64,000 nt of DNA, from assembly GCF_018394335.1 (NCBI RefSeq), contig NZ_CP074572.1, forward strand, positions 434,001 through 498,000, given 5' to 3'. Under the pieces are notes generated by a model. It had not been told where the DNA came from and searched no databases. It worked only from the letters and a program-made list of their open reading frames with translations. This stretch comes from Shewanella dokdonensis (GTDB taxonomy: Bacteria; Pseudomonadota; Gammaproteobacteria; Enterobacterales; Shewanellaceae). This document shows, one piece after another, positions 1-64,000 of the stretch. The position numbers and the translations under genes are program-made. Positions within the stretch are counted from its first letter, which is position 1. Every line of letters begins with the position of its first letter.

Positions 1-851
1 CAGCGTTTCCAGACAATCCGCCGCAAATGCCGGGCTGATGATATCGACAGATTTCACGCCTTGGCTGGGTAAACTGGCCAGCGTTTCATCGGTATAAGGT
101 GTCAACCAAGGTTCCTTGCCAAAACGCGATTGGAAACAGACCTGCCACTCGGCTTCCGGCAACGCCAGCGCTTGTGCCACCAAGGCGGCGGTGGTCAAAC
201 ACTGCTGTTTGTATGGATCGCCTTCATTGATATAACGTACTGGCACTCCGTGAAAAGAAAACAGCAACTTAGCCGCCTTACCATGCTGCTGCCAGTGGTT
301 ACGAATACTGTCGGCCAGCGCTGCAATATAGCCTGGACGCTCATGGTAATCTTTTACCATCCTTAGCTCTGGAATATTACGGCGCGGTTTTAATGCCGCC
401 GCAACACCATCAAAAACACTGGCAACAGTAGAACAGGAATATTGCGGATATAAGGGCAACACTAGCACTTTATCGACACCAGCGCGTTGCAGTTCATCCA
501 GACCATCGGCCAGTGATGGCGCCCCGTAGCTCATTCCCAAAGCGACGGGAATCGCCAAACCAAGCCTTGAGGCCAACTGATTGGCTAACGCCTGTTGCTG
601 GCGCTGACTGATCACCATTAACGGTGAGCCATCCTGCCACCAAATAGACTGATAGAGTTTGGCGACTTTGGCGGGACGAATGTTAAGAATAATCCCTTGC
701 AAAATGGGCTGCCATTTCCAAGCAGGCAGATCCACAACACGGGGATCGCTCAGAAACTGCTTTAAAAAGCGCGAACAGCGTCTTTGGTTGGCGCAGTGGG
801 TGTCCCGAGATTAACCAGTAAAACGCCAAAAGGTGGATGACTGTGTGACAC
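1..851 (-). CDS. hemH: Ferrochelatase HemH (C-terminus outside window, one frameshift)
   Basis: Inserts ferrous iron into protoporphyrin IX, the last step of heme synthesis. The N-terminus reads GVLLVNLGTP, then FLKQFLSDPRVVDLP, VAKLYQSIWW and LLFSFHGVP, all typical of ferrochelatase; the His of SFHG is the conserved metal-site residue. The start is most likely the GTG at 851, which has AGGA seven bases upstream; an in-frame ATG lies at 875. The frame breaks at an A5 run (764-768, plus strand) where one more A restores RAFLKQFL. About 284 residues are visible and the remaining C-terminus lies left of the window. It follows adk, from which a terminator hairpin separates it. Confidence 0.93.
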
Positions 852-904
852 GGCAAATTCCTGATAAAAAAACATGGCGTCAAGGTAACACCGCTTAAAA
901 CATA

Positions 905-930
905 AAAAAGTCCGCGGATGCGGACTTTTT
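905..930 (-). terminator. Rho-independent terminator after adk
   Basis: An 11-bp stem (905-915 with 920-930) closes on a GGAT loop, with A and T tracts at the two ends, so it could work in both directions. It lies between the adk stop and the hemH start, so hemH probably has its own promoter. Confidence 0.8.
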
Positions 931-959
931 CAATTATGCGAATCGGGTTGGCCGATAGC

Positions 960-1741
<782 letters not shown>

Positions 1742-1778
1742 TTATGGTCACAACGGAAGAATTTGCCAATATTATCAG

Positions 1779-2624
1779 CTAGTACAGCAGACTGTATAAC
1801 TTACGCCGATATTGACCGGCCAGCGCATTTCCCTGCCCCAACGCTGATAACAAGGTCAGCAACTGTTGCTTTACTGCCCCATCACCAATATTCAAATCAT
1901 GCGACAGCGGCGTAAATAACAACGCTAAAGCCTCTTCATCCCGATGTGCTAGATGCAGTGCCGTGGCCAGCTTTTGTAATACTTCCACATCCGCTGGTGA
2001 CGCCTCTAGCGCTTGCTGAAGTGCGCGGATTTCAGGAGTGTCGGCGGCTTTCTCGGCTAGGTCCAGTTGTGACATCAATGAGCTGTAATAACCGTCTTGA
2101 TCTGCCAGTTTAATCGTAGCCAACAGCGTCTTAGCCATTGCCAGATCGCCGCTCGTCAAACAGGCTTCCGCATAGGGCAACGCCACAGCCGCAGTGGCCT
2201 CTTCCGCATAAGCGTCTTTCAGTAATGGCAATGCTGCGGTGGCATCACCTTGCTGCAATAATGCCTTGGCGTCATTTAACTTCAATTCCCAAGCTGCTGG
2301 CAGATGTTTTTGTAGCATCGCCTGGATCTGCTCTCGACTCTGTACGCCAGCAAAGCCATCAATAGGCTGTCCTTGGCTCAGCAATAACGTGGTCGGCAGA
2401 CTACGGATTTGGAAATAAGAAGCTAACTCTAACTGTGTTTCACAGTTAACCGATGCCAACTGCAATTGACCAGGAAAAGCCGCTGCGAGTTGTTCCATCG
2501 TCTGCAGCAATGTCTTGCTTTCCGGCATCTGCGCTGCCCAAAACACCAGAGCAACTAATTGCTGGTTGGAAAGTTCCACCACTTGCTGAATGTTGTCGCG
2601 GGTAAGTTCCATAGTGGTTTCCAT
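1779..2624 (-). CDS. cnoX: Thioredoxin-fold/TPR chaperone of the CnoX (YbbN) family
   Basis: A holdase that in E. coli protects proteins during oxidative and bleach stress and works with GroEL. Residues about 10-115 form a thioredoxin fold (VALVFWAAQMPES, then RSLPTTLLLSQGQPIDGF); the rest is alpha-helical and TPR-like, giving 281 residues. The usual CXXC position reads MPES, so neither active-site cysteine is present. The single Cys in SVNCETQ corresponds to E. coli Cys63. I chose the ATG at 2624 (AGG upstream); a second in-frame ATG is at 2612. It lies between htpG and adk, as in related genomes. Confidence 0.85.
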   Translation of the reverse strand: METTMELTRDNIQQVVELSNQQLVALVFWAAQMPESKTLLQTMEQLAAAFPGQLQLASVNCETQLELASYFQIRSLPTTLLLSQGQPIDGFAGVQSREQIQAMLQKHLPAAWELKLNDAKALLQQGDATAALPLLKDAYAEEATAAVALPYAEACLTSGDLAMAKTLLATIKLADQDGYYSSLMSQLDLAEKAADTPEIRALQQALEASPADVEVLQKLATALHLAHRDEEALALLFTPLSHDLNIGDGAVKQQLLTLLSALGQGNALAGQYRRKLYSLLY

Positions 2625-2697
2625 CGTTGTGCCTGTAATCGTTGTTACAGGCATTCATTCATAAAATCGTTGTGTTTTAAAGCCCGAATAAAATAAG

Positions 2698-2719
2698 AAA
2701 AGGGCCTATTGGCCCTTTT
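2698..2719 (-). terminator. Rho-independent terminator after htpG
   Basis: A 9-bp stem AAAAGGGCC/GGCCCTTTT with a TATT loop sits just past the htpG stop. It has flanking A and T tracts and is probably bidirectional. Confidence 0.85.
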
Positions 2720-2727
2720 CTACCAGA

Positions 2728-4641
2728 TTATTTCAAGCTGTCCAACAGCATCTTGTTGACCAAACCAACGAAAGCGGAAGGATCTGACAAACTGCCTTTT
2801 TCCGACAGCATTGATTGTTGCAGCAATAGATTGCTCCAATCGGCAAAAAGGTTTTCGTCCTGCTCGTCATTCAGACGTTTGACCAAAGGATGCGCCGGGT
2901 TGATTTCAAAAATCGGTTTTACTTCCGGCACAGGTTGACCGGCGGCCTGCATCAGTTTGATCATCTGGGTCGACATTTCACCTTCGCCAACCACTACACA
3001 AGCAGGTGTATCGGTTAGACGAGTGGTAATGCGCACTTCCGTCACCTTGTCACCCAAGGCATCCTTGATACGTTTTACCAGACTTTCAGACTCAGTTGCT
3101 AACTTTTCCTTTTCAGCTTTTTCTTCAGCGTCTTCCAGCTCACCCAGTTCCAGATCGCCCCGGGTCACAGAATGCAGCTGTTTACCTTTATATTCATTGA
3201 GATGATTGATCAACCACTCGTCAATACGGTCAGACAACAGCAGTACTTCTACGCCTTTCTTACGCAATTGCTCCAGATGTGGGCTGTGGGCGGCGGCTTC
3301 GTAGCTGTCAGCCACGATATAGTAAATGTGTTGCTGCCCTTCTTTCATACGCTCAATGTAGGCATCCAACGACACATCTTGCGTAGCATTGTCATTGTGG
3401 GTCGAAGCAAAGCGCAGCAGGCCCGCAATACGTTCTTTATTGCTCCAGTCTTCGGCTGGGCCTTCTTTCAACACTTGGCCGAACTCAGTCCAAAACTGCT
3501 GATATTTTTCGGCATCATCCTGCACCAGTTTTTCCAGCATACTGAGCACACGTTTGGTCAGCGCACTACGCAGTGCCTGAGTGACTTTGTTGTCCTGCAA
3601 AATTTCGCGGGAAACGTTCAGCGGTAAATCGTTAGAATCGATCAAGCCTTTTACGAAACGCAGGTAAGACGGCATAAACTGTTCAGCATCATCCATGATG
3701 AATACCCGCTGTACAAACAGTTTCAGACCGTGTTTGTAGTCACGATTCCATAAATCCCAAGGCGCTTTGGCGGGGATATACAACAGACTGGTGTATTCCT
3801 GTTTGCCTTCCACCCGATTATGGCTCCACAGCAGTGGTTCACTAAAATCATGGGAAATATGTTTGTAAAACTCTTGATACTCTTCGTCGGTGATATCGGA
3901 TTTGTTGCGGTTCCACAGTGCGGTGGCTTTATTCATCACCTGCCAGTGACCTTCAGTGGCCTCAATTTTCTCGCCATCTGGGCCATCGTGCTCAGCGGTA
4001 CCTTCTTGCCACATTTCGACCGGGATAGAGATATGATCTGAGTATTTGGTGATGATGGATTTCAGACGCCAATCATCGGCAAACTCTTTTTCATCTTCAC
4101 GCAGATAAAGGGTAATTTCGGTGCCACGGTTTTGTTTAACAATGTTTTCAACGGTAAAGCTGCCTTCACCGTTAGATTCCCACTGCACCGCATCTTCTGG
4201 TTTGGCACCCGCCGCACGAGTGCGAACGGTAACCTTATCGGCCACGATAAAGGCGGAATAAAAACCCACACCAAACTGACCGATAAGCTGCGAGTCTTTG
4301 GCAGCATCGCCAGACAGGTTTTTGAAGAACTCTGCGGTACCAGACTTAGCAATGGTGCCCAGATGTTCAACCACACTCTCACGGGTCATACCGATCCCGT
4401 TATCGTCAATGGTCACTGTGCCTTTGTCTTTATCGGTGGTGATGCGCACTCGTAGTTCGCCATCGCCTTCGTACAGTGAATCATCTGTCAACGCCAGATA
4501 ACGCAGCTTATCAGCAGCATCTGCGGCGTTTGACACCAGTTCACGCAAGAAAATCTCTTTGTTGGAGTACAAAGAGTGGATCATCAAATGCAAAAGCTGT
4601 TTCACTTCAGCTTGAAAACCAAGAGTTTCTTGTTGTGACAT
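2728..4641 (-). CDS. htpG: Hsp90 chaperone HtpG
   Basis: Cytosolic ATP-dependent Hsp90. At 637 residues it is full length. The N-terminal GHKL ATPase domain shows [18 protein letters not shown] and [11 protein letters not shown]; the middle domain ([18 protein letters not shown]) and C-terminal dimerisation domain follow. AAGGA lies eight bases before the ATG. A sigma-32-type promoter is visible upstream and a terminator follows the stop, so this is probably a single-gene heat-shock transcript. Confidence 0.98.
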
Positions 4642-4702
4642 GAATAGTTCCTTCGTTTATCGCTAACTAATGGTTAAAACACACCAAATTGGACTGTTAG
4701 TT

Positions 4703-4733
4703 AAGGTGGGGGTCATGAATATTTTTTCAAGGG
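4703..4733 (-). promoter_or_regulatory. Sigma-32 (RpoH) heat-shock promoter for htpG
   Basis: Read on the minus strand, CCCTTGAAA is followed after 11 bases by CCCCCACC. This matches the RpoH -35 (CTTGAAA) and -10 (CCCCATNT) elements, about 65 bases before the htpG start codon. It agrees with the known heat-shock control of htpG. Confidence 0.78.
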
Positions 4734-4756
4734 CTAGGCAATAAAAAGCGACAATT

Positions 4757-4786
4757 GAAAAAACAAAGCCCTGCAATGCAGGGCCT
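4757..4786 (-). terminator. Rho-independent terminator after recR
   Basis: On the minus strand a 7-bp stem GCCCTGC/GCAGGGC with an ATT loop is followed by TTTGTTTTTT. It ends the dnaX-ybaB-recR transcript upstream of htpG. Confidence 0.85.
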
Positions 4787-4824
4787 TGGCAATCCACTTT
4801 TTTAATAAATCTTGATGAATAACA

Positions 4825-5424
4825 TTACAACGGCAGTCGCCCGTTAAACGACAATGCCAGTGTGGTGCTGTCAACATACTCCAGTTCGCCACCTACCGGC
4901 ACGCCGTGCGCAATCCGGCTGACATTGACTTGATAGCGATGGGCAATATCGGCAATGAAATGGGCGGTGGCATCGCCTTCAACCGTGGGATTAGTCGCCA
5001 GGATCAGCTCGTTGATTTCACCGCTGGCGAGGTGCTGTTCCAGCAGCGCCAGACCTAACTCTTCGGGGCCAATGCCATCTAATGGCGATAGATGCCCCAG
5101 CAGCACAAAATAACGCCCACTGTAATGGCCGCCAGCCTCGATAGCCAACACATCAGCCGGGGTTTCTACCACACAGATGGTATCGGCATGACCACGTTTG
5201 GCACTGCCACAAATCGGACACAATGACTCTTCGGTAAAGGTGCGACAGGACTGACAATGACCGACCTCTTTCATTGCTTTATCTAGGGCTTCCGCCAGTT
5301 GCAAACCAGATTTACGCTCTCGCTCCAGCAACTGAAACGCCATCCGCTGTGCCGACTTAGGGCCAACACCTGGTAGGCAACGCAATGACTGGATAAGCTC
5401 ATCCACCAATGGACTGAATTTCAT
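4825..5424 (-). CDS. recR: Recombination mediator RecR
   Basis: RecFOR-pathway protein that helps load RecA on gapped DNA. It has 199 residues: an N-terminal helix-hairpin-helix ([14 protein letters not shown]), a four-Cys zinc finger ([16 protein letters not shown], about residues 57-72) and a Toprim domain ([25 protein letters not shown]). It lies downstream of dnaX and ybaB, the standard order, and ends at a terminator. Confidence 0.97.
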
Positions 5425-5443
5425 TGTTAATCCGCCATTGGGC

Positions 5444-5773
5444 TCAGAATGGTAGTTTCATGCCAGGAGGTAGCTGCATACCGCCGGTCACTTGTGCCAT
5501 TTTCTCTTTTTGGTTTTCTTCTACGCGCCGAGCCGCATCATTACAGGCGGCAGCGATGAGATCTTCCAGCATCTCTTTATCGTCTTCTAGCAGACCGGGA
5601 TCAATTTCTACCTTACGCACGTTGTGGTTACCCGTCATGGTCACTTTCACCAGGCCAGCACCTGACTCACCGGTGACTTCCATGCGAGCAATCTCTTCCT
5701 GCACTTTGGCCATACGTTCTTGCATCATCTGGGCCTGCTTCATCAGGTTGCCCATTCCACCTTTTCCAAACAT
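5444..5773 (-). CDS. ybaB: YbaB/EbfC nucleoid-associated protein
   Basis: Small DNA-binding protein of 109 residues that in other bacteria binds DNA as a dimer. It begins [21 protein letters not shown] and carries the family core [19 protein letters not shown], ending in a proline-rich tail. It lies between dnaX and recR and is probably co-transcribed with them, with only 19 bases before recR. Confidence 0.95.
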
Positions 5774-5876
5774 AACGTTATCTCTTCAATTAACAGTGAG
5801 TGACAGGTTAAAGTTCGCTGATCTTACCCAAATAATCGTGCTTGGCAATCCATAGCTTGACACAAACCGAGTTGCA

Positions 5877-8447
5877 TCACTGCGGTAGTTGCCCATCTGG
5901 AATAAGTGCCGTTTTTTGCGCCAGTTGTTCAGGGTTGTAACTCAAGGAGTCAGGTTCCAACCTTGCGCCCATATGCTGCGTTAACCAACGCACCTTGTCA
6001 TCGGCCAGTAATTTCTCTTCGGCATGAGCCAATAACTCTTTTTAAAACGCTGGCGGATCTCTTGCGGTGTCTCACGCGCAGCGTCATTGCCGACATTGAA
6101 TGCCACCGTTATCGGGTGCTGTAAGGCGTCCTGCAAGGCTTGCTGTAATTGGTCAATGGCCGCTGCGGCAGCCAGATGTTTCTGATCGGGTTTGAGTAAC
6201 AACAGACACTGCTCACCCAATGACAAACATACAGCATTAGCCGCCAGTTGCCGAACACGACCGCGGATGGGCAATGAAGATATCAGCTTATACCAACCTA
6301 AATCCGCCGGGTTACCTTCAGGCGGTTTGATGCTCATAGTTGCGGGCGAAACCTGTGCAGAAGTGTCAGCAGTGTCCGTCATGGTGACGGCGGCATGCGA
6401 AACCACTGTGGGCGTTGGGGAGCCGCTTGGCGCTGCCGCTGCAATATTTGCGGTAACAGGCGTTGCAGCTAATGCGGCCTCAGGGGTTGGCGGCTCCGCT
6501 AGCTTTGCTAACTCAAAGGCCGACATTGCTTGCTCATCAGACGGCTGTGCGGCCCATTCGCTTTCGCTATAGAACGAGAGCGCTGAGCTATCATCAGGTA
6601 ATGAGGCATCAGGCAATGAAGCATCTGGTAATGAAAAGTCTGCTACTGACTCATCAAGCGGTGGTTCATCAAGTAATGACTCATTAGACAGTGGCTCATC
6701 AGGCAAGTCCTCCGCCTCACTAGGCGCAACGATGGCGGTGGCGGCTATCTCGGCAGCCACTGAATTCTTTGAAGGACGGTCTTTTAGCGGGATTTCAGCG
6801 TTTTTTTGAGGCAGCGTCGCTATGACGCTCTGGCATATTGACGGGTTCATCATCAGCTGCCAGCGCATCGATGTCCTGTAGCAATTGCTCTCTGGTGGCT
6901 AAAACCTGCTCGAGCAACTCATCGCCAAACAGTGCTGTCGCAGCCGTTGTTTGCGGTTCATCAACCCATTCAGTTGCTTGCGGATGGGGCTCGGCAGCAA
7001 ACATATCGCTGGTCAGCTCGTCCCGAAAGGGCACTTCGGCTTCTGCCTCATCCTCAGTTGCGGTTTCCTCCGCCAGTTCCGCTGACGGATACTGATGCCC
7101 CAAGCTTTCTGCCTGAGACAAAATCAGCGTTTGTTCGGCAACGCATGCCGTATCCTCGTCGTCATCAACTGGCTCACGCGGCATATGCGCTGCCACCGGA
7201 CTCGGTTCAGCGTTGACCGCTACAGAAGTGTCGATGGAAGGGTTAGCATTGAGGTTATCGGCTGATTGAGGTAATGCTGGCACCGCTTGTACGGGTGTCA
7301 TTTCCGCCGCCGTTAACACGGGTTTATCGGCATGAGTAGCCGTGCTTTGCCAGCGCTTTGGTGGCGTTTCAGGGACAAAAGCAACCGCCCGTAACAACGC
7401 CATCTCCAAGCCAGACTTAGGATCTGGCGCAAACGGCAGATCCTTGCGCCCTTGTAACAATAGCTGGTAATAAAGTTGAACCTGCTCAGCAGCAAGCTGC
7501 TCAGCAAATTCCTGAATTTGAGTGGCATATAATGACAGTTGTGCCGCCGCAGGAGCGAACTGTGTCAGCGTGATCTGGTGCAACAGTTCCAATAAGCTGC
7601 GCAGAACTTCATTGGCATCGGCCCCAAAGGCCAAAATACGGTCAGCTTCCTGTAACAAGGGGGCGATATCGGCTTGAACCAGTGCCTGTAGCAGAGAAAT
7701 CACCTGCCGCTCATCAATTGCGCCCAGCATGGTCTGCACTTGTTGCAGTTTGATCTGCCCGGCACCAAAAGCAATCGCCTGATCGGTCAGGCTTAACGCA
7801 TCACGCATACTGCCATTGGCAGCTTTGGCTAGCAATGCCAGTGCCGATGGTTCAAACGGTAAGGCTTCTTCAGTGACAATATGTTGTAACTGTTTGGCAA
7901 TTTCGTCTTGGGTCAGACTCTTCAGATTGAATTGCAGACAACGCGATAACACAGTGACTGGCAATTTTTGCGGATCGGTCGTCGCCAGCAAAAACTTCAC
8001 ATGTTCTGGCGGTTCTTCCAAGGTTTTGAGCAGTGCGTTAAAACTGCTGCGTGACAGCATGTGCACTTCGTCAATCAGATAAACTTTAAAACGGCCACGG
8101 GTTGGACGATATTGCACATTGTCCAGCAGCTCTCGGGTGTCATCCACTTTGGTGCGGGACGCGGCATCCACTTCAATCAGATCAACAAACCGCCCCTGGG
8201 CGATTTCCTGACAGGCGCTGCATTTTCCGCAGGGAGTTGCGGTAATTCCCTGTTCGCAGTTAAGCCCCTTGGCAAACAGGCGCGCCAGACTGGTTTTCCC
8301 CACGCCGCGAGTACCGGTAAACAGATAGGCGTGATGCAGACGTTGCTGGCTTAAGGCGTTGGTCAGTGCGTGCAGTACATGAGACTGCCCAACCACCTGT
8401 TCAAAACTGGCAGGTCGCCACTTTCGGGCTAATACCTGATAGGACAT
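5877..8447 (-). CDS. dnaX: DNA polymerase III subunits tau/gamma (two frame changes)
   Basis: Clamp-loader ATPase. The N-terminus shows Walker A GTRGVGKTS, a zinc-binding set (CEQGITATPCGKCSAC) and LIDEVHMLS/LSRCLQF motifs, followed by a long acidic Pro/Ala-rich linker and a tau C-terminal domain (RGRVRQLAANAV, RETPQEIRQRF). The first frame gives a 550-residue gamma-like product that stops at 6795, directly after an A7 run (plus-strand T7, 6801-6807). The tau frame resumes only if one A is removed or skipped. A second break, a T5 run at 6039-6043, is a one-base loss like the others in this window. The restored tau is about 857 residues and ends at 5877. The linker (about 6590-6700) repeats LPDASLPD-type units. 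Confidence 0.93.
6795..6807 (-). other. dnaX A7 slippage candidate with adjacent stop
   Basis: On the coding strand the frame reads TCA AAA AAA CGC TGA: seven A's and then a stop one codon later. Continuing into tau needs one A fewer (RNA polymerase slippage) or a +1/-2 shift. The -1 frame used in E. coli dnaX stops after five codons here. The design resembles slippage-based gamma/tau production, but one wrongly added base would look the same. Confidence 0.45.
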
Positions 8448-8567
8448 GTAACTCCCCAGAATAGCTTTACATTCATTTTACGGGAGCAAGCTCCACGGAT
8501 CGCCAAACAATAACATGTGCCAATCTGACATGCTACCCGGGCGATCCGGGACCGGGAACAAAAGAGA

Positions 8568-9119
8568 TTATTCTCCTGCAAATTCACACAGTTTCAATAC
8601 TTCTAACCCTTGTGACTGTAAGCGATTTTCACCACCAATATCCGGCAAGGAAATCACAAACGCCGCATGGCTGACTTCACCACCAAGACGGCGGATCAGT
8701 TTTACTGTGGCTTCAATAGTGCCACCGGTTGCGAGCAGATCATCAACCACCAGCACCTTGTCTTCAGGCACAATCGCATCAACGTGCATTTCCAGCGTAT
8801 CGTGGCCATATTCCAATTCATAGGTTTCAGAAATGGTGGCGCGAGGCAATTTGCCAGGTTTACGCACAGGGACAAAACCCACACCTAATTCCAGCGCTAA
8901 TGGCGCCCCAAACAGAAAACCGCGGGCTTCGGTGCCGACTACTTTGGTAAAACCAAAGTCTTTGTAGTGTTCAACAAAGGCACGGATAGTGGTCTGATAG
9001 GCAATTGGATCTTCCAGTAGACTGGTCACATCGCGAAACAGAATTCCGGCTTTCGGGTAGTCAGGAATAGTTTTAATGCTTTGCTTAATCAGCGCTAAGC
9101 TGTCGGGGTTAATAGCCAT
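8568..9119 (-). CDS. apt: Adenine phosphoribosyltransferase
   Basis: Makes AMP from adenine and PRPP (purine salvage). It has 183 residues, the E. coli length. The PRPP-binding loop is [13 protein letters not shown], with [14 protein letters not shown] and RKPGKLP also conserved. I chose the ATG at 9119 (MAINPDS) because a longer in-frame start at 9173 lies inside a terminator hairpin. It lies upstream of dnaX with a 120-base gap. Confidence 0.96.
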
Positions 9120-9162
9120 AGTTTCAGTACTTAATTTCCCGGAATATACCGGCTCATACAAC

Positions 9163-9185
9163 AAAAAGTCCACACCAAGGTGGAC
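9163..9185 (-). terminator. Rho-independent terminator after the DUF454 gene
   Basis: On the minus strand a 6-bp stem GTCCAC/GTGGAC with a six-base loop is followed by TTTTTGTTG. It separates the DUF454 gene from apt. Confidence 0.7.
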
Positions 9186-9273
9186 CGCGTTTCTAAATCC
9201 GGCTAAAGCTTAAGCCCCTTTGTTGTCAGTTGCAACAGCGATTATCCGATTGTGTGTCGCATCGCAATATCAC

Positions 9274-9669
9274 TTATTCAGCGCGATAGGCCGTGGCTTT
9301 TTCAGTCGCGGGAATAACCGGGAGTCGCCATAAAAAAATTATCAGTATCATACAGATAATTGCCAAAAGCAGTTTCAACCACCCCCAAGATACTAACCAG
9401 ATACTCAAGCTAAAACTGGCGAGAGTCATCAGCAACGCCCGACGTTTTAACGGCAAACGCAACCCTCGCTGTTGATGCCAATCGTTCAATGCTTGAGCAA
9501 ACCACGGATGTTGGTGTAGCCAATGGTGCAGTGCCGGGCTGGAACGGGCGAAACAAAACCCCGCCAACAGCACAAAAGGCACAGTTGGCAGCAGCGGTAA
9601 CACAATTCCAGCCATTCCTAACAGCAGGCTGACAATCCCTAATCCCAGTAATACACTGCGTTTTATCAT
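9274..9669 (-). CDS. ybaN: DUF454 (YbaN-like) inner-membrane protein
   Basis: A 131-residue membrane protein with two hydrophobic regions (about residues 5-40 and 80-115). The conserved LPLLPTVPFVLLAGFCFARSS region identifies DUF454. Function is unknown. It is found next to apt in E. coli as well, which supports the name. It is divergent from dusC. Confidence 0.85.
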   Translation of the reverse strand: MIKRSVLLGLGIVSLLLGMAGIVLPLLPTVPFVLLAGFCFARSSPALHHWLHQHPWFAQALNDWHQQRGLRLPLKRRALLMTLASFSLSIWLVSWGWLKLLLAIICMILIIFLWRLPVIPATEKATAYRAE

Positions 9670-9837
9670 AGGCTTGCAATAACAATAATTCTCATTTGGT
9701 TGCTATCTTAACAACCCTCCGCGCCATAGCAAAGAATCGTGGCGAAGTGCCAATCCACCACATACGGAAACCCTTTCAGAAAGCCGCCACAATCAGGTAA
9801 AATGCGCGCCTTTATCTGTGTTGTGGAACAAGCCAAC

Positions 9838-10770
9838 GTGAGAGTCATTCTGGCCCCGATGGAAGGGGTGGTCGATCATATGATGCGGGAACTGTTGTCC
9901 GCCATTAATCCCTACGATTTGATGGTGACAGAGTTTATCCGCGTGGTGGATCAATTATTACCAGAGAAAGTCTTTTTGCGGATGTGCCCAGAGCTGAATA
10001 ATGCCGGGTTTACCCAAAGCGGCACCCCTGTGAGGGTTCAGCTACTGGGGCAGGAACCCGACTGGATGGCCGAGAATGCTATTCGCGCTATCCAGCTCGG
10101 CTCGCACGGTGTTGATGCCAACTTTGGTTGCCCCGCGAAAATGGTCAACCGTAGTAAAGGCGGCGCGGTATTACTGCAATACCCGGAACAAATCCATTGT
10201 ATAGTGCAGGCCATGCGCCAAGCCGTCCCTGAAAAATACCCGGTCACCGCCAAAATCCGCCTGGGTTATGAAGACAAGAGCCTGTTCATGGAAAATGCCC
10301 TGGCAATTTATGAAGCTGGTGCCACTGAATTAGCCGTCCATGCCCGGAGTAAAGTGGATGGCTACCGCCCACCCGCCTACTGGGAATACATCGCCGAGAT
10401 CCGCCAGCGGTTACCAATCCCTGTCATCGCCAACGGTGAGATCTGGAACCGCGAAGATGCGGTACGCTGTATGTCACAAACGGGGTGTGACAGCATCATG
10501 GTGGGACGCGGAGCCATCACCATGCCCAATTTGGCGGCACACATCAAAAATAATGATGCGCCCTATAGCTGGCAGCAAACGCTGGCGCTGCTGATGGAAT
10601 ATACCCGCCAACAACAGTGCCAACCCCGCAACGATTATTTTCCCGGTCGAATCAAACAATGGTTCAGTTATCTGAATCGGCAGTACGACCAAGCAGACAC
10701 GCTATTTCGCGAACTGCGGCTACACAAAACCACTGATGCTGTCGTTGCCGTGTTAGCAAACGCCGCCTGA
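9838..10770 (+). CDS. dusC: tRNA-dihydrouridine(16) synthase DusC
   Basis: Flavin-dependent enzyme that reduces uridine 16 in tRNA. It starts VILAPMEGVVD and has the active-site segment FGCPAKMVNRSKGGA with its catalytic Cys, plus VIANGEIW and VGRGAI for FMN binding. I chose the GTG at 9838 because the protein then begins MRVILAPMEG, like E. coli DusC. The frame extends further upstream without homology. Length is 310 residues. Confidence 0.92.
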   Translation: MRVILAPMEGVVDHMMRELLSAINPYDLMVTEFIRVVDQLLPEKVFLRMCPELNNAGFTQSGTPVRVQLLGQEPDWMAENAIRAIQLGSHGVDANFGCPAKMVNRSKGGAVLLQYPEQIHCIVQAMRQAVPEKYPVTAKIRLGYEDKSLFMENALAIYEAGATELAVHARSKVDGYRPPAYWEYIAEIRQRLPIPVIANGEIWNREDAVRCMSQTGCDSIMVGRGAITMPNLAAHIKNNDAPYSWQQTLALLMEYTRQQQCQPRNDYFPGRIKQWFSYLNRQYDQADTLFRELRLHKTTDAVVAVLANAA

Positions 10771-10908
10771 ACACCACTCTTTGTTGTTGTAAACCTTGCT
10801 TTTGACCGACATCACGGGAAATCTCAAGCGGATTTGATCCGCATCATAGTTGACCAACCATTGCCAATTAGACTAATAGGCTCATAAGCAAGCAAAAGGC
10901 GGTATAGA

Positions 10909-11247
10909 GTGAGTGGTTCCCTGATCAGACAACGATTGTCTGCAATTGAGATGGATCTCAGAGTCGCAATCACAGAGCTTAACGCTGACTGGGCAGATTG
11001 GCCTGTAAGCAAGATCATTGATGCCATGGTGGATGCCGAGTTGTGTCATCATCCGCTGTACAATAGGCTCAATCGATTAGATGCGGCACAGTGTCAGTTA
11101 GATCTCGGGCTTTATGGCTTATGTGCCGATTGTGAAAATGAGATAGAAGCAGAACGCTTGGCTAAGGATCCAACAGAACAGCGATGCCAGCGCTGCTCGG
11201 AGCAATATGCCCATGAGCATCGTCAGGAATTGCGACTGAGTCATTAA
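10909..11247 (+). CDS. DksA/TraR-type zinc-finger protein
   Basis: A 112-residue protein ending in a DksA/TraR C4 zinc finger (CADCENEIEAERLAKDPTEQ then CQRC). The N-terminus forms a helix-rich segment, but I see no clear DksA-like DXXDXA tip, so control of RNA polymerase is only inferred from the family. It starts at GTG 10909 with AAAGGCGG upstream. It is a single gene between dusC and the convergent ndk. Confidence 0.75.
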   Translation: MSGSLIRQRLSAIEMDLRVAITELNADWADWPVSKIIDAMVDAELCHHPLYNRLNRLDAAQCQLDLGLYGLCADCENEIEAERLAKDPTEQRCQRCSEQYAHEHRQELRLSH

Positions 11248-11277
11248 CCCACATGGTCATGACGTTCCCCAACAACC

Positions 11278-11302
11278 AAAAAGGCGCCCAAAGGCGCCTT
11301 TT
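11278..11302. terminator. Bidirectional terminator between the DksA-like gene and ndk
   Basis: The stem AAAAGGCGCC/GGCGCCTTTT with a CAAA loop lies between two convergent genes and has A and T tracts on both sides. Confidence 0.85.
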
Positions 11303-11320
11303 ATTTAGCTAACGTAGCAA

Positions 11321-11752
11321 TTAACGAGTACGTGGGCAGATTTCGTCAGCGGCAAAGAAATAAGCGATTTCACGTTCAGCAGATGCCAGTGCATCTGAAC
11401 CGTGAACGGCATTTTCATCGATGCTGTCAGCATAATCAGCACGCAGCGTACCGCGAGCAGCCTGCGCTGGGTTAGTAGCGCCCATGATTTCACGGTTTGC
11501 AGCTACTGCATTTTCGCCTTCCAGTACCTGAACCATGATAGGACCAGAAGTCATAAAGCTTACCAGTGCGCCAAAGAAAGGACGTTCGCTGTGTTCAGCG
11601 TAGAAACCTTCAGCCTGTTCTTTGGTCAGATGTACCATCTTGGCAGCGACGATTTTCAGACCAGCGCTTTCGAAACGGTTATAGATAGCACCAATGTGGT
11701 TTTTGGCAACGGCATCGGGCTTGATGATAGAAAAAGTACGTTCAATCGCCAT
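11321..11752 (-). CDS. ndk: Nucleoside diphosphate kinase
   Basis: Balances NTP pools by passing the gamma-phosphate between nucleotides through a phospho-histidine. It has 143 residues. It begins [15 protein letters not shown] and has NAVHGSDA with the catalytic His and [14 protein letters not shown] precedes the ATG. A TATAAT box on the minus strand (11793-11798) is a likely -10 element. Confidence 0.97.
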
Positions 11753-11792
11753 GACTAGGATCCTTAATCAGCGAGTTTCAAAATTCGCGCGG

Positions 11793-11821
11793 ATTATACG
11801 CAATAACTGTGACAAATCCTA
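11793..11821 (-). promoter_or_regulatory. Probable ndk promoter
   Basis: On the minus strand TATAAT (11793-11798) is preceded by TTAGGA at about 18 bases, 40 bases before the ndk start. The -10 is exact and the -35 weak. Confidence 0.45.
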
Positions 11822-11893
11822 ATCCAATCTCACAAACCGCAAGGATTATGCGAGATGGCAACCAGGTTTACCCTGACTAAAGGTTAAAAATCG

Positions 11894-11919
11894 CAAAGGA
11901 TGGCAAAAACCATCCTTTG
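11894..11919 (-). terminator. Terminator at the end of the isc operon
   Basis: A 10-bp stem CAAAGGATGG/CCATCCTTTG is followed on the minus strand by CGATTTTTAACC, just past the iscX stop. Confidence 0.75.
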
Positions 11920-11933
11920 TTGACGCCGGCTAT

Positions 11934-12131
11934 TTACTTCTCATCCATCCAACATTGCAGAATGGCTTCAAGGATCTGCTCATTACACCGCTGTGGATCA
12001 TCGTCAAAATCTTCCAGCGCTAAGATCCATTCATACAGGTCGGTAAACCGTACATTTTGTGGCTCTACCTCTGGATAGGCCTCGAGCAGTTCCAGCGCCA
12101 CATCCAACGAGTCAACCCATTTCAAAGACAT
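11934..12131 (-). CDS. iscX: Fe-S assembly protein IscX
   Basis: Small acidic protein (65 residues) that binds IscS and may carry or sense iron. It begins MSLKWVDSLDVALELLE and has the FTDLYEWI and LEDFDDDP segments typical of IscX. AGGAG precedes the ATG at 12131. It is the last gene of the isc operon, but a strong hairpin lies between fdx and this gene. Confidence 0.93.
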   Translation of the reverse strand: MSLKWVDSLDVALELLEAYPEVEPQNVRFTDLYEWILALEDFDDDPQRCNEQILEAILQCWMDEK

Positions 12132-12207
12132 AGGTTCTCCTAAGTTGTCCATTCGCTATTGATAGTGTAGCGTTAACTGGACTATATCGTTGTTTATCAT
12201 TGCGAAA

Positions 12208-12234
12208 ATAAAGCCGGTCAGTGACCGGCTTTAT
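12208..12234 (-). terminator. Hairpin between fdx and iscX
   Basis: A 10-bp stem ATAAAGCCGG/CCGGCTTTAT with a seven-base loop is followed on the minus strand by TTTTCGC, immediately after the fdx stop. It probably reduces transcription into iscX. Confidence 0.7.
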
Positions 12235-12239
12235 CGTTA

Positions 12240-12575
12240 TCAGCCTTCGCTGACCTGATTCACTGTATATTTGGGAATTTCTACCACCAAATCTTCGTCG
12301 GCTACCTTTGCCTGACAGGACAAGCGGCTTTCCGGTTCGAGCCCCCAAGCTTTATCCAGCATATCGTCTTCCAGATCATCGCTCGGTTCCAAGTTATTGA
12401 AGCCTTCCCGCACAATCACATGGCAAGTAGTACAAGCGCAGGACTTCTCGCAGGCATGTTCTATCTGGATACCATTGCGTAAAGCCGCATCCAGGATTGA
12501 TTCTCCGGTCTTGGCTTCTACTACCGCACCATCGGGGCATAGCTCCTCGTTGGGCAAAAACACTATCTGAGGCAT
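12240..12575 (-). CDS. fdx: ISC-type [2Fe-2S] ferredoxin
   Basis: Electron donor for Fe-S cluster assembly. It has 111 residues with the cluster ligands in CEKSCACTTC plus a fourth Cys in RLSCQAKV. It lies directly after hscA (8-base gap), as in other isc operons. Confidence 0.96.
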   Translation of the reverse strand: MPQIVFLPNEELCPDGAVVEAKTGESILDAALRNGIQIEHACEKSCACTTCHVIVREGFNNLEPSDDLEDDMLDKAWGLEPESRLSCQAKVADEDLVVEIPKYTVNQVSEG

Positions 12576-12583
12576 GATTTCAC

Positions 12584-14441
12584 CTATATCTTGTCAACCG
12601 ACTGACCTTTCAGTGCGGTCTTAATTGAATTATCCATCCTTCTGGCAGCAAAGTCCTGGGTGGCAGCATCCACTTTTTCAATGGCGGATTTAATCGCATC
12701 AGCATCGTCGCCGACAGCAGCGCTATCCAGTGCCGCAATGGTACTGTCAATCACGGCTCGCTCGGCGGCGGTCAATAAGTCACCGTCTTGCTGCAACGCT
12801 GAGTTTAATGACTCAATCACCCGCGCCGCCTCCACCCGTTGCTCGGTAAGCATGCGCAGTTCAATATCCGCCTTGGCATAGGTCATGGAATCTTTGATCA
12901 TGCCAGCAATCTCATTCTCAGAAAGCCCGAATGAGGGTTTCACCTGAATACTGGACTGGATGCCAGTGGACTTCTCCATTGCAGTCACACTCAATAAGCC
13001 GTCGGCATCAACCTGGAATGTCACCCGAATATGCGCGGCCCCTGCCGCCATTGGCGGAATACCTTTAAGCGTAAACCGGGCAAGTGAGCGGCAATCGGCC
13101 ACCAGTTCACGTTCGCCCTGTACCACATGAATCGCCATCGCGGTTTGGCCATCTTTGAAGGTGGTAAATTCCTGCGCTCTGGCAACGGGAATAGTCGTAT
13201 TGCGCGGCACAACTTTTTCAACCAAGCCGCCCATGGTTTCAATCCCCAGTGACAACGGGATCACATCCAGTAACAACAGTTCGGAATCGGGTTTATTGCC
13301 GACTAAAATATCCGCCTGAATAGCAGCGCCGATAGCAACCACTCGGTCGGGATCAATGCTGGTCAGTGGCGGCTTACCAAAAAGTCACCAACCTGTTCAC
13401 GCACCAATGGCACGCGAGTCGAGCCGCCGACCATGACGGTTTCGAGAACATCACTGGCATCAACCCCAGCATCGCGTAATGCTTTACGGCAACTACTGAT
13501 GGTTTTACGAACCAATGACAAAATAAGCGCATCAAACTCGCTGCGCGAGATATCACACTGTAACGGCTGAGCCTCAACGGTTAATGTCGCCGTTACGCTA
13601 TCAGCCTGACTCAGCGCTTCTTTCACACGCCGGGCTTCCATCAGCAACTGGCGTTCCTGTTGCCGATTAAGTTCGGTGAGCCCCAACCGTTGCCGCAGTG
13701 CTTCTGCTAGCAAATGATCAAAATCATCGCCGCCTAAACGCGAGTCACCACCGGTTGCCAGCACTTCAAATACGCCCCGATTCAGTCGCAGGATGGAGAT
13801 GTCAAAGGTGCCACCACCGAGATCGTAAACAGCGATAACGCCTTCCTGACCAGAATCTAAACCATAAGCGATTGCCGCGGCTGTCGGTTCATTTAACAGC
13901 CGTAATACTTTGACGCCCAACAAACTGGCAGCGTCTTTGGTCCCTTGGCGTTGAGCATCATCAAAATAGGCTGGGACGGTAATCACCACCCCTTCTAGCT
14001 CGCCACCTAAGGTTGCCTCTGCCCGCGCGATTAAGGGCCGCAAAATCTCTGCTGACACCTGAATCGGATTAACTTTACCGGCGCTGGTCACAAATACCGG
14101 TAAGCCATTGTCGCTGGCTTCAAAATGATAGGGAAACGCTGCTCGCCTTGCTGCACATCGGCTAGTGAACGTCCCATAAAACGCTTGACCGAAACAATGG
14201 TATTTTCAGGATCTAGCGCAGAATTAGTCAGGGCTTGCTCGCCAACCGTCAGGCCGTCAGCGCCATAATGCACCACCGATGGCAGCGCGTGTCGGCCGAC
14301 TTCATCAGGTAATGTGGTTGCCTGACCACTGCGCACTGACGCCACCAGCGAATTCGTGGTTCCCAGGTCAATACCAGCGGCCAGCTTGTGTTGATGAGGA
14401 GCGGCCATCTGGCCGGGTTCAGCAATCTGCAAAAGTGCCAT
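12584..14441 (-). CDS. hscA: Hsp70-type chaperone HscA (two frameshifts)
   Basis: Chaperone ATPase that, with HscB, helps transfer clusters from IscU. The ATPase domain shows [26 protein letters not shown] and VGGSTRVP, followed by a substrate-binding domain ([17 protein letters not shown]). The frame breaks at a G3 run (14131-14133) and an A5 run (13379-13383). Adding one base at each restores [11 protein letters not shown] and [18 protein letters not shown] and gives 619 residues. Both breaks look like base-run miscalls. It lies between hscB and fdx. Confidence 0.95.
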
Positions 14442-14524
14442 AATGTTCCATTCTAGGTTAAAAAATTGGCCCAATCAGATTGAGCCAATTCATTGTGCTT
14501 CACGCCAGAAAACTCGCAATGGAC

Positions 14525-15049
14525 TTAGTCGTATAAAGCGTCCTGAATGCGCGTCAACTCATCTTGCAATTTTGCCATGAATTTAAGTTTTCTGACCTGA
14601 TCAGCAGCTAAAATTGCTGCTGTTGTCTGTTCATCTGCCAATTGTTGACGCAGGTTTTCCTGTAGCTGTTGCCGGTACTGTTTGAATTCAGTTTCCAATG
14701 CCGCAATATCCGCTTCAATATTGTCACTGCCACGCAGTTCTGCCAATGCTTCGCGCCACTCCAACTGCTGCATCAAAAAGCTGCTGTCTTTCATGGTGGT
14801 GGATTCATTATCAATATCGATGCCACGCAGCAATAGCATATGCTCAGCACGACGGATAGGATCCTTCAGTGTCTGATAGGCATCATTGACTTGGGCCGTT
14901 TTCGATATTGCTAACAGTTTCTGTTGCTCACCGGCGTTAGCGAATTTATCTGGGTGTACCGCCTTTTGCAGTTCCCGATAACGATTCGCTAACTCAGCAA
15001 CATCAATATCAAAACGTTGAGGGATTTCAAACAGCTCAAAATAGTTCAT
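14525..15049 (-). CDS. hscB: J-domain co-chaperone HscB
   Basis: Brings IscU to HscA and stimulates its ATPase. It has 174 residues. The N-terminal J domain carries the HPD motif (VHPDKFA, about residue 33) and the C-terminal helical domain binds IscU. It lies between iscA and hscA in the operon. Confidence 0.96.
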
Positions 15050-15073
15050 CAGCGTACTACGGTTGCGGTCTGC

Positions 15074-15400
15074 TTAAACAGTAAAGCTCTCGCCACAACC
15101 ACACTCCCCTTTGGCATTTGGGTTATTGAACTTAAAACCTTCGTTAAGACCTTCCTTGACAAAATCCAGCTCAATCCCCTGCAGGTAAATCAGACTTTTG
15201 GCATCAACAATAATGTTGACGCCATCGATCTCAAATACCTCATCGTCTTCGTTAAGCTCATCAACGAATTCCAAGACATAAGCCATACCACTGCAGCCGG
15301 AGGTCTTTAAGCCCAAACGCAGGCCAACCCCTTTTCCACGGTTTTGCAGAAAAGTACGTACTCTATCCGCCGCTGCAGGCGTCATTGATATTGCAGCCAT
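15074..15400 (-). CDS. iscA: Iron-sulfur carrier IscA
   Basis: A-type cluster carrier of 108 residues. It has the conserved ligand cysteines in [13 protein letters not shown] and the C-terminal ECGCGESF. I chose the ATG at 15400 with GGGAG six bases upstream; the frame extends a few codons further. The gap to iscU is about 14 bases. Confidence 0.96.
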
Positions 15401-15414
15401 GTCAACTCCCGGCA

Positions 15415-15798
15415 TTACTTCTGTTGCTTGGATTTGTATTCTTCCAACGCCGCCTTGATGGCGTCTTCTGCCAGGATTGAACAGTGGATCTTCACCGGAG
15501 GTAATGCCAGCTCTTCAGCAATGTCAGTATTCTTGATTGCGGCGGCTTCCTCTACAGACTTGCCTTTCACCCATTCGGTGACCAGCGAGCTAGAGGCAAT
15601 CGCGCTACCACAGCCATAAGTTTTGAACTTGGCATCTTCAATAATGCCGTTGTCATTGATCTTCAGCTGCAGCTTCATCACATCGCCGCATGCAGGAGCC
15701 CCGACCATCCCGGTCACAACGGAAGGATCATTCTTATCGAACGTACCAACGTTGCGAGGGTTTTCGTAGTGGTCAATTACTTTTTCACTGTAAGCCAT
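15415..15798 (-). CDS. iscU: Fe-S cluster scaffold IscU
   Basis: Scaffold on which [2Fe-2S] clusters are built. It has 127 residues with the three ligand cysteines in [22 protein letters not shown] and [15 protein letters not shown], and the LPPVK site recognised by HscA. Confidence 0.98.
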
Positions 15799-15833
15799 AT
15801 TACCGCTCCAAATTCATCTGTCTGCTGGGAAAA

Positions 15834-17047
15834 TTAGTGGGCTGCCCACTTCACCTGATTGAGGTCTACCCCATCCTTGAACATCTCCCACAAAGGAGAC
15901 ATCTCCTCAGCTTGCCGATAGAACTCTTGATAGTTTCTATCGCGTAATCAATCTCTTCTTCTGTGGTGTAACGGCCGATGGTGAAGCGGATTGAGCTGTG
16001 TGCCATTTCATCGTTCAGTCCTAGCGCCCGCAGCACATAGCTGGGTTCCAGACTGGCAGAGGTACAAGCAGAACCAGAAGATACCGCCAGGTCTTTCAGC
16101 GCCATCATCAGTGATTCACCTTCAACATAAGCAAAGCTGACATTCAGGCTGCCACAGAAGCGGTGTTCCATATCACCATTGACATAAGTTTCTTCGATAT
16201 CTTTAATGCCATTCCACAGCTTGTCACGCAGATAACGGATACGTTGGTTATCAGATTCCATTTCTGCTTTAGCAATCGCCGCCGCTTCACCCAAGCCAAC
16301 AATCTGATGTGTAGGCAAGGTACCGCTACGCATGCCGCGTTCATGACCACCACCGTGCATCTGGGCTTCCAGACGGATACGTGGTTTACGCCGAACATAC
16401 AGGGCACCAATCCCTTTAGGACCATACATTTTGTGGCCGGAGATGGAGATCAGGTCAACCTTGGTCTGCTGCACATCCAGAGGCAGTTTACCTGCACCTT
16501 GGGCAGCATCAACGTGAAACACAATGCCTTTGCTGCGACACAGTTCACCGATAGCATCAATGTCCTGCACCACACCAATTTCGTTATTAACGTACATGAT
16601 GCTGACCAGAATGGTGTCATCCCGCATCGCGGCTTCAATACGTTCCAGGGGGATCAGGCCGTTGCTGTCAGGATCGAGGTAAGTGACCTCAAAACCGTCA
16701 CGTTCGAGATGACGGCAAGTATCCAATATGGCTTTGTGCTCGGTCTTGCTGGTAATAATGTGTTTGCCTTTTTTCTGGTAAAAATAGGCCACACCTTTAA
16801 GTGCCAGATTGTCAGACTCAGTTGCACCAGAGGTAAATACAATTTCACGGGGATCGGCATTAATCAGATCCGCAACCTGATTACGGGCGATGTCTACCGC
16901 CTCTTCAGCCTGCCAACCGTAACGGTGAGAACGGGATGCGGGGTTACCGAATACGCCGTCCATAGTCATGTACTGTGCCATTTTTGTAGCAACCCGAGGG
17001 TCAACTGGGGTTGTTGCGGCATAATCCAAATAAATAGGAAGCTTCAT
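15834..17047 (-). CDS. iscS: Cysteine desulfurase IscS (frameshift near the C-terminus)
   Basis: PLP enzyme that supplies sulfur from cysteine. It has the PLP lysine in [12 protein letters not shown], the active Cys in [14 protein letters not shown] and the usual N-terminus [10 protein letters not shown]. The frame breaks at a CC pair (15905-15906, plus strand). One more base restores [20 protein letters not shown] and a 404-residue protein, the E. coli length, ending at 15834. Confidence 0.97.
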
Positions 17048-17130
17048 TACACACTCCGTACTGCGCAGTCTCTGTTGAGGCTACATACAACGTACAATTA
17101 TCATTATTTATGGTTTACACAGAGTTGGCC

Positions 17131-17595
17131 TTAGGCACTGATCCTCTGTTGTTCCTGATGCATCTGATCCTGCTTAACGGAGATATACTGCACATCGCGT
17201 TTCTGCATCAACGCCGCAAGACTGATACCATTTAAAAAATCAGAAATCTGTTTACTCAAATCTCCCCAAAGAGAATGAGTCAAACAACGGGTGCCACTTT
17301 GGCAGTTAGACTGCCCTTGGCAGCGAGTAGCATCTACCGATTCATCTACGGCATTGACTACCATACCCACTGAAATATCGGTAGCTTCCCGTCCAAGACG
17401 ATAACCACCACCTGGGCCGCGAACACTGGCTACCAGCCCCTGTTTTCTCAGTTTGGCAAAAAGTTGTTCAAGGTAAGATAAAGAAATGCCCTGCCGCTCA
17501 GAGATATCTGCGAGAGGTACAGGTCCCTGAGCCGAGTGGATGGCAACATCCAGCATTGCAGTGACCGCGTAACGACCTTTAGATGTCAGTTTCAT
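17131..17595 (-). CDS. iscR: Rrf2-family Fe-S regulator IscR
   Basis: [2Fe-2S]-sensing repressor of the isc operon. It has 154 residues: an N-terminal winged helix ([35 protein letters not shown]) and three cluster cysteines in [14 protein letters not shown] chose the ATG at 17595, matching the family start. An IscR box lies 43-67 bases upstream, consistent with autoregulation. Confidence 0.97.
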
Positions 17596-17637
17596 TAATA
17601 CACCACAGCTCTTGATTGGAGATGTCTGGATTTCATC

Positions 17638-17662
17638 ATACCCTAGTATTTTAGTCAACTAT
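17638..17662 (-). promoter_or_regulatory. Type 1 IscR-binding site
   Basis: On the minus strand this 25-bp element starts ATAGTTGACTAAAAT and ends GGGTAT. It matches the type 1 IscR consensus ATASYYGACTRWWWYAGTCRRSTAT except within the second AGTC. It sits upstream of iscR, where autorepression is expected. Confidence 0.75.
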
Positions 17663-17787
17663 AAATCCAACTTTAACGCTAGGATGATGGCCCAATTTCT
17701 TGACGAATACCCTGACGGCTTGGTCGGATATTTAACATTTTTAGCCGCCAGGATTCAATGCTGTGAGTTCACATTTAGCTATAAAAG

Positions 17788-18609
17788 TCAGATTTCTGGG
17801 TCAAAAGCATCAAGTGCTTGCTGGCGCTTCTCTGCGGCGGCAAGTTCTGCTTCGCAAAAATCCCCAACATCCAGTTGTGGCAATCTTTCGGTACAGACCG
17901 CGCCGCCCATGCCCTGAATGGCTTGGCATAGTTCCGCAACTTTGGAGTCCATCAAATGCATATGATCCAGCATCTGACCAATCGCGTTAGCGACCGGATC
18001 TGGATTATCGGGGGATACCGCATAAGCATCGAATCCATACTTCTTCGCCATGGCATTGCGACGTTCGCTCTTCTCTTTCGACTGCACAGTGGCAACGGTC
18101 ACAGCTCGACCAGGAATACCAACCACTGTGGTATCTTTCGGTACATCTTTGACCACAACAGAGTTTGACCCCACCCGCGCACCATCGTGCATGGTGATAG
18201 GCCCAAGCACCTTAGCGCCGGCACCGATAACCACATTGTTGCCCAATGTTGGATGGCGTTTCCCCGCTTTCCAAGTGGTTCCACCTAATGTAACACCATG
18301 ATAAAGCGTGCAATCATCACCAATTTCGGCCGTTTCACCAATCACCACGCCCATTCCATGGTCAATAAAGAAACGGCGGCCAATCACCGCCCCTGGATGA
18401 ATTTCCACCCCGGTAGCCCACCGCGCAAACGTGGATAAGCAACGTGCCAGAAAATAAAATTTAGCCATCCACAACTTGTGACTGACACGATGCATCCAAA
18501 TGGCATGCATGCCTGGGTAATTGAGCAGGATTTCCAGCGCACTACGCGCGGCAGGATCCCGATGATAGATGGACTGAATATCCTCTCTAATTCTTGATAT
18601 CACACCCAT
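17788..18609 (-). CDS. cysE: Serine O-acetyltransferase CysE
   Basis: First step of cysteine synthesis, making O-acetylserine. It has 273 residues with an N-terminal helical domain and a left-handed beta-helix of hexapeptide repeats ([51 protein letters not shown]). It lies next to iscR, linking cysteine supply with cluster assembly by position only. Confidence 0.96.
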
Positions 18610-18622
18610 TTGTGTTCCTCGG

Positions 18623-19360
18623 CTACTCTTTATTGCCTGGTTTATCGACTATTTTCTTTTCAATCGAGGTCAGGATCCCACGTAAAATGTTGAGTTCCTG
18701 AGTTTCGATTTGCGCCTTAGTAAACAACCGCCGCAGTTTTTGCATCACCTGCCCGGGATGATTTTTGATGATAAATCCGGTTTTCTGCAATGTGCGCTGC
18801 AGATGTTCATAAAAACGCTCATGATCTTCAGCAGACGGGTATTCCATAGGCTCGGCTGTTTGGGGCTGCACTTGCTGCAAATGTGCCATACGCGTTTCAT
18901 AACACACAATTTGTACCGCCTGCGCCAGATTCAACGAGCTGTATTCTGGATTGGCCGGAATGAACAGATGATAATTACATTTTTGCAATTCTTCATTACT
19001 CAACCCATTGCGTTCACGGCCAAACACCATAGCAACCGAGCCATGTTGGCTTTGCAGCGCCAGTTTTTCAGCGGCTTCCCGAGGCTCCAACACCGGCCAT
19101 TCTAAAGTGCGGCTACGAGCGCTAGTCGCAACAACTAGGCCACAGTCGTGGATAGCCTCATCCAGAGTATCCACTTTAACTAACGTTTTAAGAATATCAG
19201 ACGCCCCGGCCGCCAAAGCGATGGACTGTCCGTCTGGCTCTACCTGAGGATCCACCAGATAAAGGGAAGATAATCCCATAGTTTTCATGGCCCTGGCGAC
19301 GGATCCGATATTTCCCGGATGCGTGGTCCCCACCAACACCACACGAATATTGCTGAGCAT
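18623..19360 (-). CDS. trmJ: tRNA (cytidine/uridine-2'-O-)-methyltransferase TrmJ
   Basis: SPOUT methyltransferase for position 32 of tRNA. It has 245 residues, begins [26 protein letters not shown] (with IRVV) and has the knot motifs [13 protein letters not shown] and [17 protein letters not shown] chose the ATG at 19360. It is followed 13 bases later by cysE and is divergent from suhB. Confidence 0.93.
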
Positions 19361-19439
19361 GAAGATAACTGTCGAATCAAAAAAACAGGTGGCGGATATT
19401 ACCATACCCACCAATTTTTTAAGACAGAAAAATCGGCAG

Positions 19440-19467
19440 TTGCCATCTTAATTAGGCAGGGTATAAT
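19440..19467 (+). promoter_or_regulatory. Sigma-70 promoter for suhB
   Basis: TTGCCA (19440-19445), a 16-base spacer and TATAAT (19462-19467) lie about 40 bases before the suhB start codon. Confidence 0.65.
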
Positions 19468-19508
19468 GCCGCGGTTATTTTTCGTTCTTTTACATCCAGG
19501 GGATTGCA

Positions 19509-20308
19509 ATGCATCCGATGCTCACTATTGGTGTGCGCGCCGCACGTGCCGCAGGCCAAGTTATTATGCGTGGTTTTTCTGAGTTAGACCGGGTTCAGGT
19601 CGACGCCAAAGGTCTGAATGATTTTGTGTCTAATATCGATAAAGAAGCCGAAGCGGCGATTGTTTATCAGATCCGTAAGTCTTATCCAGATCATACTATT
19701 ATTGGTGAAGAAAACGGCGAAAACCGCGGTGAGAATCAAGATTACATGTGGATTGTAGACCCGCTGGATGGCACCAATAACTTTGTTAAAGGCCTGCCCC
19801 ATTTCTCAGTATCCATCGCATTGCAACACAAAGGCAAAACCGAAGTTGCCGTGGTTTATGACCCAATACGTGATGAACTGTTTACGGCAGTTCGCGGCCA
19901 AGGTGCCAAGCTGAACGACTTCCGCCTACGTGTTAACAACCCTGTTGATTTAAGCCATAGCCTAGTGGCAACCGGCTTCCCATTTAAAGCACGCCAACAT
20001 ACCGAAACTTATCTGAAGCTGTTTGCAGAAACCTTCACCATTTGTGCCGACATCCGCCGTGCAGGTTCAGCAGCACTGGATCTGTGTTATGTAGCGGCTG
20101 GTCGCGTTGATGCCTTTTTGAAATTGGTCTCAAACCTTGGGATATTGCCGCAGGCGATCTGATTGTGCGTGAAGCGGGTGGTACCGTTACCGATCTTTCT
20201 GGTGGCTACAAATACCTGACCTCTGGCCATGTTGTTGCTGGTGGCCCAAAAACCACCTCATTGTTGGTAAAAAGTTTCCGACCACTGCTGAGCGAAGCCC
20301 TCAAGTAA
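19509..20308 (+). CDS. suhB: Inositol-1-monophosphatase SuhB (one frameshift)
   Basis: Mg-dependent inositol monophosphatase that in E. coli also acts in rRNA antitermination complexes. It shows IIGEENGE, the metal-binding WIVDPLDGTNNFVKG and the C-terminal WDIAAGDLIVREAGG. The frame breaks at a T5 run (20115-20119). One more T restores VDAFFEIGLKPWDIAAG and 266 residues. AGGGGA precedes the ATG. Confidence 0.96.
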
Positions 20309-20326
20309 GCGATGGTTGATGACCAG

Positions 20327-20352
20327 AAAAACCGCCGCTTGGCGGTTTTTTT
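20327..20352 (+). terminator. Terminator after suhB
   Basis: The stem AAAAACCGCC/GGCGGTTTTT with a GCTT loop is followed by more T's. Confidence 0.9.
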
Positions 20353-20485
20353 ATTTGCCGTTGCCCCCATTAGCATTACAAATATTTAACCATATGAAAA
20401 TTTGTGAGACACATCACGCACTTTTCCATGCCCAGCGACACCGCTTTTGTCGATAATAACCCCATTATCTTTTGTTGGAGTTTTC

Positions 20486-20890
20486 ATGGAATTATATCGG
20501 AAGTATGGCTCCAGAAGTCTAAAGGCCGTCGAGCATTTGGTACTGATATTAATTGCCTTTGCTACCATAGTGGCGATTGGTCAAGAAGTCTTTCACCTGA
20601 TTGATATGCGCTCAGTGGAGCTGGCGGATCTGCTGTTACTCTTTATCTATTTGGAAGTGCTGGCGATGGTAGCCAATTATGCCGAATCGGGTAAATTACC
20701 CGTGCGAATGCCGCTCTATATCGCGATTGTCGCACTGGCACGGTATCTGATATTGGATATGAAAGCGATGGAAGACTGGCGGGTGCTAGCCGTGTCGCTG
20801 TCAACACTGGTACTGGCGAGCACGGTTGTGGTGATCCGCTGGGGGCAAATCAAAATGCCTTATCCGAAGAATCAGGATTACGATAACTAA
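20486..20890 (+). CDS. psiE: PsiE-like phosphate-starvation-inducible membrane protein
   Basis: A 134-residue protein with about four hydrophobic segments (AVEHLVLILIAFATIVAIG, LADLLLLFIYLEVLAMVANY, MPLYIAIVALARYLI, LAVSLSTLVLASTVVVI). This pattern and the MPLYIAIVALARYLILD segment match PsiE. Its function is unknown. I chose the ATG at 20486 with GGAG upstream; the frame is open further upstream. No phosphate-box is obvious. Confidence 0.75.
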   Translation: MELYRKYGSRSLKAVEHLVLILIAFATIVAIGQEVFHLIDMRSVELADLLLLFIYLEVLAMVANYAESGKLPVRMPLYIAIVALARYLILDMKAMEDWRVLAVSLSTLVLASTVVVIRWGQIKMPYPKNQDYDN

Positions 20891-20895
20891 CATTC

Positions 20896-20920
20896 AGCCC
20901 GGTCACTTGCCGGGCTTTTT
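20896..20920 (+). terminator. Terminator after psiE
   Basis: The stem AGCCCGG/CCGGGCT with a seven-base loop is followed by TTTT. Confidence 0.85.
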
Positions 20921-20949
20921 GATCTTACTAATGTTTATCTATTAGGTAG

Positions 20950-20977
20950 TTGGTGAAAATCTGTTCTGTGCTATGTT
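20950..20977 (+). promoter_or_regulatory. Possible promoter of the PilZ gene
   Basis: TTGGTG, a 16-base spacer and TATGTT lie about 40 bases before the PilZ start. Both boxes are imperfect. Confidence 0.35.
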
Positions 20978-21017
20978 TAACGAGCTGAGTCATTTGACGA
21001 GATGATGGGAACCAATT

Positions 21018-21320
21018 ATGGGTGATGATAACGTTGAAAGCTTTAAAGAAAGGCGAGCATCGCTAAGGGTTGATCTCGAAGCAGAAGAGATCCGCATTAA
21101 CTGGCAGGACAAAGAAGAAAAACCGCATAGCGACACAGCTATCTGCATTGATTTATCTCGCAAAGGTCTACTACTTGAATACCGTCAACCATTTATCACT
21201 GGCACCTTGCTTGAGGTGACCTTTAACAGTGGTAGCGATGCCCAGAACATAGTCAAAGGGCAAGTATGTCGTTGTACTGAGAGCCAAACCGGCTACCGCA
21301 TCGCGCTGCAATTATTTTAG
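21018..21320 (+). CDS. PilZ-domain protein (possible c-di-GMP receptor)
   Basis: A single-domain protein of 100 residues. It carries the two c-di-GMP-binding signatures of PilZ: an arginine motif ERRASLRV (about residue 11) and DLSRKG (about residue 45, D/NxSxxG). Binding of c-di-GMP is inferred from these. What it controls is unknown. It lies 70 bases upstream of a ParA-like gene and may share a transcript with it, although that gap holds its own -10-like box. Confidence 0.8.
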   Translation: MGDDNVESFKERRASLRVDLEAEEIRINWQDKEEKPHSDTAICIDLSRKGLLLEYRQPFITGTLLEVTFNSGSDAQNIVKGQVCRCTESQTGYRIALQLF

Positions 21321-21348
21321 TCAGCGTACGATTTTTACCGACTGTTCT

Positions 21349-21368
21349 ATACTTTAGCGACTAAGTAT
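21349..21368 (+). promoter_or_regulatory. Inverted repeat upstream of parA-like gene
   Basis: ATACTT and AAGTAT are arranged as an inverted repeat with an 8-base spacer. They overlap a TATACT box and lie 22 bases before the ParA start. It could be an autoregulatory operator for the downstream pair; this is inference. Confidence 0.35.
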
Positions 21369-21390
21369 CTAATGCTCTGGGAGAAAATCT

Positions 21391-22059
21391 ATGATACTGC
21401 TTGTTGGCGGCGAAAAAGGTGGCAGCGGCAAAAGCTGCCTTGCGCAAAATCTTGCGGTACACATTACCCAGAAGTTCAACGCCAACGTGTTGATGGTCGA
21501 TTGTGACCCACAAAGAACCACATCTGATTGGATCCAAGCCCGTAATAACGATACCTCACTGCCCGCGATTAACTGCATTCAGCTATATGGCAAAATACGT
21601 AACGACCTGCTGAGCCTTGATGAACGTTTTGATTACGTGATCGTCGATTGCGGTGGGCAAGACAATCTAGCGATGCGGGCGGCGATGTCGGTAGCAACCT
21701 ATGTCGTGATCCCGCTGCGGCCCAAACGTCGCGATTTAAAAACGCTGCCCCATATGGAAGACATGCTGAGTACCTGTAAAATGGTCAATCCCAAAATGGT
21801 CGCGACTATCGTGCTGACACAATGCCCAGCACTGCCCACTCAGGGCAAACGTATTCTTGAGGCAAAGGAGGTGGTGACCTCTTTCGGACTGCGGGTGCTC
21901 AATGCGGTAACTTTTAGTCGCAACATATACGACGACAGTGAGGAAAAAGGCTCGTCGGTCATCGAATTAGAGCCGGATGGCAAAGCAGCGGAAGAGATCC
22001 GCGCAATTGCGGATGAACTGCTGGCCATTCCGCCGGAAAACTCTTATGAGCTTAACTGA
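21391..22059 (+). CDS. ParA/MinD-type ATPase (orphan partition-like)
   Basis: A 222-residue ATPase with a deviant Walker A motif GGEKGGSGKSCLAQNLA at the N-terminus, VDCDPQRTTSDW and a Walker B-like YVIVDCGGQDN. The lack of an N-terminal DNA-binding domain is typical of small plasmid-type (Ib) ParA. It overlaps the next gene by 14 bases, suggesting translational coupling. No plasmid replication gene is near, so its cargo is unknown. Confidence 0.85.
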   Translation: MILLVGGEKGGSGKSCLAQNLAVHITQKFNANVLMVDCDPQRTTSDWIQARNNDTSLPAINCIQLYGKIRNDLLSLDERFDYVIVDCGGQDNLAMRAAMSVATYVVIPLRPKRRDLKTLPHMEDMLSTCKMVNPKMVATIVLTQCPALPTQGKRILEAKEVVTSFGLRVLNAVTFSRNIYDDSEEKGSSVIELEPDGKAAEEIRAIADELLAIPPENSYELN

Positions 22060-22385
22060 TTTAAAACGTAAGCAACAAAAACAGAAACCTAAACATGTGT
22101 CTATCGAAGATTTTATCGAAGATGCTACCAATTATGCTGCGGGCAAACCCAGCCGTTTGCAGCAAGGTGCTCGGCAAAAAATCCGCCTCACATACCTTTC
22201 GCCATGCCACTTTTAGCCTCAGTGAAGCCAGTATTCGGCAACTTGATGACGTCGCCCAATCCACCGGAATAGCCAAATCCCGGCTGCTCAGGATGTTCAT
22301 CCACTATTATTGCGATCTGTCGGACGACGAACAGCAGGCACTCTTGACCCAAGTGCAGGATCTGCCGCCATCATCCGAGCAGTGA
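22046..22385 (+). CDS. Ribbon-helix-helix-type partner of the ParA-like ATPase (one frameshift)
   Basis: After correction this is about 112 residues: a basic, probably flexible N-terminus (LTDLKRKQQKQKPKHVS) and a C-terminal ribbon-helix-helix-like segment (ATFSLSEASIRQLDDVAQS, KSRLLRMFI). The frame changes at an A6 run (22176-22181) and needs one A fewer. The start overlaps the parA stop. By position and fold it is a likely centromere-binding or adaptor partner, as in ParA/ParG-type systems, but no sequence family is recognised. Confidence 0.6.
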
Positions 22386-22393
22386 CAATTTAT

Positions 22394-22636
22394 TCAATGA
22401 TTGCAGATCAGGCTGGCATCCGTGGTAATGCCTTGGCTGCGATCAATAAATTTACCTTTCAGTGCCAGAAAGTGGATCAATGCTTCGGCGTCCATATCAC
22501 TGGCACTACAGGTATGGAAACGAGCATTGGCCCCAAAACGCTGTGACATCTGTAACAGCAACTCGCTTTTACTTAATCCTTGAGGATATTCCAGCAACAG
22601 TTGCAGCACTTCATGACCATGAACTGAGTCACTCAT
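22394..22636 (-). CDS. yecH: YecH-like DUF2492 protein
   Basis: An 80-residue protein with HGHEVLQLLLE, RFGANARFHTCSASDMDAEALIHFLALKGKF-type sequence (shown in part) and a C-terminal Cys/His tail (ASLICNH). The His and Cys residues suggest metal binding. Role unknown. GGAG precedes the ATG. It is convergent with the RHH gene and divergent from btsS. Confidence 0.78.
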   Translation of the reverse strand: MSDSVHGHEVLQLLLEYPQGLSKSELLLQMSQRFGANARFHTCSASDMDAEALIHFLALKGKFIDRSQGITTDASLICNH

Positions 22637-22781
22637 TATTTACTCCATAAAACGCATTAAAAATATAGCTTATATTGGTTTTATGCTGGTTTCACTGATT
22701 TAGCGCAATAACGCTGGCAATATATAATTCCCCTCCGCAATATGGGAAAATCGCCAAGTCCGTTAACTTAGCAGGTTTGCA

Positions 22782-24449
22782 ATGTCACTGATCCTCGCCT
22801 TGACGCAACAGATGTGTCTGTATTTGGTAATTGTCTACCTCACCAGCAAGACGCCGTTGTTTAAGTTATTTACTGAAAACTCTACGCGTTTACCTCATAA
22901 GATATTTATCTATCTAGTTTTTTCAGCTTTCTGCGTCATGGCCACTTACTTCGGCGAACAAACCCACGGCGCTATTGCCAACACTCGCGCAATGGGAGCG
23001 GTGCTGGGCGGGCTGTTAGGTGGCCCCGCCACCGGATTTTTGGTAGGACTCACAGGAGGGCTGCATCGCTATACGCTTGGTGGCTTTACCGATATTGCCT
23101 GTGCGGTGTCAACCACCATGGAAGGCCTGAGCGCGGGCATGATCAACTTGTATCTGCGGCGACATGGGAAAAGCGAACTGGTATTTAATCCCATGTTGGT
23201 GGGCTTAGTGACCTTTTATGCCGAAATGATGCAGATGTGTATTATTCTGATGATTGCCAATCCTTTTGAAGAAGCCTTGGATCTGGTACGGCAGATTGCG
23301 CCGCCAATGTTGATTGTCAACTCGCTGGGCGCGGCATCATTTATGAGTATGGTGCGAGACCAAAAGACAATGTTCGACAAGCTGTCATCCACTTTTTCCA
23401 CTAAAGCGTTAAAAATTGCCGAACGCAGTGTGGGCTTGCTGAGTAAAGGGTTCAATGAAACAACCAGCACCCAAGTAGCACAGATTGTCATCGAAGAAAC
23501 CAATGTTGGTGCCGTAGCCATCACCGACCGGGAAAAACTCATGGCCTTTATCGGTATCGGTGCCGATCATCATTTGCCCGGCACGCCGATATCGTCACAA
23601 ATCACCATGGATGCGATTCATCAAAACAAAGTGATGTTTGCTGACGGAGTGGAGTTCCCCTACTCCTGTTCTATCTCCCCGAATTGTAAGTTGGGTTCAA
23701 GTTTGGTGATCCCACTACGCAGCGACAATGAGGTTATTGGCACCATCAAGTTGTACGAGCAAAAAAACAAACTGTTTCTCAACATCAACCGTACGTTGGG
23801 AGAAGGGATCGCCCGCTTGTTGTCGAACCAGATCCTCTATGGCCGTTTTGAACAACAGCAGAACCTGCTGACCCAGGCGGAACTCAAGCTGCTGCAAGCA
23901 CAAGTAAATCCGCACTTTCTATTCAATGCACTGAATACCATCAGTGCCATAATTCGGCGTAACCCTGATAAAGCCCGGCAGTTATTGCAGCAACTCAGTC
24001 AATTTTTGCGGATCAACCTCAAACGAACCACCGGCATGGTCAGCCTGGGCGATGAGCTGGAACATATCGAATCTTACCTGACTATCGAAAAAGCGCGCTT
24101 TATCGACAAGCTCAATGTCAGCATCGATATTCCGCAAGCACTGTATTCCGTGCAGGTTCCAGCTTTTACCTTACAGCCAATTATTGAAAACGCCGTAAAA
24201 CATGGCACTTCGCACATGATGGAAACCGGAATTATTGAGGTCAAGGCGATACAACAAGAACAAGATCTTATACTGGAAGTTACTGACAATGCGGGCTTAT
24301 ACCAACCCAGAACAGATTCTGATGGCTTAGGAATGAATCTAGTGCACAAACGTATCCAAAACCTATACGGTGAGGAATACGGGGTAACCGTTGAATATGA
24401 ACCCGAAGTATTTACCAAAGTTAAAATCCGTTTACCTAACAAGGTTTGA
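22782..24449 (+). CDS. btsS: LytS/BtsS-family sensor histidine kinase
   Basis: Membrane sensor of 555 residues: a 5TM-LYT sensor region (about 1-200; GAVLGGLLGGPATGFLVGLTGG), a GAF-like domain (about 220-360) and a kinase of the His_kinase family (QVNPHFLFNALNTISAIIRR with the phosphorylated His at about 380; IIENAVKHG). In E. coli BtsS binds pyruvate with high affinity. Here the next gene is its regulator and the one after a CstA-type pyruvate transporter, which supports the same role. Confidence 0.88.
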   Translation: MSLILALTQQMCLYLVIVYLTSKTPLFKLFTENSTRLPHKIFIYLVFSAFCVMATYFGEQTHGAIANTRAMGAVLGGLLGGPATGFLVGLTGGLHRYTLGGFTDIACAVSTTMEGLSAGMINLYLRRHGKSELVFNPMLVGLVTFYAEMMQMCIILMIANPFEEALDLVRQIAPPMLIVNSLGAASFMSMVRDQKTMFDKLSSTFSTKALKIAERSVGLLSKGFNETTSTQVAQIVIEETNVGAVAITDREKLMAFIGIGADHHLPGTPISSQITMDAIHQNKVMFADGVEFPYSCSISPNCKLGSSLVIPLRSDNEVIGTIKLYEQKNKLFLNINRTLGEGIARLLSNQILYGRFEQQQNLLTQAELKLLQAQVNPHFLFNALNTISAIIRRNPDKARQLLQQLSQFLRINLKRTTGMVSLGDELEHIESYLTIEKARFIDKLNVSIDIPQALYSVQVPAFTLQPIIENAVKHGTSHMMETGIIEVKAIQQEQDLILEVTDNAGLYQPRTDSDGLGMNLVHKRIQNLYGEEYGVTVEYEPEVFTKVKIRLPNKV

Positions 24450-24451
24450 AC

Positions 24452-25162
24452 ATGATTAGCTGCTTGATTGTGGATGATGAGCCCTATGCCAGACAAGAAC
24501 TGGCTGATTTGCTACTTCAGGCTGGCGATCTGGAAATCGTCGGCCAATGCAGCAATGCCCTAGAGGCGATGCAGGCTATCAGCAAGCATAAGCCAGATCT
24601 GTTGTTTCTGGATATTCAGATGCCGCGGATAAGCGGTATGGAACTGATCGCCATGCTGAACCCAGAAGAGATGCCGCGAGTGGTGTTTGTGACCGCCTAC
24701 GATGAGTTTGCTGTGCGTGCCTTTGATAATCATGCTTTTGATTACCTGCTTAAGCCGCTCGACGAAAAACGCCTCAAGCAGACGCTGGAAAAAGTGCGGC
24801 GGGATTTACGCCCTAGAGCACTGGATGTGCTGTTACCACAATATCTGGAACATCTGCCCTGTTTCAGCGCAAACCGCCTAAAAATTATCGCGGTCAAGGA
24901 TGTTGAATACGTGTTCAGTGACCTTGGCGGTATCCACGTAGCCACAGCAAAGGAGAAAGTACATACCGAACTCACACTGAAAGTGCTGGAAGAGAAAACT
25001 CCGCTGTTACGCTGTCATCGGCAGTATCTGGTTGCGCCATCAGCAATTGCTGAGATAGAAGTATTAGAAGCTGGCGCCGAAGTGACCACGCACAGTGGTG
25101 CCAAAGTCCCAGTTTCTAGGCGTTTCCTTAAACCATTGAAACAAGCATTTGGTTTCCAGTAA
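24452..25162 (+). CDS. btsR: LytTR-family response regulator BtsR
   Basis: A receiver domain (LIVDDEPYARQ, FLDIQMPRISG with the phosphoryl-accepting Asp at about 54, KPLDEKRL) is followed by a LytTR DNA-binding domain (about 140-236; DVEYVFSDLGGIHVAT, LLRCHRQYLV). AAGG lies seven bases before the ATG. It overlaps the btsS end closely. Its probable operator is the repeat array directly downstream. Confidence 0.9.
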   Translation: MISCLIVDDEPYARQELADLLLQAGDLEIVGQCSNALEAMQAISKHKPDLLFLDIQMPRISGMELIAMLNPEEMPRVVFVTAYDEFAVRAFDNHAFDYLLKPLDEKRLKQTLEKVRRDLRPRALDVLLPQYLEHLPCFSANRLKIIAVKDVEYVFSDLGGIHVATAKEKVHTELTLKVLEEKTPLLRCHRQYLVAPSAIAEIEVLEAGAEVTTHSGAKVPVSRRFLKPLKQAFGFQ

Positions 25163-25169
25163 CGGCGTA

Positions 25170-25299
25170 ACCTCGGTATGTATCCCTAAACCCCTGACAC
25201 GGATTTTCAACCGCTAAGTTGGATTATCTGACCGTTAAGCTACCACCCAAACCGCTCATCTGTATCAGTAACCGCTCAACCATCGCTTTTGACCGCTGA
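25170..25299 (+). promoter_or_regulatory. Six- to seven-copy BtsR-like operator array
   Basis: Direct repeats of ACCGCTCA or close variants start at 25190 (ACCCCTGA), 25210 (ACCGCTAA), 25231 (ACCGTTAA), 25251 and 25271 (both ACCGCTCA) and 25292 (ACCGCTGA), with a weak seventh at 25170 (ACCTCGGT). Spacing is 20 or 21 bases, about two DNA turns, so all face the same side. The known E. coli BtsR/YehT site is a pair of ACC[G/A]CT[C/T]A repeats about 21 bases apart. Confidence 0.8.
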
Positions 25300-25342
25300 C
25301 TCAAACTCAACTTGGCGTTGTTACGCAATTGTTTACACTTGC

Positions 25343-25348
25343 TACGAT
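25343..25348 (+). promoter_or_regulatory. Likely -10 box of the pyruvate-transporter promoter
   Basis: TACGAT lies 23 bases before the start codon, with no good -35 at the right distance. That is what an activator-dependent promoter would look like. Confidence 0.4.
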
Positions 25349-25370
25349 TCTAATTGGGGGAGACAAACCT

Positions 25371-26816
25371 ATGTTGTGGTTCCTACTGTGCGTCGGTCTG
25401 CTGATCGGCGGCTACTTTATATACGGTACCTTCGTGGAGAAGGTATTTGGCATTAACAAACAGCGCCAAACCCCGGCTTATGCCCAAAATGACGGTGTTG
25501 ATTATGTCCCAATGTCAAAAGGCAAAGTTTACCTGATCCAGCTGCTTAACATCGCTGGTGTGGGTCCAATCTTTGGTCCTATCTTGGGGGCACTATACGG
25601 CCCAGCGGCTATGTTGTGGATTGTTATCGGCTGTATTTTCGCAGGTGCGGTACACGACTACTTCTCCGGTATGTTGTCTGTCCGTAACAACGGCCAGTCT
25701 GTACCCAACTTGGCGGGCAAATATCTCGGTAAAAACGCCAAAAACTTCATGAACATTTTCGCACTGGTACTGTTGCTGCTGGTAGGCGTTGTGTTCATCT
25801 CTGCTCCTGCTGGCCTGTTAGGTAAACTGACTGGCTGGAGCGTCAGCATGTTCGTTGGCGTCATTTTCGTGTACTACCTGATCGCCACCATCGTCCCGAT
25901 TGACAAGATCATTGGTCGCCTGTATCCCTTCTTTGGTGCCCTACTGATGTTCATGTCCGTAGGTCTGACAATTGCGATTATTGTCTCTGACCAGCACACA
26001 CTGCTAGCCGGTTTCGGTCCTGGCGACTTCCTGCAAAACCTGAACCCGAAAGACGCGCCACTGTGGCCGGCACTGTTCATCACCATCGCTTGTGGTGCGG
26101 TATCTGGTTTCCACGCAACTCAGTCACCACTGATGGCACGCTGTGTTGAAAACGAATCCAACGGCCGTTTTGTGTTCTACGGTGCCATGATTGGTGAAGG
26201 TATTATTGCGTTGATTTGGTGTGCTATCGCCCTGTCATTCTTTGATGGCGTTCAGGGGCTGAGCGATGCCATGGCAGGCAACCCTGCCAACGTTGTGTAT
26301 GGTGCATCTACCGGGCTGTTGGGCGCTGTTGGTGGTTTCCTGGCGGTACTGGGCGTTATTATTCTGCCTATCACCTCTGGTGACACAGCATTCCGCGCAG
26401 CACGTCTGATCCTGGCCGAATACTTCGGTATGCCACAGACCAAGATCTCCAAACGTCTAGTACTGGCTATCCCACTGTTCATATTGGGTGCCATTCTGAC
26501 TCAGGTCGACTTTGGGGTTATCTGGCGCTACTTCGGTGTGGCTAACCAAGCTACCGCCGTGATGATGTTATGGACAGCCTCAGCGTATCTGCTCCGTCAC
26601 AACAAACTGCACTGGATCTGTACCATTCCAGCCATGTTCATGACCGACGTAGTGATCAGTTTCCTGCTGAACTCCAACACCCTAGGCGCTGGGCTGCCAA
26701 TGACAGTTTCCACCATTGCCGGGACTATCATGACAGTGTTAATCACCGGACTGGTGATCTACATTGGTAAAGGCAAGGCGCAGGAACTGGCGGCAACTGA
26801 AGCCGAAGAAGTTTAA
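25371..26816 (+). CDS. btsT: CstA-family pyruvate/peptide transporter (short form, BtsT-like)
   Basis: Inner-membrane carbon-starvation family transporter with many membrane spans. The core motifs LNIAGVGPIFGPILGALYG, FSGMLSVRNNG and GFHATQSPLMARC are clear. Length is 481 residues against about 700 for E. coli CstA and BtsT, so this is a short branch of the family. I chose the ATG at 25371 with GGGGGAG upstream. The position behind btsSR argues for pyruvate uptake rather than peptide uptake; this is inference. Confidence 0.85.
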   Translation: MLWFLLCVGLLIGGYFIYGTFVEKVFGINKQRQTPAYAQNDGVDYVPMSKGKVYLIQLLNIAGVGPIFGPILGALYGPAAMLWIVIGCIFAGAVHDYFSGMLSVRNNGQSVPNLAGKYLGKNAKNFMNIFALVLLLLVGVVFISAPAGLLGKLTGWSVSMFVGVIFVYYLIATIVPIDKIIGRLYPFFGALLMFMSVGLTIAIIVSDQHTLLAGFGPGDFLQNLNPKDAPLWPALFITIACGAVSGFHATQSPLMARCVENESNGRFVFYGAMIGEGIIALIWCAIALSFFDGVQGLSDAMAGNPANVVYGASTGLLGAVGGFLAVLGVIILPITSGDTAFRAARLILAEYFGMPQTKISKRLVLAIPLFILGAILTQVDFGVIWRYFGVANQATAVMMLWTASAYLLRHNKLHWICTIPAMFMTDVVISFLLNSNTLGAGLPMTVSTIAGTIMTVLITGLVIYIGKGKAQELAATEAEEV

Positions 26817-26844
26817 TAATAAATAAAAACGCAACATGAAAACC

Positions 26845-26872
26845 AAAACCAGTCTTTCGGGACTGGTTTTTT
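26845..26872. terminator. Terminator between btsT and siroheme synthase
   Basis: The stem AAAACCAGTC/GACTGGTTTT has a TTTCGG loop and further T's. It lies between convergent genes and has A-rich sequence on the other side. Confidence 0.85.
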
Positions 26873-26889
26873 ATTTACTAGAAGAGCAA

Positions 26890-27804
26890 TCAAATAGCGC
26901 CTGGCTGCAAATGTTTAGCAAACGGGAAAGCCGCTTTCAAACGCTGAATTTCGGTTGCATCAGTAATTCGCAATAGCCACTGCCCTAGCTCCCAATTGCT
27001 CAACAAATCACTGTCGGCCAGCGGACTATAAACCCGAGTCGCATCGCGTCGCAGCAACTCCAGTTGTGCAGGCGCTACCATCTCATCCATGACCACCATA
27101 TCCACCCGTTGCAACCAAGGGATCACTGCGATGGGTAATAGCTGCGGTGCTACATCTTGTTGTAATAATAGCAATTCGCCAGCACTTTCTGCGTCAGTAA
27201 AACACTGCTGATAACGGGTGCGGGTGAGGCCATCAAAACGTTCGCCATTCGTCTGCAGAAAACGCTCCCAGAAACGTCGACGCTGGTGGGCATTGGGTAA
27301 TTGTTGCTGCACCTCTGCGCGTTTATCGGCAATAAAATCCATCAATGGTGCTAATGATGAGGGGAGCAAGGCTTCAAGCTTGCCACGAATATCTTTCGCA
27401 AACACTGGCGCCGCACCATTGGTACTTATGGCTACCACCAGTTGGCCGCGATCCACCAATGATGGGGTGATAAAATCACAATTGTCGGGGTCATCAACCA
27501 CATTGACCATCGCCCCTTCCGCTCGAGCTAATTCGGCCAACTGCTGATTTAACTGTCGGTCGGCTGTGGCGATATAGACGAGATCGGCTTCTTGCAAATC
27601 GGCAGCTGTAACGGTTCGACAAGATAGCATAATGCGGCCACGGTCAGCATAAGCTGTAATGGCATCGCACACTTGCGGGGCAATCACGTGAATCTCGGCT
27701 TCAGAACGCGCGAGTAGATCCAATTTTCGACTAGCGACTTCGCCGGCACCCACCAGCAATACAGATAGATTCGAAGTATCGACAAATAGCGGGAAATATC
27801 GCAT
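26890..27804 (-). CDS. Siroheme synthase, CysG N-terminal type
   Basis: Converts precorrin-2 to siroheme (dehydrogenase and ferrochelatase steps). Of 304 residues, the first about 200 match the CysG N-terminal module: YFPLFVDTSNLSVLLVGAGEVASRK (in part), IATADRQLNQQLAELAR, VNVVDDPDNCDFITPS and ISTNGAAPVFAKDIR. There is no SAM-dependent methyltransferase domain, so precorrin-2 must be made by another enzyme. The last about 100 residues match nothing I recognise. I chose the ATG at 27804. Confidence 0.85.
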   Translation of the reverse strand: MRYFPLFVDTSNLSVLLVGAGEVASRKLDLLARSEAEIHVIAPQVCDAITAYADRGRIMLSCRTVTAADLQEADLVYIATADRQLNQQLAELARAEGAMVNVVDDPDNCDFITPSLVDRGQLVVAISTNGAAPVFAKDIRGKLEALLPSSLAPLMDFIADKRAEVQQQLPNAHQRRRFWERFLQTNGERFDGLTRTRYQQCFTDAESAGELLLLQQDVAPQLLPIAVIPWLQRVDMVVMDEMVAPAQLELLRRDATRVYSPLADSDLLSNWELGQWLLRITDATEIQRLKAAFPFAKHLQPGAI

Positions 27805-27881
27805 CAGTCCGGTTCCAAAGCTGACAAGAAATTGTCTGTCGGCACAACACCAACAGCGGTTACCGGATAGCAATATTCAGG

Positions 27882-28199
27882 TCAGTTATGACACTCGCTA
27901 CGCTCGGCACTGCAATTCCAACACAGTTCGAAACTGGCGTCATTAAATTCGTGACATTGCAAACACTGCCATTGCGGCAGATCGGCATTCAGCGTTGCTA
28001 ACTGTGACTGTGCCTGTTCCTGTTGTGACTCAGGGATCCACAGTTCAACCGTTTGCATATCAACCGGCAACTCACCAACGCCGCCCATTAATGCTTCACC
28101 ACGTAACTCCACGGTTATACCGCAGGCTTCCAGCATACCTTTCCATGTATGCGCCTGAAGCAAATTTCCACCAGCAACCAGTATTTTACGTTCTTCCAT
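27882..28199 (-). CDS. DUF2007-like protein with zinc ribbon
   Basis: A 105-residue protein: an N-terminal DUF2007-like fold (RKILVAGGNLLQAHTWKGML, VELWIPESQQEQAQ) and a C-terminal four-Cys ribbon (CLQC and CWNC). Its function is unknown. I chose the ATG at 28199. It lies upstream of the siroheme synthase gene on the same strand, so the two may share a transcript. Confidence 0.65.
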   Translation of the reverse strand: MEERKILVAGGNLLQAHTWKGMLEACGITVELRGEALMGGVGELPVDMQTVELWIPESQQEQAQSQLATLNADLPQWQCLQCHEFNDASFELCWNCSAERSECHN

Positions 28200-28400
28200 G
28201 TGACTTCCTACCACTGCACTCTACCCACCAGGTAAAGAAAAATCAGGAATAAATCGGATGGACAAAAAATAAACTGTTTAATTTTTGTCAAGCGCCATGC
28301 TACTGCCTAGCAAAGCTGCTGTCGAGTTGTCTCAAGTAAAATTTTACTTTTTATCAACATTTGATTGTTAGTCACGGCAAATAATCGAACTCTATGCAAT

Positions 28401-28428
28401 AAAAAAGCCACTCGAAAGTGGCTTTTTT
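28401..28428 (-). terminator. Terminator after secF
   Basis: A 12-bp stem AAAAAAGCCACT/AGTGGCTTTTTT with a CGAA loop ends the tgt-yajC-secD-secF block. The region from 28215 to 28400 otherwise shows no gene. Confidence 0.9.
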
Positions 28429-28443
28429 AGCGATAAACCAGGG

Positions 28444-29391
28444 TTAAGGCATGATAGAAGGCTGATCAGCACCTTCTTTCTCAACCTGTACTGGCATCAT
28501 ATGTTCGCGGCAGATGCCCAACTTGATGGCCAAGAAACTCGCAACGTAGATTGAAGAGTATGTACCTACGGTAATCCCCATCAACAATGAAGTCGCAAAG
28601 CCATGGATCAAGGTACCGCCCTTAAGGAACAAGGCAATGACCGTGATGATGGTGGTACCAGTAGTAATAATGGTACGGCTCATCGTCTGGGTGATAGAGG
28701 TATTTACCACTTCCGTTGGGGTTGCTTTACGCATCTTCAGGAAGTTTTCACGGATACGGTCAAACACCACAATGGTATCGTTCAACGAGTAACCCACCAC
28801 GGTCAACACCCCGGCCAGTACGGTCAAATCAAATTCCAATTGCAGGAAGGAGAATAATCCCAAGGTCACCGTTACGTCGTGTGCCAAGGCGGCAACAGCC
28901 CCTAATGACAGACGCCATTCGAAACGGAATGATACATATAGCAAGATACAGATAAGCGCGACTAATACCGCCAAAGAGCCTTGTTCAGCCAACTCCTTAC
29001 CGACCTGTGGGCCAACAAACTCAACACTTTTCTGTTCCACTGCTGGATCCTGAGCCTTGGCTGCGCTCAGCACCAGTTTTACCTGATCATCACTTTTCAC
29101 GCCTTCTTTGGTCTGTAAACGCACCACCACATCGCGGCTAGAACCAAAGTTCTGCACTACCGCGCCAGCGATGATTTCGTTATCCAGAGTATCACGCAGT
29201 GAGCTCAGATCTGCGGGTTTACTGAAAGTCAGCTGAATCGAGGTACCGCCGGTAAAATCCAGCCCCCAGTTGATGCCTTTAGTCGCCAAACACACCAGTG
29301 ACAGCACCACTAAAATCAACGACATGATACTGATAGGTAGTGCATGACGGAGAAAGTTGACTGAGCCTTTAAAAGATAAAATCTGCAACAT
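28444..29391 (-). CDS. secF: Sec translocon accessory protein SecF
   Basis: Membrane partner of SecD that uses the proton gradient to help secretion. It has 315 residues, six membrane spans and one large periplasmic loop. Motifs are GINWGLDFTGGTSIQL, VGYSLNDTIVVFDRIREN and MSRTIITTGTT. I chose the ATG at 29391 (GGAG nine bases away); a GTG two codons upstream has too short a spacing. Confidence 0.96.
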   Translation of the reverse strand: MLQILSFKGSVNFLRHALPISIMSLILVVLSLVCLATKGINWGLDFTGGTSIQLTFSKPADLSSLRDTLDNEIIAGAVVQNFGSSRDVVVRLQTKEGVKSDDQVKLVLSAAKAQDPAVEQKSVEFVGPQVGKELAEQGSLAVLVALICILLYVSFRFEWRLSLGAVAALAHDVTVTLGLFSFLQLEFDLTVLAGVLTVVGYSLNDTIVVFDRIRENFLKMRKATPTEVVNTSITQTMSRTIITTGTTIITVIALFLKGGTLIHGFATSLLMGITVGTYSSIYVASFLAIKLGICREHMMPVQVEKEGADQPSIMP

Positions 29392-29403
29392 GTCCACGTT
29401 CTC

Positions 29404-31257
29404 CTATATAGACAACTTTTTCAAACGCTTGCCGCCCCATAGTGCATTAACAATCGCACGGGTACCCACAATTGCAGTAAACATGGAAGTAGCGATACCT
29501 ATCATCAGTGTTACCGCAAAGCCTTTGATGGCACCGGTACCCACAGCAAACAGGATCAAAGCGGTGATAAAGGTGGTGATGTTAGCATCCGCGATAGTAG
29601 AAAACGCGTTACCGTAACCTTCATGAATCGCCTGTTGGATAGGACGCCCTGCCCGCAACTCTTCACGAATACGTTCGTTAATCAGCACGTTGCCGTCTAC
29701 CGCCATACCGACTGTCAACACCATACCGGCAATACCAGGTAATGTCAGCACAGCACCAGGGATCATGGACATCACGCCAACCACCATCACCAAGTTAGCA
29801 GTCAACGCCAGGTTGGCGATGACACCAAAGGCGCGGTAGTAAATCATCATGAACAACAGCACAACGGCCATGCCCCAGATCATTGCTTGCAGACCATTCT
29901 GAATGTTCTCAGCACCAAGACTTGGACCAATAGTACGTTCTTCCACGATGGACACAGGGGCAATCAAGGCACCAGCACGCAACAACAGCGCCAGATTTTG
30001 CGCTTCGCCGTGTGTCAGCCCGGTGATCACAAAGTTACGTCCCAGACGCGCCTGAATAGTGGCGACGGAAATCACTTCTTCAACTTTATTCATTTTGACT
30101 GAGCCGTCAGGATTGCGCTCACCGCTGTCCTTGTACTCAATAAATAATGTTGCCATCGGTTTGCCGATGTTGTCTTTAGTCACATCAGAGAAAATACTGC
30201 CGCCTTTGGCGTCCAGATTGATACTGACCTGAGGCCGACTGTACTGGTCAAATGAAGGCTGCGCACCAGTGATATGATCACCTGTCAGCATCACATCTTT
30301 ATGCAGTACCACCTCACCGCCTTCACGGCGTTTGTAAACTTCAGAACCCGCAGGAATACGTCCGGCCTTAGCTGCCGCCAAATCGGTTTTCTGATCCACC
30401 ATGTGGAATTCAATAGAGGCGGTCGCACCGAGAATTTCTTTGGCTCGCGCAGTATCCTGTACGCCCGGTAACTCAACAATAATACGCTCGGCACCTTGAC
30501 GTTGCACCACAGGCTCGGCCACCCCCAACTCGTTAACACGGTTACGGATAGTGGTGATGTTCTGGGTCAGTGCATCTTCTTTAATCTGGCGTAAATACTG
30601 TTCACTCATTGACGCTAACAACACAAAGTTGTCGCCGTTACTGGTATCAGTAAACACCATTTCATTGTTGGAATGGGTTTTCAGGTATTGCTCCGCTTTT
30701 GCCAAGGTATCGGCATCACGGAAACGCACTTCAATGCCTTTAGGTGTCGCTTTGGCACCGGCGTAGCGAATGCTCTGCTCACGCAATTGGCTCCGGAAAT
30801 CCGCCACTTTAGCGTCTTCCATCTTGCGAATAGCTTCGCTCATATCCACTTCCATCAGGAAGTGCACACCGCCACGCAAGTCAAGACCGAGTTTCATCGG
30901 ATTAGCACCGAGTTTCTCCAGCCATGCCGGAGTCGCAGGTGCCAAATTGAGGGCTACCGAAAAGTTTTCCCCCAGCGTAGAAGCAATAGCTTCCTTCGCC
31001 AGCAGTTGATCCTCAGCATTATTAACCCGCACCAGCAACTGGCCGTTTTCCAGTTCTGAGCGCTTGATTTTTATGCCTTTACTGGCCAACAGTTGTTCAA
31101 CTTGAGATTCAGTGGCTGGAGTCACAGCAGCGCCGCGAGTTCCCACCACCTGCACCGCATGATCCTCACCGAAGAGGTTAGGTACAGCATAGAAAGCACC
31201 TACGGCGATAATAATAATCACCAGTAGGTTCTTCCACATAGGATACTTATTTAACAC
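29404..31257 (-). CDS. secD: Sec translocon accessory protein SecD
   Basis: A 617-residue RND-like membrane protein with a large periplasmic P1 region. It shows [33 protein letters not shown] and the TM4 segment [24 protein letters not shown] (in part). It starts at GTG 31257, with GGGAG upstream. Only 12 bases separate it from secF. Confidence 0.96.
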
Positions 31258-31274
31258 GCCTCAGCTCCCTTGGC

Positions 31275-31610
31275 TTACAGCGACTGCATAGAGCCTTTAG
31301 GCAATACCGCCGCAATATAGTCTTTTTTAATGGTGATTTGAGTGTCGTCGTTAAGACTGAGCAGCACGTAATCATTGTCATCGGCAATTTTGGCTATCTT
31401 GCCGACTAAACCGCCACTGGTCAGCACTTCATCACCTTTACCCAGAGAGGACATCAGGTTTTTGTGCTCTTTCACACGCTTGGACTGCGGACGGAAAATC
31501 ATGAAGTAGAAGATAAGTGCAAAAATCGCCAGCATAAACACCAGTTCCATGGTGCCGCCAGACTGGGGTGCACCATTAGCTGCACTCGCATAAGCATTTG
31601 AAATAAACAT
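31275..31610 (-). CDS. yajC: Sec translocon accessory protein YajC
   Basis: Small single-span protein (111 residues) associated with SecDF. The membrane helix is about residues 23-40 (LVFMLAIFALIFYFMIFRPQSKR), followed by LMSSLGKGDEVLTSGGLVGKI. It sits between tgt and secD as usual. Confidence 0.95.
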   Translation of the reverse strand: MFISNAYASAANGAPQSGGTMELVFMLAIFALIFYFMIFRPQSKRVKEHKNLMSSLGKGDEVLTSGGLVGKIAKIADDNDYVLLSLNDDTQITIKKDYIAAVLPKGSMQSL

Positions 31611-31637
31611 AGTTTTCTCTTCTTATTAACAGTAGGT

Positions 31638-32765
<1,128 letters not shown>

Positions 32766-32905
32766 TTACCTCGTCAGAGAAACAGTCCGACTTGCTTCGG
32801 CCAAAGGCCCTAAATAAAGAAGGCAAGCGGTAACGCTATGCGTCCCCTTGCCCATAACACCTGCTACGGTTGGTGCAGCAGTATAGCGTAAGCACAGTGC
32901 TTAGT

Positions 32906-33936
32906 TTACTTTTTGGTCACAAACATGGCATCACCGTAGCTGAAGAAACGGTATTTCTGCGCGACTGCGTGATGGTAAGCCGGCATCACATGTTCAAAGC
33001 CAGCAAAAGCGCTGACCAGCATGATCAGCGTCGACTCCGGCAGATGAAAATTGGTGACCATGGCATCCACCACTTTAAAATCAAATCCTGGGTAGATGAA
33101 GATATCGGTATCACCACAAAATGGCTGAATTTCGCCACCGTTAAACTTGGCAGCGCTTTCCAATGACCGAACCGAGGTAGTGCCCACGGCAATCACCCGC
33201 TTACCGGCGGCTTTAGTGGCGCGGATAGCATCAACCACATCGGCAGGCACATTGGCCCATTCAGAATGCATATGATGTTTTTGCACATCATCAACCCGTA
33301 CCGGTTGGAAAGTACCGGCACCTACATGTAGCGTCACAAAGGCTTGTTTGACCCCTTTGTCCTTGAGTTTTTGCAGCAACGCCTGGTCAAAGTGCAATCC
33401 TGCGGTAGGTGCGGCTACCGCGCCGGGATTTTTACTGTAAACCGTCTGATAGCGTTCTTTATCGGCATCTTCATCCGGCCGGTCAATATAAGGCGGTAAT
33501 GGCATGTGTCCAACCGCTTCCAGCATTGACAGAATGGTACCCTCCCCTGTAACTGCAACTCAAACAGCGCATCATGGCGAGCCAGCATTTTCAACCAATA
33601 GCCACCATCCAGCTCGATTTCGCTACCGGGTTTGGGGGATTTGGAACTGCGCACATGCGCTAACATGCGCTTATCATCTAACATGCGTTCCAGAAGGATT
33701 TCCAGTTTGCCACCACTGGCTTTATGGCCAAATACCCGGGCGGGAACCACCCGAGTATTGTTGAAAACCATCAGATCGCCTTCTTCGACTAAATCAAGAA
33801 TATCAGTAAAATGAAGGTCATCGAGCGCACCGGTATTACCTTCCAGATGCAACAATCTGGAAGCACTGCGTTCAGGCATAGGAAACTTGGCGATCAACTC
33901 TTCGGGAAGATCGAAAGCGAAATCTGCAACTCGCAT
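32906..33936 (-). CDS. queA: S-adenosylmethionine:tRNA ribosyltransferase-isomerase QueA (one frameshift)
   Basis: Adds the cyclopentene precursor in queuosine synthesis. It shows [41 protein letters not shown] and [11 protein letters not shown]. The frame breaks at a C4 run (33544-33547, plus strand). One more base restores [20 protein letters not shown] and 343 residues. Confidence 0.96.
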
Positions 33937-33994
33937 TGAGGAGCCTCTGCATAGCGAAAATCGGCCGCTAGTCTAGGGGCTGGTCGGGACAAGA

Positions 33995-34156
33995 TCAAGA
34001 ACCCTTGGATTCCGACTCCGGTATTTCCTCTTGCTTGTGTTCATCCATCATTGGCGGGCTGGACAAGATCTGCTCAAACGGAATGTCTACTTGTACCCGT
34101 TTGCGTTGAGGTTGGGGGTCTTTACCGATAAATTTGCCGATCCAGTTCCACATCAT
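33995..34156 (-). CDS. Small basic protein of 53 residues, unknown
   Basis: An open frame starts with ATG ATG at 34156, with AAGGA six bases upstream. It codes for MMWNWIGKFIGKDPQPQRKR, then VQVDIPFEQILSSPP and an acidic tail rich in Glu and Lys. I recognise no family. The good ribosome-binding site and the Trp-rich amphipathic start argue that it is real. It lies between queA and acpH and fills most of an otherwise empty 350-base gap. Confidence 0.5.
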   Translation of the reverse strand: MMWNWIGKFIGKDPQPQRKRVQVDIPFEQILSSPPMMDEHKQEEIPESESKGS

Positions 34157-34290
34157 CCTTGATCCTTAAAACCAACAGCATTGAAAAATCAAACGCACAC
34201 CGTACTATATGCGCGCACCAGCATCTGTGATGCTTTTCATACTCTGGTGCGACATAATAGCCCGATGATAAAAACACGCAAGTACAAATT

Positions 34291-34892
34291 ATGAACTTTC
34301 TGGCCCATCTGCATCTGGCCGATATTAGCGGAACCTCTCTTGCTGGCAACCTCGCGGGCGACTTCGCCAAAGGCAATATCACAGACCATCCATTCCACCT
34401 GCAACAAGGGATCTGGCTGCATCGCCAAATTGATCGCATCACCGATGAACATGAGCTGACCCGCGACTTGCGCCGCCAGTTTCCCAAAGCACTGCAACGG
34501 GTAGCACCAGTGCTGATGGATTTAGCGTTTGACCACATGCTGGCACGCTACTGGGAGGAATATCATCAGCAAACGTTAGCCGTATTTTGCGCCCAGGCTT
34601 ACCAACAATTGGAGCAAACCACCGAGTTACCAGAGCGCCTGCAACGCCTGCTCCCTATGATGAAACAAGACAACTGGTTATGCGCTTACGCGGGACGCGC
34701 TGGGCTGGAAGCCGCCTTGCAAGGTGTTAGCCGACGCATATCCCAACCCCAGTTGTTTCAGGGAGCCGCTGTGGCACTCAAAAGCTCGATGTTGAAGTCG
34801 AGATCGCCTTTCGCACTTTATATCCACAATTGATGGCTTACAGCCGGATGCTGGCACGCAAAACACCAGAACAATACCTGCCGCGCGGCTGA
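34291..34892 (+). CDS. acpH: Acyl carrier protein phosphodiesterase AcpH (one frameshift)
   Basis: Removes the phosphopantetheine group from ACP. It has MNFLAHLHLADISGTSLAGN, HRQIDRITDEH and VLMDLAFDHMLARYW. The frame breaks at an A4 run (34780-34783). One more A restores ALKKLDVEVEIAFRTLYPQ and ends at 34892 with 200 residues. Confidence 0.85.
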
Positions 34893-34928
34893 GTTTTTGA
34901 TAGAATGCCGTCCGCTCAAGGAGGCTTT

Positions 34929-35582
34929 ATGCAGAAATTTCATTACCAACCACCGACAATACCTTGGCTGGATATTCGTTATCGCGATCGTGACATTATT
35001 GTCATCAATAAACCGGTCGGCTTGCTTTCCAATCCGGGAATGGCCGCAGAAACCCACGATTGCGCCCTCACCCGCCTGCAACAGTTATATCCAGAGACAT
35101 TACTGGTGCATCGCCTCGATTGCGCTACGTCGGGGATCATGGTGTTTGCGCGCAGCAAAAAAGCCGAATCCAATCTAAAAACTCAGTTTCAAGAACGCCG
35201 TAACGATAAGCTTTATATTGCCGAAGTTTGGGGGATTGTCGCACAGGATGAAGGCACAGTGGACTTGCCATTAGCGGCAGATAAACAACACCCACCGCTG
35301 CAAAAAGTAGATGATGCAGGACGTAAAGCAATCACTCACTACCGTGTGCTAGAGCGCCGAGACAACGCCACGTTAGTCGCACTACAGCCAGCAACAGGGC
35401 GAACACACCAACTCCGAGTTCATATGCTAGCGTTGGGGCATCCCATTCTGGGAGATGATTTTTACGGTGATGCACAAGTACAACAAGCGCGGCCACGCCT
35501 GTGCCTCCATGCCGCCAGTTTGCTATTCAATCACCCCTGGTCAGGCAAAGAGATGCACTTTGTCAGCATGGCCGGTTTTTAA
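34929..35582 (+). CDS. rluA: Pseudouridine synthase RluA
   Basis: Makes pseudouridine in 23S rRNA (746) and tRNA (32) in E. coli. It has 217 residues with the catalytic Asp in VHRLDCATSGIMVFA, NKPVGLLSNPG and TGRTHQLRVHMLALGHPILG. No S4 domain is present, as in RluA. AGGAGG precedes the ATG at 34929. Confidence 0.9.
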   Translation: MQKFHYQPPTIPWLDIRYRDRDIIVINKPVGLLSNPGMAAETHDCALTRLQQLYPETLLVHRLDCATSGIMVFARSKKAESNLKTQFQERRNDKLYIAEVWGIVAQDEGTVDLPLAADKQHPPLQKVDDAGRKAITHYRVLERRDNATLVALQPATGRTHQLRVHMLALGHPILGDDFYGDAQVQQARPRLCLHAASLLFNHPWSGKEMHFVSMAGF

Positions 35583-35597
35583 ACTGGCCGCAAAGTC

Positions 35598-35993
35598 TTA
35601 AGCACTAAGTTTTTCAGCCAGATAACGCCCGCCGTTATCGCTGCAAAACGCCAAGATATTCGCGTCTTGCAACAGCAGGTATTCACCAAACAGATTGCCT
35701 TCAGCTTCTTCCAAGCGCAGGCCTTCGGCAGTATCTGTGACAGCCATTTCATCTAAACTATGGCAGCCATCGCTGAACCAAGTTTCCATGAACCATTTGC
35801 CGTTGTCGCGAAACAGCTGTATTTCATCATTCACTTGCTGCCGAGGATCTCGCCAACACCCCACAAACTGGCGTTCATGGTGATGACCTTGTTGCAATCT
35901 GCGACGTTTTTCCAACGCAGAAAGACCGGAAAGTTTACTCAGTCCCTGCAATTGCAACGGTACTTTATTCTGGATATCCAGCAGTAAACCCAT
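35598..35993 (-). CDS. Hypothetical protein, 131 residues
   Basis: Conserved-looking protein of unknown function with an N-terminal basic stretch (LSALEKRRRLQQGHHHERQF), a middle WFMETWFSDGCHSLDEMAV and an acidic C-terminus. No signal peptide or membrane span. I chose the ATG at 35993 (GGGGG 12 bases upstream); the longer frame adds a hydrophobic stretch that looks like noncoding extension. It is convergent with rluA. Confidence 0.55.
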   Translation of the reverse strand: MGLLLDIQNKVPLQLQGLSKLSGLSALEKRRRLQQGHHHERQFVGCWRDPRQQVNDEIQLFRDNGKWFMETWFSDGCHSLDEMAVTDTAEGLRLEEAEGNLFGEYLLLQDANILAFCSDNGGRYLAEKLSA

Positions 35994-36193
35994 AATACTT
36001 TTGCCCCCAAATGCAAAAAGTAATAAAAACGTAAAAATATGATCAAAACAGTTACAAACCAAACAGTTAGTCATAACTTGCTGATGCGTGCGCAGTGTAA
36101 CTTATTGCGCCAGTAAAAGCGCGATAAAGATCACATCAAGTGGCTTATTTCAGCACTTGGTGAAGTGGTTCACAGCTTTTAGGAAGATAAGAC

Positions 36194-36218
36194 AAAGGCA
36201 ACCATTTGGGTTGCCTTT
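36194..36218 (-). terminator. Terminator after sstT
   Basis: A 9-bp stem AAAGGCAAC/GTTGCCTTT with a seven-base loop lies just past the sstT stop. Confidence 0.7.
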
Positions 36219-36237
36219 ATGAGTCAAATAGAAAGGA

Positions 36238-37464
36238 TTACCGAGTCTGCTGTGCCCGCTCGGCGCCGATACAGGCCGCCGCGGTAAACACCACGTCAGT
36301 TGAGGAATTCAGCGCTGTTTCAGCCGAATCTTGCACCACACCAATAATCATACCTACCGCGACCACCTGCATGGCAGTGTTGTTATCTATGCCAAACAAG
36401 CTGCATGCCAGAGGGATCAATAATAACGAGCCGCCAGCGACGCCAGAAGCACCACACGCAGAAATTGCGGCAATGACGCTCAACAACAGCGCGGTGGGCA
36501 TATCAACCGGAATTCCCAAAGTAGTTACCGCTGCTAATGTCAGTACGGTGATGGTAATCGCCGCGCCGCCCATATTAACCGTAGCGCCCAAAGGGATAGA
36601 CACCGAATAGGTGTCTTCATGCAATTGCAACTTTTCGCAAAGCGCCATATTGACGGGAATATTGGCGGCGCTGGAACGCGTGAAAAACGCCGTCACACCA
36701 CTTTCCCGCAAACAGGTCAAAACCAAAGGATAAGGGTTGCGGCGGATTTTGTAATATACCAACAACGGGTTGATCACTAAGGCAATAAACAGCATGGCAC
36801 CCAGCAAGACGGCTAACAAATGAGCGTAGCTGGCAAGCACGCCAAAACCGGTTTCAGCCACCGCAACAGCCACCAGCCCAAACACCCCCAAGGGCGCCAG
36901 ACGAATGACAAAACGCACCATCTGCGAAATGCCATGAGCAATGTCCCCAAATACCTGTTTGCTAGCATCACTACCGTGGCGCAGCGTCAAGCCAAGTCCA
37001 ATCGCCCACACCAAAATACCGATATAATTCCCTGACATCAGCGCATTGACCGGATTATCAATCAAGCGGAACAACAGCGTATGCATGACTTCAACAATAT
37101 CCTGTGGCGGTGTCAGTTGCTGTTGTGACAGTTGTAATTCAAGCGTCGAGGGAAAGAGAAAACTGGCAACAACTGCGGTCAGTGCGGCGGCAAAGGTCCC
37201 AACAAGATAGAGGATCACCACAGGCCGCATATTCGTTTGGGTATTTTTCTTTTGATTAGCAAGCGAGGCCGCAACCAGGACAAACACGAGAATGGGTGCG
37301 ATGGCTTTCAACGCCCCAACAAACAATTCACCAAGAAACGCGATATTTTTGGCCCACTGAGGAGCCATAACGGCGAGCACAATGCCCGCGACAATGCCGA
37401 TAAAAATCTGCAGCACCAAACTAGTGCGCAACAATCGCTTAAAAACAGAGGAGGATGGGTTCAT
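36238..37464 (-). CDS. sstT: Sodium:serine/threonine symporter SstT
   Basis: A 408-residue membrane transporter of the dicarboxylate/amino acid:cation (DAACS) family. It shows [14 protein letters not shown] (serine-rich re-entrant loop), [15 protein letters not shown] and [17 protein letters not shown]. It is a single gene with its own terminator. Confidence 0.94.
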
Positions 37465-37588
37465 TCGTTAACCTGTCGTTATTATTCATGATGGCAAGTG
37501 CCATTGCAGCTACGTTTTTAACGGAGATATAGCGGCTTGTCTAGCCGCCACCGAGGAAAAACGTAAAATCATGGTCAATAACGGCAAG

Positions 37589-38479
37589 TTACTTTTCTGT
37601 CAGCGACTTGGCGCCACGTAGCATGGCTTCAACCAGTTCACGGGCATCAAACTTTGTCAGGGCTTCATTAGCGCCTACTTGATGCGCCTGACTGACGCTG
37701 ATTTCGCTCGAAAGTGAAGTGTGCAAAATAATATAGGCGTGACGTAACAGCGGATTATCACGCACCTCAAATGCCAGTTCGTAACCATCAAGCCCCGGCA
37801 TTTCAATGTCACTCACCAGAATATCTATCGGTTTTTGTTCCGCAGCACACTGCTCCATAATCGACAAGGCTTCCTTGCCGTTGGAAGTGACATCATAGGG
37901 GATATTGAGATCATCTAAAGCATCGCATAGCTGTTTACGGGCCACTTTCGAGTCATCAACCAACAAAATGCGCAACGGCCGCAGCAGCTCACGTTGAATA
38001 TCGGTCACCCCAGCAAGATTCTGTGCTGCCAGTGGGAAAATTTTGGATAATAACAGTTCCAAATCCAGCAGTTGGATCAACTGGTTATCGTAACGAGTCA
38101 CCCCGGTAAGAAACGCATTTTTACCAAGATTGGATGGCGGCGATTCGATATCGCGCCAATTACACTCCACAATTTTTTCAATGCCGCGCACCAAAAATCC
38201 TATCACCATCCGCTGGCAGTCCGTGATGATGATATAAGACGATGCCATTTCATTCTGGCTAATAGGTGCATAACCAACGGCGGCTGCCATATCCACCACC
38301 GGAATGGTGTGTCCGCGAATAGCCGCGGCGCCGACAACGCAGGGATGCGCGTTAGGTAGTTGACTCAGTGGTTGGAATGGCACCAACTCACGAATTTTCA
38401 AGGTTCCCATGGCAAATAACTGACGCTGCGACAAACGAAATAGCAGCAGCCCTTGCGACTGGTTGGCCTTGTTTTTCAT
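37589..38479 (-). CDS. cheV: Chemotaxis coupling protein CheV
   Basis: Couples chemoreceptors to CheA. It has an N-terminal CheW-like domain (about 10-160; GTLKIRELVPFQPL, GAAAIRGHTIPVVDMAA) and a C-terminal receiver domain (about 170-290; ILLVDDSKVARKQ, VSDIEMPGLDG with the phosphorylated Asp). Length is 296 residues. No other che genes are near; a chemoreceptor gene lies 5 kb away. Confidence 0.95.
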   Translation of the reverse strand: MKNKANQSQGLLLFRLSQRQLFAMGTLKIRELVPFQPLSQLPNAHPCVVGAAAIRGHTIPVVDMAAAVGYAPISQNEMASSYIIITDCQRMVIGFLVRGIEKIVECNWRDIESPPSNLGKNAFLTGVTRYDNQLIQLLDLELLLSKIFPLAAQNLAGVTDIQRELLRPLRILLVDDSKVARKQLCDALDDLNIPYDVTSNGKEALSIMEQCAAEQKPIDILVSDIEMPGLDGYELAFEVRDNPLLRHAYIILHTSLSSEISVSQAHQVGANEALTKFDARELVEAMLRGAKSLTEK

Positions 38480-38575
38480 GAATACTCCGAAAATAAAAAA
38501 CGATAATTATCGCGCTTTAGCATAACACAGCTGTTATGAGGTAGAGTCACTGCGGTAGGATCCAGTGCACAAGTT

Positions 38576-39028
38576 TTAGCCTTGTAGTCGATAAAGCACA
38601 TCAAAAACAAACTGATCCCAGCCATCATCAGCAAAAGCATCTTCATATAATGACCGAACTTGTGCCACCGCATGCACTGGGGCCGCACCATCGCTCATCA
38701 ACAATTCCGCCATCATGATCCCCAGCAGTCCGGCATCAGCCGCCGTCAGCAACAGCTTATGTCCTAATTGCAACTGCTGCGCCACAAAACTATGAGCCTG
38801 CGGTAATAACTGCGCTAAGGTTTGCAGTAATTGCTCATCTGGCGTCAAGCACTCAGGTAATGGCAATTGTAGTTCAGCCACCGCAGCATTCACGGTGGCA
38901 GTTGGCTGCAACTGCAATAATGCAAGCAACTGATGTGCTTGCATTAATTGCGGTAACGCAAGCTGCGGCGTCATTGTTAACGCGGCGACATTATCATTTA
39001 ACCAGATCAGTTCCACTTTTCTTACCAC
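38576..39028 (-). CDS. Hypothetical Leu/Gln-rich protein, about 150 residues
   Basis: A predicted all-helical protein rich in Leu, Gln and Ala (LPQLMQAHQLLALLQLQP, LLQTLAQLLPQAHSFVAQQL). It has a C-terminal DDGWDQFVFDVLYRLQG. I recognise no family. It has no signal peptide or clear membrane helix. The start is uncertain: GTG 39028 or GTG 39016. It lies upstream of cheV on the same strand with a 96-base gap, so a link with chemotaxis is possible but unsupported. Confidence 0.5.
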   Translation of the reverse strand: MVRKVELIWLNDNVAALTMTPQLALPQLMQAHQLLALLQLQPTATVNAAVAELQLPLPECLTPDEQLLQTLAQLLPQAHSFVAQQLQLGHKLLLTAADAGLLGIMMAELLMSDGAAPVHAVAQVRSLYEDAFADDGWDQFVFDVLYRLQG

Positions 39029-39098
39029 AACACCTCGGGAATATCGGCAATGACAATACCGCAATGTTTATTCGTGATTGGTGATATTCAGCAAAAAT

Positions 39099-39623
39099 TT
39101 ACGCTTCTGCCTGCTCTAACGCCAGCAATTGCTGCTTCATCGTCAGCCCCCAAGCATAGCCCGTCAGCGTACCATTTTTTCCTATCACCCGATGACAGGG
39201 GATCATAATCGCAATAGGATTGGCACCGTTCGCACTACCCACCGCTCTGGCCGCCTTGGGTTGTTGTAAACGGTTAGCTAATTCACCATAACTGCTGACA
39301 TTACCGTAGGGAATTTGTAACAGCTGTTGCCAAACCCGCCGTTGAAACGCTGTACCGATTGGGGCTAACGGGATACTGAATTCACGCCGCTCCCCAGCAA
39401 AATACTGTTGCAGCTGCGCTACCGTTTGCAACAACCACTCGCGAGCCTGCGTGACTGACGCTGGGGTTGTTGCCTGAGAGACAGCCAAGCGCGCCGATAC
39501 TGGCCTGAGATCAGTTAATCCGGCACTGCTTGCGGCCAACCACAAAGGGCCACAAGGCGAGTCCATGGTTAGCTCCGCCACTGGCAATAACGGCCTCGTG
39601 GTTGATATCAGATGGTGGCTCAT
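39099..39623 (-). CDS. ogt: Methylated-DNA--protein-cysteine methyltransferase
   Basis: Repairs O6-methylguanine by transferring the methyl group to its own Cys. It has 174 residues with the active site IMIPCHRVIGKNG and the DNA-recognition YGNVSSYGELANRLQQPKAAR (in part). It overlaps the end of the upstream ada-alkA gene by 4 bases, so the two form one adaptive-response operon. Confidence 0.94.
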   Translation of the reverse strand: MSHHLISTTRPLLPVAELTMDSPCGPLWLAASSAGLTDLRPVSARLAVSQATTPASVTQAREWLLQTVAQLQQYFAGERREFSIPLAPIGTAFQRRVWQQLLQIPYGNVSSYGELANRLQQPKAARAVGSANGANPIAIMIPCHRVIGKNGTLTGYAWGLTMKQQLLALEQAEA

Positions 39624-41161
39624 ATGCGACTCCGACGATTGTCACTATTAGGGTTATTGGTAGTATTATTGGCAGCCGCTTGCTGCCAGAGAGTTAACGT
39701 CAGATAACTGCCCCAAGGCGATGCGGTGGCCACAATCTGCTGCATTGTGGTTTTCATGTCTGCGGCGGCAGTTGCTGGCAACAACTGTAGTAATTGTTTT
39801 TTGACCACCAAATCACCGCTTAACAAAACATCAGGCGCTGAAAGCCCCCGCATTGCGGCATAAGCAACGGTCCACGGGCCGATGCCTTTAAGGGTTTGCC
39901 AGTCGTCTAATAACGCTTGGTCGGCGGTAGAAGGCTGAGTTACGGTTTGCAGATAATCGGCCAGGCGCTGTAATGTCTGCTGCCGACTTTGTGGCATTGG
40001 CAGTGCCGCACACACAGCGCCAGTCAACGCGGTCAGTGCTGGGAAAAACACACAGTCTCGGCCATTTATCTGCAATGTTTCGCCTGCTTGTTGCAACAGT
40101 TGCCGCAACAATTGGGTGGCTTGTGACAAACTGACCTGTTGCCCCAGTATGGCCCTTACACCCGCCTCTGCAACTGAGCCACAGCCTGGCAGCCGTAATC
40201 CTGGCTGTAATTGCAGTTGTGGCAACAAATGCAGTAATGCCGATAAGCCACGGTTAATCGCCGCAGGTTCGGCATCCAAGTCCAACACCTGTCTTAATTG
40301 CCGTAACCACATCGGCAACAAACTGAGCGCATCGTCTGCAACCAGCGCGACCTCTACCTTAAACCTATGTTGCTCAGGTTCATTCACAGCAAAAAACCAG
40401 CCTCGAAGCTGTTGCTGTAACTGTTTGACGACCAGTGTACGGCCATAACCTTGTTCATCATGTTGTTCAAACCATTCCATGCCCGCAACGGCGCGTTGCT
40501 GTAAAAACTGTCGCAACGACTGCCAAGCGTAGGGCGGCCGATAACTCAGATAAAGTGCGATGTTAGCTGGCGCTGACTCAACTGCCGGGCGATGCCGGAT
40601 AGCGCTTGGCGTTAGCTGTAATCGCTGCTGAAAGACCTCATTGAAACGCCGTATGCTATTGAATCCTGAAGCCAATGCCACTTGGGTCACCGGCATATCG
40701 GTTTCATGCAATAACTGTTTAGCAAACAATAGGCGGCAATAGATAGCGTACTGCAAAGGCGAGGTGCCTAACGCATCAGCGAATAGTTTTCGCAGCCAGC
40801 GGCTACTGATCCCCAACCGCTGCGCCAGTAATTCAACGGCTTGTTGTGTGTCACCGTTGAGCGCGCCCTGCTCTATCAGACACATTGCTCGCTCTAAAGT
40901 GGTACGGGTACCACGCCAGGCACTGGAACCGGGCGCACTTTCAGGGCGGCAACGTAAACAGGGACGTAAACCCGAGGCCGCTGCCGCCGCAGCACTGGCA
41001 AAATATTGCACATTTTTCTCACTGGCGCTCACCGCGGGACATACTGGACGACAATAGATCCCTGTGCTCAGCACTCCCACAAAAAAACGCCCATCAAAAC
41101 GGGGATCTCGACTAAGACGCGCTTGACGACAAATCGCCGTCGATAAACTGGAAATACTCAT
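39620..41161 (-). CDS. Ada regulatory domain - AlkA DNA glycosylase fusion
   Basis: A 513-residue fusion. Residues about 10-80 form an Ada-type methyl-acceptor zinc domain (GIYCRPVCPA, GLRPCLRCRPE). About 90-185 form an AraC-type helix-turn-helix (SSRWLRKLFADALGTSPLQY). About 200-500 are AlkA-like with a helix-hairpin-helix and GPD region (LKGIGPWTVAYAAMRGL, VLLSGDLVVKK with the catalytic Asp). It combines alkylation sensing with base excision and is coupled to ogt, which supplies the methyltransferase activity. Confidence 0.93.
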   Translation of the reverse strand: MSISSLSTAICRQARLSRDPRFDGRFFVGVLSTGIYCRPVCPAVSASEKNVQYFASAAAAAASGLRPCLRCRPESAPGSSAWRGTRTTLERAMCLIEQGALNGDTQQAVELLAQRLGISSRWLRKLFADALGTSPLQYAIYCRLLFAKQLLHETDMPVTQVALASGFNSIRRFNEVFQQRLQLTPSAIRHRPAVESAPANIALYLSYRPPYAWQSLRQFLQQRAVAGMEWFEQHDEQGYGRTLVVKQLQQQLRGWFFAVNEPEQHRFKVEVALVADDALSLLPMWLRQLRQVLDLDAEPAAINRGLSALLHLLPQLQLQPGLRLPGCGSVAEAGVRAILGQQVSLSQATQLLRQLLQQAGETLQINGRDCVFFPALTALTGAVCAALPMPQSRQQTLQRLADYLQTVTQPSTADQALLDDWQTLKGIGPWTVAYAAMRGLSAPDVLLSGDLVVKKQLLQLLPATAAADMKTTMQQIVATASPWGSYLTLTLWQQAAANNTTNNPNSDNRRSRI

Positions 41162-41339
41162 AGGTTACGCCTGCAGTCAGCCATTGCTCGCCAGAGTACC
41201 CAACTGTGATACAAGTGACTAGCGGAAAACGGCACTCAATTATCATTGGAACTCATCACGGTTATGACATCATCAGCCGATGCCGATTAACTCATAAATA
41301 GGGTATCCTATAGCGAGTAAACTCAATCAAGAAAACATC

Positions 41340-43202
41340 ATGATCCAGAAGCTGTTCAATCTCTTTGAAGGCTGGACTAATCCGTTACCAGATATAGATC
41401 CGCCACAACCTCCGAAAGGACTACTGGCATTTTGCCGTCACTACACCCGCGGTTTTGAAAAACCACTCATCATCATGTCATTACTGACGGCATCGCTGGC
41501 GGTATTAGAAGTCTCACTGTTTGGCTTTATGGGGCAATTAGTCGACTGGTTAGTAACCAAAGACCCCGCTACCTTGCTGGAACAAGAAGGCGGTAAGTTA
41601 CTGGGCATGACACTGATGGTGTTGGTGCTGATCCCGCTGCTAACGCTGGCTCATGCACTGATTGTATATCAGAGCCTGCTAGGTAATTATCCTATGTCGG
41701 TGCGCTGGCTAGCACACAAATACCTGCTTAAACAAAGTGTGGCTTTTTACCAAAATGATTTTGCCGGGCGAATTGCCACCAAGGTGATGCAAACATCCCT
41801 GGCGATCCGTGAAACCGTGATGAAACTGCTGGATGTACTGGTCTACATTCTGGTGTATTTCACTTCTATGGTGGTGATGATGGCACGCGCTGACTGGCGC
41901 TTGATGTTACCCATGATGATGTGGCTGGTATGTTACGTCTGTCTGCAATGGTATTTTGTGCCGCGCTTGAAACGCGTGGCCAGTGAACAGGCTGATGCCC
42001 GCTCCACCATGACCGGCCGGATCGTAGATAGCTACACCAATATCACCACGGTAAAACTCTTTGCCCATACCCATCAGGAAGCAGACTATGCCCGCAATAG
42101 CATGACAGGCTTTTTGCATACGGTTTATCAGCAGATGCGCCTAGTCACTGGCATCAATGTCAGTGTGCAGATACTGAACTATCTGCTGGCATTTGCCGTT
42201 GCCGCCCTGTCTATCTGGTTGTGGATGGGCAGCGCCATCACAGTAGGCGCCATTGCCATTGCCGTCAGTCTGGCGCTTCGGCTCAATGGCATGTCACAGT
42301 GGATCATGTGGGAAGTCAGCGCGCTGTTTGAAAACATAGGTACTGTCACGGACGGTATGCATACGCTATCGCAGCCCGCCAAGATTACCGATGCACCGGC
42401 AGCACAACCCATACAGGTTGCGAAAGGGGCTATCGACTTCAACCATGTCAATTTCCATTACGGCGAACAAAACGGGGTACTGAATAATCTGGATCTGCAT
42501 ATCAAACCCGGCGAAAAAATTGGTTTGGTCGGCCGTTCCGGTGCGGGTAAGTCAACGATGGTCAACCTGTTGATGCGTTTTTATGATGTCGAAGACGGTA
42601 GCATCTGTATTGATGGGCAGAATATCCGCGAGATCACACAGGATTCATTGCGCTCTAACATCGGGATGGTGACCCAGGATACTTCACTGCTGCACCGCTC
42701 CATTCGGGAAAATATTCTCTATGGTAGGCCCGATGCCACAGAAGTAGAAATGCTACAGGCCATTGAAAAAGCACAGGCAAAAGAATTTATTGCAACCCTG
42801 ACAGATCCTAAAGGGAATAGTGGCCTGGACGCCCAAGTGGGAGAACGCGGCGTTAAGCTCTCTGGTGGGCAGCGCCAGCGTATTGCCATCGCGCGAGTGC
42901 TGTTAAAAGATGCACCAATCCTGATTTTGGATGAAGCTACTTCTGCACTGGACTCTGAAGTTGAAGCGGCTATCCAAGAAAGTCTCTATCAACTGATGGA
43001 AGGCAAAACCGTTATTGCCATCGCCCACCGGCTATCCACCATAGCCGCGATGGATCGGTTGATAGTGTTAGATCAAGGACGAGTGGTTGAACAGGGAACC
43101 CACCAGCAACTGCTGCAACACAACGGCATTTATGCACACTTGTGGGCTCATCAGACCGGGGATTCCTTGGCGTTGACTAGGTTCAACCATCAGAACGGTT
43201 AA
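41340..43202 (+). CDS. ABC exporter, fused membrane and ATPase domains
   Basis: A 620-residue half-transporter that should work as a dimer. About residues 40-335 hold six membrane spans. The ATPase follows with Walker A GRSGAGKST (about 397-405), signature LSGGQRQRIA, Walker B ILILDEATSALD and the switch IAHRLST. Related exporters move lipids or drugs; the substrate cannot be told from the sequence. It is monocistronic and divergent from the ada-alkA gene. Confidence 0.9.
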   Translation: MIQKLFNLFEGWTNPLPDIDPPQPPKGLLAFCRHYTRGFEKPLIIMSLLTASLAVLEVSLFGFMGQLVDWLVTKDPATLLEQEGGKLLGMTLMVLVLIPLLTLAHALIVYQSLLGNYPMSVRWLAHKYLLKQSVAFYQNDFAGRIATKVMQTSLAIRETVMKLLDVLVYILVYFTSMVVMMARADWRLMLPMMMWLVCYVCLQWYFVPRLKRVASEQADARSTMTGRIVDSYTNITTVKLFAHTHQEADYARNSMTGFLHTVYQQMRLVTGINVSVQILNYLLAFAVAALSIWLWMGSAITVGAIAIAVSLALRLNGMSQWIMWEVSALFENIGTVTDGMHTLSQPAKITDAPAAQPIQVAKGAIDFNHVNFHYGEQNGVLNNLDLHIKPGEKIGLVGRSGAGKSTMVNLLMRFYDVEDGSICIDGQNIREITQDSLRSNIGMVTQDTSLLHRSIRENILYGRPDATEVEMLQAIEKAQAKEFIATLTDPKGNSGLDAQVGERGVKLSGGQRQRIAIARVLLKDAPILILDEATSALDSEVEAAIQESLYQLMEGKTVIAIAHRLSTIAAMDRLIVLDQGRVVEQGTHQQLLQHNGIYAHLWAHQTGDSLALTRFNHQNG

Positions 43203-43530
43203 GCCTTCAGACTTATCATGACCTATGTTGGCGCGATAGCGTCTGCGCCAACAAAAGAGCGCCCCAACAACCGCAAGGTCTGGGCGCGCTCCACTCACCA
43301 CTCGCCAGAAAAGATAATATTGCAGTAGCCGCTAATATCGTTCGCCGCCAATGCCCCATAACACGCCACGAGTTGTCTGAAAGATACCGTGCATAGCGAA
43401 ATCGTTATCCCGGCAAAGACGGCTAACGGATAGACACCAAAATTTTACTAAAAATCTGCACTTACACCGTTGAAATTTTGCGCCTTTGCTACACTTTTCT
43501 CATCACAATTCTGTTGAGAGAAAAGGCATC
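43203..43530. other. Intergenic region before the chemoreceptor gene
   Basis: No gene is seen. It contains an 8-bp inverted repeat GTTGGCGC/GCGCCAAC (43227-43252) without a T tract, which could be the end of the ABC transporter transcript. AAAAGGC precedes the chemoreceptor start. Confidence 0.5.
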
Positions 43531-45159
43531 ATGAACTGGCGTAAAATGAAAATTGCTTGGCGTGCTGGTGTAAGTTTCGGTTTGATTGCAATCATTATGA
43601 TCTTGATGGCAGTTTTTTCTGTGCAGCAGATGAATCAGCTCAATAACGCGTCCACCGAAATCAACAAAAACTGGCTACCGAGTGTACGTCAGAATTCGGC
43701 TTTACTATATCTCACCCAAAAATTGCGAGTCGCAGAATTTACCCATGTACAGCAGTCCCGAGAAGAAGATATGCGTGCGACTGAGCAACAATTTGTGGTG
43801 ATCATGCAGGATATCGAAAACTCTGAAAAACAATATCAACATCTTATCGATCCCAACTCTGCAGAAGAAAAACAACTATTTGAGCGTTATTCCCAAACAA
43901 AACAACATTATCTAGCACAACATGATGAATTTTTAGTCATCTCCAAGCAAAACCTGACACAGCAGGCCTTTTCTAAATTAATGGACATGGAGCCCACCGC
44001 CAAAGAACTTGAACAAGCGTTGCAGGCGATGATTGAGTTCAACAACAAAGGGGCGGCCAACGCCAGTGATGCTGGCGATATGCGTTACGAGTTTGCCATG
44101 ACCGCCATAGGCATTGTGTTGTTGCTCAGTTTTGCCGTCATGGGCGTTATCAGTGTGATATTTACTCGCAGCATTGTGCGGCCACTGGCCGAAGCTGTTG
44201 CCAGTGCAGAAGCTGTAGCGGATGGCAATCTTAATCATGTCATCAACGATGAAGGTTCCGATGAACCCGCGGCGGTGATGCGCGCCATGCAAAATATGCA
44301 GCGGCAGTTGCGAGATACCATTAGCCAAATATCTACCGCATCAACCGCGCTTTCCAATGCAGCGTTATTGTTGAATCAACAAACAGATGCCAATCGACAA
44401 GAACTTAATATCCAAAATGGTGAAATTCAATCCGCTGCGACCGCAGTAACGGAAATGACCAGTGCAGTAGAAGAGGTTGCCCTCAATGCACAGTCCACCT
44501 CAGATGCGACAGAGAAAGCAGAATCGTCGGTGCAAGATGGTTTCGCCCAAGTTGCACAAACCACCGAGCAGATAGTCGCGGTGGGTAAAGAGATCACCCG
44601 TTCAAATCAACTTTCCAGCGATTTAGCCCGTAGAGTTGATGATATCAGTAAGGTGCTGGATGTTATTCGCGCGATTGCGGAGCAAACTAACTTGCTGGCC
44701 TTAAATGCTGCGATTGAAGCTGCACGGGCAGGCGATCAAGGCCGTGGTTTTGCCGTGGTAGCTGATGAGGTGCGCACACTGGCACTGCGGACACAAAATT
44801 CCACCGAAGAGATTGAGTCGACCATCAGATTAGTGCAGCAAGAGTCTCGCCAGGCGGCGGACGCCATGCAAAAAAGCCATCAGCAGGCGCAGGCAATGGA
44901 GGAGAACGCACGGGCAACACGTCAGAGTATTGAGATAATCGCCTCGCAGATTAAAGATATCAGTCAACGCACCCTATTAATCGCTAGCGCCGCAGAAGAA
45001 CAGGTAGCGGTCGCCAGAGAAGTAGACCAAAACCTAAATAATATTCAAAGTGCCTCGTCCACGATTACCGATGGGGCCAATCAAACCGCAACCGCCAGTA
45101 CAGAATTACAGCAACTGGCGCAACGACTGAAAGATTTAGTCAGTCGTTTTCAGTTCTAA
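43531..45159 (+). CDS. Methyl-accepting chemotaxis protein
   Basis: A 542-residue receptor: membrane helix about 14-34 ([18 protein letters not shown]), a periplasmic four-helix-bundle sensor to about 185, second helix about 195-215 ([19 protein letters not shown]), a HAMP domain, then the signalling hairpin with [20 protein letters not shown] at its tip. The ligand is unknown. I chose the ATG at 43531 with AAGG five bases upstream. Confidence 0.93.
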
Positions 45160-45241
45160 CCAATATTAACTGACCCTAAGGACATGATGTGGCGAGGATG
45201 AGTTAGCTTGGACTCAACATGTTGCAACGCCATGCAGCGAG

Positions 45242-45282
45242 CTCAAGGATGCCACGCATAATGGCGAAGCAGCATTCTTGAG
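45242..45282. repeat. Imperfect inverted repeat after the chemoreceptor gene
   Basis: CTCAAGGATGC (45242-45252) and GCATTCTTGAG (45272-45282) pair at 10 of 11 positions, with a second short stem GCCA/TGGC inside. No gene is visible between 45160 and 45368. It could be a transcript end or a small repeat element. Confidence 0.4.
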
Positions 45283-45337
45283 GCTTTGGCGCCAACGCTT
45301 AAAACAGATAAAACGCTATCTAGAAATGATAGGCACA

Positions 45338-45362
45338 AAAAAACCGCCACTAGGCGGTTTTA
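45338..45362 (-). terminator. Terminator of the tRNA operon
   Basis: AAAACCGCC/GGCGGTTTT with a short ACTA loop, flanked by an A run, lies directly past the last tRNA in the minus direction. Confidence 0.85.
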
Positions 45363-45368
45363 ATTAAG

Positions 45369-45444
<76 letters not shown>

Positions 45445-45472
45445 AAATTCATATTCCCGATGGAAGTGAATT

Positions 45473-45548
45473 TGGCATCCCCTAGGGGATTCGAACCCCT
45501 GTTACCGCCGTGAAAGGGCGGTGTCCTAGGCCTCTAGACGAAGGGGAC
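45473..45548 (-). tRNA. tRNA-Glu (TTC), copy 1
   Basis: A 76-base gene with encoded CCA. Minus strand starts GTCCCCTTCGTCTAGAGG; the anticodon loop in CCGCCCTTTCACGGCGG gives TTC. The acceptor ends GGGGATG-CCA, so the first pair is G-T rather than G-C; all five Glu copies share this. Confidence 0.95.
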
Positions 45549-45609
45549 CTTGGAAAGTGTTTCTCTCCGCTACCGGAGCAGTTCATGCGACTGGCACAAA
45601 CTGAATATT

Positions 45610-45685
<76 letters not shown>

Positions 45686-45711
45686 GAAATTCGTATTCCG
45701 AATATCGGAAT

Positions 45712-45787
45712 TGGCATCCCCTAGGGGATTCGAACCCCTGTTACCGCCGTGAAAGGGCGGTGTCCTAGGCCTCTAGACGAAGGGGAC
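45712..45787 (-). tRNA. tRNA-Glu (TTC), copy 2
   Basis: Same sequence as copy 1, anticodon TTC, encoded CCA. It is the first of four Glu copies spaced 162-163 bases apart. Confidence 0.95.
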
Positions 45788-45873
45788 CCTGGCTGAAACT
45801 TTACTCTGTTTCCTGAGGCGGTTAAACCTGCTGACTTTTTTATTCCACCAATATAAGGCTGTATCGGTGAAAT

Positions 45874-45949
45874 TGGCATCCCCTAGGGGATTCGAACCCC
45901 TGTTACCGCCGTGAAAGGGCGGTGTCCTAGGCCTCTAGACGAAGGGGAC
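45874..45949 (-). tRNA. tRNA-Glu (TTC), copy 3
   Basis: Same 76-base sequence as the other Glu copies, anticodon TTC, encoded CCA. Confidence 0.95.
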
Positions 45950-46036
45950 CCTGGACTGAAACTTTACTCTGTTTCCTGAGGCGGTTATACCTGCTGACTT
46001 TTTCACTCCACCAATATAAGGCTGTATCGGTGAAAT

Positions 46037-46112
46037 TGGCATCCCCTAGGGGATTCGAACCCCTGTTACCGCCGTGAAAGGGCGGTGTCCTAGGCCTCTA
46101 GACGAAGGGGAC
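46037..46112 (-). tRNA. tRNA-Glu (TTC), copy 4
   Basis: Same 76-base sequence as the other Glu copies, anticodon TTC, encoded CCA. Confidence 0.95.
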
Positions 46113-46199
46113 CCTGGACTGAAACTTTACTCTGTTTCCTGAGGCGGTTATACCTGCTGACTTTTTCACTCCACCAATATAAGGCTGTATCGGTGAAAT

Positions 46200-46275
46200 T
46201 GGCATCCCCTAGGGGATTCGAACCCCTGTTACCGCCGTGAAAGGGCGGTGTCCTAGGCCTCTAGACGAAGGGGAC
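46200..46275 (-). tRNA. tRNA-Glu (TTC), copy 5
   Basis: Same 76-base sequence as the other Glu copies, anticodon TTC, encoded CCA. Confidence 0.95.
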
Positions 46276-46290
46276 CCTGGACCAAGAAAT

Positions 46291-46366
<76 letters not shown>

Positions 46367-46466
46367 GAATCTCTTGAACATTTGAGCATGCTACAGCGGA
46401 CTGTCACCCATGTCTCAAGTGCGAGGCGCATTCTATGCAGCACACCCAAATGTGTCAACGCATTTT

Positions 46467-47875
46467 TTAGGAATTTAATCTGGCTGCTACAAATTCAACC
46501 GCTTTGGAGATTCTTTGCTCGCAACGGACTTTTCCGATAAGAAACAGCGTAATATCTAACGATGGTGATTGGCCAACACCGGTGACGGCAACCCGCAGTG
46601 GCATACCCACTTTGCCCATACCCACTTCCAGTTCGGCAGCAGTTTCTTCTATCGCCTGATGCACCGCTTCTTGGGTCCATTCAGGTAATGCGGCCAGCTT
46701 CTGCTGAACCAGTTTCAGGGGTTCCATTGCCACACCACGCAGGTGCTTTTTAGCTGCGGTTTCTTCAAACTCAGCAAAATCTTCATAGAAGTAACGGCTA
46801 TGTTCAGCCATCTCTTTTAATGTTTTGCTGCGTTCCGCCAACGCGGTCACCACCGCCGACAATGCTGGGCCATTGCTGGTATCAATCTGCTGATCCTGCA
46901 TATGCCATTGCAGATAGCCTGCAACATATTCAGGATCCAGCGTTTTGATGTAATGCTGGTTCAGCCACTGCAATTTTTCGGTATTAAAGGCAGAGGCTGA
47001 CTTGTTGATGTCATCCAGTTTGAAGTACTGCACCATTTCGTCGAGAGAAAAATCTCCTGATCACCATGGGACCAACCTAAACGCACCAGATAGTTCAGCA
47101 GTGCTTCTGGCAGATAGCCATCGTCACGATACTGCATCACGCTAACCGCGCCATGGCGTTTTGACAGTTTGGCACCATCGTCACCGAGGATCATGGCCAC
47201 ATGGGCGTATTCGGGAATAGGTGCACCCAGCGCTTTTAGAATATTGATCTGTTTCGGGGTGTTGTTGATATGGTCTTCACCACGGATAACGCAGGTGATC
47301 CCCATATCCCAGTCATCCACCACCACACAGAAGTTATAAGTCGGCGTACCATCGCTACGCGCGATGATCAGGTCATCCAACTCTTCATTAGCAATTTCAA
47401 TACGACCACGCACGTGGTCATCAAATACTACGCTGCCTTCCTGAGGCATTTTAAAGCGGATTACGTAAGGCTCATCGGTGTCACGTGGTGCGGCATCACG
47501 ACAGCAGCCATCATATTTCTGACGTTCACCTCTAGCGGCCTGCCCTTCACGTAGCGTTTCCAAACGCTCTTTGGAGCAGTAACACTTATAGGCTTTACCC
47601 TCTTCCAGCAGTTTTGCAATCACTTCATTGTAGCGGTCAAAACGCTTGGTCTGGTAATAAGGGCCTTCGTCCCAATTCAGGCCAAGCCATTCCATACCTT
47701 CAAGAATGGCATCCACTGCTGCCTGGGTTGAACGCTCCAGATCCGTATCCTCAATACGCAGTACAAACTCACCTTTATTGGCCCGAGCATGAAGCCAGGA
47801 ATAAAGGGCTGTACGGGCACCGCCCACATGTAAATAGCCGGTTGGGCTGGGAGCAAAACGCGTCTTGATGGTCAT
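46467..47875 (-). CDS. gltX: Glutamyl-tRNA synthetase (one frameshift)
   Basis: Charges tRNA-Glu. It has the class I motif [19 protein letters not shown], a CYC...C zinc set in the middle (KCYCSKERL) and the KMSKS-like [12 protein letters not shown]. The frame breaks at an A5 run (47048-47052, plus strand). One more base restores [20 protein letters not shown] and 469 residues. It lies upstream of five tRNA-Glu genes on the same strand orientation. Confidence 0.97.
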
Positions 47876-48041
47876 AATCGAACACAAACCTTATTGAGTA
47901 AGGAGCCTGTTCACAGGCGAGTGAAAAAAGAGCGCTTATTCTAGCAGTCATGGATATCAAGGGGAAAGAGTAAAGCGTCACCTTACACAATCGCTGCCGT
48001 TCCTGTCTTCGCTCACGTCAATAGGCGGAAATCCACCCATT

Positions 48042-48057
48042 TCACAATTAATTGTGA
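48042..48057 (+). promoter_or_regulatory. Perfect 16-bp palindrome, possible DctD enhancer site
   Basis: TCACAATTAATTGTGA is fully palindromic and lies about 125 bases upstream of the expected start of the dctP transcript. That is the usual distance for a sigma-54 activator. Assignment to DctD is inference. Confidence 0.45.
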
Positions 48058-48085
48058 GCCATTTCTCACACACTCAACATTTACA

Positions 48086-48101
48086 TGTGACGCACATCAA
48101 A
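48086..48101 (+). promoter_or_regulatory. Candidate CRP site upstream of dctP
   Basis: TGTGACGCACATCAAA matches TGTGA-N6-TCACA with one mismatch. It lies about 80 bases upstream of the predicted transcript start and would fit catabolite control of dicarboxylate uptake. Confidence 0.4.
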
Positions 48102-48146
48102 CAATCTACACTTGAATAACCAATAGGTTACGGAAAAGTAAACAAA

Positions 48147-48162
48147 TTGGCGCACAACTTGC
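48147..48162 (+). promoter_or_regulatory. Sigma-54 promoter for dctPQM
   Basis: TTGGCGCACAACTTGC has the invariant GG and GC doublets of the -24/-12 promoter with exactly ten bases between them, and the TGGC...TTGC frame of the consensus. The operon encodes a sigma-54 activator (DctD), which supports the call. Confidence 0.82.
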
Positions 48163-48249
48163 CTTTAGTCAGGGCAACCATTGGGAAATAAAGCTGTTTT
48201 CCCGGGTCCAGATACGAATTTATGGGGCTCGTATCTGCAAAACTTATAA

Positions 48250-49296
<1,047 letters not shown>

Positions 49297-49343
49297 AGTT
49301 GTCCGGGGCAGTTGCTGCCCCCATTTTCCACTGGGGACGGATT

Positions 49344-50000
49344 ATGTTATCGCGAATTTTTGCCTACTTCGAAGAGGGCTTTCTTAACGTATTAATTTCT
49401 GCCATGACCATTTTGGTTTTTGTGGAGGTTATCGCCCGCTTCTTCTTTAATGTTGGTTTTCTGTGGATGCAGGAGCTAACACTCACAATTGCAGGTTGGT
49501 TTGTACTGTTTGGCATGTCATACGGTGTCAAAGTTGGTGCTCACATTGGGGTTGACGCCTTTGTTAAAAACCTGCCCCGTAAGGCGCGTAAATATGCGGC
49601 GCTGTTGGCCGTGGTCATCTGTCTGGTGTATTGCAGCCTGTTTCTGATTGGTAGTTGGGACTATCTGAAGCAGATGTATACCACCGGGGTGCCCATGGAA
49701 GATATCAGTTTGCCTCATTCCTGGGTAGCCAACCTCGATGCGGATAAAGTCTGGGATACCTGGCGTATCGATGTGGAAGATCCGCGGGTGCCGCTATGGA
49801 TGTCGCAAAGCATTCTGTTGTTTGGTTTTTCCATGCTGACCTGGCGTTTTATTGAACTGTTTATTGCGATTGTCCGCAACCAGTCCTTAGGTTTCAGCTT
49901 CCATGACGAAGCCAAGGAAAGTATGCAGTTGGCTGATGATACAGCTGACAAGGGTAATCCCACTGACCATAGCCATTCTGATCCGCAGGTGAAACCATGA
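49344..50000 (+). CDS. dctQ: TRAP transporter small permease DctQ
   Basis: A four-helix membrane subunit of 218 residues (VLISAMTILVFVEVIARFFF, LTIAGWFVLFGMSYGVKVGAHIGVD in part). It has a long loop between helices 3 and 4 and a His/Asp-rich C-terminal tail. I chose the ATG at 49344. It overlaps dctM by 4 bases. Confidence 0.88.
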   Translation: MLSRIFAYFEEGFLNVLISAMTILVFVEVIARFFFNVGFLWMQELTLTIAGWFVLFGMSYGVKVGAHIGVDAFVKNLPRKARKYAALLAVVICLVYCSLFLIGSWDYLKQMYTTGVPMEDISLPHSWVANLDADKVWDTWRIDVEDPRVPLWMSQSILLFGFSMLTWRFIELFIAIVRNQSLGFSFHDEAKESMQLADDTADKGNPTDHSHSDPQVKP

Positions 50001-51393
50001 CAATTGCCACGCTGTTTATTACGCTGTTTGTCTGCATGCTGCTCGGAATGCCGATTGCGATTGCGCTGGGTTTTTCCAGCATGCTGACCATCTTGTTATT
50101 TTCTAATGATTCACTGGCCTCGATTGCATTGAAACTGTACGCATCGACGTCAGAACACTACACACTGTTGGCGATCCCATTTTTATTCTGTCATCGGCAT
50201 TCTTGTCGACTGGAGGCGTTGCCAGACGCATTATCGATTTTGCCATGGACAGTGTCGGCCACATCCGTGGTGGCCTGGCAATGGCTTCGGTCATGGCTTG
50301 TATGCTATTTGCTGCGGTGTCCGGTTCATCGCCAGCAACGGTTGCGGCCATTGGTTCCATCGTGATTGTCGGTATGGTACGTGCGGGCTATCCAGAAAAA
50401 TTTGCCGCTGGCGTTATTACCACTTCCGGCACCTTAGGAATCTTAATTCCGCCGTCGATTGTGATGTTGGTATATGCTGCCGCCACCGAAGTTTCTGCCG
50501 CCAGAATGTTCATGGCCGGGTTAATCCCAGGCTTGATGATGGGTGGCTTGTTGATGGTTGCTATTTATATCACCGCCCGCATCAAGGGACTGCCATCACA
50601 GCCCTTCCCTGGCCTTGGCAAACTGTCGATTTCCTTTGCCAAAGCGATGGGCGGCTTAATGCTGATTGTCATCGTCTTGGGCTCTATCTATGGCGGGGTT
50701 GCCAGTCCAACGGAAGCCGCGGCTGTTGCCTGTATCTATGCCTATTTGGTTGCCGTATTTGGTTATCGTGATATTGGGCCACTGAAAAACGTTGCTTGGC
50801 GCAATCCAGGAGAAGCGCTGCCCACCGCGGTTGTGCGCAACTTGTGGCATATGCTACTCGGGATCATCAAAACCCCAGGCGACAAGGAAGTGCGTACCGT
50901 GGTGCGTGATGGTGCCAAAGTGTCCATCATGTTGTTGTTTATCATTGGTAACGCCATGCTGTTTGCCCATGTCCTGACCACTGAACGCATTCCCCACCAT
51001 ATTGCTGAAGCGATTGTGGGCTGGGGCTTACCACCGTGGGGCTTCCTGATCATTGTCAACCTGCTGTTACTGGCGGCTGGTAACTTTATGGAACCCTCGG
51101 CAATCCTGTTGATTATGGCGCCTATTCTGTTCCCGATTGCAGTCAAACTGGGGATTGACCCCATTCATCTGGGGATCATCATGGTCGTCAATATGGAGAT
51201 TGGGATGCTGACGCCGCCCGTGGGACTTAACCTGTTTGTGACGTCGGGGATTACCAACCGCAGCATAGGTTGGGTGATTAAAGCCTGTCTGCCGTGGTTA
51301 TTGCTGCTACTAGGCTTTCTGCTCATTATCACCTATGTGCCGCAGGTATCGCTGGTACTGCCAGAATTTCTTGACAGCCTGCGTACGCCTTAG
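49997..51393 (+). CDS. dctM: TRAP transporter large permease DctM (one frameshift)
   Basis: The main membrane subunit, with about twelve spans and motifs SSPATVAAIGSIVIVGMVRAGY (in part), GTLGILIPPSIVMLVYAAATE and NMEIGMLTPPVGLNLFVTSG. The frame breaks at a T5 run (50180-50184). One more T restores LLAIPFFILSSAFLSTGGVA and 465 residues. Confidence 0.95.
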
Positions 51394-51415
51394 CCCTTGA
51401 AAAATCATGAGGTAT

Positions 51416-51440
51416 CGGCGAGTCTAGGCCAGACTCGCCG
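51416..51440 (+). repeat. Perfect 10-bp-stem hairpin between dctM and dctB
   Basis: CGGCGAGTCT and AGACTCGCCG pair fully around an AGGCC loop. No T tract follows, so it is more likely an RNA stability or processing element, or a weak attenuator, than a strong terminator. Confidence 0.7.
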
Positions 51441-51462
51441 TGATTTAGGGCAATGGCCAGAA

Positions 51463-53261
51463 ATGCAAACGCAATCCTCTTCGCGTAAACGTCTGCTGAT
51501 CAGCATCTTGCTGATTGGCGGGCTGTTTTTAACCTTGCGACTGACTTACTGGTACCATCTGGAACAAGGATTTTCCCGAGCATTACCGTTGGCCAGCAGG
51601 CAACTCGAAGAAGTGATTAACTTCATTGATGGCGCCTTGATCCGCTATGAAAGTATCCCCCATGTGCTGTCAACCAACCCCTGTTGGCCAAAGCCTTACG
51701 CCACAGTGGCGACCATACTGAGATCCAACACATCAACCGCTATTTTGAAGAAATTCAACATGTAACCGAAGCTTCTGATATCTATTTACTCAACAAAAAT
51801 GGTGATGCTATTGCCGCCAGTAACTGGCAGAAGCCCTACTCTTTCATCGGTCAAAATTATGCGTTTCGCCCCTATTACACCGAAGCCGTTGCCGGACGTT
51901 TAGGCAGCTACTATGCGGTCGGCACCTCCTCAGATACCCGGGGTTTTTACTTTTCCTATCCTATTCAGGAAAAAGCAGAAATCCTCGGGGTGATTGTTGT
52001 TAAAGTCGACATTGCCGATATTGAAGAACAACTCACCGGACTGGCAAAATCCGGCCAATATGAGCTGGCTATCAGCGGTGATGATCAGGTGATCTTTGTC
52101 GCCAGTATGGAAAGCTGGCGTTTAAAATCACTAATGCCACTGGATGACAGCAGCCAGCAAGCTATCTACAAGAGCCGCCGCTACGCTAACCGTATTATCA
52201 GTGCGCTAACGGTAAAACCGCCGTATTCGCCCTTTGAGCATTCTGAAAAAACACCGATTTATCAGATCCCAACCGACAGCGGTAAAGCACAATATATTGA
52301 TACCCGTAGTGAAATGACCAAAGCGGGCTGGAATGTCCATGTGATGACGCCAGTAAAACCGCTGTACACTTCGTTGCCGCCGCTGTTGATGTTATCGACC
52401 TGTCTGTATCTGTTAGCCGCACTGGGGTTATTGTTCAGCCTTGAGCGCCGCAAAAATATGCAGCGGATGCAGCAGGCACAACAACTACTGGAACAACGGG
52501 TACAAGAACGTACCCGCGAATTACAAGATGCCAATGACAAATTGCAGGAAACACAGGACGAACTAGTTCAGGCGGCCAAACTGACGGTCATAGGCAGTCT
52601 CTCTGCCAGTATCAACCATGAGATCAACCAACCGCTGGCGGCGCTGCGCAGTTATGCACAAAACACGCAAATCCTGCTGACACGCAATATGCAGGATAAA
52701 GCACAGGAGAACCTTGCCACCATTATCAGTCTGGCAGACAGACTGGCCGAAATTGTCGCGCAATTTAAAAGTTTTACCCGTAAAACCAAAGGTCAGGACA
52801 AACTTACCGATCTGCGACTAGCCGTAGAGGATGCGTTAACCATCGTCACCCCCGAGATTGAAAAGCAGCAGGTACAGTTACAGTTACGACTGCCCGATGC
52901 CCCGTTACGCTTTTTTGGTGATAAAGTACGCTTACAACAAGTGCTGGTGAACCTGATCAGTAACGCAATCACCGCCATGCAGCACTCTCCAACGCGGCAA
53001 CTCACCATTACCATTAGTGCCGGAGAACAGCTTTGCATCCAGATCCGCGATTCCGGCCCCGGAGTAAACGAAAGCCAAATGGAAAAGATTTTTGAGCCTT
53101 ATTTCACCACCTCGCAACGCCAAGGACTGGGACTCGGTCTATCGATTTCACGACGGATTGTAGAATCCATGAATGGCAGTATCAGTGTTGCCAATGCCGT
53201 GGATGGCGGTGCCGAATTCAAAATCCTGTTGCCGCTCTGTCCAGAGGAGGAAAACGTATGA
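51463..53261 (+). CDS. dctB: C4-dicarboxylate sensor kinase DctB (one frameshift)
   Basis: Membrane histidine kinase. An N-terminal helix (LLISILLIGGLFLTLRL), a periplasmic Cache-type sensor to about residue 300, a second helix (LLMLSTCLYLLAALGLLFSL), a coiled coil, HisKA (SASINHEINQPLAALRSYAQ, phosphorylated His) and HATPase (GLGLGLSISRRIVESMNG) follow. The frame breaks at a C4 run (51678-51681). One more C restores STNPLLAKALRHSGDH. I chose ATG 51463; an in-frame TTG lies at 51397. Corrected length is about 599 residues. Confidence 0.92.
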
Positions 53262-54621
53262 GTCATGATGCTTATACTGTGCTTATTCTGGATGATGAAC
53301 CGCATATAGGTACGGTACTGACGCAGTTGTTCGAACTGGAAGGGATTGCCGCCAAAGCCAGCACTCAGCCACAGGAAATCCTAAAACTGCTGGACCGTAA
53401 CTGGATGGGTGTGGTCATCACTGACGTCAACATGCCAGGCATGGATGGCATCAGTGTGATGCAACAAATAAAACAGCAAGATACTGATATTCCAGTTATT
53501 TTAATTACTGGTTTTGGTGATATCGCCATGGCGGTCAGCGCGGTAAAACAAGGCGCCTATGACTTTCTGGAAAAGCCATTTAACAATGAGCATCTGCTCG
53601 ACATCGTAAAACGTGCCTTGGAAAAACGTGCACTGACCTTAGAAAACCGCAAACTCAAACAGGAATTGGAATCGCAAAGACGCCGGGGCCTAGAATTTTG
53701 GGTAACAGTCCGGGGATCCGTCAGATGCGCCATATCATCCATCAGGTGCTGGACACTCCGGCAGATATTCTGGTGCATGGCGAAACGGGTACTGGCAAGG
53801 AACTGGTAGCGCGCTATCTGCATGATCACAGCCCCCGCAATGCCGCTAATTTCGTGGCCATCAACTGCGGTGCGATTCCAGAAACCATCATCGAAAGTGA
53901 ACTGTTTGGTGCAGAAGCGGGAGCCTTTACCGGCGCAGACAAAACCCGTATTGGTAAATTCGAGTATGCCAATGGCGGCACCCTGTTTCTCGACGAAATC
54001 GAAAGTACGCCCATGGCATTGCAGGTGAAGCTGCTGCGGGTACTGGAAGACCGCAAAGTGGTGCGTCTAGGTTCCAATAAGAGCATTGAGCTGGATATTC
54101 GGATCATTGCCGCCACCAAAGTTGATCTTAAAGCCCTGTGTGACACAGGTGAGTTTCGCTATGACCTGTTCTATCGGCTGAATTTGGTGACCATTGAAAT
54201 TCCGCCATTAAGGGATAGACGTGAAGATATTTCGTTGCTGTTTCTGCATTTTGCCAGGGTAGCCTCAGCCAGATACCACAAAGAACTCATCGCACTGGAT
54301 GCGTCACAAGTCGCACGGCTAAGTACCTACAACTGGCCCGGTAATGTACGCGAGCTGCGCAATCTGGCAGAACGTTATGTACTGCTTGGCAGTGATGCCG
54401 CATTTGGCGCCATGAGCAGTGACGAGCTACTGCATAGCGGCATGTCACTGACACAGCGAGTAGAGTTTTTCGAACGCTTGCTGATTGAAGATGCGCTCAA
54501 CCACAATAAAGGCTCCATCAAACACACCATGGAGCAGTTGGAACTGCCACGCAAAACCCTCTACGACAAGATGCGTAAATATGGGCTTGAGCGTAAAGAC
54601 TTTATCAATGATGAACTTTAG
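53258..54621 (+). CDS. dctD: Sigma-54 activator DctD (one frameshift)
   Basis: Response regulator of 454 residues: receiver (ITDVNMPGMDG with the phosphoryl Asp), AAA+ domain with Walker A GETGTGKE and GAFTGAD, the loop that contacts sigma-54, and a C-terminal Fis-type helix-turn-helix. The frame breaks at a G4 run (53685-53688). One more G restores RRRGPRILGNSPGIRQMRHI. It overlaps the dctB stop by 4 bases and the convergent MFS gene by 17. Confidence 0.95.
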
Positions 54622-55858
54622 CCAACTGTGGCGCTGTTGCAAGGCTCAGCCGTTGCTCACTGCCAAGACGCCAAACCGCAATAGTAATCACCGCCAGCAA
54701 CAGCATTGAGCCTACAACAATGCCCTGCCAGCCGCTGTGGTGCCAAAACATCATCAGATAGGGGCCGCCCATCGCTGCGCCAAAGTAGTAAAAACATAAA
54801 TATAAGGATGTAGCTTTGGCGCGGTGGCGGTTCGCCCGCATTGCTACGAACGAGTTACAACAGCTATGGGTCACAAAGAAACCACAGCTACTCAGCAAAA
54901 AACCCATACAGATAGTGATCTGATTTTCCAGCAAGGTCAGCAAAGTGCCAGCTAACATCAGTACTAGCGACATTTTAAACAGGGGTAACTGGCCGTGGCG
55001 AGCAATCCAGCGGGCGGTGAAATAAGAGGCAATGGTACCGCTGGAATAGCACAAAAAGATCAACGTTGCCTGAAAACGGCTCCAATGATATGGCTCAGCC
55101 ATTAAACGCAACTGGATAAAGCTATATTGATTCACCATCATCATGAAGGTCACACCGCCGATGATGTAAGCCAGCCGCATCTGATTATCCTGTAAATGCC
55201 GCAGGAATCCACGCAGATCGATACGGCCTTCCTTGTGTAACTGCCAGCGTCGAGCACGGCGCTCCCGCTTCACCGCACTGCCCGCACTAGGCAGCAACCA
55301 ATTGGTGATAGCCACCCCCAACAAACTCAACAACAGCAACACCCACATAGCGCTTTGCCAGTCAAAATACTGCGACAGTACACCGCCCAATAAGCGCCCA
55401 ACGATACCGCCAAAACTATTAGCGGTGATGTAAACCGCTGCGGCTTTTAACATGGTCTGCGGCTGCAATTGTTCTTTAAAATAGGCCATGGCAATGGCTG
55501 GCAGCGACGCCAACAAAATACCTTGCAGCAAACGCACGGCTACCAGCCCGTCAAAACTACTGATGTAGACCAATAACAGGTTGGACAATGCCAGTGCCCA
55601 CAAGCTCCAAACAATAGGATTGTGGCGCCCAATCCGATCGGATATCACAGCATAGATCAACAGTGAAAACGCCAGGGTAAAACTGGTAACGGACAAGACC
55701 AGCGTCGAACGAGCAGCCGACACCTGAAACTTTTCAGCTATCAGCGGCAGCATCCCTTGCATCATGTACAGGTTGATGTAAATGACAATGGAAGCCACAC
55801 ATAACGCCCAGATTAACCGATTATCGCGGGACATACGTGTCAGCGCGTTGTTGCCCAT
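54605..55858 (-). CDS. ynfM: MFS transporter, YnfM-like
   Basis: A 417-residue major facilitator with twelve hydrophobic helices. It has ISDRIGRHNPIVWS (the loop between helices 2 and 3) and YITANSFGGIVGRLLGGVLS. It pairs with a divergent LysR gene, as E. coli ynfM pairs with ynfL, which supports the name. The substrate is unknown. I chose ATG 55858. Confidence 0.78.
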   Translation of the reverse strand: MGNNALTRMSRDNRLIWALCVASIVIYINLYMMQGMLPLIAEKFQVSAARSTLVLSVTSFTLAFSLLIYAVISDRIGRHNPIVWSLWALALSNLLLVYISSFDGLVAVRLLQGILLASLPAIAMAYFKEQLQPQTMLKAAAVYITANSFGGIVGRLLGGVLSQYFDWQSAMWVLLLLSLLGVAITNWLLPSAGSAVKRERRARRWQLHKEGRIDLRGFLRHLQDNQMRLAYIIGGVTFMMMVNQYSFIQLRLMAEPYHWSRFQATLIFLCYSSGTIASYFTARWIARHGQLPLFKMSLVLMLAGTLLTLLENQITICMGFLLSSCGFFVTHSCCNSFVAMRANRHRAKATSLYLCFYYFGAAMGGPYLMMFWHHSGWQGIVVGSMLLLAVITIAVWRLGSEQRLSLATAPQLAKVHH

Positions 55859-55904
55859 GATGTGACACACCTCAAACTTTTATGACATTGCCATAAGATT
55901 AGCA

Positions 55905-55982
55905 CGCACTAAAACATAACAATAATAGATAAAAAATATGAATTTCATTGATTTTTGTTATGCTGAAAACTGAGTTAGTGCG
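55905..55982. promoter_or_regulatory. Divergent MFS/LysR control region with inverted repeats
   Basis: CGCACTAA (55905-55912) and TTAGTGCG (55975-55982) form an 8-bp inverted repeat 62 bases apart. Between them ATGAATTTCAT (55938-55948) is a short palindrome. These are candidate LysR binding sites, with none proven. Confidence 0.4.
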
Positions 55983-56013
55983 CTGGCAAATGCACATTAA
56001 AGGGAGATAACGC

Positions 56014-56894
56014 GTGGACATTAAACAGTTAAAACATCTTGATGCCTTGGTGCGCTATGGCAGCTTTACCCGCGCGGCCGAAAAACTCAACATAGCACAA
56101 CCGGCGCTTAGTCAGAGTATTAAACGCCTGGAACAGTCACTGGGAGTTACCTTAGTCGATCGCCGCCAACGCAAACAGGAAAGTGGCCTGAAACTCACAG
56201 CTGAAGGCGAAACCTTACACCAGCATGCAATGCTTATATTAAAGCAGGTGCAGCAAGCAGAAAGTCATATTCGCTCAATGGCACAACTTGCTCTCGGCGA
56301 GGTTCGAGTCGCCGTGCCAGGGATGCTGGGCTCCTTCTACCTGCCAAGCCGCCTAATGGCGTTTCGCCATAAATATCCAGGGTTAAAATTATCGCTGTTT
56401 GAGGGCGGCACTCGTGATGCACTGCGTATGTTGGAACAGCAGGAAGTGGATATTGCCATTATTACCGCACAAGATCTCAAACCGGAATTTGACTCTAAAG
56501 TACTGATTAACGAACAGATGGTGGTTGCTACATCACTGGATCATCCGCTCGCGGAACAAACCAGTGTGACCCTGGAGCAATTCTTCAACCATGAATTAGT
56601 GATGTTCAAACGTGGTTACTATCATCGGGAATGGATGTTACAACAAGCAGAAGCACTGGAACTCACCCCAAAATTGCCTTTGAAACCAATCTTATCAATC
56701 TTATCAAACAGGTAGTTAATCAGGGCTATGCCATCACCACAGTGCTAGAGATGGTAATCACCCCTAACGATGGCATCCGCGCCTTGCCCTTCTCCCCACC
56801 CGTTTACTTGGAATTACATATCGCCTGGAAAAAACAGCGGCCATTAAGCCAAGCAGATCAAGCGTTTGTCGCCTTTTTGCTGGAGAACACCTGA
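56014..56894 (+). CDS. LysR-family regulator, divergent from MFS gene (one frameshift)
   Basis: A 293-residue regulator with an N-terminal winged helix (DIKQLKHLDALVRYGSFTRAA and LNIAQPALSQSIKRLEQSLG) and a periplasmic-binding-like effector domain. The frame breaks at an A4 run (56670-56673). One more A restores LTPKIAFETNLINLIKQVV. It starts at a GTG with GGGAG upstream. By position it controls the MFS gene and itself. Confidence 0.87.
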
Positions 56895-56908
56895 TTGCAT
56901 CAACAGTA

Positions 56909-58442
56909 TTATTCTTTATTGATCCCGTAATCTCGTAGTTTATTGGCGATAGCGGTATGTGATACGCCAAGTTTTTTCGCCAACTGCCGAGTGGATGGAT
57001 AGGCAGGATATAAACGCCGCAACAAATTCGCTTCATACTGTTTCATGGCTTGCTCCAGTGTGCCCTCAAATTGCTGGTCAAAATAGCCGGCACTTTCATC
57101 GTAACTCGGCAATTTTAACTGCTCGACAGAGAGTTCTCCGGCGCCCTCCCACATGGATACCGCTCGGAAAATAGCATTTTTAAGCTGCCGCACATTGCCC
57201 GGCCAAGCATAAGACTGCATAAAGCTGCGACATTTTGCGGAGATCCGCCGCACGGGACAGGACAACTGGGCACAATAGTGTTCCAGAAACATCTCCGCCA
57301 AGGGTAAAATATCAACTTTCCGTTCCCGTAACGCTGGCAAATGAAACGCTAGCACATGGATCCGATAGTAGAGATCTTCTCGGAATAATCCTTGCTGGCA
57401 GCGGGCGGCAAGATCTTCCTGGGTTGAACAGATAATTCTCACATCAGGCCGGATATCTTCACTGCCACCAACCCGCCGGAAACTTCCATCTTGCAGTAAT
57501 CGCAGCAGTTTCACCTGGGCGGCGGCAGACATTTCGGCAACTTCATCCAAAAACACGGTACCACCCTGCGCTTCCTCAAAGAAACCTCGCTTCATCAGCT
57601 TACCGTGACTGACGTAGCCAAACAGTTCCTCTTCCACGGCGCTGTCAGGAATGGCTGCACAATTGATGGCAACAAAGGGTTTTTCACGCCGCATACTGGC
57701 ATCATGACAAGCTCTTGCCATCATCTCTTTGCCAGTACCGGTTTCTCCGGTAATAAGCAAGGGGCATCCAATTGTGCCATGCGCTCAGCCTGTTTCAGCA
57801 CTTGCTGCATCCGCTCACTGACGGCCAACACATTAGCAAATCCCTTATTCTGACTTTGCAGCGCATTAAACTGCTGCCCAACCCGAGCTGGACTTTTTAA
57901 CGTGACCACTGCCCCGGCGCGGATTTCACCACCATCGCCATTAGGTAACATGACCGGCAACATCTCGGCAAGATATTCACTGTTGCCGATACGTACTCTG
58001 GCAGCTTGGGGTAACAGTTGCGGCTCGCTGAGCCAACGTCCAAAATTAAATCCTTGCACCCAATGATTGAGCGATTCATCCAGCACTTCATGCAGTTGCA
58101 TTCCCAGCATGAACTGAGCAGCCTCATTGGCAATGCGGATGCGGCCCTTGGCATCCAGAGAAAAACACCATCAGGAAGCGTTTTCAGCAGTGTTTGTAGC
58201 GCATAGTGTTCCTGTTCAGAAGGCATAAAAGCGACCGTTCTGACGTCATATACCGCTTCAATTTTGCGGATTTGCGGCATCAGCGCGCTCAGCACATCAA
58301 ACGCGACATCGGCAAACTGTAAAAAGAAAAAACCTTTGTTGCTGGCGTCAATTGACATCAGATTGATGCCATAGGTTTCCAGCACACTTAAAATATCCTT
58401 GGCCAGACCGACCCTGTCCTGACAACTGATTTCCAGACGCAT
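56909..58442 (-). CDS. tyrR: Aromatic amino acid regulator TyrR (two frameshifts)
   Basis: Controls aromatic amino acid genes in E. coli. It has an N-terminal ACT domain ([20 protein letters not shown]), a PAS-like region, an AAA+ domain ([20 protein letters not shown]) and a C-terminal helix-turn-helix ([20 protein letters not shown]). It lacks the GAFTGA loop, typical of TyrR. The frame breaks at an A5 run (58161-58165) and a G4 run (57761-57764). Restoring one base each gives 511 residues. Confidence 0.95.
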
Positions 58443-58757
58443 AACGACTGCTGTCCCTTGTTCTGTTGGTACATGCTTACGGGATTTTACGCATATGAGC
58501 CAAGCGGCAACCATGTGCGGATACTAAGTTAGAGGGTTCTGAACAAGGTGGCAAGTCTTCTTTACACTGCATTGAGAAATAGCAGAGATAGGTCTTATTT
58601 CTATCACAAAAGAAGCGCAATAGTTGCTGTTAACAATTGCCGAGTTTTAGTTAACATCAAGTTAGCACTGGCGAGCCAGGCAGTGATTCACATAGCATTT
58701 ATCTGCTGTTTGTTTACAATGAACACTTTTCAGATGGCCTATCAAAAAAGGAAAAGG
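58443..58757. other. Intergenic region between tyrR and galU
   Basis: No gene is supported; the open frame running into galU has no homology. TACAAT at about 58714-58719 is a possible -10 for galU without a clear -35. AAGGA precedes galU. Confidence 0.4.
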
Positions 58758-59672
58758 ATGCCTATGAAATCAAGCATTATTCGTAAAGCAGTTATCCCTG
58801 TTGCCGGTCTGGGCACCCGCATGCTGCCAGCAACTAAAGCTATTCCCAAAGAGATGTTGCCGGTAGTCGATCGCCCGTTAATTCAATATGTTGTCAACGA
58901 AGCCATCGAAGCCAGGCATTAAAGAAATTGTGCTGGTAACCCATGCCAGTAAAAATTCTATTGAAAACCACTTCGATACCAGTTTTGAACTGGAAGCCCA
59001 GCTTGAACGTCGTGTTAAACGTCAACTATTGAATGAAGTTCAGTCCATCTGTCCCAAGGATGTCACCATTATCAGTGTAAGGCAGGCAGAAGCTAAAGGG
59101 CTGGGGCATGCGATCCTGTGTGCCAAACCTGTGGTTGGGGATAATCCATTTGCGGTGTTACTGCCAGATGTGCTGATCGATGAAGCCAGCTGTAACCTCA
59201 AACAAGACAATTTAGCCGCAATGGTTCGGCTCTATGGCGAAACCGCTAATGGCCAGATCATGGTGGAAGGTGTGCCTCAAGCATTAGTGGATCAATACGG
59301 GATTGCCGATGTAAACGGCCAAGATATACAACCCGGTGGCTCAGTTCCCTTGGTGGAATTGGTCGAAAAACCAGCGGTAGATGAAGCGCCCTCCAATCTG
59401 GCGGTTGTGGGCCGTTATGTGTTACCTGCCGAGATCTGGCCACTGTTGGCAAAAACCCTAATGGCGCGGGTGGTGAAATCCAGTTGACAGATGCCATTGC
59501 CATGCTGATGCAGCAGCAGCAAGTAAACGCCTATTACATGCTGGGGAAAAGCCATGATTGCGGTAACAAACTAGGCTATATGCAGGCAATTGTTGAGCAT
59601 GCTGTACGCCACCGCGACTTGGGCCACGAGTTTGTCAGCTATCTGAAACAATTTGTGAAGGGACTGGATTAA
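58758..59672 (+). CDS. galU: UTP--glucose-1-phosphate uridylyltransferase GalU (two frameshifts)
   Basis: Makes UDP-glucose. It has [20 protein letters not shown], the active-site Lys in [20 protein letters not shown] (in part) and [11 protein letters not shown]. The frame changes at 58912-58914, where one extra base must be removed (giving [12 protein letters not shown]), and at a C3 run (59456-59458) needing one more C (giving [20 protein letters not shown]). Corrected length is about 304 residues. It has two possible ATG starts, 58758 and 58764. The stop overlaps galE (TAATG). Confidence 0.95.
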
Positions 59673-60685
59673 TGAACGTATTGGTCACTGGTGGTGCTGG
59701 TTACATTGGCAGCCACACCCTCGTTGAAATGCTCAATGCCGGCATAAATGCGGTTGTGGTTGATAACCTCTGCAACTCATCGGTTGAATCGTTACACCGA
59801 GTAGAACAGTTAACGGGTAAAACCGTACAGTTTTATCAGGGCGATATTCTCAATAAACCACTGCTACACAAAATTTTTACTGATCATCAGTTCGATGCGG
59901 TTATCCACTTTGCCGGTCTCAAAGCCGTTGGTGAATCGGTTGTAAAACCGCTGAAGTATTATCAGAACAATGTTTGTGGCACTTTAGTGCTTTGCGAAGT
60001 GATGCAGGAAGCCGGAGTACACAATCTGGTATTCAGCTCTTCAGCAACCGTCTATGGCGATCCTGCTAGTCTGCCAATTCGGGAAGATTTTCCCACCAGC
60101 GCCACCAATCCATACGGCCAGTCAAAATTGATGGTAGAAAATATCCTGGCAGACTTCCAGCGCGCCAATCCGCAATGGAATATTGCCCGCCTCCGTTATT
60201 TCAACCCGGTCGGTGCGCATGAGAGCGGTTTGATTGGCGAAGATCCGAATGATATTCCCAACAATCTGATGCCTTATATTGCGCAGGTGGCCATTGGCAA
60301 ACGTGAAAAACTCAGCGTGTTCGGCGATGACTACCCGACCCCTGATGGTACGGGAGTGAGAGACTATATCCATGTGGTAGATCTGGCGCAAGGTCACGTG
60401 AAAGCCTTGCAAAAACTGCAAACTAAACCTGGGCTGGTCACTTACAATCTCGGTACTGGTCAGGGTTACAGCGTGTTGGATATGGTACATGCCTTTGAGA
60501 AAGCATGTGGCAAAACCATTCCTTACCAGATAACCCCACGCCGTCCTGGCGATGTAGCTGCATGCTACGCCGATCCCTCTTATGCGTTACAAGAACTGGG
60601 CTGGCAAGCCACCCACACCTTGCAGGACATGGTGGACTCCAGCTGGCGTTGGCAGTCACAAAATCCTAATGGGTATCACAGCTAA
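59672..60685 (+). CDS. galE: UDP-glucose 4-epimerase
   Basis: Interconverts UDP-glucose and UDP-galactose using NAD. It has 337 residues: NAD-binding [27 protein letters not shown] and the catalytic YGQSK (Tyr and Lys). It starts in the galU stop and ends overlapping napF, so all three are translationally coupled. Confidence 0.97.
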
Positions 60686-61167
60686 TGGTTGATCCATCGC
60701 GCCGACGTTTATTTACTGTACATGCCAGTGCAGTAACTAAACTTCGTGCGCCATGGAGTGTGCCCGAAGCGGCATTTACAGATCATTGTAGCCGTTGTGG
60801 TAAGTGTGTTGATGCTTGTGAGACTGGCGTCTTGATTAAAGGTACAGCAGGATTCCCAGAGATTGATTTCCAACGTGCCGAGTGTAGTTTCTGTGGTCAA
60901 TGTGCCAACGTGTGCCCGGAACCGATATTTACCAATACCGCGCTTACCCCTTGGCACTTGACCGTAACATTTCAGTCTCATTGTCTGACTTATCAAAGTG
61001 TTGCTTGCCAAAGCTGCAAAGATTTTTGTGATGTTGGCGCCATCAGCTTTATGCCTCAAGCGGGCGGAATAGCAACGCCACAACTGGCAACCACACAGTG
61101 TACTGGTTGTGGTGCTTGTGTTGCCGCATGCCCGGTAAATGCCATCACAATTAACCCCCAAGGTTAA
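60685..61167 (+). CDS. napF: NapF-like 4Fe-4S ferredoxin-type protein
   Basis: A cytoplasmic protein of 160 residues that helps load Fe-S into nitrate reductase NapA in other bacteria. It has three clusters of four Cys: CSRCGKCVDAC, CSFCGQCANVC and CTGCGACVAACP, each with a fourth distant Cys-Pro, and an N-terminal RRRLF. It is coupled to galE (TAATG) rather than to nap genes, which is unusual. Confidence 0.88.
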   Translation: MVDPSRRRLFTVHASAVTKLRAPWSVPEAAFTDHCSRCGKCVDACETGVLIKGTAGFPEIDFQRAECSFCGQCANVCPEPIFTNTALTPWHLTVTFQSHCLTYQSVACQSCKDFCDVGAISFMPQAGGIATPQLATTQCTGCGACVAACPVNAITINPQG

Positions 61168-61271
61168 AGCCGCGCGCTTTTCTGTCAGGTGTCAAATCTT
61201 TGTGGTTTTGCTCAAGCAACTTTCCCGATACCATCAGGCATAACATTAATCACGGTTAAAGGATTCCCGCG

Positions 61272-61688
61272 ATGTTTGGTAAAAGTAAAAAAACGGGTGA
61301 AATCACCTACATAGCCTCAGGTTGCAAGATTACCGGCGAAACAGGATTTACGGGTAACGCCCTGATCGGCGGTTCAGTATTTGGCAAGGTACATTCGGAA
61401 CAACAAGTCACTATCGAAGCAGAAGGACTGATTAACGGTGAGCTTTGCTGCCATGAATTGAAAGTATCCGGGATATTTAAAGGTAAGTTACAGTGTGAAC
61501 ACCTGATTATTACAGGCACAGGTACGGTTGAAGGCGAAGTTGCCAGCAAAAGTATGGAAATCTTTGAAGGCGGCCAGTTTATCGGTATCAGAGTCAAAGA
61601 TGAGGTAAACCTGCTTCAGGAACTCAATCCAGAGAATAAGCTCAATAAAAACAATTTATTTGAAGGCCTTGAGCTACAAACAGAATAA
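61272..61688 (+). CDS. Bactofilin-family cytoskeletal protein
   Basis: A 138-residue polymer-forming protein. The central region is a run of beta-helix-like repeats (GNALIGGSVFGKVHSEQQ, GLINGELCCHELKVSG, GKLQCEHLIITGTGTVEGEV), typical of bactofilin (DUF583). Its role is probably in envelope organisation, but no partner is near. It is a single gene. Confidence 0.87.
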   Translation: MFGKSKKTGEITYIASGCKITGETGFTGNALIGGSVFGKVHSEQQVTIEAEGLINGELCCHELKVSGIFKGKLQCEHLIITGTGTVEGEVASKSMEIFEGGQFIGIRVKDEVNLLQELNPENKLNKNNLFEGLELQTE

Positions 61689-61732
61689 TACACAGCGTCA
61701 GTGTGAACCTTTACCCATAACCACTATCGGCT

Positions 61733-61748
61733 TATGACATAGATCACA
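61733..61748 (+). promoter_or_regulatory. Candidate CRP site upstream of the LysR gene
   Basis: TATGACATAGATCACA matches TGTGA-N6-TCACA with one mismatch. It lies about 140 bases before the start of the LysR gene. Confidence 0.4.
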
Positions 61749-61887
61749 ATTTTATTACACGAATTGCTGAATTAGAGATATGAATGCGGGTTGTCACAGT
61801 TATTTTGGCAACTTATGTTTAGACTTACATGATATTTCGTAAGTTAATTAACTTTAACTGTATTTCAGCTTTCGAGTAGAGATATCT

Positions 61888-62886
61888 ATGGCAAGCCGAC
61901 TTTTAAAGCAACTGTGTGAGCTGGATATTTTCACACTTATGGTATTCAAAACCATTTACGAAACAGGACATGCAAATATCACGGCAAGGGAATTGTCAGT
62001 ATCAGCCCCCAAAATAAGCCGTTGCCTCAGTTCTCTTAGAGCAGCATTCGATGATGAGTTGTTTTACCGTCGCCAACAGAAACTGAAAGCCACACCGCTT
62101 GCCGAAAATTTGTATCGCCCTGTTTGTGATTTTATTCAGTCTGTTTATCAGCTTGAATTACAAGCCAGTAGTCGTCGTGACTGCCTCACCGAAGGCTGTC
62201 TGCAAATCGCGGTGGGATACGGCTTGTTAAGCGCACTGTCCAAAGTATTTGGTCAGAAAGAGATAACAGAAAAACTCGGTAAAATCCGCTTATATAAATG
62301 GCGCGGTGACTCTGCCGATCTGATCCACAGCGGCGAATTGGATCTGGGGATAAGCCTAGAAATACCAGACAATCAGGAGCTGCAACTCACCACAGTGGGC
62401 GAATGCCGTGAGATAGGTTTGGTATGCCGCGCCGATCACCCGATTTGGCAACACTACCCCAATATTACGCTAGAAGATATTACCCACTACCCTTACGTTT
62501 ATATGAGCGTAAAAAATTTCAACGAACGTATAGATCCACTCGAACTCTATTGCCAGCAAGAAAATTTACCTTCACCGGAAATGGACTCAGTCGAAGATGT
62601 GGAAGAATGGCATGCACATCTGCTTACTATGAATAGCATAGGCCTTGCCCCCGCTACCGAACTTTGCCAGACAGACAGAATGAGTGAGTTAAAGTATTGT
62701 CTGTTGCCCGCCAGCGAAGTCGATAAACTCCAAAGAACATTGGCACTGCCATGTTATCAGTTAATTGAAAGGTCAAATGATTATCGTCGTTATAGTCAGG
62801 CACAACGGCAGCTCATTATTGATTTAGTTTCTAAATTACTTGATTTCAGGGTACAGCCCGCAGAAGAACGTCGCTTTGGAACATAG
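61888..62886 (+). CDS. LysR-family transcriptional regulator
   Basis: A 332-residue regulator. Its N-terminal helix-turn-helix (LDIFTLMVFKTIYETGH, NITARELSVSAPKISRCLSSL) fits LysR but is divergent. The effector domain shows GELDLGISLEIPD. It lies directly upstream of the multiheme cytochrome gene, so it could regulate it; that is only position. Confidence 0.8.
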   Translation: MASRLLKQLCELDIFTLMVFKTIYETGHANITARELSVSAPKISRCLSSLRAAFDDELFYRRQQKLKATPLAENLYRPVCDFIQSVYQLELQASSRRDCLTEGCLQIAVGYGLLSALSKVFGQKEITEKLGKIRLYKWRGDSADLIHSGELDLGISLEIPDNQELQLTTVGECREIGLVCRADHPIWQHYPNITLEDITHYPYVYMSVKNFNERIDPLELYCQQENLPSPEMDSVEDVEEWHAHLLTMNSIGLAPATELCQTDRMSELKYCLLPASEVDKLQRTLALPCYQLIERSNDYRRYSQAQRQLIIDLVSKLLDFRVQPAEERRFGT

Positions 62887-62904
62887 CATTTAAATTTAGG
62901 TGCC

Positions 62905-62930
62905 CTATCATCCTATTTTTAGGATGATAG
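62905..62930 (+). terminator. Terminator after the LysR gene
   Basis: A perfect 10-bp stem CTATCATCCT/AGGATGATAG with an ATTTTT loop is followed by TCTGTCTTTG, a modest T tract. The region from 62887 to 63145 holds no gene. Confidence 0.7.
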
Positions 62931-62946
62931 TCTGTCTTTGATTTAA

Positions 62947-62960
62947 TTGATTTATATCAT
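62947..62960 (+). promoter_or_regulatory. Candidate FNR/EtrA box
   Basis: TTGATTTATATCAT matches the FNR consensus TTGAT-N4-ATCAA at nine of ten fixed positions. It is about 185 bases before the cytochrome start, which would suit anaerobic control, but is far if the transcript starts close to the gene. Confidence 0.4.
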
Positions 62961-63145
62961 CTCTTAGCTTTGTTCTCTTAAAAAATAAACCCCAGTAAAT
63001 TACAGTTTTCGAAATCCGGAATTTCCATTTCAATTTCTTAACCCATGTTTCACAATTTGTGCATGTACTCGCTTAATACCTCGTTAGATGTAGGTATATT
63101 TAAGCTACTGCAAATGCAGTACACATAATTTGAACAAGGGACGCA

Positions 63146-64000
63146 ATGATGAAAAATCATAAGAAGTCATTACTCGCGTTAGTCCTGTTAGGCCTGTTCG
63201 GGCTTTCAGCCTGTACATTTGACGGCGATGACGGGAAAGACGGAGCAGATGGTGCACCAGGTACTCCAGGTGCTGACGGTCAAAATGGTCAAGATGGACA
63301 AGACGCTGGTTCAGCTGTTTCTGCCGTTTACAATGCTGGCGATGTAGCTTTTACTATTGAACCTGCTGACAATACTTTGGCTGGTACAGGTACTTTCGCA
63401 CTGAAGTTCAAAGTAACCGCAAAAGACCAAGCTGGTGCTGAAAAACCACTATCTGGTATTAATCAGGTTGCGATTTACTCAACTACCGCTATGCCTAATG
63501 ACACTGGTGATGGCCCAGCTACAGTGTGGGTAAATAACGGTGCTGACGGTGCTCATTCAATGTACTGTACCTTAGATGGTACATATTCTTCTCGTGGTGA
63601 AACTGGTGATGCCTGTATTTTGGCAGAAGATCCAGCAAATCCAGGTACCTATACAGGCACTTGGCAGCATGATGGTGTAGCCCCCATCATGAATGCCAAC
63701 GATGATTTGAATGCACCCCACCGTGTATTCTTGCGCGTATATAACCTGAAAGATGCTACTGATGTAACCAAGAGCCTCAGTGGCAAAGTATTATCTCAGC
63801 CACTGGACTACGTTCCAGCAACTGGTGCGCTGGTTGAATCTACAGGTAAAGACACTGTAGCTGACGCAGCTTGTATCCAGTGTCATGGTGAAAATGCCAA
63901 AGGCACAATCGCCAATATCGAAGCACATGGCAATTATGAAAGTGTGAAAAACTGTATTGCATGTCATAACCCAGCCACTCAACCAGATGCAGACCAGGCC
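63146..64000 (+). CDS. Outer-membrane multiheme c-type cytochrome, OmcA/MtrC family (cut by window end)
   Basis: The first 285 residues of a surface lipoprotein for extracellular electron transfer. A signal peptide with the lipobox LSAC (LLALVLLGLFGLSAC) is followed by a collagen-like Gly-X-Y stretch (DGADGAPGTPGADG), a beta-rich domain and at least two heme sites (CIQCH and CIACH). The family is decaheme, but only two CXXCH motifs are inside this window. AAGGGA precedes the ATG. The partner porin and periplasmic cytochrome should lie beyond the right edge. Confidence 0.88.
   Translation, partial: MMKNHKKSLLALVLLGLFGLSACTFDGDDGKDGADGAPGTPGADGQNGQDGQDAGSAVSAVYNAGDVAFTIEPADNTLAGTGTFALKFKVTAKDQAGAEKPLSGINQVAIYSTTAMPNDTGDGPATVWVNNGADGAHSMYCTLDGTYSSRGETGDACILAEDPANPGTYTGTWQHDGVAPIMNANDDLNAPHRVFLRVYNLKDATDVTKSLSGKVLSQPLDYVPATGALVESTGKDTVADAACIQCHGENAKGTIANIEAHGNYESVKNCIACHNPATQPDADQA

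Follow-up and report, generated by a model that had tools for sequence, protein, structure and literature searches.

The window, by which we mean the whole 64-kb stretch of Shewanella dokdonensis DNA analysed here, carries the genes of a BtsS/BtsR-type two-component system followed by that of a transporter, its presumed target:

22782..24449, + strand: btsS-type LytS sensor kinase gene (Pfam 5TM-5TMR_LYT and His_kinase domains)
24452..25162, + strand: btsR, LytTR-type response regulator gene (NCBIfam NF008677 BtsR, 359.5 bits against a cut-off of 246)
25371..26816, + strand: gene of a short, btsT-like CstA-family transporter (Pfam CstA PF02554, 204.7 bits against a cut-off of 27)

The sensor is identical to E. 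coli BtsS in 322 of 561 alignment columns and has the 5TM-5TMR_LYT, GAF and kinase modules of a BtsS sensor; scores with the three GAF models are close to the cut-offs, one exceeding it. It keeps residues R72, R99, C110, S113 and H382 of the E. coli protein and has a serine in place of R192; the first four, and thus the complete pocket, make up the pyruvate site that PMC10653868, as far as accessible, reports for E. coli BtsS. The btsR product combines Pfam Response_reg and LytTR domains, and its score with the NCBIfam family model bears out the identification as BtsR made in the first-pass annotation. The transporter has the CstA domain of BtsT/CstA proteins in a short form of 481 amino acids, which reaches 108.2 bits with the NCBIfam equivalog model for CstA (pyruvate/proton symporter), below the cut-off of 1188, and shares about 29% identity with E. 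coli BtsT across the aligned part. With an identity this low and a score so far under that cut-off, it is the gene neighbourhood that suggests pyruvate as the substrate. Near btsS, a ParA-like ATPase is encoded at 21391-22059 (142 bits, under the ParA partition cut-off of 180), with a small gene behind it.

Between the stop codon of btsR (25162) and the ATG of the CstA-family gene (25371) there is an array of BtsR-type octamers, five clear and one degenerate, whose starts are separated by steps of 20, 21, 20, 20 and 21 bp:

25190..25197, + strand: register 5 unit, degenerate, ACCCCTGA, matrix score 3.9 (under threshold)
25210..25217, + strand: register 4 unit, ACCGCTAA, matrix score 11.4
25231..25238, + strand: register 3 unit, ACCGTTAA, matrix score 7.3
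25251..25258, + strand: register 2 unit, ACCGCTCA, matrix score 13.6
25271..25278, + strand: register 1 unit, ACCGCTCA, matrix score 13.6
25292..25299, + strand: register 0, promoter-proximal unit, ACCGCTGA, matrix score 12.2, start 42 bp before the probable -10

The scores come from an octamer matrix with a maximum of 13.6 and a threshold of 6 that was our own choice. Its training set, 241 octamers taken at 82 Shewanella loci, excludes the window, S. fodinae and a further genome (G005); an octamer was admitted if it differed from ACCGCTCA at no more than two positions and had a neighbour at 20 or 21 bp. An array longer than a pair had been described at this very place, between btsR and the CstA-family gene, and both its length beyond a pair and its position hold. 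The count of six or seven repeats holds for the five clear octamers and the degenerate one at 25190, but the weak seventh octamer claimed at 25170 (ACCTCGGT) scores -8.4, and no unit is found at the same position in S. fodinae either.

The array is real and contains five clear units. A matrix scan found no other chain of at least three units on either strand of the 64-kb window and not even a chain of two on its reversed + strand, and three units occurred in none (0/17000) of the Markov-shuffled intergenic sequences. The pattern ACCGNTNA-N12/13-ACCGNTNA matches seven times in the 4.13-Mb genome, four times as consecutive pairs of this array; the remaining three isolated pairs are no excess over the five matches of a reversed-pattern control, and so give no sign of further BtsR targets in this genome. 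In five relatives, scanned with another pattern, off-array and control matches numbered 4 and 0 in S. fodinae (G037), 3 and 3 in G005, 0 and 3 in G276, 1 and 2 in G136, and 0 and 0 in G462; S. fodinae may thus have further targets. No units were found before btsS (within about 22600-22790), and Tandem Repeats Finder did not detect the array. With at least two ACCRCTYA-like direct repeats (a motif taken to be that of BtsR) upstream of a CstA-family gene, set apart by spacers of 12-13 bp, the array qualifies as a putative BtsR operator; its five clear units and one degenerate unit set it apart from a LytTR pair operator of exactly two repeats.

For the genus, we drew 117 Shewanella genomes and counted arrays in the 85 with BtsR at E 1e-40. 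A CstA gene lies behind btsR at 84 of these 85 loci, and the contig ends at the remaining one. Alignment of relatives, the check proposed in the first-pass annotation, showed both the octamers and their spacing to be conserved. Chains of one, two, three, four, five and six units occur at 6, 16, 56, 3, 3 and 1 of the 85 loci, respectively, and of 87 Shewanella loci, 64 have at least three units in register by the matrix; apart from the three left-out loci, these counts are not independent of a matrix trained on octamers resembling ACCGCTCA with this spacing. Of 79 steps nearest the promoter, 72 measure 21 bp, and 49 of the 63 steps preceding these measure 20 bp, which together with the chain lengths makes the usual Shewanella operator one of three units, 20 and then 21 bp apart. 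Alternative step pairs over 10-32 bp (10-19, 22-27 and 30-32) gave at most two units, and the double register of 40-42 bp up to three. Fewer than three units were counted by the matrix at 22 of the 85 loci, with a degenerate third visible by eye in some; since these operators presumably work, distal units appear to be dispensable. One locus with two clear units (L051, in genome G028) has a btsR match with an in-frame TAA and is possibly a decaying system.

Five or six units were found in the window, in S. fodinae and in G005, which together with the locus L015 form one clade (SH-aLRT 100 in a quick tree). Seven further loci have an extra upstream pair that resumes after a 43-bp step, i.e., two registers. 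Across the tree, the distribution of arrays with at least five in-register units takes at least six changes.

Beyond the genus, 174 genomes of the order have a CstA match at E 1e-120, from which 93 loci were chosen, non-randomly, down the list and across families; one (L255) was dropped for having no CstA match, leaving 92 cstA-like loci, two of them from Shewanella. With the same matrix, at least three units were found at 65 of the 90 non-Shewanella loci, and in none of 4600 shuffles. The 31 f21 loci, taken as Vibrionaceae, have three units in 14 cases, four in 10, five in 5, and six and nine in one each. Three units are present at 16 of 19 loci in f11 and at 8 of 10 in f9, where one more locus has four; f25 (11 loci) and f15 (4 loci) have two, and the matrix finds none in f3 (2 loci) or f8 (1 locus). 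Taken together with Shewanella, 129 of 177 loci have at least three units, 28 at least four and 11 at least five. No btsR is present in the 1.1-kb pieces that represent the 31 f21 loci; four named Vibrionaceae stretches do contain it. Outside the order, Marinobacter nauticus (L187) has nine in-register units upstream of a CstA gene at 4129 and next to its own btsR (60% identical). Arrays of four to nine units are found in Vibrionaceae, in the window's Shewanella clade and in Marinobacter. A search of the class at a strict E of 1e-170 recovered the transporter in 2 of 274 genomes, one of them the window's own, and this rarity and the Marinobacter array may hint at transfer between orders.

A pattern scan for at least four units in the named genome collection returned 47 stretches, and a CstA or BtsT homologue is encoded in 11 of them; these 11 and two more were inspected. 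The strict triple pattern was found in 17 of 394 genomes of the order and misses many arrays found by the matrix, hence our use of the matrix for all counts. Three of the 17 are heptamer microsatellites with the core ACCGCT (ACCGCTG, ACCGCTT, ACCGCTA) at L093 (G277), L103 (G041) and L100 (G008), which match the array pattern because three heptamers make 21 bp; Oceanisphaera pacifica (L181) has the same microsatellite stretch as L093. Since BtsR is absent from G041 and G008 at E 1e-40, a link between these microsatellites and BtsR is doubtful. At the end of a Vibrio owensii contig (L179), many in-register octamers can be seen by eye on the reverse strand, in a piece without CstA that was left uncounted.

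According to a 2012 paper, E. coli BtsR reportedly binds a pair of repeats, and the first-pass annotation spoke of a single pair. The pair is present in the E. coli btsT promoter, as ACCGCTTA-N13-ACCACTCA, but GCCGCTCA lies 20 bp before it as a third in-register unit, so that the single pair looks like an undercount. Our enterobacterial set consisted of 30 genomes with a match: a btsT orthologue was recovered from 23, and from the other 7 only a paralogue of the cstA type. At least three units precede btsT in 21 of 24 promoters (the 23 genomes, of 23 genera, and E. coli K-12), and none of the seven paralogues has two or more units upstream; as predicted binding sites, three units are the norm. 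The SPR oligonucleotide named 'yjiY YehT bs' in the accessible text of PMC4847170 contains all three E. coli units. In PMC5552118, BtsR motifs are deduced for several genera, and their absence from Serratia marcescens and Aeromonas hydrophila is reported.

The promoter-proximal unit stands at a nearly fixed distance from a -10-like hexamer. In the window, two promoter elements can be proposed:

25312..25317, + strand: possible weak -35 hexamer TTGGCG, read from the sequence, 16 bp before the -10
25334..25339, + strand: probable -10 hexamer TACACT, at offset 42 from the proximal unit, the best -10 offset among 80 Shewanella loci

An alternative -10 hexamer, TACGAT, starts 9 bp downstream of the start of TACACT; each matches at 4 of 6 positions, and a consensus promoter scan of this region found no promoter. 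At offset 42, at least 4 of 6 positions match a -10 in 82% of the 80 Shewanella loci, and at offset 43 this is so in 97% of the 31 f21 (Vibrionaceae) loci and 90% of the 10 f9 loci. Six groups have at least five loci. Counted from where the proximal unit starts, the best distance to a -10-like hexamer is 42 bp for three of them (Shewanella, f25g26 and f11) and 43 bp for two (f21 and f9); the sixth, f25g35, does not have this offset. In the Enterobacteriaceae the best offset is 43 bp and the signal is weaker (a mean of 3.09 of 6 matches). This geometry suggests an activator-dependent promoter with a class-II-like layout. A CRP site in 25100-25371 was rejected, the best candidate having 3 mismatches out of 10.

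It had also been proposed that all units lie on one face of the helix. This applies to neighbouring units, but not to the array as a whole: the 102 bp from first to last unit correspond to 9.71 turns at 10.5 bp per turn, which places the two ends about 100 degrees out of phase. Each 20-bp step lags a 10.5-bp helix by about 34 degrees, and in the nine-unit f21 array, with eight 20-bp steps, the drift amounts to about 274 degrees. The whole array would thus face one side only if the bound DNA were overtwisted or curved.

We consider it probable that the array is an extended BtsR operator, a class-II-like activator platform with an evolvable number of units, to which BtsR is predicted to bind and from which it would activate transcription. 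The binding, cooperativity, activation and distal-unit effect that we infer would proceed as follows. Pyruvate sensed by BtsS would lead to activation of BtsR, and each octamer would take one BtsR LytTR domain, by analogy with YpdB, which occupies its repeats as monomers. The strong promoter-near units (25251, 25271 and 25292) would be occupied first, and the proximal unit would be placed so that the activator can contact RNA polymerase, the promoter having a poor -35, and turn on the CstA-family transporter. The distal units, 20-21 bp apart, would recruit more BtsR through contacts between neighbours, and less active BtsR would then be required. In this Shewanella clade, arrays would have grown beyond the usual three units, to five or six.

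What the additional units could contribute was explored with a nearest-neighbour equilibrium model in which the proximal one or two sites activate and all parameters are assumed. Without cooperativity, extra sites have no effect in the model. If the cooperativity factor is tenfold and two sites are required, half-activation is reached at 0.43 with two sites, 0.27 with three and 0.21 with six, while the slope is 1.50, 1.70 and 1.66, respectively; a hundredfold factor gives slopes of 1.79, 2.24 and 2.13. If the three distal sites of six are tenfold weaker, which may be the case in the window array, the slope becomes 2.46 with the hundredfold and 1.73 with the tenfold factor. The sharper response to pyruvate suggested in the first-pass annotation is hence doubtful: the slope reaches a plateau after about three or four equal units, and a gain (from 2.24 to 2.46) appears with weak distal units and strong cooperativity. 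Under these assumptions, extra units are expected chiefly to lower the threshold, with a modest sharpening at most.

This small gain past three or four equal units would also fit a different reading, in which only two or three promoter-proximal units function and the distal ones are neutral relics of an old duplication or of drift; three units are, moreover, the usual number, and register 5 is degenerate in the window. We compared registers 3-5 among the window, S. fodinae, G005 and G457. Octamer cores are identical at 15-17 of 18 positions and spacers at 8-21 of 36, with cores conserved above spacers in all six comparisons within the clade (one-sided Fisher p from 0.021 to 5.9e-6), in a test that is partly circular, since the registers are anchored on the units, and whose six pairs share four sequences and are not independent. 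The result is supportive of selection on the distal units, short of proof. Register 5 reads ACCACTTA in S. fodinae and GCCACTTG in G005; with a degenerate unit there in the window and a weak one in G005, the far end of the array may be decaying. The spacers differ from unit to unit, which argues against a recent tandem duplication, and long in-register arrays are also found in Vibrionaceae and Marinobacter. On balance, it seems unlikely that the distal units are without function.

Even less probable is that the distal units hold back scarce active BtsR as a sink, so that activation would be delayed or buffered instead of aided. A single BtsR target gene is described for E. coli in the accessible text of PMC5552118, and extra sites could in that case retain a large share of the molecules; a sink, however, would not need a strict 20-21 bp register running up to the promoter. 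Finally, it is very improbable that the repeats are due to another regulator, an RNA element or DNA curvature, considering that the octamers match the E. coli site region and adjoin btsR in Shewanella, that the seven enterobacterial cstA-type paralogues lack even a chain of two, and that Rfam gave no match up to E 0.1 in 24900-25600.

The extended operator could be taken further. BtsR might form a head-to-tail chain on arrays with anything from three to nine units, or more. With steps in long arrays mostly of 20 bp and not 21 bp, such a chain would wind around the helix and might curve or overtwist the DNA. Unit number would then be an evolvable dial for the pyruvate threshold, set independently in each of Shewanella, Vibrionaceae and Marinobacter; the two-site model of E. 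coli would need a third site. We offer this extension tentatively, as less likely than not.

The closest known system is the BtsR operator of E. coli btsT (yjiY), GCCGCTCA-N12-ACCGCTTA-N13-ACCACTCA, which shares with the window the octamer, the 20/21 bp register and the regulator family, but has three units instead of five or six, and btsSR and btsT are unlinked in E. coli. The YpdB operator of E. coli yhjX likewise combines a LytTR response regulator, a pyruvate signal and tandem direct repeats, but with two repeats of another motif; YpdB is reported to bind this tandem pair sequentially, A then B, and cooperatively (PMC4847170, as far as accessible). Three 8-bp direct repeats with 12-13 bp spacers are described for RcoM1, and repression by CoxC requires all three (PMC11347149); these triplets differ from the window array in motifs and signals, CoxC is a repressor, and longer arrays are not described in the accessible part of that paper. 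The sites of Streptomyces BldC differ in that they are bound by a MerR-like protein, with one-turn spacing and a fold other than LytTR. LytTR direct repeats and the RcoM and CoxC triplets were hence already known, and what appears to be new is the length and variability of the array. A literature search, with most subscription papers outside its reach, found no BtsR arrays of at least three units.

LytTR regulators have been described as binders of pairs, with triplets as exceptions. Judging from the arrays compared here, the number of units looks as though it has been adjusted by evolution, with three as the usual number and up to nine. Should arrays of three to nine units prove general for BtsR, the description of the E. 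coli site would be incomplete. Within a single, well-characterized pyruvate system, there would then be a natural series of promoters differing in unit number, in which the effect of extra activator sites on threshold, slope, maximum and timing would be directly testable.
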